Shown: piece by piece, positions 1-24,997 of the stretch
How positions within the stretch are numbered: the stretch's first letter is position 1
Layout: every line of letters starts with the position of its first letter
IMG/VR virus record: IMGVR_UViG_3300025141_000690
Location: 1-24,997 of that record
Origin: a virus
Direction: 5' to 3' (one strand)
Length of the DNA: 24,997 bases
Translations under genes and position numbers: made by a program
Notes under the pieces: generated by a model
Database searches by the model: none
What the model was told of the DNA's origin: nothing
What the model saw: only the letters and a program-made list of their open reading frames with translations

Positions 1-34
1 AAGCAAATAGAAAAACTAAAGATATTTTCTTCAT
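1..34 (-). CDS. Start of an exported or membrane protein (partial)
   Basis: Only the first eleven codons are inside the window, reading MKKISLVFLFA. The ATG at 34-32 is preceded by AAGGAG nine bases upstream, a good ribosome binding site. Two lysines followed by a hydrophobic run is the usual beginning of a signal peptide or lipoprotein leader. It lies downstream of the tail assembly chaperone-like gene in the late cluster, where a lysis (spanin, holin) or tail gene would be ordinary. The function cannot be decided from this fragment. Confidence 0.55.
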   Translation of the reverse strand, partial: MKKISLVFLFA

Positions 35-64
35 ACCGAGTTTCTCCTTTTACCAACATTACTT

Positions 65-541
65 TTAACTTGGCTCCGTAGGCCATGTGACTGAATTAGG
101 AAAACCACCTTGAGCTGGGACATCTCTTAAAGCCTGACGATAAGTTGCCCACGCAGATGACATCGTAACGTCAGACAGCCCCATCCAATCTGTGTCTTTT
201 AATTTTTGGTCGCGTTCAGACCTGACTGCGGCAGCTTTTTCTGTGTTTAGTTGAGCCTGATATGCGGCTTCTTTTTCTGCTTTAGTGCCGTCACTGTCGG
301 TGGAAAAACGGTCTTGCTCTTCCCACACCTGTGTCCACTTTCCTCCAACCTGCGCTGGTGTTCCTTCAACAACAATCTTCATGTCAGAGGAAGCTGCTGG
401 CATGTTAACCGCAGTAATTTCGTCCCACCCAAGGTCGGCAAAAGTATCAACAATTTTGCTGAATGACACATTCTTATGAAGTGCTTTAACTTCGGCTTCG
501 GTCTTAACAGTTCCTGTATCTCTTTGTCGATAACTAGGCAT
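65..541 (-). CDS. Phage tail assembly chaperone-like protein
   Basis: A 158-residue protein. Its C-terminal third (about 108-158) has the pattern of the phage tail assembly chaperone family often encoded after tail fibres: charged RSERDQKLKDTDW, then WATYRQALRDVP, and a closing VTWPTEP. The first 60 residues look like a small separate domain, and residues 85-110 are probably helical. Family members are thought to help fibres fold or assemble rather than to stay in the virion. The start is an ATG behind AGAGG, and the gene follows the glycosyltransferase fusion by 11 bases. Family placement rests on the recognisable C-terminal pattern, and the exact client fibre is inferred from position. Confidence 0.7.
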   Translation of the reverse strand: MPSYRQRDTGTVKTEAEVKALHKNVSFSKIVDTFADLGWDEITAVNMPAASSDMKIVVEGTPAQVGGKWTQVWEEQDRFSTDSDGTKAEKEAAYQAQLNTEKAAAVRSERDQKLKDTDWMGLSDVTMSSAWATYRQALRDVPAQGGFPNSVTWPTEPS

Positions 542-552
542 CGTATTTACCT

Positions 553-2286
553 CTAGGCTGTCAGCCTTTCTTCAATATTCTTAAACGGAGCTTCCCACCG
601 GCCAAATTCTTCCTGCCGGAAAAGCGTCATGCTGTCGTAGTAAGGTGTGGAGTCTCCGTCTTTAGCATATAAAAAATAAGGCATAATTGGTGTGACTACC
701 CAAGTGTCTATACCCATGGCTGCTGACAGATGCGACACACTCGTACAACTTGATATAACAAGGTCACAACCTGCTGTTGCCTTTTGTGTGTCTTTCCAAG
801 TGTCTAAAACAGTTTCTTTAACCCAATCGGGTTTAGCCTCTGCGCCTTCATCTCGCTGTAAAGATACAAACTCAGCATCAATATTTTTTACAGACTCAAA
901 CATCAACTCGTAAGGAAACTTCTTGTGGTGCTCGTGTTCAAATGTGCTATTACCCTGCCACCGCAATCCAATACGCTTTTTGCTGTTTCTTTCTACTTTA
1001 GGCTTATCAATATAAGATTTCCCTGAAATGTCACCAAGCTCATAACCTAAAGGCACTACGGCACTCATCCCTGCTACCCAGTAGTCGTGGTATACACCAA
1101 AGACAGCGTTATGCTGAACTACCGCTGACACCCCTTCAACATCCGTGAATAAAGGAACGAGGTATCCGCTGCATCCGACAATAACCTTGCAACCTCTAGC
1201 GGCTATGTCTTTGGCGTACCGAACCTGATGAATCTGGTCTCCAAGACCTCCTTCAAGATAAAGCAACACAGTACCTTTAGCTTCGCCATCCCACTTAGGA
1301 GTGGGTACATTAGGAGCAGAGTTACCAAATACGCCAGCAATCCTGCCCTTGTCCATCAGCTTATAGCCTTCCTGTATTCTTCCCTGTCTTAGATAATGCC
1401 AGCCCCTGTTGTAAGCTGCTCTCAGGTTATTAGGCTCTTCGCGCTTTATTTTTTCTGCCAGTCGCCAAGCTTCTTCAAAGTTACCTTCGGTGGCAGCAGC
1501 TAATTGTAAATCTAGGTCTTTGACTTCTGGTTCTGTTTTCTTATCTGACCAAAACTCAGGTTGGCAAAACTCGTTGTAGTAATGACCTAAAACATCCTTA
1601 GCATCTTCGTTATGCTGTTTTTCCAACGTTGGCTTAATGTCATGTAGTCCTGCAAAACCATGAAGTTGTTCATCGTCTTCTTTGACACTCTCGCCATCAA
1701 TGTTTTTAAAGTCGTATTCAAAAGGTTCCAGCTCAAGAAACTTATGAATGCGCTCTAGTTCTTTTTCGGGTTGCGATAATAGGTTTTCGTATCCAACAAA
1801 ACAGAAACATTCAGGAAACGCCTCGTAACCCTCCCTGAGAGTTGCGTATGAACCCTTTAAATGCGCTATTAACTGTCCTGAGTACATAAACTCATTTAAA
1901 TCTTCTGGCTTAACTAGCCGTACAAATGAGGCTGCACACTCCGGTATATTTCGTACTGTCGCAATTATCTTTGGCTTTTTCTCTAACACTTGGTGCATTG
2001 CACCTAATATAACTTTCAACGGCCACGTTCTTGCTTTATCAATAACCACGCTTTCAGGAACATCATAAAAAGCATCAATCGTTCCCCGCATTGTTTTCAC
2101 TAATTTCTTTCTTTCGGGGTCGTTCTCGCCTAATAGATTACTTTCACTCCAAATGTTAGCAAGACTGTCTAAGGCATAAACTAACCCAGACGTTGTAGAG
2201 ACATGAACGTCTGTATTTTGATTGAGAATAGCGGCTAGAACAGTAGAGCCGCTTCTCGGCAATCCTGACAAAAAATTAAGGTTCAT
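553..2286 (-). CDS. Sulfotransferase-TPR-glycosyltransferase fusion protein
   Basis: A 577-residue fusion. Residues 1-245 look like a PAPS-dependent sulfotransferase: GLPRSGST at 8-15 matches the 5'-phosphosulfate loop, and TVRNIPECAASF (R112, S120) matches the 3'-phosphate site. Residues 255-315 resemble tetratricopeptide helices (NFEEAWRLAEKI, AAYNRGWHYLRQG). Residues 335-577 resemble a GT-B glycosyltransferase of the heptosyltransferase/TPR-linked kind: LEGGLGDQIHQVRYAKD at 344-360, GLRWQGN at 440-446, and DLVISSCTSVSHLSAAMG at 508-525. Such enzymes move a sulfo group and a sugar onto glycans or proteins. The ATG overlaps the RCC1 gene by 11 bases, tying it to the receptor-binding cluster. 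The target could be host surface glycan or a virion protein, and this is inference. No stop codon or frameshift separates the domains. Confidence 0.8.
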   Translation of the reverse strand: MNLNFLSGLPRSGSTVLAAILNQNTDVHVSTTSGLVYALDSLANIWSESNLLGENDPERKKLVKTMRGTIDAFYDVPESVVIDKARTWPLKVILGAMHQVLEKKPKIIATVRNIPECAASFVRLVKPEDLNEFMYSGQLIAHLKGSYATLREGYEAFPECFCFVGYENLLSQPEKELERIHKFLELEPFEYDFKNIDGESVKEDDEQLHGFAGLHDIKPTLEKQHNEDAKDVLGHYYNEFCQPEFWSDKKTEPEVKDLDLQLAAATEGNFEEAWRLAEKIKREEPNNLRAAYNRGWHYLRQGRIQEGYKLMDKGRIAGVFGNSAPNVPTPKWDGEAKGTVLLYLEGGLGDQIHQVRYAKDIAARGCKVIVGCSGYLVPLFTDVEGVSAVVQHNAVFGVYHDYWVAGMSAVVPLGYELGDISGKSYIDKPKVERNSKKRIGLRWQGNSTFEHEHHKKFPYELMFESVKNIDAEFVSLQRDEGAEAKPDWVKETVLDTWKDTQKATAGCDLVISSCTSVSHLSAAMGIDTWVVTPIMPYFLYAKDGDSTPYYDSMTLFRQEEFGRWEAPFKNIEERLTA

Positions 2287-3406
2287 AAAAAGCTAAATTA
2301 CCCCCGTAACCCAAACAACTTACAGCTTTCCAACTGGTTAAACTGCCAATCTGTTTTGGGGATGAGTAGTGAGTAGTGTTTCCTAGTCCTAGCTTGCCTC
2401 CTCCATTATTGCCCCATGACCACAAAGTTCCGTCAGTTTTAACACAAACAGAGTGCATTCCTCCCATGCTCATTTGTAACCAGTTTGTGAGCGCACCAAC
2501 TTGTTTGGGCGATGAATAAGAAGTTGTGTTTCCGTGCCCAAGTTTTCCATAACTGCCGCTACCCCAAGTCCATAGCGTATAATCTGTCTTCACACATCCT
2601 GAAAAATAGTTTGAGACGGCAGGGGTTGCCCAATTTGTTAACGCGCCTACTTGTTTTGGAGACGAGTACGAAGTGGTATTACCAAAACCAAGCCTTCCAG
2701 CACCACCGTTACCCCACGCCCACAAAGTTCCATCAGTTTTAACCGCTACCATGTGCTGACCGCTAACAGCGATTTCAGCCCAATTTGTTAAAGAGCCAAC
2801 TTGTACGGGAGAACTTCTATTGGTTATATCGCCATGTCCTGTTACGCCTGTAGCGCCATTGCCCCAAGTCCACAAGGTTCCATCGGTTTTAATTGCCGCA
2901 CTGCGAGATAAGGTTGGTGAAGCAGCAACTTTTGACCAGTTCGTTAAAGAACCAACTTGTTTGGGAGAAGAATAGTCAGATGTATTGCCTAACCCCAAAG
3001 CACCAAAAGAAGTGCCATTACCCCATGCCCACAACGTACCGTTCTTTTTCACCGCTAAACAATGCTCTCCGCCCATGCTCACTTCTGCCCAATCCGTGAG
3101 AGAGCCTACTTGTTTCGGTGATGAGTAACTGGTGGTATTGCCAAGCCCTAAATTTCCGTCAGTATTGTCTCCCCATGTGAACAATGCTCCGTTTTTGATT
3201 ACGCCAACACTATTTTTGGCTCCGTATTGACTTGTTGATAATTGAGTCCAAGTGTCCGCACTTCCAACAGTTTTAGGCGATGAATAGTTGGTGGTATTGC
3301 CCAAACCCAAAGCGCCATCAGTGCCTTTGCCCCACGACATCAACTGGTAATCAGTGGCCGTAGCGCCCCCTGAAGCGGCTTCTAATATTCGCTTAATATT
3401 GGTCAT
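2276..3406 (-). CDS. RCC1-like seven-repeat beta-propeller protein
   Basis: A 376-residue protein made almost wholly of seven repeats of about 49 residues, starting near residue 22. Each begins with W(G)-type LWxWGxG, continues with LGLGNTTxYSSPKQVG and LTNWxxVS, and ends with VKTDGT. This is the RCC1 repeat pattern, and seven blades would close one propeller. The first 20 residues are short and could attach it to the fibre. It follows the fibre gene (TAATG overlap at 3406) and precedes the sulfotransferase fusion, so a tail-tip or adhesion role is likely. Blade 4 has lost the LGLGNTT core (TGHGDITNRSS) and blade 5 ends in TDYT, so these blades have diverged. RCC1 propellers bind proteins or chromatin in other settings; ligand here unknown. 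Confidence 0.85.
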   Translation of the reverse strand: MTNIKRILEAASGGATATDYQLMSWGKGTDGALGLGNTTNYSSPKTVGSADTWTQLSTSQYGAKNSVGVIKNGALFTWGDNTDGNLGLGNTTSYSSPKQVGSLTDWAEVSMGGEHCLAVKKNGTLWAWGNGTSFGALGLGNTSDYSSPKQVGSLTNWSKVAASPTLSRSAAIKTDGTLWTWGNGATGVTGHGDITNRSSPVQVGSLTNWAEIAVSGQHMVAVKTDGTLWAWGNGGAGRLGFGNTTSYSSPKQVGALTNWATPAVSNYFSGCVKTDYTLWTWGSGSYGKLGHGNTTSYSSPKQVGALTNWLQMSMGGMHSVCVKTDGTLWSWGNNGGGKLGLGNTTHYSSPKQIGSLTSWKAVSCLGYGGNLAFYEP

Positions 3407-4521
3407 TAGCTAAGGTTCGCTCCCGCTAAGAACCCGTACCAACGAGTTCCACCGTCTGTGGTATAAAAAACCAGCACATCAACACCGCTTGCGGTGAGCG
3501 TAGGAGCAGTGCCTCCTGCCCAATCAACACTTGCTGGCCAGTTTACTGTCTGACTTCCACCGTTGGTTAGTGTCAAAGTAAAGCCACACAATTCATCAGA
3601 AGCTGTTGGGTTTGAAAAAGTAAAAGTATTAGCAGAGGTGTCTACTGTGGCAGTAACGGAATTACCCGCATTAAGATCAATATCCTGCGTACCACCGCCT
3701 GTTGATCCTATAGCATTAGTAATTTCGCCGTAATCTTTAAGATTAACAGCGGAGACTGTTTGGTCGGCTCCAGTTACCGCTCCGGCTAAGGTCACACCTG
3801 TTAGTGTAGGTGCTGTACCAAAGACCAATGCTCCTGACCCTGTTTCGTCAGTAACAGCACTGGCAAGGTTAGCCGAGGATGGGGTTCCCCACCATGTGGC
3901 AATACCCGTCCCTAAACTGGTAATTCCTGTGCCCCCGTTGGCTACGGGAAGAGTGCCCGTCACTTGAGAGGTCAGATCAACACTTCCAAGAGTGCCGCCG
4001 AGTGTCAAATTACCAGAACTTGTAACTGTTCCAGTAAGCGTAATTCCATTAACAGTGCCAGTACCCCCAACAGAAGTAACTGTACCCGCTCCGGTTTCGG
4101 TAGGGTTTGCATCTGCCACAGCAGCGCCAGCACCAGCCCCGTCAGTATAGATATACTTTTTAGCGCCACTTGCCACATTAACCGTAGCACCAGACCCCTG
4201 CTTGATCGTAATGATCTGACTGCCTGTAGTGGCGTTTTCTATTATCCAGACTTTGGATATGGTATTAGGGCCAAGTGTCACTACTCTCGTGGTAGTTAAA
4301 CTCACCGCAGAAGTAATCTTTAAATACAATGCGCGAGTGCCATCAGCGCTGGCATCAGGCATGGTAAAAGTTTCATTTGCGTCTGATGACATTTGCTTTG
4401 TGCCATACCCAAACGCATCGCTAACAAGAGACAGGTTAGTGTTGGTGGAGGCTCCCCATGTACCACTTTCATCACCTGTTGCGATCTCTTTCAGTCGCAA
4501 GTCATTTGCATAAGTTGCCAT
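3406..4521 (-). CDS. Tail fibre protein
   Basis: A 371-residue protein. The N-terminus (MATYANDLRLKEIATGDESG) is of the type seen in many phage fibres that begin near a base or tail adaptor. The centre holds GTLPVANGGTG (around 190-200), a very common shaft motif of trimeric phage fibres, within a long Thr/Gly/Ser-rich stretch (TVTSVGGTGTVNG, GTAPTLTGVTLAG). The last 100 residues form a likely beta-structured tip ending in a Trp-rich segment. There are almost no Cys or His residues. The ATG follows GAGG by seven bases. Its role is most likely host attachment together with the neighbouring RCC1 and 11-residue-repeat proteins. The receptor cannot be read from the sequence. Confidence 0.85.
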   Translation of the reverse strand: MATYANDLRLKEIATGDESGTWGASTNTNLSLVSDAFGYGTKQMSSDANETFTMPDASADGTRALYLKITSAVSLTTTRVVTLGPNTISKVWIIENATTGSQIITIKQGSGATVNVASGAKKYIYTDGAGAGAAVADANPTETGAGTVTSVGGTGTVNGITLTGTVTSSGNLTLGGTLGSVDLTSQVTGTLPVANGGTGITSLGTGIATWWGTPSSANLASAVTDETGSGALVFGTAPTLTGVTLAGAVTGADQTVSAVNLKDYGEITNAIGSTGGGTQDIDLNAGNSVTATVDTSANTFTFSNPTASDELCGFTLTLTNGGSQTVNWPASVDWAGGTAPTLTASGVDVLVFYTTDGGTRWYGFLAGANLS

Positions 4522-4538
4522 TTCTTTACCTCAATTAA

Positions 4539-5360
4539 CTATGGAACAGGTGTCCAATTAGGTGTTTGTGAAGGATTAAGATTACTCCATCCCGGTGTTT
4601 GTGAAGGATTAAGATTACTCCATCCCGGTGTTTGTGATGGGTTAAGATTACTCCATCCCGGTGTTTGTGATGGGTTAAGGTTTACCCAACTAGGATTTTG
4701 TGAAGGATTAATATCCTCCCAGACCAAGACTCTTCCTACTTGACCAGTAGCACTTAGACCAACCGCATCAATAATTACATTTGTAAATACAGTAACCGAG
4801 CCAAGAGAAGTTGTGGCCGACACCCCAGTAACTGGGACTTCTATAAGAAGCTCAACAGTCACACCAGATAAACCGCTAACTGCCTCCAAGCTTCCGGCAG
4901 AAACACTTGCCTTTCCGGTAACAGACGTTGGTCCTGACAAGCCAGTAGTAGCAGCAAGACCTGTGGGATACACCGCCGTCTGCCAAACGGGAGCTGCTAC
5001 ACCAACCGCGCCAGTAGCAGCTACGCCAGTAACTGTAACCAGATCATTATGATGTACTGTAACCGACCCAACGGCAGTCGTGGCCTCAAGACTGCTTGGA
5101 AAAACCTCGCCTTTGCCCTGAACATTTGCTTCGCCTATAACGCCAGTGGCATAAACCCCAGTAACATTGACTGTGGCTCCAGATGTGACCGCTGCCGTTC
5201 CTACTTGCCCAGTGGCAGCTAGGGTATATTCGGTTTCACCCCAAACGCCTGTGTTCCAACCCTTAAGCCTTCCCCAGCCACTAAGGTAAAGGGTTTCGTT
5301 GGTGTCTTCTCCCCACTCACCATCACCCCAAGCGGCTCGACCCCAACCTACCGAAGACAT
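4539..5360 (-). CDS. Repetitive tail or fibre-like virion protein
   Basis: A 273-residue protein with three parts. Residues 1-40 are Gly/Trp rich (GWGRAAWGDGEWGE). Residues 48-215 are degenerate beta-type repeats around VTGVxATGxVGxVxV. Residues 218-273 are five 11-residue units of the form LNPSQTPGWSN, ending TPNWTPVP. Repeated Trp-Pro-Ser-Gln units at the end of a virion protein suggest an extended stalk or docking arm. The ATG is preceded by GGAG eight bases upstream. It sits between a conserved virion gene and the fibre gene, so a tail-fibre or tail-decoration role is likely. I recall similar WxxxxPSQxPxW repeats in marine phage tail genes; no enzymatic motif is visible. Confidence 0.7.
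   Translation of the reverse strand: MSSVGWGRAAWGDGEWGEDTNETLYLSGWGRLKGWNTGVWGETEYTLAATGQVGTAAVTSGATVNVTGVYATGVIGEANVQGKGEVFPSSLEATTAVGSVTVHHNDLVTVTGVAATGAVGVAAPVWQTAVYPTGLAATTGLSGPTSVTGKASVSAGSLEAVSGLSGVTVELLIEVPVTGVSATTSLGSVTVFTNVIIDAVGLSATGQVGRVLVWEDINPSQNPSWVNLNPSQTPGWSNLNPSQTPGWSNLNPSQTPGWSNLNPSQTPNWTPVP
4561..4725 (-). repeat. Five 33-bp tandem repeats inside a virion gene
   Basis: Five in-frame 33-bp units start at 4561, 4594, 4627, 4660 and 4693. The first two are identical and the third differs by only two bases. The fourth and fifth have diverged, mostly in their second half. Each unit encodes an 11-residue Asn-Pro-Ser-Gln-Thr-Pro-Gly-Trp repeat. Near-identity of the inner copies points to recent expansion by recombination or slippage, so copy number may vary between related phages. 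Confidence 0.95.
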
Positions 5361-5375
5361 TAGCGGTCTCCGTAA

Positions 5376-5810
5376 TTAGGCTATTCTAATTATAGCGTTG
5401 GTAGAATCGGCGGTAGGCATTACAATTTTAAACTCTCCGGCAGTGGAGGTTTTGTCTCCTCCAAAATCCAGAATTACTACACTGGGATCGCCAGACGCAG
5501 AGTCATTGAAAATCATTGCACCTCTGGCAGTGATGGTTGCCGTACTCCATGTGGAGTCAGCAAAATCAGTGAAAGCAGTAGTGCCTCCTGATGTAGGTGT
5601 TACGTTAGTCAGCGCATTTCCTTTAGCCGTATATCCACTACCCGTTACTTCGTTGGTAGCCGTATAAGCCGTGGTTGCAGCGGTAAAAGAAGCGCTATTG
5701 GTATACAGCGCTATGTTAAAGGTATTGCCCGTAGAGTTCGTAAAGTCGTGTGTGCCAGTCAACAGCTCTGTTTTAAAACTGGTACACATATAATTGCCAG
5801 AAAAAGCCAT
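5376..5810 (-). CDS. Conserved virion protein
   Basis: A 144-residue protein beginning MAFSGNYMCTSFKTELLTG, rich in Thr, Ser and Ala, with a predicted all-beta character (NIALYTNSASF, TARGAMIFNDSA, VVILDFGGDKTS). I recognise this as a protein common in marine phage tail modules, without an assigned function. The ATG follows a strong GGAGG by five bases and overlaps the previous stop by one base. A weak AT-rich hairpin (5373-5392) covers the stop codon. Its place between the adaptor genes and the fibres suggests a tail or tail-tip component. No catalytic motif is seen. Confidence 0.6.
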   Translation of the reverse strand: MAFSGNYMCTSFKTELLTGTHDFTNSTGNTFNIALYTNSASFTAATTAYTATNEVTGSGYTAKGNALTNVTPTSGGTTAFTDFADSTWSTATITARGAMIFNDSASGDPSVVILDFGGDKTSTAGEFKIVMPTADSTNAIIRIA

Positions 5811-6100
5811 TAAAGCCTCCTTATTTGTTCCGCCAAAGAACTTTCTCCGGCATCTAGTAAGAGATTATAAATATTGGTTCTTTCGCTCGAAGCGCCCTGT
5901 TTAATGTAGTGCAAAACAACCTGCTCAATGTGGCTCTTAAAAGCCTCTGCCTGTTGTCGGATAACTGGATCAGCCTGAAGAGACACGGAAATGATTTTGT
6001 TAGCGCACGATGCTGCTAACTCGTCAGGAGTAAAGCCTCGGTGACTTGTTGTTTCTACACTAACCGTACCGAGCGAAGCTTCAATATCTACCGTAAACAC
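5810..6100 (-). CDS. Conserved small phage protein, unknown function
   Basis: A 96-residue protein. It starts with a short beta-type segment (MFTVDIEASLGTVSVET), followed by HRGFTPDELAASCANKII. The rest is mostly helical and ends with SLAEQIRRL. The start is a GTG at 6100, overlapping the preceding TAG as TAGTG, with GAGG five bases upstream. The fixed position after the adaptor gene and strict coupling suggest a head-tail or tail assembly part. I recall close relatives in other marine phages, always uncharacterised. Confidence 0.55.
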   Translation of the reverse strand: MFTVDIEASLGTVSVETTSHRGFTPDELAASCANKIISVSLQADPVIRQQAEAFKSHIEQVVLHYIKQGASSERTNIYNLLLDAGESSLAEQIRRL

Positions 6101-6741
6101 TAAATCCTCACACTCCTGACAGCGCCAGAACGGAAATTATCAGTGGTGTCATAACCTTCGCCCAACGATTTTAGTCGAGAAACAGCGTCTTCGTACTTCG
6201 CGTTGTACCACTCCATCTGTGCAGGATCGCCTTTTAGAAAGGTATAACCCTCAACAAGGCAGGCGTAAAGCAATGCATTTTCGGCATTTGAACCTAGCCA
6301 GCTCTCCCCGCTGGAAGCGGTGGTGATCGACTCCGGCTCATACATAAAGTGAATTTCAGTATTGTAGTTATCATCCGGCGTAGGCCCGATAATAAATCTA
6401 GTATCGTCAAAGATGCTGTAATACTTGGGGACACCTTGAGTAGCCTCTACAGGGTAAGCCTCACGAATAAAATTAACATCTTTAAAAACCAGATACTCGT
6501 ATCCGCTGTTATCAATAGCCAGCGAGTAAGAGGCCAAAAAGCCTGTGGGCATTGTTAAGTAAGCGTTGCCCTGTGACAGGCTTCCCGTTTCATTCTTTCT
6601 TAAATCAGGAATCTGACAGGTTCTCAAAATCCTTTGCTCAGCCTGCGTAATAATCGTAGGCAGGTTAGTGACAAAGGTGGTCTCTGTTGTTTCCAGATAA
6701 TCCTGTATGGCTGTCTTTAAAGTAGTAAAAGTAAAAGCCAT
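6100..6741 (-). CDS. Head-tail adaptor or tail-tubular-like protein
   Basis: A 213-residue protein starting MAFTFTTLKTAIQDYLE. Its helical N-terminus has the pattern of phage adaptor proteins (IPTIITQAEQRILR-type helix, followed by a YLTMP turn). The middle has PKYYSIFDDTRFIIGPTPD, a beta segment common in this family. I chose the ATG at 6741 rather than an in-frame upstream start at 6783. It overlaps the upstream stop as TAATG, and GAGGTGG lies ten bases upstream. Adaptors bind under the portal ring and join the tail. The gene lies in the expected stretch between capsid and fibre genes. Whether it is the first or second ring is uncertain. Confidence 0.65.
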   Translation of the reverse strand: MAFTFTTLKTAIQDYLETTETTFVTNLPTIITQAEQRILRTCQIPDLRKNETGSLSQGNAYLTMPTGFLASYSLAIDNSGYEYLVFKDVNFIREAYPVEATQGVPKYYSIFDDTRFIIGPTPDDNYNTEIHFMYEPESITTASSGESWLGSNAENALLYACLVEGYTFLKGDPAQMEWYNAKYEDAVSRLKSLGEGYDTTDNFRSGAVRSVRI

Positions 6742-7085
6742 TATGAAATTTCCACCTCTACTCGCCCAACATGAGCAGAACAATCAAGACCAACCGTTCT
6801 GCTTCCCATAGCGGTGTTCCCACCGCCGACCGGGTCCCAAGCCCACAGTTCCCTGCTTTGTGCATAACCGCCATCAGGTCTTGGGTCTCTTAAGGCTTGC
6901 GGATCAGACATATTAATCATGCCAAGTTTCCACTGAGGATTGTCCACATCCAAGACATCTTTACCCACCAGCATCCCGTTAGGTCTTCCAGCTTCGATTT
7001 GAGGAACAAGGTCTCTTAGCTTGTAGCGAAACCCAGTTCGATCACAAAACCCAAAAGCGTGTTTACCACTTGCGTAACTACTCAT
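6741..7085 (-). CDS. Small conserved virion-module protein with a degenerate Cys motif
   Basis: A 114-residue protein. The N-terminal third reads HAFGFCDRTGFRYKLRDLV and then VGKDVLDVDNPQ. From memory, related phage proteins carry zinc-ribbon-like CDxCGFRY motifs; here only the first cysteine remains (C14), so metal binding is doubtful. The C-terminus is Gly-rich and ends VGRVEVEIS. The ATG at 7085 overlaps the stop of the upstream adaptor-like gene as ATGA. An in-frame start at 7157 would overlap that gene by 76 bases and is less likely. It lies between two adaptor-like genes, which points to a head-tail joining role. Confidence 0.55.
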   Translation of the reverse strand: MSSYASGKHAFGFCDRTGFRYKLRDLVPQIEAGRPNGMLVGKDVLDVDNPQWKLGMINMSDPQALRDPRPDGGYAQSRELWAWDPVGGGNTAMGSRTVGLDCSAHVGRVEVEIS

Positions 7086-7777
7086 AAGTATTGATACCCA
7101 CCCGGAACAACGTACAAGGAAGCCTTTTCTCTGTCTGAGTCTGAGGCCATTGTCCACTGCTCTTCATAATCTTGTTTTAATGATTGAATCTTAGGCGCAG
7201 CTTCTGGTTTTTTGTTGGCAATCATGTAAGCCAGTCCAGCAGTAAGGCATGGCAAAAACCGTGCCGGAACATCCATATTTAAAGAAGCAGGAGAGCCTGT
7301 GTCTTCTACTCGTTCCATGTAGTAATAGCCCAATGTCCATGTCTGTGACGAGTCAGGAATAGGCCACACATTTACCGTAATTCCAGTTGGCGCTCTTTCA
7401 ATCCAGTATTGAATAGGTCTGCCTTCCAGTAGCTTGTTTGTCTGGTGAGAATATTGTGCAATCGAAATGCGCTGCATGGTGAGGTCTGACTGCTTGGTAG
7501 CATCGCCTGCATTAGTACGCATAAACGCTTCTACCACATCAAGTATCTTGCCATTTAATGTGTAGGCTCCAGTTCCCGCAACCAGTGTTTCTGTCGTGCC
7601 TTTAACCGTCCAGAGGTTTAAGCCTCTGTTCTGCCAGTCAAGCATCAACAGGTTTAAACTACGCCTAGCTGTTCGGTAATCAAAACCTGAGCGTAACTCC
7701 AGCCCACAACGCTCGTAGGCTTCTTCCATAATGTCACCGAGGTCAAGATTAAAGGTATAAGTGCCGCTTGTTGCCAT
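7082..7777 (-). CDS. Head-tail adaptor-like virion protein
   Basis: A 231-residue protein. The N-terminal helical part includes DIMEEAYERCGLEL, then TARRSLNLLMLDWQNRGLNL, a pattern I recognise from head-tail connector or tail tubular proteins of marine podovirus-like phages. The middle is beta rich (TVNVWPIPDSSQTW, LGYYYMERVED). A helical C-terminus (IQSLKQDYEEQW) precedes the VVPGGYQYL end. The ATG overlaps the preceding stop by one base. With the 213-residue protein downstream it probably forms the connection between portal and tail. The assignment is by pattern memory and position, not by an enzymatic motif. Confidence 0.65.
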   Translation of the reverse strand: MATSGTYTFNLDLGDIMEEAYERCGLELRSGFDYRTARRSLNLLMLDWQNRGLNLWTVKGTTETLVAGTGAYTLNGKILDVVEAFMRTNAGDATKQSDLTMQRISIAQYSHQTNKLLEGRPIQYWIERAPTGITVNVWPIPDSSQTWTLGYYYMERVEDTGSPASLNMDVPARFLPCLTAGLAYMIANKKPEAAPKIQSLKQDYEEQWTMASDSDREKASLYVVPGGYQYL

Positions 7778-7983
7778 TAGACAATCCTGCCTTTAGTGAG
7801 TCCCTGAACAGCCTTGCCATCGCCAACTCTGCCGCCCGAAAACATTTTTTTGTTTATGCCAGCTTCGCTCATTGCGATAGCCATAGCCTGATTTCGATTA
7901 GTTACCTTCTTTCCAGAGCTAGACTTGAGCTTACCGTCTTTAAACTCTTTCATGACATAGTTAACTTTCTCTCTGCCTTTCAT
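7777..7983 (-). CDS. Small basic protein with GGRV tail motif
   Basis: A 68-residue basic protein. It begins MKGREKVNYVMKEFKDGKL, then has a helical segment (NRNQAMAIAMSEAGI) and ends FSGGRVGDGKAVQGLTKGR. The ending closely matches the tail of the next protein upstream, TGGRVRGSGAAIQGIRPAR. Its N-terminal part has the look of small phage proteins that carry a Lys-rich DNA- or capsid-contacting surface. It is tightly packed in the capsid-adaptor interval (2-base gap upstream, 1-base overlap downstream). Function unknown. Confidence 0.6.
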   Translation of the reverse strand: MKGREKVNYVMKEFKDGKLKSSSGKKVTNRNQAMAIAMSEAGINKKMFSGGRVGDGKAVQGLTKGRIV

Positions 7984-7985
7984 GG

Positions 7986-8231
7986 CTATACATTCCTAGC
8001 TGGTCTAATGCCCTGAATAGCTGCGCCGCTGCCACGTACACGCCCACCTGTATTCATCTTTCTTAAAGTCTTGGCGAGGTTCGCCTGTCTACGAGTGGTA
8101 GCGTTTTTAGAATCAGCAAGCTTGTTCAGCTCTTTGCCGCTGATCTTCTCGCCCTTCTTTACCCCAGCCTTTCTACGCAAGCTACCGGGGTTCTTGATCG
8201 CTTTTTGTATCCAGTTTTTATCGCTTGCCAT
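7986..8231 (-). CDS. Small basic protein with GGRV tail motif
   Basis: An 81-residue, strongly basic protein starting MASDKNWIQKAIKNPGSLRR. The centre is helical and Lys/Arg rich (ELNKLADSKNATTRRQANLA). It ends MNTGGRVRGSGAAIQGIRPA, with the recurring tail motif. The opening WIQKAI-KNPGSLRRK resembles small phage proteins that I have seen annotated only as hypothetical. AGGAG lies five bases before the ATG, and the start overlaps the HNH-like gene by 14 bases. A virion-internal or DNA-binding role is plausible from charge and position, but unproven. Confidence 0.6.
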   Translation of the reverse strand: MASDKNWIQKAIKNPGSLRRKAGVKKGEKISGKELNKLADSKNATTRRQANLAKTLRKMNTGGRVRGSGAAIQGIRPARNV

Positions 8232-8448
8232 TTCGACTCCTATTGGTTCTTCTGGAAGTAACCACTAAATTGGATCGGCTATTATTACGAGGATTACCGT
8301 CACGATGATGCACATCTCTTCGGTCTCCCCTGCTAACACGCCCTTCGCCTATTAAGGAGTTTCGTGCAGCGTTACGTGCTGCTCTATTCTTCTTTTGCTT
8401 GGGCTTGGAATGGTAGTTAGCATACTCGCTTCTGTAATTTCTAGTCAT
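8218..8448 (-). CDS. Small HNH-like nuclease-fold protein
   Basis: A 76-residue, very basic protein. The C-terminal half has the HNH signature DVHHRDGNPRNNSRSNLVV: H47-H48, N56 and N60, followed by SRRTNRSR. The N-terminal half is Arg/Lys/Asn rich (KKNRAARNAARN) and could hold DNA. HNH proteins cut DNA in homing, packaging or restriction. Here the domain is minimal, with no added zinc-binding cysteines, so activity is uncertain. The ATG at 8448 lies inside the end of the upstream gene. Its place in the capsid module rather than beside terminase is notable. Confidence 0.7.
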   Translation of the reverse strand: MTRNYRSEYANYHSKPKQKKNRAARNAARNSLIGEGRVSRGDRRDVHHRDGNPRNNSRSNLVVTSRRTNRSRNGKR

Positions 8449-8812
8449 CAAATTGCGCCTTATAAGCTTGTCTTACCAACTTGTCTTTTGTCTCACGCCT
8501 ATCTAGCTCTACGCCAAACTCACGAGCGAATTCTTCAAGCTGTAACTTGGTGAGCTTGTTTAACTCAGCGCGAGTAGTCTCATCGACTATCTCCAGCTCT
8601 TCAGTTATTTCTTTTTTTTTAGGCGCAGCCTTCTTGGGGGCTGCCTTTTCAGCAGTGCCGCCAAGCTCTTTAAGCCTCGCTGAAGCTTCTGACTTGCTCA
8701 TCAGGTCAAAAACCTCGATGTCGTATTCACCATCGGCGTTTTTTCTGCCAATCTGATAAACAGGATCGCCGTTACTAAAGTTTCCGTTTTGGAAGATTTC
8801 TAGTTTAGCCAT
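8441..8812 (-). CDS. Virion-module protein with SAP/HeH-like C-terminus
   Basis: A 123-residue protein. Residues 1-50 form a small domain (FQNGNFSNGDPVYQIGRKN). Residues 55-67 are an Ala-Pro-Lys linker (AAPKKAAPKKK). Residues 80-120, with LTKLQLEEFAREFGVELD and RRETKDKLVRQAY, have the helix-extended-helix pattern of SAP, HeH or Rho-N type DNA-binding domains. These small domains are common in phage structural clusters, where they may touch packaged DNA. The ATG overlaps the upstream gene by eight bases. The domain call is from the helix spacing and could be wrong. Confidence 0.6.
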   Translation of the reverse strand: MAKLEIFQNGNFSNGDPVYQIGRKNADGEYDIEVFDLMSKSEASARLKELGGTAEKAAPKKAAPKKKEITEELEIVDETTRAELNKLTKLQLEEFAREFGVELDRRETKDKLVRQAYKAQFDD

Positions 8813-9212
8813 AATTTTTAACGCCTTTAATAATGATCATGTAGGTATCACCAGAAGCAGCGCCGTTAGTAGTAAACAGAATATCACCTGTTACCCCTGT
8901 CCCTGCATTGTTGGGTATTCCGGTGAAGTCTGAGAAATCCAAGGTATCCGAATAGTTCTCTGGAAGCGTAGTAAGTAAAACATTTGAGGTCGCGTCCAAG
9001 AATATACTTACTGACATGTTGTAAGTAGAAAACTGAATGCCTGTAACTGTTACGCTTGTACACGCAGCTCCTGTTCTCGGCTGAGTGCTTAGGTCTGAAA
9101 CATCGACCTTGACCACATCTGTCTCGCCAGTGGAGTCACTTACGTTAGTGAACTTCATGACAAGATTCCGAGGGCCGTCCTCGATAGTCTGGGTTGTTAC
9201 TGCGTCTGCCAT
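8805..9212 (-). CDS. Conserved virion structural protein
   Basis: A 135-residue protein starting MADAVTTQTIEDGPRNLVMK, with beta-rich, Thr/Ser/Asp-rich sequence through to the YMIIIKGVKNYG end. I recall related proteins in marine phage capsid modules, with no assigned role. The ATG at 9212 follows a very strong GGAGG by five bases; an in-frame TTG at 9224 is less likely. The gene starts immediately after a terminator hairpin, so it may receive reduced readthrough transcription. Two small Gly/Thr-rich proteins follow the capsid gene, and a decoration or cement role would fit. Confidence 0.6.
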   Translation of the reverse strand: MADAVTTQTIEDGPRNLVMKFTNVSDSTGETDVVKVDVSDLSTQPRTGAACTSVTVTGIQFSTYNMSVSIFLDATSNVLLTTLPENYSDTLDFSDFTGIPNNAGTGVTGDILFTTNGAASGDTYMIIIKGVKNYG

Positions 9213-9222
9213 AGTCGCCTCC

Positions 9223-9248
9223 AAAAAGAGCGGGGCTAATGCCCCGCT
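9223..9248 (-). terminator. Rho-independent terminator between two capsid-module genes
   Basis: On the minus strand a perfect 8-bp GC stem (AGCGGGGC with GCCCCGCT, 9229-9248) with a 4-base loop is followed by CTTTTT. It lies between the stop of the 144-residue gene and the ribosome binding site of the next. Strong stem and T run make a real terminator likely, probably with partial readthrough because the gene behind it has no obvious promoter of its own. Confidence 0.85.
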
Positions 9249-9257
9249 GCTCGATTA

Positions 9258-9692
9258 TTATGCAAGGTTGTTGTTCTGGATGTACTTAACGGTTATGAAA
9301 CCAACACCAGAAGTGCCTGCGCTGGTCTTGCTATAAATCGTTACGTCACTAGCACCAACATCCAACCAAGCGTCAGTGTCAGTAATAGTTCCAGTAGACC
9401 CCTGCTTAATTACATCTGAGCCAGTAGTAAGCGCCAAAGCAGTAAACAGCTCAGTGGAGGTCGCAGATGTGCCAACGCTAAGGTTCTGTGATGCACCATT
9501 ACACGCAGTATTGATGTACATAGTAATCTCAGTGATTTGGCTGTTTGCGGGGACAATAATCCCAGTGGATGCGGCTGTAGTTGATTGAGTCCACGCTGCG
9601 GTCTGAGCCATCTCAACAAAGCCAACATTGGCGGAAGAGCCATCGCGAATGGTTCCGGCTTTAATAGGGCCGGAGAAAGTGGTGGTAGCCAT
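9258..9692 (-). CDS. Capsid-module structural protein, possible decoration protein
   Basis: A 144-residue protein starting MATTTFSGPIKAGTIRDG, rich in Thr, Ala, Ser and Gly, with beta-type segments (ITEITMYINTAC, VTIYSK) and a FITVKYIQNNN ending. The opening FSGPIKAGTIRDG pattern is one I associate with marine phage virion proteins encoded just after the major capsid gene. AGGAG lies six bases before the ATG. It sits between two terminators, with a possible promoter upstream, so it can be expressed as its own short unit at high level. A head decoration or fibre role is inferred. Confidence 0.65.
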   Translation of the reverse strand: MATTTFSGPIKAGTIRDGSSANVGFVEMAQTAAWTQSTTAASTGIIVPANSQITEITMYINTACNGASQNLSVGTSATSTELFTALALTTGSDVIKQGSTGTITDTDAWLDVGASDVTIYSKTSAGTSGVGFITVKYIQNNNLA

Positions 9693-9752
9693 ATGTATCT
9701 CCTGTCGTGGCTAGTGTCTGCCGCCTCCCCTATGGAGCGCAGTCAGGATGAA

Positions 9753-9779
9753 TTTATAGTATGCCAAAGAATGTGACAA
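9753..9779 (-). promoter_or_regulatory. Possible sigma70-type late promoter
   Basis: On the minus strand TTGTCA (9774-9779) is followed after 15 bases by TATAAA (9753-9758). The spacing is short of the usual 16-18. It lies directly after the terminator that follows the capsid gene and reads into the 144-residue gene, so a restart of transcription makes sense. Confidence is modest because AT-rich sequence after a terminator can match by chance. Confidence 0.35.
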
Positions 9780-9857
9780 AAATTAAAAATAAGGGACGAC
9801 CAAGGTCTCTCTATAAGGCGATTGACGGGTATCAAACCAACCAAGGCCGCCCCTTAT
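9777..9857 (-). terminator. Terminator hairpin after the major capsid gene
   Basis: Plus-strand ATAAGGGACGACC (9789-9801) pairs with GGCCGCCCCTTAT (9845-9857) with 11 of 13 positions as canonical matches, around a 43-base loop. Read on the minus strand, it starts three bases after the capsid stop and is followed by TTTTTAATTTTTG. The loop is long, but the stem, position and T run favour a terminator or attenuator that separates the capsid transcript from later genes. Confidence 0.6.
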
Positions 9858-9860
9858 CGA

Positions 9861-10799
9861 TTAGGAACTACCCGGAGAACCGTATATTCCTAGTGGGTCA
9901 GAAACACCGAAGCTGTAACGCTCACGCGCCTTGTAGCGCACGTTACCAGTATCGAAGTCACCGTCCATTGAAGTTTCAAGCGCAGTACGCTCGAAATGTT
10001 TCATTCCATTAGGAACATCAGTAATGATGTACCAAGAGTTGGTGTCAGTCAGGTAGTGATTGACAGCATACCCTTCAGGAATGGAGCCATTATTCTTAAT
10101 GGCATTGATGTCGTTATCAGCAGTGCTGACACGCAGTTCCGAATCTAGGATTCGGGTTGCTACAAACATCAGGTTAGGTGGAACAATCAAGCGTCTTGGT
10201 CGAGCCGCGATTAGAAGTCCACGCTCGTCAGTGTAGGCAGCAATACCAATGATTGCGTCTTCTAACGAAGTTTCATTCAAATCAGCCGCCGTAGCAGGAC
10301 GGTTTGAGTTTTTGCCACCATTAACAAGTGGGTGGCCGTCACCGCCAGTTACGCCATCGCCAACCGCAGTAAACAAGTTAACACCATCGCCAGATTGATA
10401 AGCGTTAGTGAAACCATTGTTTAATGGGAAAGCAGCCTTAACTTGCTTGGTGTAAGCCATCGCTCGTGCCAAAGCTTTAGTGTATCGCTGTGACAAAGAT
10501 GCATAGAGGTTATCCTCCATTGCCTCTTCGGTAATAGCGAAACCCTGAGCGATAGTCTCGTGGGTATAGCGAGCTGTGAAAGCTTCTTGCGCTGAATCAT
10601 AATTGATTGCAGAACCTTCAGGCTTTACAGGAGCAGCGCCAAAACCACTCAACTTAACCTCTTCTTCAAACGAACGATCTGATGATTCAGTTTCGTAAAT
10701 CATCTTATCCTCGTCTTCGTACTTTGCATACTCTAAGCCAAACAGGGCGTTAAGACCCGGAAGTAGCTCTTTGAGCATTTGCGCTCGTGATATAGCCAT
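9861..10799 (-). CDS. Major capsid protein (HK97-fold type)
   Basis: A 312-residue protein of the size and composition of a major head protein: about one third acidic or polar, a helical N-terminus (RAQMLKELLPGLNALFGLEY), a GFAITEEAMEDNLYASL segment typical of Mu-like/HK97-type major heads, a Gly-rich mobile loop (around 140-165), and a C-terminal domain with DVPNGMKHFER and KARERYSFGVSDP. It assembles the icosahedral shell around the scaffold. The ATG follows GGAGG by eight bases, a strong site consistent with high expression, and a terminator follows. It lies downstream of the portal, scaffold and pre-capsid genes in the usual order. Confidence 0.85.
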   Translation of the reverse strand: MAISRAQMLKELLPGLNALFGLEYAKYEDEDKMIYETESSDRSFEEEVKLSGFGAAPVKPEGSAINYDSAQEAFTARYTHETIAQGFAITEEAMEDNLYASLSQRYTKALARAMAYTKQVKAAFPLNNGFTNAYQSGDGVNLFTAVGDGVTGGDGHPLVNGGKNSNRPATAADLNETSLEDAIIGIAAYTDERGLLIAARPRRLIVPPNLMFVATRILDSELRVSTADNDINAIKNNGSIPEGYAVNHYLTDTNSWYIITDVPNGMKHFERTALETSMDGDFDTGNVRYKARERYSFGVSDPLGIYGSPGSS

Positions 10800-10812
10800 T
10801 CTCTAAGCCTCC

Positions 10813-11394
10813 TTATACGCCAGTGGCGTTACGATACTGATGCATTCCCCAGTTGTAAGTGAGAAGTACGTCAGTGTATGCGTCACCCACTTCACTATCT
10901 GGCCCATCCATAAACTCAAGAATCCGCAAGGGAAGAGTATTAGTGGTTGCAGCGGTGCTTGCGTCAACCGCATTCTTGCTGCGGCCAATAGTGGTGGAAC
11001 CTGCTGTTTGGACAACAGCAATGTTGTTGCCCAAGGTGGTTTGCGCCAATGAATCATCAGCCTGCATTCTAAATACAGCATCAGGGTCATCAAGCACATA
11101 GGCCATAGCGTCAGACGCTACAGTGCCTGTAGGCCACATTTGATTAAATGTGGGCTGGCTGGTATTTGGGTCTGTATAAAAACAGCCCATAAAGATACCA
11201 ACAGGGGTCATCGTAGCCGTACCAGTATCTTTTTCTACAGTACCAGTACTGACTAGCTTAACAAAGTCGCCATAAAAAACGTCAGCGGCATAGCCACTAG
11301 CGATCTTTATATGACGAACTTTACCAGAGAACGAACCACAGGCGGATAAACCGTCTACAGGTTCGGCTCCCATTGGAGTAGCTGAAGCAGCCAT
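10813..11394 (-). CDS. Pre-capsid virion protein, possible head decoration
   Basis: A 193-residue protein beginning MAASATPMGAEPVDGLSACG, with Thr/Gly-rich beta segments (VKLVSTGTVEKDTGTATM, GIFMGCFYTDP) and a C-terminal EFMDGPDSEVGDAYTDVLL. It lies just before the major capsid gene, with GAGG eight bases before the ATG. The placement and composition suit a head decoration or minor head protein. I recall it as a regular partner of this capsid type in marine phages, without a proven role. Confidence 0.6.
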   Translation of the reverse strand: MAASATPMGAEPVDGLSACGSFSGKVRHIKIASGYAADVFYGDFVKLVSTGTVEKDTGTATMTPVGIFMGCFYTDPNTSQPTFNQMWPTGTVASDAMAYVLDDPDAVFRMQADDSLAQTTLGNNIAVVQTAGSTTIGRSKNAVDASTAATTNTLPLRILEFMDGPDSEVGDAYTDVLLTYNWGMHQYRNATGV

Positions 11395-11412
11395 ACGAAA
11401 GTCCTCGTTTAC

Positions 11413-11440
11413 GAAGACAATCTAACAATAGATTATCTTC
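11413..11440. other. Hairpin at a gene junction before the pre-capsid gene
   Basis: GAAGACAATCTA (11413-11424) pairs with TAGATTATCTTC (11429-11440) around a 4-base loop, giving 12 positions with one mismatch. It overlaps the last codons of the upstream gene. No T run follows on the minus strand, so it is more likely an RNA processing or stability site at the start of the capsid transcript than a terminator. Confidence 0.5.
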
Positions 11441-11888
11441 TGCCAAAAGTTGTCCTCGAAGAATTCTCTTTATAAAGAGGCATTCGAGGGTCTTCTTCCC
11501 GCAGAAAACTATTATCGACAGCATTCATTTGGTTAACAGCCATCTCGTTATAATACTCGTTGCGCTTGTCTAATTGTTCCTTTGGAATCCGGCACAATAA
11601 CAAACCACCATACTCAATATTATCAGGATAACGACCACCAACTTCAGGAATGAAATCGATCTCAGGATATTCGGTAGCCTTTACAGGAACCCATCCCTCT
11701 CTCATTTTCTGCGATACGTTAGTGTTGTCTGCCTGACCCAACATAGAGGTACGAATCCATCTGTGTTCAAATCCGTCCCTTGGGCTAGGCTGAGGAAGTG
11801 AGGAAGCAGGCTTCCATGAGTCACTTGGCCTCATTGTGTTTTCCCTTGAATCTAAGTCTTGGGATGCGCGTGTTGTTTCTTCTGACAT
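11433..11888 (-). CDS. Conserved protein of the scaffold-capsid interval
   Basis: A 151-residue hydrophilic protein. The centre contains FEHRWIRTSMLGQADNTNV, then REGWVPVKATEYPEIDF, then YGGLLLCRIPKEQLDKRNEY. I recognise this as a protein found between scaffold and capsid genes in many marine phages, but its role is not known to me. Polar ends and a single folded core suggest a minor capsid or assembly factor. The ATG overlaps the scaffold stop as TAATG, with AGGAGG seven bases upstream, so it is translationally coupled. Confidence 0.55.
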   Translation of the reverse strand: MSEETTRASQDLDSRENTMRPSDSWKPASSLPQPSPRDGFEHRWIRTSMLGQADNTNVSQKMREGWVPVKATEYPEIDFIPEVGGRYPDNIEYGGLLLCRIPKEQLDKRNEYYNEMAVNQMNAVDNSFLREEDPRMPLYKENSSRTTFGRR

Positions 11889-12988
11889 TAGCCAACCTCC
11901 TGTCTTAACATTTGCTCGGCATATTGTTCATTGGTAATCCCTAGCCGCTTTGCGAGAGCTTCTTGGGTTTTCGTAAGCGAGACTTTGCGTGTCTTTGCGC
12001 CGTTGTTCCTATTGGTACTAGGCGCTACCACGGTGGTATTGCTGCGTTGACGGGACGGAGTGCTTCGTTCCTCTCGTCCATCCTGAAAACCGGAGTAATC
12101 AGGAAACCGTTCACGCATTCTGCGATCTACTTCAGAGTAGTATCTCTGTGGATCGGCGTGGGCTGTAATACCTTCATGAAAAAGATTGTCATGAATGGCT
12201 AATCCTACAGCCGTCATTTCTTTGTGTAGTGGTTCGACAGGTTGACCCGGTCTGCCTTGCGGCTGAAACCAAGGGTTTTTATCGTTCCACTCACGTTGTT
12301 CTTGAGTGATTTCAGGTTGTTGTTGGGGAGGTTGCTGCTGAGCGCGTTGCTGGGCGGCGGCTTGTTGTTGCTTTGCTGCTGCCTGCTGTTGCGTTAAATT
12401 TCTTTTAAGCTGCTGCTCCCGTGTTTCCATCTCCCTGATTCTCGCCTGAGCAGCACTAAGCTGCGCTTGGCTTTCAACCAAAGCGTCTGCATCGCCTTCC
12501 TCGTGAGCTTTCTTTAGCTCTTTTTTGGCAGTTTGCAGCTCTACCTCAGCTTTCCCTTTTGTCTGCTGAATAATCGCAGACTGGCCTTTTGCTAACAGCG
12601 ACTCATACTCTTTGAGTTTTTTCTGCTGTGCTTTAGCCAACTTAACCGCTTCATCACGCATTCGTTGGGCTTCTCCAACCTTGCGCTTATCGGCGTGATT
12701 AACCGCCCTAAGCTGGTTAATTCGTTTTTGTACGTTTTTGCTATATCCCTTTAGCTCATCGTCTGTGAAACCGTCATCGTATTTAACGTCTGGCTCAGCT
12801 AGTTCCCTGCTTCGCTTCTGCGGTTTCTTTTCTTCTGCTGGAGTATCGTCAATGACTTCCACTTCCAGTTCTGTTGCACCTTCTTCTTCGGAAGGAGAGT
12901 TTTCAGCCGCTTGGCCGTGTTGCGTCTTAACACCAAAGAACTTGTCTTCAGCGGACGTTAAAGTTTCTTCAACCTCATTCTCGCTCAT
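11888..12988 (-). CDS. Scaffold-like coiled-coil protein
   Basis: A 366-residue hydrophilic protein. The N-terminus (1-75) is acidic. Residues 85-215 are a long, heavily charged helical region suited to coiled coil (RDEAVKLAKAQQKKLKEYE, AQLSAAQARIREMETREQ). Residues 200-232 are Gln rich. The C-terminus is basic and helical (KTQEALAKRLGITNEQYAEQ). This acidic-coil-basic plan, the absence of a catalytic motif and the position before the capsid gene are typical of internal scaffolds, whose C-terminus usually touches the coat protein. It overlaps the GroES-like gene by four bases (ATGA). Alternative: a minor internal head protein. Confidence 0.7.
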   Translation of the reverse strand: MSENEVEETLTSAEDKFFGVKTQHGQAAENSPSEEEGATELEVEVIDDTPAEEKKPQKRSRELAEPDVKYDDGFTDDELKGYSKNVQKRINQLRAVNHADKRKVGEAQRMRDEAVKLAKAQQKKLKEYESLLAKGQSAIIQQTKGKAEVELQTAKKELKKAHEEGDADALVESQAQLSAAQARIREMETREQQLKRNLTQQQAAAKQQQAAAQQRAQQQPPQQQPEITQEQREWNDKNPWFQPQGRPGQPVEPLHKEMTAVGLAIHDNLFHEGITAHADPQRYYSEVDRRMRERFPDYSGFQDGREERSTPSRQRSNTTVVAPSTNRNNGAKTRKVSLTKTQEALAKRLGITNEQYAEQMLRQEVG

Positions 12989-13380
12989 ACTTTCATCACC
13001 CCTCTAGGGTCTTCGATCACAGCTTCTACGCTGTCATCGTTGATAAGCCTAAACTCTGTACCATGAACCTTAAAGCGTGTGCCAGAGTATGATCTCATAA
13101 TAATGAAATCACCTTCCTTGCAATACGCTCCGTTGGGAAATCGAGTTTTGTCCGAATAAGCATCCGGCCCTAACTTGATAACAAAGCCAACAATGGAGCC
13201 TACCTCTTCAACCGCAAGAGTTTCTTGGGCTTTGAGAATACCTCCTTCGCTTGCTTTTTCAGGTTCGGGTAAACCAATCAATATTTTGTAACCAGCAGGC
13301 TCAGGCATTTGATGGGCTGCGCGAGGTTCTTCTGCGGTCTCTACTTCTACCGTGTTTTCTTCTGCTAATGCTTCTGCCAT
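12985..13380 (-). CDS. GroES-like co-chaperonin
   Basis: A 131-residue protein. After an acidic lead of about 30 residues, the GroES/Cpn10 pattern begins: PAGYKILIGLPEPE, a mobile-loop region (ASEGGILKAQETL), VGSIVGFVIKLGPDAY, CKEGDFIIMRSYSGTRFKV, and EFRLINDDSVEAVIED. GroES caps the GroEL chamber. Phage versions such as T4 gp31 change its volume or specificity so that the capsid protein can fold. I chose the ATG at 13380, which has AAGGA seven bases upstream, over an upstream in-frame start at 13422. Being next to the scaffold and two genes from the capsid gene fits a capsid-folding role. Confidence 0.8.
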   Translation of the reverse strand: MAEALAEENTVEVETAEEPRAAHQMPEPAGYKILIGLPEPEKASEGGILKAQETLAVEEVGSIVGFVIKLGPDAYSDKTRFPNGAYCKEGDFIIMRSYSGTRFKVHGTEFRLINDDSVEAVIEDPRGVMKV

Positions 13381-13437
13381 TAGTTTGTCCTTGCACTGGA
13401 ATAGTGTCCAGAGGCACTGCACCGCCTAATGCGGAGA

Positions 13438-13638
13438 TTACGTTTCCTCGATATGCTTGTTCAGATCGAGTAATTCTCTTTCAGCTAATGCGAGTCCTTG
13501 TATGATCCCGCAACACTTAGAATATTCTTCCATATCTTTACAGCCACCGCCGCTAACGTGGTCGGCTGTTTCATTCATAATAAGGCGTATCTTTTCGTTT
13601 AAAACTTTTAGTGCGTTTTCAGACAAAAAGTCACTCAT
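13438..13638 (-). CDS. Small conserved phage protein next to portal
   Basis: A 66-residue helical protein starting MSDFLSENALKVLNEKIRL and containing GGGCKDMEEYSKCCGIIQG and LALAERELLDL. I recall this type beside the portal gene of several podovirus-like phages, without a known role. The ATG at 13638 overlaps the portal stop by eight bases. An in-frame TTG at 13656 could extend it by six residues but lacks support. Three cysteines in a short span (CKDMEEYSKCC) could bind metal, though that is only a guess. Confidence 0.6.
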   Translation of the reverse strand: MSDFLSENALKVLNEKIRLIMNETADHVSGGGCKDMEEYSKCCGIIQGLALAERELLDLNKHIEET

Positions 13639-16162
13639 CCCGCTCTCTTTCGTCAATCATTTTTTCGTGCGTAGTATCCCTCTTATCGATCATATCTTCA
13701 ATATCTCTTTCTCTTTTGTCGATCATCATTTCTTTTGCGATCTGTACGCCTAGCTTCGCCCCTTCCACTTTATCCTTAGAGGCAATCTTTTTGCTTTCGA
13801 GTTCCTGCTCGGTATTGGTCTCGGCAATCTTCACCCCTAGCTTAGCACCTTCAATCTTTTCATCCGCTGCCAGCTTGTCTCTTTCAAGGTCGTCCTTAGC
13901 AGCAGCCTTCATCAAGTCTGCCTCAATCCTTGCCATATCGGTCTGGGTTTTCGCCTGTACCTTAGACGCTTCAAGATCAAGCTCTGCCTTTTGCAACTGA
14001 AGCACTGGGTCTTCCGCTTGCGCCGCTGCTTGTTCGGCAGCAATTTCCATTTCAGCCCTTCCTGTTAACTGCTCAGCAGCAGGAGCTACCAGTTGGGACA
14101 GCCTGTATTCAATGTCTTCAGGAAGATGTTCATCCGGTGGCGGCAATGGCACACCCAATTCCTTCTCAATGTCACGCCTGTACTGGAAGGCAACGTGTTC
14201 GGCTATGTGGGCAGCCAGCGCTGCCTGTTTCATCTGTGCATCCGGTGCTAGATTCAGCAATTCGGCTATCTTCGGATCGTTCATGGCCGCAGTATGCGCC
14301 TCTATATGAGCCTTATGGTCTTGATATATAAAGGCTTTTACTGGCTCACCAATCATTAGATTCATGTTTTCTGATATAGGATCAGTCGGTCTCATGTCAT
14401 CATCGGTCGGCACAATCTTGTCTGGATCACGAATACCCAGAACTTCCAGCATCTGGCGATGCAAAAGCGGCAGGTTATACATCTGCGGGGCTTGAGCAGC
14501 CAACTGAAGTGCTGCCTGATACTGCATAATTCGCTGAGCCATCGTTCCAGCGTTTGGATCGCTAACAGGAATAATGTCTACACGGTCATCAAAGTCTTCT
14601 GCCGTTACCGCGTTAGCCTCGGTTTCATACGGGTACTCAGTAGGGCCGTATTCCACCACAATGTCGCAAAGAATTTTAAGTTCTTCCTTCATTGAGGCGT
14701 GAACACGGGCCTGCACCGCACTGATAACCTTCATTTCGCGCTCTAGGAGCGCAAGAGTCGTGCCAACTGGCGCTTCGCCGTTTATATCAGCGGCTTTTAC
14801 ATCGCCAGCGGAAGCAAATCGTCTGCCATCCTCCACAATTTCCTGAAGCATCTGGTGTAACACCGCAGATGGCTCTTTATAGGGTAAAAATGTGATGTTA
14901 TCCCTGATAACACCGCCCGGAACGTCCACATCGCGGAATTCTCCGGGCATAATTGGCGAATCATCGCCTTTAATGCGTAATCCCCGTGCTTTTAGGCCGC
15001 CGGGAAGGTTGGCAAGCGTACCTGCGTCAACTAATTGGCGTAATAACGAGGTTGCCGACTTGGTTAGGCCGCCAATCATGTGAACCAGCCCAAAACCATA
15101 GAATCCCAGCCCCGGAAGGTACTGGTAATGAACAAAATGTTGACGTTTTAGCTTTAATTCATCGTCTTCTTTCCAGTTTCTGCGTATGGAAAGGATAATA
15201 CTTGACGATTTATCGACAGTAATAACGTAAGGAAGCCCGATTTTTGTCGGTTCACCCGCTTCGAGGTCTTCAAAACCGGGTAAATCCACGTTAACCATTA
15301 TCTCAAGCAACGTATGTCGTTGATCTACCTCATAACTTGGGTGATCGCCTGTTAATTTGTTGTATTTTGCCCTTATCTCTGTGGTGTCAGGAGCAGGAGC
15401 AGGTAATTCTACGTCCCGGTAAAAGCCACTTTGCTGTAATTTCAGCACATCGTTGGCTTCCATCTTCATAACATGCGTGGCTCGCTCGGCTGTTTCCAGA
15501 TCAGCAGCGCCATAGCTGACTACAAAGTCCTCTGCTGGCACAAACATGCTGCAAGCCCTGCCTAAATTGGGGTCATAATAGACCTTGCGGAAGGCTGAGC
15601 CTGCAATAGGAAGAGAGAAGAGTAGCTTTTCTGTTTCTGTGCGGTACTCCGGCATCTTAACCGTCATCATGTAGTTAAGATAATCCTGTACACGTTCTGC
15701 TTGCTTGGTCTTTTCTGTAGTGAGCGTCCCTACGATCTTGGTTTTAGCAGGCCCACTTGCAGGAAATATTTCCATAATAGTCTGGGACTGGAACCTGACA
15801 ACGGCCTCACTCAAGAGAGGATGAAACACGCCGCAAGCTCCGTCCCACGGAGTAGTTCTGTCTTCAAAGCGCATACCCAGCAGATCAAGCCCTTTTATAT
15901 AAGACTCTTCCCAGTCATGGCGGCTGGTGCGGTCAGCATTAAACATGCCAACCAGCTCACTGCCCAGTGTGTCCAGCTCTGCCTGATCCATGAACTCGGC
16001 AAGGTTAGCTCCATGCTCGGTGGAGGTTTCGTCAAAGTCCATGCTGATTTCCATATCATCAGTAGAGATAGTCACCTCTTCGGGATTGACTATCTCGACC
16101 TCAATTTCGTCAGCAGTGGGGAGACCCGCACCATTGGTGTATAAAGCTTTCTCTATAGCCAC
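13631..16162 (-). CDS. Portal protein with long C-terminal coiled coil
   Basis: An 843-residue protein, the dodecameric vertex ring through which DNA enters. The clip/stem-bearing core spans about 65-600 (RHDWEESYIKGLDLLGMRF, PWDGACGVFHPLLSEAVV, HYQYLPGLGFYGFGLVHMIG, NLPGGLKARGLRIKGDD). Residues 600-715 are helical and may form a barrel. Residues 720-843 are a highly charged helix with repeats: KIEGAKLGVKIAE and KVEGAKLGVQIAK, then three MIDKRERD-like units. Most portals are 400-750 residues, so this tail is an extension. The start is a GTG at 16162, overlapping the upstream TAG, with AGGA nine bases upstream. Portal assignment rests on the core pattern and on position between terminase and capsid genes. 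Confidence 0.85.
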   Translation of the reverse strand: MAIEKALYTNGAGLPTADEIEVEIVNPEEVTISTDDMEISMDFDETSTEHGANLAEFMDQAELDTLGSELVGMFNADRTSRHDWEESYIKGLDLLGMRFEDRTTPWDGACGVFHPLLSEAVVRFQSQTIMEIFPASGPAKTKIVGTLTTEKTKQAERVQDYLNYMMTVKMPEYRTETEKLLFSLPIAGSAFRKVYYDPNLGRACSMFVPAEDFVVSYGAADLETAERATHVMKMEANDVLKLQQSGFYRDVELPAPAPDTTEIRAKYNKLTGDHPSYEVDQRHTLLEIMVNVDLPGFEDLEAGEPTKIGLPYVITVDKSSSIILSIRRNWKEDDELKLKRQHFVHYQYLPGLGFYGFGLVHMIGGLTKSATSLLRQLVDAGTLANLPGGLKARGLRIKGDDSPIMPGEFRDVDVPGGVIRDNITFLPYKEPSAVLHQMLQEIVEDGRRFASAGDVKAADINGEAPVGTTLALLEREMKVISAVQARVHASMKEELKILCDIVVEYGPTEYPYETEANAVTAEDFDDRVDIIPVSDPNAGTMAQRIMQYQAALQLAAQAPQMYNLPLLHRQMLEVLGIRDPDKIVPTDDDMRPTDPISENMNLMIGEPVKAFIYQDHKAHIEAHTAAMNDPKIAELLNLAPDAQMKQAALAAHIAEHVAFQYRRDIEKELGVPLPPPDEHLPEDIEYRLSQLVAPAAEQLTGRAEMEIAAEQAAAQAEDPVLQLQKAELDLEASKVQAKTQTDMARIEADLMKAAAKDDLERDKLAADEKIEGAKLGVKIAETNTEQELESKKIASKDKVEGAKLGVQIAKEMMIDKRERDIEDMIDKRDTTHEKMIDERERDE

Positions 16163-17016
16163 TAAGTGTTAGTCCTGAATTTACCGCCTCTGGTTGCTGC
16201 GCCCATGCCTCTTGCCTTAATGGTCTTAGACTTTGGTGCGCCCATGTTTAGCCTAACGCCCGTAGTAGCTGGCGCTCTACCACCTGTGCTTCTTTTCACC
16301 TTCTTGTTGCCTTTATCCATTGTGCCTACGGCTGCATACTTTCTGCGTCCCGCAGCTTTCTCCGCTCCTTCGCTTTCCTTTCTTCTGCTCTTGAGGGTCT
16401 GACCACCAGTTTTCTTTTTGATAGCCTTGCCGCCCTTTTTAAGCATCCTTCCTGTCAACACATCTTCGCCCATAGCCATGCGCTTGTGCTGGTTTATATC
16501 GTTAGGCAGTGTCGCTCTTGCCGTTCTTCGGACAGGCGCTTTCTTCTTAGGAGCCGCCTTGGTCTTGCGATTACGCATACCAAGAGATTCATCCAGCCTG
16601 TCGTTATAGCCCTGCTTCTTGGCTGTGCCCCCAGTATTCAAGCCCTTAAACCTACGGGTTGCCATATACTTACGGTAACTTCCACGGCCATCCCCTTCAG
16701 GATTATCCGCTTTTGTTCTGCCGCCTCTCTTTAGGCCCAGCCCTACAGCCTTGTCTCTGAGTCTGTGCATTTCTTCACGGGCATCACGACCTCTTGCGCC
16801 AACACGGGCAAGCTCGGCTCGCTTGTCTGCTCGCTCTCTTGCGTCATGTGGCCGTCTTGCTCGAACCCTGCGTAGCTCATCGGCTGCATCGTCCTGTACA
16901 CCTATTACTCTGGCCTCTTCATCACGAAGGTTTCTTCGCATTCTGCCGCCACGCTTATAAGGTTTCTTGACTGCCTTACCGGGCTTCTTGGCAGTGCTGT
17001 TGTATTTACTGGGCAT
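16162..17016 (-). CDS. Arg/Lys-rich protein with GGR motifs, unknown function
   Basis: A 284-residue, extremely basic protein. It carries several Gly-Gly patches within Lys/Arg-rich stretches (KRGGRMRR, LKRGGRTK, LNTGGTAKK, KKGGKAIKK, STGGRAP). The end, ARGMGAATRGGKF, resembles the tails of the two small proteins at 7777-8231. Residues 30-110 could form charged helices. Such a protein would bind DNA or RNA, or sit inside the capsid and neutralise packaged DNA. GAGGTG lies close before the ATG. It is encoded just upstream of the portal and overlaps its GTG by one base. No enzyme motif is seen. Confidence 0.6.
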   Translation of the reverse strand: MPSKYNSTAKKPGKAVKKPYKRGGRMRRNLRDEEARVIGVQDDAADELRRVRARRPHDARERADKRAELARVGARGRDAREEMHRLRDKAVGLGLKRGGRTKADNPEGDGRGSYRKYMATRRFKGLNTGGTAKKQGYNDRLDESLGMRNRKTKAAPKKKAPVRRTARATLPNDINQHKRMAMGEDVLTGRMLKKGGKAIKKKTGGQTLKSRRKESEGAEKAAGRRKYAAVGTMDKGNKKVKRSTGGRAPATTGVRLNMGAPKSKTIKARGMGAATRGGKFRTNT

Positions 17017-17025
17017 ATTTCACCT

Positions 17026-17391
17026 CTATGGGTTCGGGTTTAAATAAGGATCAAGGGGTTTATCTAATATCCAAGCCGCCAATACAGCCTCGCAACGCAG
17101 GCGTGAGTCAGAATTTGCATTTAAATGTCGCCACGGAGGGCAGCCATCATCGAAAAAACAGCCTGAGTTTTTAGAGACAGCTTTTCTTGATGCCATGATT
17201 TCATGATTGCGATTCTTTAAATATTCTTTGCCATCATGGACTTCTACCCCATAGGGCAGTATATGGCGCATCCGCAACCTGCTTTTATCAGAGTCGGTGA
17301 GACCGCCTTTTAAATTATAATGAGGCTGTTTGGGTATCTTACTAACGTCTAGCAAGTCGTCATGCTTGTAGGTTTCCGGTGCTTCATGCAT
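17026..17391 (-). CDS. Hypothetical protein of the terminase-portal interval
   Basis: A 121-residue protein. The N-terminal part is polar (DDLLDVSKIPKQPHYNLKGG), the centre basic (RLRMRHILPYGVEVHDGKEY), and the C-terminal part holds CFFDDGCPPWRHLNANS and ends with a Pro/Asn tail. I do not recognise the family. The segment CFFDDGCPPW contains two cysteines and an acidic pair, which could be a small metal site, but this is speculation. The AGAGGAG before the ATG overlaps the previous stop codon, so translation is coupled to the 82-residue gene. Confidence 0.5.
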   Translation of the reverse strand: MHEAPETYKHDDLLDVSKIPKQPHYNLKGGLTDSDKSRLRMRHILPYGVEVHDGKEYLKNRNHEIMASRKAVSKNSGCFFDDGCPPWRHLNANSDSRLRCEAVLAAWILDKPLDPYLNPNP

Positions 17392-17404
17392 AACTAGCGC
17401 TCCT

Positions 17405-17653
17405 CTAGGGTTTTGTCAGTTTATCCAAGACGGCCAGCGCATTGGCTAAGTTTAACGCTGCCTGAGAAGATTTCATTGCCTCTGTAGGCTCTTCGTTTGT
17501 TGCGTTGTGTGCAAGGCAATATACTGCTTGAAATACCTGAGATTCGAGTACGTTATAGTCTGCAAGATCACTTTCTTCCAGCATATTTGGATCGCATACC
17601 AATCCTAAAATTGTTGGATCAACACTTTCTTTGTGCGGGGTTATCGTAGCCAT
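17405..17653 (-). CDS. Hypothetical small acidic protein after large terminase
   Basis: An 82-residue acidic, mostly helical protein (ESQVFQAVYCLAHNATNEE, SQAALNLANALAVLDKLTK). No family is recognised. The ATG has AGGAG ten bases upstream. It follows terL, separated by the 102-bp segment with the 18-bp direct repeat. A role in DNA packaging is possible from the position only. Confidence 0.5.
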   Translation of the reverse strand: MATITPHKESVDPTILGLVCDPNMLEESDLADYNVLESQVFQAVYCLAHNATNEEPTEAMKSSQAALNLANALAVLDKLTKP

Positions 17654-17669
17654 AGGGTTCTAACTCCTG

Positions 17670-17770
17670 TGATTAATAATAGTTGGCGGGAGCGGCTACT
17701 AGCAGGGTTCCGATAGATTAACCCGTGGGTTCGCACCACTATTACACTCCCATGATTAATAATAGTTGGC
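17670..17770. repeat. 18-bp direct repeat duplicating the terL 3' end, around a cloverleaf-like insert
   Basis: TGATTAATAATAGTTGGC occurs exactly at 17670-17687 and 17753-17770, 83 bases apart. The right copy is the end of terL (its last codons and stop on the minus strand). The 65 bases between open with GGGAGCG (17688-17694) and close with CACTCCC (17745-17751), which pair on the minus strand with one G-U. Inside are three short stems: 17695-17703, 17705-17724 and 17725-17739. On the minus strand this gives a cloverleaf-like fold followed by G-CCA. It has no normal T-loop or 7-base anticodon loop, so it is not a usual tRNA. Confidence 0.75.
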
Positions 17771-19261
17771 CGTTCTTGGCATGTGCTGCTCTTCGGGTTC
17801 ATCCGAAGACAGGCTTAGAAAGCCTCCCTGCCTGAATCTGAGTAATGCCTGAGTGGATGAGTCCACCAAGTCATCATGTTCGCCCACTGGAAAGGCGGCG
17901 AATTCGTCTACAACTTCTTCGGCAAATCTGGTTTCTGGACACCAGACTACACCTGATGCGAACAAGTCAGCAACAGCGTTAACCCTTGCGATCTTGTCGT
18001 TACCCCGTGTCGGGGTATATTCAGCCACCGGAATACCCATTGCCCTGAGTTCAAATATCAATGGAGTGCCTGCGGCTTTAGCCTCAACAATGAAAGCATC
18101 GGGCTTCATTTCAAGATAAAGCTCATGAGCGACTTTTTTGAGTTCGGGGAATTCAAGACGTTCTTTGTAGGCATCCAGAAGGATGATATTGGGCTTGGTG
18201 CGCCCTTCGTCATCAGGAGCGTAGAAAACGCCCCATGTGGTGCAGGCTGAGTAATCAGCCCGTTCTGTCTTGAGAAAAGCGGTATCCCAAGACTGTATTA
18301 CGAATTCGCATTGGGGTGGGTGTTCCTGTTCCCACACTCTCCACCACTCCTTTTTGACCAGCGCCCCTTCTTCGGCTGTGGGTATCTGCTGGTACTGAGC
18401 GTTCCACTTGCTCGGTGGCAGCTCGCTCTTGAGAGCTTCCAGCTCTTTAAGGCTCCAGAATTCCGGCCATAATGGATTGCCTGACGGCATGAGTGCCGGA
18501 AACTCTATTATCTCCCATTCATCTACCCCTTCTCTTTGAGTTGAGGACTTGACTATCTTTCCGGTCAGATCACGCATATGCCAGCGTGTCATAACGATAA
18601 CGATAGCTCCTCCGGGTTGTAGACGTTGGCGAGGGCCGGATGTGTACCATTCATAAGTCTTGTCAAAGACAGAGGGGTCAATGCTCTGTCCCTCCTGCTC
18701 ACTATGAGGGTCATCAATGATGAGCAGGTCAGCGCCCTTACCTGTTACCGCACCACCAACACCGATAGCGAAGTATTCGCCACCTTTATTGGTACTCCAT
18801 CGCCCAGCCGCTTTGGAATCGGCCCTTAATGCCAACTTTGGGAAAACCTTTTTAAAATCAGCGTCATCCACTAGGTTACGAACCTTCCTGCCAAAACCAA
18901 CTGATAACTCAGCGGTGTGGGCAGTCTGAATGATCTTCTTCTCAGGGTATTGGCCCAAAAACCACGCAGGCAATAGATAGGAAGCAAACTCACTCTTTGT
19001 ATGACGCGGCGGCATGTTAACAATCAGCCGCTTTAAATCACCACAGGCAATGCGTTCAAAAGCATCGGCCATGATCTTGTGATGGCGGCCTTCAATAAAG
19101 GCAGGCCACATGTACTTAACAAAATCAATGAAATGCTCCCGCGCCGCTTCCCGCTTCTTGGCAGTATCCAACGCGGTTAATAAATCCAGTATTTCTTGCT
19201 GCTTTTCAGGAGGTAACTGATCTATCGTGGATAGCACTGAAGGATCAACTTTAACAGACAT
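17756..19261 (-). CDS. terL: Terminase large subunit
   Basis: A 501-residue DNA-packaging motor. The ATPase half shows a Walker A-like NMPPRHTKSE (82-91), Walker B LLIIDDP with D183-D184, and the coupling motif VMTRWH (223-228). The C-terminal RNase H-like nuclease shows SWDTAF with D326, VEAKAAG with E393, and GEHDDLVDS with D463-D464 and D467. All main catalytic residues look present. It cuts concatemeric DNA and drives it through the portal using ATP. The ATG at 19261 has GGAG six bases upstream, just outside a large palindrome that forms its leader. Only the 663-bp separation from terS is unusual, as the two are normally adjacent. Confidence 0.95.
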   Translation of the reverse strand: MSVKVDPSVLSTIDQLPPEKQQEILDLLTALDTAKKREAAREHFIDFVKYMWPAFIEGRHHKIMADAFERIACGDLKRLIVNMPPRHTKSEFASYLLPAWFLGQYPEKKIIQTAHTAELSVGFGRKVRNLVDDADFKKVFPKLALRADSKAAGRWSTNKGGEYFAIGVGGAVTGKGADLLIIDDPHSEQEGQSIDPSVFDKTYEWYTSGPRQRLQPGGAIVIVMTRWHMRDLTGKIVKSSTQREGVDEWEIIEFPALMPSGNPLWPEFWSLKELEALKSELPPSKWNAQYQQIPTAEEGALVKKEWWRVWEQEHPPQCEFVIQSWDTAFLKTERADYSACTTWGVFYAPDDEGRTKPNIILLDAYKERLEFPELKKVAHELYLEMKPDAFIVEAKAAGTPLIFELRAMGIPVAEYTPTRGNDKIARVNAVADLFASGVVWCPETRFAEEVVDEFAAFPVGEHDDLVDSSTQALLRFRQGGFLSLSSDEPEEQHMPRTANYY

Positions 19262-19269
19262 AGCTTCTC

Positions 19270-19401
19270 CGAAGGTTGCGCCTTCCTACGTGATATTACG
19301 TTACGTTAATTACCGTTGCGTAACTCACTCTCGAATCCCATCAAAGGGATTCGGCAGTTACTCCAGATCGTGATATCACGTGGTGCGTTGGCGCAACTTC
19401 G
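19270..19401. repeat. 132-bp nested inverted repeat upstream of terL
   Basis: Four arms occur in matching order on both sides of a 6-base loop (19340-19345). CGAAGGTTGCGCC (19270-19282) matches GGCGCAACTTCG (19390-19401) with one bulge. ACGTGATATTACG (about 19288-19300) matches CGTGATATCACGT (19369-19381) with one difference. GTAACT (19320-19325) matches AGTTAC (19356-19361). CGAATCCC (19332-19339) matches GGGATTCG (19346-19353). The right second arm is itself a palindrome (CGTGATATCACG). If transcribed toward terL it would form a long hairpin right before the ribosome binding site. Confidence 0.85.
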
Positions 19402-19414
19402 ATAAGTGTAGCAT

Positions 19415-19443
19415 ATAGTAGCTCTTGACAGGTACATGTCAAG
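19415..19443 (-). promoter_or_regulatory. Likely terL promoter with operator palindrome over its -35 box
   Basis: CTTGACA (19424-19430) and TGTCAAG (19437-19443) form a perfect 7-bp inverted repeat with a 6-base spacer. On the minus strand TTGACA (19442-19437) is an exact -35 box, followed at 16 bases by TACTAT (19420-19415) as a 4-of-6 -10 box. A transcript would start near 19408, just before the nested palindrome. The symmetry over the -35 box suggests control by a dimeric regulator; the regulator is unknown. Confidence 0.5.
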
Positions 19444-19530
19444 TGTTACAGCAGACGTTTTTTAATTTAAATAGGGTATTTCGATAGAGGTTAAACGCTT
19501 ACTGCTGACAGGTCATGGGTAGTAAATAAG

Positions 19531-19610
19531 AATTCCTAAGAAATCCTAAGATTTCGTTAGATTTCGTTAGATTTCGTTAGATTTCGTTAGATTTAGTAAG
19601 AAATCCTAAG
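19531..19610. repeat. Eight 10-bp tandem repeats, in helical phase
   Basis: Eight consecutive 10-bp units lie on one register: AATTCCTAAG, AAATCCTAAG, four identical ATTTCGTTAG, ATTTAGTAAG and AAATCCTAAG. The unit before (AGTAAATAAG) may be a ninth, degenerate copy. All end in (T/A)AAG or TTAG. A 10-bp period places each copy on nearly the same face of the helix, as expected for stacked binding of a protein. The unit is unlike coding repeats and no reading frame of note covers it. Confidence 0.9.
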
Positions 19611-19831
19611 ATTCAGGTACGGTTTCCAAAATTTTGCAGAAAATTTTTTGCCGATATTTGTGTGGCACTATCTGACGAAAAAAAGGGTTGAGACATATTA
19701 CAAGTGATGCGTGAAAAGTGAGGTTAGATGAAATTTGCGAAATCGTTTGCGTGGAATACTATGTATATATGCACGGGTAGTCGCTGCTCTCGGGGGGGGT
19801 GTTATCATGGGGGTGGCTGACTGGGTAAAAT

Positions 19832-19946
19832 GTGACACGTGACCACTTACGGTAATGAGTGACACGTGACCCCTTGTTGATTAAGTGTGACACCTGACGT
19901 AATAAGACACCTGACCCCTTACGACTAATGTGTTACACCTGACTCC
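19832..19946. repeat. Five degenerate iterons spaced about 27 bp
   Basis: Copies of GTGACAC(G/C)TGACCCCTT begin near 19832, 19859, 19887, 19905 and 19932, so four of five fit a spacing of 27-28 with one extra copy between. The first two share GTGACACGTGACC, the last three share ACACCTGAC. The final copy lies in the 3' end of the small terminase gene. The last third of the unit has diverged in the third and fifth copies. A spacing close to two and a half turns resembles initiator- or packaging-protein binding arrays. Confidence 0.75.
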
Positions 19947-20386
19947 TCGTCAGCAACATCGTCAGCTATAAGTGCCAGCTCGCCCAGTTTACGCTTCAGG
20001 TCTCCAGCGATATCGTCACTGCTACGCTCGGTTACGTCTTCTATGCGTGTCGTGTACATGCCGCTGGTCTTGGCGAGTATAGAGAGGGATTGCACCTGAG
20101 TAGGTTCCAGATCGATAGCGCCAGTGATGTGATCTCGCAGAGTACGTGTCACCAATTCTTGGCTGGACACGTTGCGAGCTAAGTTAAGATCACTCTTACG
20201 CTTGATAATCGAATCAACCGTACTCCGAACGTAATCCAGCTTCATCAGTTTGGAAGCGCTATTCCTCACGGTCTGGCTGCAACCATTACTGTCGTATGCT
20301 TCTCGATAGGCATCAGCCTGCGTCTTGCCATCAGCAACCAGCTCGCAGAATCTGCGCTGCTTGGCGGTCAGTTTGTTATCGCTCAT
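19925..20386 (-). CDS. terS: Terminase small subunit
   Basis: A 153-residue protein. The first 35 residues, KLTAKQRRFCELVADGKTQ followed by ADAYREAYDS, match the N-terminal DNA-binding helices of the Terminase_2 small subunit family. A helical oligomerisation region follows (SASKLMKLDYVRSTVDSII), and the end is an acidic segment (EESGVTH). It recognises the packaging site in phage DNA and loads the large subunit. The ATG has GGTGA a few bases upstream. It is the first gene of the leftward cluster and is separated from terL by 663 bp. Its last codons lie within the iteron array, so the protein could bind its own gene region. Confidence 0.85.
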   Translation of the reverse strand: MSDNKLTAKQRRFCELVADGKTQADAYREAYDSNGCSQTVRNSASKLMKLDYVRSTVDSIIKRKSDLNLARNVSSQELVTRTLRDHITGAIDLEPTQVQSLSILAKTSGMYTTRIEDVTERSSDDIAGDLKRKLGELALIADDVADEESGVTH

Positions 20387-20711
20387 CTATTCACCATAAG
20401 AAATCTTATCTAAAAGTAATAAAAGTTATTTTTTCGAGAGTATATCCAGCTCCTCCTGACAAGTCATCATTAGACGGCCTGAGAGCCTCTGTGACGAACG
20501 TTAGTGTGACCCCTAACGCTAGTATCTGTGACTCGCTAACGTTGCTTAGACGGATTTCGACCCATGTTACATGTGTTATGAAGTGATGTAAGTCATTGTA
20601 TTCATTACATAAAACGCATAATGCTGTTATGGGAGTGTTATTCCCTATAGATAGAAGAAAGAATATTTATGATTTATTGTTAAAGAGTGTTGTACTTGTG
20701 ACGATAACTGT
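20387..20711. other. Divergent control region between late and early genes
   Basis: No supported gene lies here. Visible elements are a short palindrome near the terS start (ATAAGA-AA-TCTTAT), an AT-rich run, and an inverted repeat AACGTTAG (20497-20504) with CTAACGTT (20536-20543), which has a third CTAACG copy inside (20513-20518). A TATACT lies on the minus strand near 20430, but no good -35 box fits it. Promoters for both directions are expected here. Confidence 0.5.
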
Positions 20712-20720
20712 TGTTATACT
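20712..20720 (+). promoter_or_regulatory. Extended -10 promoter of the rightward operon
   Basis: TGTTATACT (20712-20720) contains TATACT, 5 of 6 to the TATAAT consensus, with an upstream TG dinucleotide one base away as in extended -10 promoters. No good -35 box is found at 16-18 bases upstream, which the TG can compensate. It is the best rightward promoter candidate, about 360 bases before the first gene. Confidence 0.45.
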
Positions 20721-20726
20721 TCACAT

Positions 20727-21076
20727 CTCAGCAGCAAGGGACGCTGGCTTTCTGAGACCCAAGCAAATCGGATTGTGACTGAACAGCCCAGTATATGGTT
20801 GGACTCCGGAGGATGACCTAGTCATCGACAGGCAGGAGAGAGAGCCGCGAGGCTTACTCAAGCGCCGTCCATCGAATCAAGATGCAATGGGATAGCTTCA
20901 CTTAGTGAGGCTTTGAGGATTGATTAAACGCGCACCAGCAGCATGCCATTAAAGCTGCCTACAAAGAGTGCGCCAGTAACGAGGTGCTGAGAACCTCACC
21001 GCGAAATCATATCGAAGGCATTCAATCGAGTGTCTTCTATTATGGTTTTAATCTATGCAACAAAGAAGGTAGCAAC
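20727..21076 (+). ncRNA. Structured leader or small RNA before the rightward operon
   Basis: This 350-base stretch has no good reading frame but carries a string of hairpins: GATGAC/GTCATC (20812-20826), AGCTTCAC/GTGAGGCT (20894-20912, with one G-U pair), a two-part stem GCGCAC/GTGCGC with GCAGC/GCTGC inside (20930-20973), and GAGGT/ACCTC with a 7-base loop (20981-20997). CTCCGGAG (around 20804) is also self-complementary. It could be a regulatory leader or a small RNA. No known riboswitch fold is recognised, so the type given is tentative. Confidence 0.35.
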
Positions 21077-21325
21077 ATGAACATCACTTACGAATTAACT
21101 GAGCATTTCAGCGAGCGAGTGCGCGAGCGCCAGCTTACTGATCGGCTCGAAGCAATTGCAGCCGCAGTGCAGCATGGCCGCAAGATTCCGCAGCGAACCA
21201 AGTCCGGCGAAGTACGTCCGAATTTATTCGCTCATATTGCTAACGACTTGACAGTGATAACAGCGCAAGTCGGAAGCATCACTAAACTCCTTACAGTCTA
21301 TGAAACCAACGAGGCAACAGTATGA
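21077..21325 (+). CDS. Small DUF4258-like protein
   Basis: An 82-residue protein. ELTEHFSERVRERQLTDRLE resembles the H..R...R pattern at the start of DUF4258 proteins, small RelE-fold-like proteins, and the C-terminus is a beta-type VITAQVGSITKLLTVYE. I chose the ATG at 21077, which follows GAAGG by seven bases, over an in-frame ATG at 20984 that would run through a hairpin and lacks a site. The stop overlaps the next start as ATGA. DUF4258 proteins are often uncharacterised, and some may be toxins. Here the coupling to the MoxR operon suggests a regulatory or partner role. Confidence 0.55.
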   Translation: MNITYELTEHFSERVRERQLTDRLEAIAAAVQHGRKIPQRTKSGEVRPNLFAHIANDLTVITAQVGSITKLLTVYETNEATV

Positions 21326-22350
21326 ATAAAGATAACGAACTGACGGACGCGGTGCAGGTTGCCGCCGTAAGCGATGCCGTGAAAATGGCAGCGAATAACT
21401 TTCTGCTGATCGATGTATCGGTCAGCTTCTGGTCGGGTGTCGGCCAGCTCACCGCTGCTGCTGAGAAGGCAGCGATAGCGGCAGGCGCTGAGGCAACCGG
21501 AACGCGCATCTACAAAGATTTGCTGGGCGCTTGGCATGGCAAGCTTAAAGAAGTTAACCAGCACTTCCGCAGGCTCAGGACTGTGCTGGCTGATGAGACT
21601 ATTCCTTATTCTAAGGCAGAAGGTGAAGGGCAGCGCCGTGGCAAGAAAATGGTGAACGTGCTCAGGTATCCTGACGTGGCTGCCAAGCTCGACAATCTCA
21701 AGGGGCGCGCACTAAATGCTCTCGAAGAATTTTTGGGAAACTATGATTATTATCGCGATGAAGCTTTGAGCCAGAATTTCGGAACGTGGCGAGCAGAAGC
21801 AGAGCGATTGTTTCCGACTCGCGATGCGGTTAAGGCGAAATTCAAGATTGAAATCTCTGACCCTGAGCCGCTGCCTGTATTCAATCAGGATCAAATCGGG
21901 AGTTGGAATATCCCTGCTCAAATGCTGGGCAAGATTGTCGAGCAGTCTAATGCGGCGATTGCTGCCCAGCTCGAAGCAGCCAAGCAAACCTCAATTGAGG
22001 CATCTCTGAAGGTCTGCGAGACAGCGTTGAAACAACTCACTGAAGGCCAGCGATTCAGCGAATCCGTTATCACTAACGTCAAGCGCGAAGCGGTCAAGCT
22101 GCGCGAGATGGCTGACGGCTATGACAATGACCCGCGAGTACAGGACATTGCCGATGCCATGCTTAACGGCATAGCCAACGTGAGCAGCAAGGAAGAATGG
22201 AAGAACAGCGAGACCTTGAAAATCGAAGCAGCAAAATCGGCTGAGACCACTGTCAAAAATCTCAAGCGGATGCAGCAGTCAGCGCCAGTCGCTACTGCTC
22301 CTGACACATCAGGAGTAATACTGCCTGACCTCACCGCTGATTTAATCTAA
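21322..22350 (+). CDS. DUF3150-like protein of MoxR/VWA operon
   Basis: A 342-residue, mostly helical soluble protein. Residues 26-45 (NFLLIDVSVSFWSGVGQLTA) resemble the start of DUF3150 proteins as I remember them, followed by helices (YKDLLGAWHGKLKEVNQHFR), a basic turn RRGKKM, and long helices at 125-165 and 205-320. No catalytic motif is seen. It overlaps the previous gene by four bases and is 29 bases before the MoxR ATPase. DUF3150 genes are, in my recollection, neighbours of MoxR-like and VWA genes in plasmids and phages, and this arrangement would support the match. A structural or adaptor role is the likeliest. Confidence 0.5.
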   Translation: MNKDNELTDAVQVAAVSDAVKMAANNFLLIDVSVSFWSGVGQLTAAAEKAAIAAGAEATGTRIYKDLLGAWHGKLKEVNQHFRRLRTVLADETIPYSKAEGEGQRRGKKMVNVLRYPDVAAKLDNLKGRALNALEEFLGNYDYYRDEALSQNFGTWRAEAERLFPTRDAVKAKFKIEISDPEPLPVFNQDQIGSWNIPAQMLGKIVEQSNAAIAAQLEAAKQTSIEASLKVCETALKQLTEGQRFSESVITNVKREAVKLREMADGYDNDPRVQDIADAMLNGIANVSSKEEWKNSETLKIEAAKSAETTVKNLKRMQQSAPVATAPDTSGVILPDLTADLI

Positions 22351-22379
22351 CTTTAACTCTATGAAAGCAAAGGAAAATT

Positions 22380-23525
22380 ATGAATATTCAAACAACACAT
22401 TCTGATCTAGTTAACCATCACCTTCCCATCGTCATGAACACTCATCCAGCTATGTCGGTTGGTCTGATCAGTGGGCCGGGCATGGGCAAGACCTACCTGA
22501 TGACACATCAGGTAAAGGAAACATGGGCCGCTGCGAACAACGTCCATCCCGAAAAGGTTGGCGTTCTGGTCTATCGCACCGCTGATCGTGAGGCAGCTGA
22601 ATTTGCTGGGCTTATGATGCCTCGCAAGGACGCTAAGGGCGATCTGGAAACGATAGCAATTAAGCCTGACCTTGTTCGCAAGATCGAAGACCTGCGAGCG
22701 GAGGGATTTAAGTATATCGTTCTTGTTCTCGATGAGCTGTTGCAGTCAGCGCCTGACGTTCAGAAGACTCTGTCATCTGTGCTTGATCGCAAAGAAAATA
22801 CTCTGGGCGGTCACGACTTAGGCGGCGGCCTATTTGTTTGTTACACGGGCAACAAGCAGTCTGACAAATCAGGCGCAAGGCCAGCGCTGGGTCACTTGCG
22901 TAATCGAGTGATTCAGTTTGAGCTGGAAGGCTACAACGATTCGACTGTCGCGCAGTGGGATAGAGATTTCGCCAGCAAGAACGGCGTACTTCCCGCTCTT
23001 ATAGATGTGGCTAAGAATCACGCTTGCGATGGTTTCTTTGCTGATCAGGTTCCTTTAGATGGTGGTTTCAATTCCTTTCGTGGGCTGACTAATGTCAGCG
23101 CCCTCATCTCCACATACATCGAGCGCAAAGGCACGACTAAGCTTGATGTGGCTATGGTCTCGCTGATCGCTGCGGTGATCGGGCAGGATGCGGCTGAGAT
23201 AATCGAAGATCATTTCGATTGCGAAGGCGAGATTCCCACGGCTGACGAGATTCTGAGCGCTCCTGATTCGGCAATGCTTCCAGATCAAACAGGCTACCAG
23301 AATCTGGCTGGCTCACTCGCACTTGAGATTGCCAATGACGAGCAGTCAGCGGATGCGGCAATCAAGTACATCACTCGCCTGCGTCCTGACCTTCAGGTGC
23401 AGCTGGGTGTAAGGCTGATCAGCAAGTCCGCACGACTTGGCAACATCCTTATCAGCACAACAGCGGTGGACTTCATCAAGTCACACACCGATCTAATTCA
23501 ACTAGCGAAAGACATCGAGGTATAA
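22380..23525 (+). CDS. MoxR-like AAA+ ATPase
   Basis: A 381-residue ATPase. Residues 28-40 hold Walker A SGPGMGKTYL (G32-T38). The Walker B strand IVLVLDELLQ (113-122) has D118 and E119. The sensor-1 position is in CYTGNKQSD (N158). The segment GHLRNRVIQFELEG (171-184) fits the arginine-finger region of MoxR proteins. The C-terminal 180 residues are helical, the expected lid plus an extra domain. MoxR ATPases act as chaperones that load, activate or remodel partner proteins, usually together with a VWA protein. AAGGA lies five bases before the ATG, and GAGG for the next gene lies in its 3' end. Its partner is very likely the HExxH-VWA protein just downstream. Confidence 0.8.
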   Translation: MNIQTTHSDLVNHHLPIVMNTHPAMSVGLISGPGMGKTYLMTHQVKETWAAANNVHPEKVGVLVYRTADREAAEFAGLMMPRKDAKGDLETIAIKPDLVRKIEDLRAEGFKYIVLVLDELLQSAPDVQKTLSSVLDRKENTLGGHDLGGGLFVCYTGNKQSDKSGARPALGHLRNRVIQFELEGYNDSTVAQWDRDFASKNGVLPALIDVAKNHACDGFFADQVPLDGGFNSFRGLTNVSALISTYIERKGTTKLDVAMVSLIAAVIGQDAAEIIEDHFDCEGEIPTADEILSAPDSAMLPDQTGYQNLAGSLALEIANDEQSADAAIKYITRLRPDLQVQLGVRLISKSARLGNILISTTAVDFIKSHTDLIQLAKDIEV

Positions 23526-23527
23526 CT

Positions 23528-24997
23528 ATGAAAGCAGTGAGATATTTTGACAACGACTCGCCTTTGATGAGCGAGTCGAAGGAGTTCGCGGCAGCGATGA
23601 TCATCCTGTCAGCCAAGGCGAGGATTTACTGGCGCTTGGTTGTCATGCACGAGGTGATCTGGACTGACCGCATTCCAACGGCTGGCACTGATGGCGCTTA
23701 CATTTACATCAATCCAGCGTTCTTTCTTGGCCTGCCCAACGACAGCCAGCGAGCATTCTTGCTGGGTCATGAGGTCGGCCATATAATCTTGCGACACCCG
23801 CAACGTGGCAAGGCATTCCGCAAGCGTGGCTATTTCCGCATGGTCAAAGGCTCGAAGATTCCTTTCGATCACAAGACCTATAACTGTGCTGGTGACTATG
23901 TGATCAATGCTGATCTGGTAGCGCATGGTCTGGAGCCTATACCTTCCGGTCTATTCGATGATCGCTTCACTCGCGATCACTTGGTCGATGAAGTTTACGC
24001 TGAGCTGTACGAAGATCAGCAACAGGATGATCAGGAAGAATCAGGCGAGCCTGCTGGTGACGAGTCAGAAGCAAGCGACTCCGATGAGTCGGGTGATTCG
24101 GGCGAGTCTGGTGATTCCGGCGAGTCTGGTGATGAGGCTGGTGATGAGTCTGGCGATTCCGATGAGTCTGGCGATTCCGATGAGTCTGGTGAAGGCGATG
24201 AGTCTGGTGAAGGCGATGAGTCTGGTGAATCAGGTGACTCGGGTACGCCTCACGATGGGCATGATGTTCACCTTGAGCCGCAGTACGAGGGTACTGCTGA
24301 GGAGATCGAGGCGGCTGAGCGTGACGATGAGCGCGCCATCGACAAGGCGGTGCAGGATGGAGCTGAGCAGCAGGAGCAGGCTATCGCTGAAGGCGAACAC
24401 GCTGCTGTTGGCATGGGTGACAATGTGCGTGGCCGACTGAAGGCCGCAGCACAGCGTAAGTCAGCACCTCTGACATGGAGTGATGAGCTTGCTGATCTAC
24501 TTCAGAGATCAGGTAAAGGTAGCGAGATTTCTTATGCCAAGATACATCGCCGCCGTTTCAATCTCTGCGGTGTGGTATCGCCTGTTACCCGTGGCGCTCT
24601 TAATCAGATAGGTTTCGTGGTGGATGTGTCTTACAGCGTTGATCGCGATTCATTGCGAGAATGTATGCACGTGCTTGGCGATGCGATTGACGAGCTTCAG
24701 CCCTCTGGCGGTGCGGTGGTTGTATTCTGTGGTGACTCTTACGAAGGTCATGCCGAGGTATTCTCTGGCGCTGAGCTTCTTGATCTTGAGATTCCTGACG
24801 GCGGCGGAACTTACATGTCTGCGGGAATCGACTGGCTCGCAGACAACGGCTACGAGCCTGACGTTACGCTAGTGTTCACTGATGCTGAGATGTTCGGTAG
24901 CGACATGCAGCACGTTCATGATGCTGGAGCGGTCATTGTTCTTGATGGGCCGCCAGATTACTACGCTCGCCAAGTGCTTGAGCAGGTGAACCCGCGA
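23528..24997 (+). CDS. HExxH metallopeptidase-like and VWA domain protein (partial)
   Basis: The first 490 residues lie in the window, and the frame is open to the last base. Residues 1-160 resemble the N-terminal metallopeptidase-like part of DUF2201 proteins, with HEVGHIILRH (81-90) giving the HExxH zinc site. A likely third ligand (D123, in AGDYVINADL) is not certain. Residues 165-240 are a Gly-Asp-Glu-Ser linker. Residues 360-475 are a von Willebrand A domain with an intact MIDAS: DVSYS (D366, S368, S370), T428 in GGGTYM and D452 in FTDAEM. GAGG lies seven bases before the ATG. VWA domains with a full MIDAS bind partners through a metal ion, often under MoxR ATPase control. Peptidase activity needs the rest and is only inferred. 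Confidence 0.8.
   Translation, partial: MKAVRYFDNDSPLMSESKEFAAAMIILSAKARIYWRLVVMHEVIWTDRIPTAGTDGAYIYINPAFFLGLPNDSQRAFLLGHEVGHIILRHPQRGKAFRKRGYFRMVKGSKIPFDHKTYNCAGDYVINADLVAHGLEPIPSGLFDDRFTRDHLVDEVYAELYEDQQQDDQEESGEPAGDESEASDSDESGDSGESGDSGESGDEAGDESGDSDESGDSDESGEGDESGEGDESGESGDSGTPHDGHDVHLEPQYEGTAEEIEAAERDDERAIDKAVQDGAEQQEQAIAEGEHAAVGMGDNVRGRLKAAAQRKSAPLTWSDELADLLQRSGKGSEISYAKIHRRRFNLCGVVSPVTRGALNQIGFVVDVSYSVDRDSLRECMHVLGDAIDELQPSGGAVVVFCGDSYEGHAEVFSGAELLDLEIPDGGGTYMSAGIDWLADNGYEPDVTLVFTDAEMFGSDMQHVHDAGAVIVLDGPPDYYARQVLEQVNPR
24026..24247 (+). repeat. Acidic low-complexity repeats between peptidase-like and VWA domains
   Basis: In-frame repeats encode residues about 167-240: short units such as GDSGES, SGDSDESG and GEGDESG, with only Gly, Ser, Asp, Glu and a few Ala, Gln, Pro. 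At the DNA level the same 12- to 15-base blocks (for example GATGAGTCTGGT) recur many times. The segment is likely disordered and its length may vary by slippage. Confidence 0.9.

Follow-up and report, generated by a model that had tools for sequence, protein, structure and literature searches.

The stretch of viral DNA analysed here, called the window below, spans 24,997 nucleotides (positions 1 to 24,997 of IMG/VR record IMGVR_UViG_3300025141_000690) and carries near its beginning the minus-strand genes listed in table 1. One of these genes combines, in a single reading frame, a sulfotransferase domain (ST), a short tetratricopeptide repeat region (TPR) and a glycosyltransferase domain of the GT-B type (GT). 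It overlaps by 11 bp the gene for an RCC1 beta-propeller protein and follows a fibre-like gene, an arrangement that had been read correctly from the DNA letters in the original prediction. The product of the RCC1 gene matches PF00415 with an E value of 2.8e-64 in seven stretches. The window also contains two tandem repeats: one of 33 bp (4561-4711, 4.6 copies), which encodes NPSQTPGWSNL-like repeats within the open reading frame at 4539-5360, and a short A+T-rich one with the 10-bp unit TAAGATTTCG (19527-19613), situated in the gap that separates the terminase gene (17756-19261) from the next listed open reading frame.

Table 1. Features of the fusion locus, with their coordinates in the window and the basis of each assignment
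Feature	Position	Strand	Basis or remark
ST-TPR-GT fusion gene	553..2286	-	577 aa, ATG start, stop codon 553-555
Sulfotransferase domain, N-terminal, residues 1-250	1537..2286	-	Pfam Sulfotransfer_3, TPST2 profile, TPST1 5wrj fold
GLPRSGST, predicted 5'-phosphosulfate-binding loop, residues 8-15	2242..2265	-	conserved in 41 homologues
R112 ... S120, predicted 3'-phosphate-binding residues	1927..1953	-	both invariant, 41 homologues
Short TPR, residues 256-321; candidate arm for binding the acceptor	1324..1521	-	weak Pfam TPR; AspH, OGT folds
GT-B domain, residues 338-577, heptosyltransferase-like fold	556..1275	-	WaaC 2h1f, TibC fold matches
D350 in GGLGDQ, candidate catalytic Asp (WaaC D13 / TibC D110 position)	1237..1239	-	invariant in A1, A4, A5
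SSCTSVSH motif, residues 512-519	730..753	-	SVDTS at the place of the Cys in several bacterial TPR-GTs
Gene for the RCC1 beta-propeller protein (376 aa), the proposed tail adhesin and acceptor	2276..3406	-	Pfam RCC1
Tail-fibre-like gene, upstream of RCC1	3406..4521	-	phrog_9017 tail fiber, E 4.7e-14
Tail fibre assembly/chaperone gene, downstream	65..541	-	PF16778 Phage_tail_APC, E 1.2e-21; phrog_4912

Predicted domains and folds of the fusion protein

The original prediction described one frame joining a PAPS-dependent ST domain to a GT-B-like domain, and both Pfam and the modelled folds agree with it. In profile searches the ST domain was recovered well above the cut-off (Sulfotransfer_3 at residues 5-189, E 1.3e-14, 55.4 bits against a gathering score of 27; also Sulfotransfer_1, E 6e-10) and weak TPR models matched at residues 263-313, whereas the C-terminal GT part matched no Pfam model and no GT family. 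The PHROG match of the GT domain was marginal only, and its sequence profile found nothing meaningful in the PDB, in which fold comparison alone gave matches. The motifs quoted at the outset are all present, namely GLPRSGST (residues 8-15), R112, S120, GGLGDQ (346-351) and DLVISSCTSVSHLS (508-521). In an alignment of 41 homologues, G8, P10-S14 (including R11), Thr32, R112, S120, D350 and C514 are invariant and T15 is Thr in 40; the S-C ... H residues of SSCTSVSH are kept in every aligned phage TPR-GT. At the level of sequence, the predicted PAPS-site residues are intact in the fusion protein. We place D350 in correspondence with D110 of TibC and D13 of WaaC on the basis of its location after the first strand of the domain and of the candidate base reported for TibC (PMC4358343).

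An AlphaFold2 model of the fusion, a check recommended in the original prediction, was built on its family alignment (pLDDT 83, pTM 0.56) and displays the ST fold at residues 1-254, the TPR at 256-321 and the GT-B fold at 338-577. The modelled ST region is most similar to TPST1 (5wrj, Z 17.1 over 233 residues, rmsd 3.7), followed by heparan-sulfate 3-O-sulfotransferases (Z near 14), while the TPR region resembles those of AspH (Z 11.7) and OGT (Z 11.0). The GT-B region comes closest to WaaC (2h1f, Z 16.8), WaaF (16.1) and TibC (15.7), and this ranking is retained when TPR-GT is modelled alone with a more diverse alignment (pLDDT 91, pTM 0.89), the values then being 16.4 for WaaC (226 residues), 16.0 for WaaF and 15.1 for TibC. 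With respect to GT9-type heptosyltransferases, the domain thus has the WaaC/WaaF fold in its model but lacks the Pfam sequence match.

TPST1 and TPST2 are the nearest proteins of solved fold for the N-terminal domain, and the sequence profile of the family matches TPST2 with an E value of 2.3e-5. In this comparison K84 aligns with a Lys of TPST, and the invariant Thr32 aligns with the catalytic Glu of TPSTs (Glu99 of TPST2). Because Thr32 occupies the position of this Glu, the N-terminal domain is not classed here as a TPST, even though its model has the corresponding fold, and homology with TPSTs assigns no catalytic base to the predicted ST domain. The fusion differs from TPSTs also in the TPR-GT that is attached to it.

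The succession of TPR and GT-B domains recalls FlmG of Caulobacter crescentus, a cytoplasmic flagellin O-glycosyltransferase with an acceptor-binding N-terminal TPR and a C-terminal GT-B domain (PMC7591256). The likeness lies in the domain layout, here partly modelled, and in a surface appendage as the target, which in our case is proposed; FlmG, however, is described without an ST domain and has pseudaminic acid as donor and flagellin as acceptor (PMC7591256). TibC, a heptosyltransferase acting on the adhesin TibA with Asp D110 as candidate base (PMC4358343), shares with the fusion the GT-B fold (Z about 15) and the candidate Asp, and its acceptor is a repetitive adhesin. It differs in forming an iron-bound dodecamer, to be compared here with a single-chain model only, in having an autotransporter as acceptor and in lacking a fused ST (PMC4358343).

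Homologues and relatives of the fusion

A scan of viral contigs returned 103 stretches, 100 of which encode a relative of the fusion; 80 of these relatives were retained, with 63-95% identity. About 70 of the 80 are single frames of at least 540 amino acids containing both domains, the remainder being truncated at contig ends, and comparison with the three closest relatives gave dN/dS values of 0.04-0.07 in each catalytic domain, which indicates strong purifying selection on both. With about 70 full-length homologues and a dN/dS near 0.05 for either domain, the fusion must be considered real, and a sequencing error or chimera joining two genes, the pitfall named in the original prediction, is ruled out. 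The fusion had been called unfamiliar, and we found no description of it in the papers searched; yet it is not an isolated oddity, since the ST-TPR-GT combination is, on the evidence of these contigs, widespread among environmental phages. The collection of isolate phages has no record covering 80% of the fusion protein.

The terminase of the window is nearest to that of Pelagibacter phage HTVC027P (55% identity). Among 16 long contigs with the fusion, a closely related terminase (53-70%) occurs in seven, while two give no more than a weak match and seven none; from these mixed matches it follows that at least two phage lineages probably possess the fusion gene, with the reservation that the contigs may be fragments. 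In one contig (L059, G414:C1:7029-8996) the terminase large subunit is encoded in one frame of 669 amino acids, some 164 of which form an insertion relative to the terminase of the window, possibly an intein.

Three other explanations for particular matches were discarded. A bacterial origin of the fusion rested on a sole genome match filed as Halothiobacillus (L086), a short contig that also encodes fibre-like, fam4-like and RCC1 proteins and is most likely phage DNA. An intron or insertion suggested by the long match span in L053 and L067 turned out to be a separate second sulfotransferase gene downstream, and membership of a phage-defence family was dropped, the fusion being without any PADLOC match.

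In a tree of the GT domain the fusions cluster together (28 rows, five changes against 19.9 in shuffles), some of the rows scored as GT only being truncated by contig ends. The GT of a fusion (L147) and that of a GT-only gene (L117) are 86% identical, and therefore the ST part has been gained or lost; in the latter locus the RCC1 stop lies 2 bp before the GT ATG. Among phage records, the closest RCC1 proteins (39-42% identity) are found in AG-345-E08, S-SRM01 and BUCT-ZZ01, all of which have a TPR-GT and which represent three of the four distinct phages with TPR-GT in that collection; the fourth, a TPR-GT-like match in MW202512 (24%), has no RCC1 annotated nearby. The isolated cyanophages BUCT-ZZ01 and S-SRM01 resemble our locus in that a TPR-GT gene comes directly after an RCC1 gene, but neither has the ST-TPR-GT fusion. 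In BUCT-ZZ01 the TPR-GT is fused to a C-terminal methyltransferase-like domain, as it is in L097 and L108, whereas the baseplate/tail-fibre region of S-SRM01 has a TPR-GT gene and, apart from it, an ST gene, both placed after RCC1 genes. The proteins concerned are UTS52180.1 (RCC1) and UTS52179.1 (TPR-GT with the methyltransferase-like domain) in BUCT-ZZ01, and gp335, gp337 and gp344 (RCC1), gp338 (TPR-GT) and gp345 (ST) in S-SRM01. The presence or absence of ST and the methyltransferase fusion would be expected of tailoring modules.

RCC1 genes also occur in arrays with other enzymes. In AG-345-E08 (L084, 422-10769) they are interleaved with genes for a 2OG-Fe(II) oxygenase, TPR-GT, ST and GT25, and in S-SRM01 (L304, 8329-21159) the RCC1 array is interspersed with modifying-enzyme genes. 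Taken together, the two arrays comprise 2OG-Fe(II) oxygenase, TPR-GT, GT25 or other GT, sulfotransferase and epimerase, and look like sets of enzymes modifying virion proteins.

Homologues of the GT domain are present in 93 of 398 Pseudomonadota genomes. The bacterial TPR-GTs (RefSeq 'tetratricopeptide repeat-containing glycosyltransferase family protein') have a TPR and the same GT domain, but they are longer, several have SVDTS instead of SSCTS, and the short flanking sequences read for 29 bacterial TPR-GT loci showed no RCC1 gene. One bacterial protein of 1061 amino acids (L311:232-3417) has the order TPR-GT-ST, with a long TPR array, GT at residues 489-753 and a C-terminal ST at 785-1014. 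Given this order of GT before ST, the combination of the two probably arose more than once.

Association with RCC1 and donor supply genes

In fusion loci the genes come in the order fibre, fam4, one or two RCC1, fusion, up to two RCC1 and chaperone. For 58 fusion genes the contig extends 1.2 kb or more in either direction; 54 of them have RCC1 as immediate neighbour on at least one side (51 upstream, 44 downstream) and the other four have it elsewhere in the locus. A reverse scan with the TPR-GT alignment produced 80 loci, and RCC1 lies immediately upstream of the unfused TPR-GT in all 68 that have enough upstream sequence, as well as in 20 of 20 when the GTs are grouped into clusters at 80% identity; each set consists of related loci, and these counts are not numbers of independent events.

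Since searches for close relatives of single RCC1 proteins gave too few loci, we scanned viral contigs with a degenerate RCC1 DNA motif, which produced at least 120 loci, 111 of them with an RCC1 open reading frame; a few of these share a contig or lie on contigs of the fusion set. Among the matches listed, 60 of the 111 carry TPR-GT and/or ST (18 the fusion, 28 GT only, seven GT plus a separate ST and seven ST only), and of the 70 enzyme genes 50 directly adjoin a same-strand RCC1 gene, as against 20.6 +/- 3.3 in permutations, none of 2000 reaching that number. Loci of tail-collar fibres, a small and weak control (13 loci, 123 kb), contained no such enzyme gene. In two near loci the RCC1 proteins are 72% and 66% identical where the enzymes are 95% and 91% identical, and RCC1 thus changes more quickly than the enzyme, as would be expected of a protein that binds receptors.

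An APS-kinase-like gene is found in 40 of 80 fusion loci versus none of 80 GT-only loci and, among the matches listed for the RCC1-motif set, in nine of 34 loci with ST versus four of 80 without, the tests of this association being inflated by shared ancestry. The designation reflects Pfam APS_kinase matches above the cut-off in the two members tested, with scores below the NCBIfam equivalog cut-offs. Longer members of this family (fam5; L074:7147-7929) fuse the APS-kinase-like domain to a C-terminal nucleotidyltransferase with a NadM-like match.

Genes matching HldE domains and HldD are present in nine of 80 fusion loci and, among the matches listed, in eight of 51 enzyme-free RCC1 loci. HldE kinase-like, HldE adenylyltransferase-like and HldD-like genes occur together in six contigs (L030, L059, L063, L071, L119 and L142), which by sequence similarity encode part of the ADP-heptose pathway. 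These genes were rejected as specific partners of the enzyme, being present in enzyme-free RCC1 loci as well, and because they are not specific to fusion loci ADP-heptose is retained as a lead only.

Proposed function and its alternatives

The position of TPR-GT directly beside RCC1 in many environmental phages suggests a phage that adds sugar and sulfate to the protein with which it recognises its host. We propose, with a probability of roughly 0.6, that the fusion is an enzyme with two activities which serves to mature the RCC1 beta-propeller tail protein encoded by the overlapping gene. FlmG provides a precedent for a TPR-GT devoted to an appendage protein, and TibC one for a heptosyltransferase fold that works on an adhesin. 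The enzyme would be made late, together with the tail genes; its TPR would hold the RCC1 protein while the GT-B domain would add a sugar to Ser/Thr residues in the blade loops, ADP-heptose being the leading, weakly supported, candidate donor. The ST domain would then use PAPS, the supply of which may be raised by the product of the APS-kinase-like gene, to sulfate that glycan or the protein. The repeated blades would show the modification many times, and this would tune stability, the binding of receptors or the evasion of host factors. Counting against this maturation role are Thr32 in place of the catalytic Glu of TPSTs, the GT domain having no Pfam family and a marginal PHROG match, and Cys514, which replaces an Asp common in bacterial homologues. 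The linkage between RCC1 and the enzyme could also reflect separate roles in host interaction.

More tentatively, and at somewhat less than even odds, RCC1 proteins may constitute a widespread class of tail adhesins needing a dedicated TPR-GT, with one enzyme in this lineage both glycosylating and sulfating them to yield a sulfated glycoprotein surface in contact with the host. If true, there would be a large, so far unnamed class of tail adhesins with its own modifying enzyme, and an explanation for the sulfotransferases of some marine and freshwater phages, enzymes whose role in phages has been termed unclear (PMC10580990). The literature searched contains no description that links a phage sulfotransferase to RCC1, to a glycosyltransferase or to tail proteins. 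Host range and receptor binding would moreover hinge on a chemistry of glycan and sulfate that fibre models based on sequence miss. The two isolated cyanophages with unfused or methyltransferase-fused TPR-GT, one of them growing on Synechococcus elongatus PCC 7942, make these ideas directly testable.

The main rival is modification of the host surface, whereby the enzyme would, during infection, glycosylate and sulfate the LPS, capsule or O-antigen of the host, thereby excluding competing phages, and would adjoin the adhesin genes through joint evolution. The original prediction had weighed such masking of the host against modification of the phage's own fibres, and our results bear out its interpretation in part and strongly favour the latter over the former. 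LPS heptosyltransferases such as WaaC and WaaF (Z 16) are indeed among the nearest folds of the GT domain and some loci have genes for ADP-heptose synthesis, but the linkage is almost absolute to one protein family (RCC1, 68 of 68 unfused loci and 54 of 58 fusions), the gene sits inside the tail module overlapping RCC1, the small control of collar-type fibre loci has none, and the TPR arm suits a protein acceptor. We consequently regard a host-surface target as unlikely.

Slightly less probable still is that the ST domain acts independently of the GT and sulfates Tyr in an RCC1 loop (TxYSSPxQ), a reading which is compatible with maturation of RCC1 by the fusion and differs from it in the acceptor of the sulfate. 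TPST is the best match in fold and profile, some RCC1 loci have an ST without a GT, and Tyr precedes SSPxQ in 67% of the RCC1 repeats of fusion loci compared with 9% of those of GT-only loci. Against this, the catalytic Glu of TPSTs is replaced, the share of repeats with Tyr is as high as 32% in loci without enzymes, and several fusion loci (L163, L165, L175 and L209) have no Tyr at that position of the loop; strict covariation of Tyr with ST was accordingly abandoned, the relation being a trend and not a rule.

We consider it improbable that the target is a virion protein other than RCC1, such as the long tail fibre, the fam4 protein or the tail chaperone; genes for these proteins lie near the fusion in many loci, but RCC1 is the sole neighbour common to fusion loci, GT-only loci and the cyanophages. 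Finally, an inactive or non-enzymatic remnant with a structural or chaperone role for RCC1, to which the TPR arm and the unusual Cys in the GT motif might point, is very improbable in view of the invariant PAPS-site residues and D350, the dN/dS near 0.05 in both domains and the co-occurring APS-kinase-like gene.
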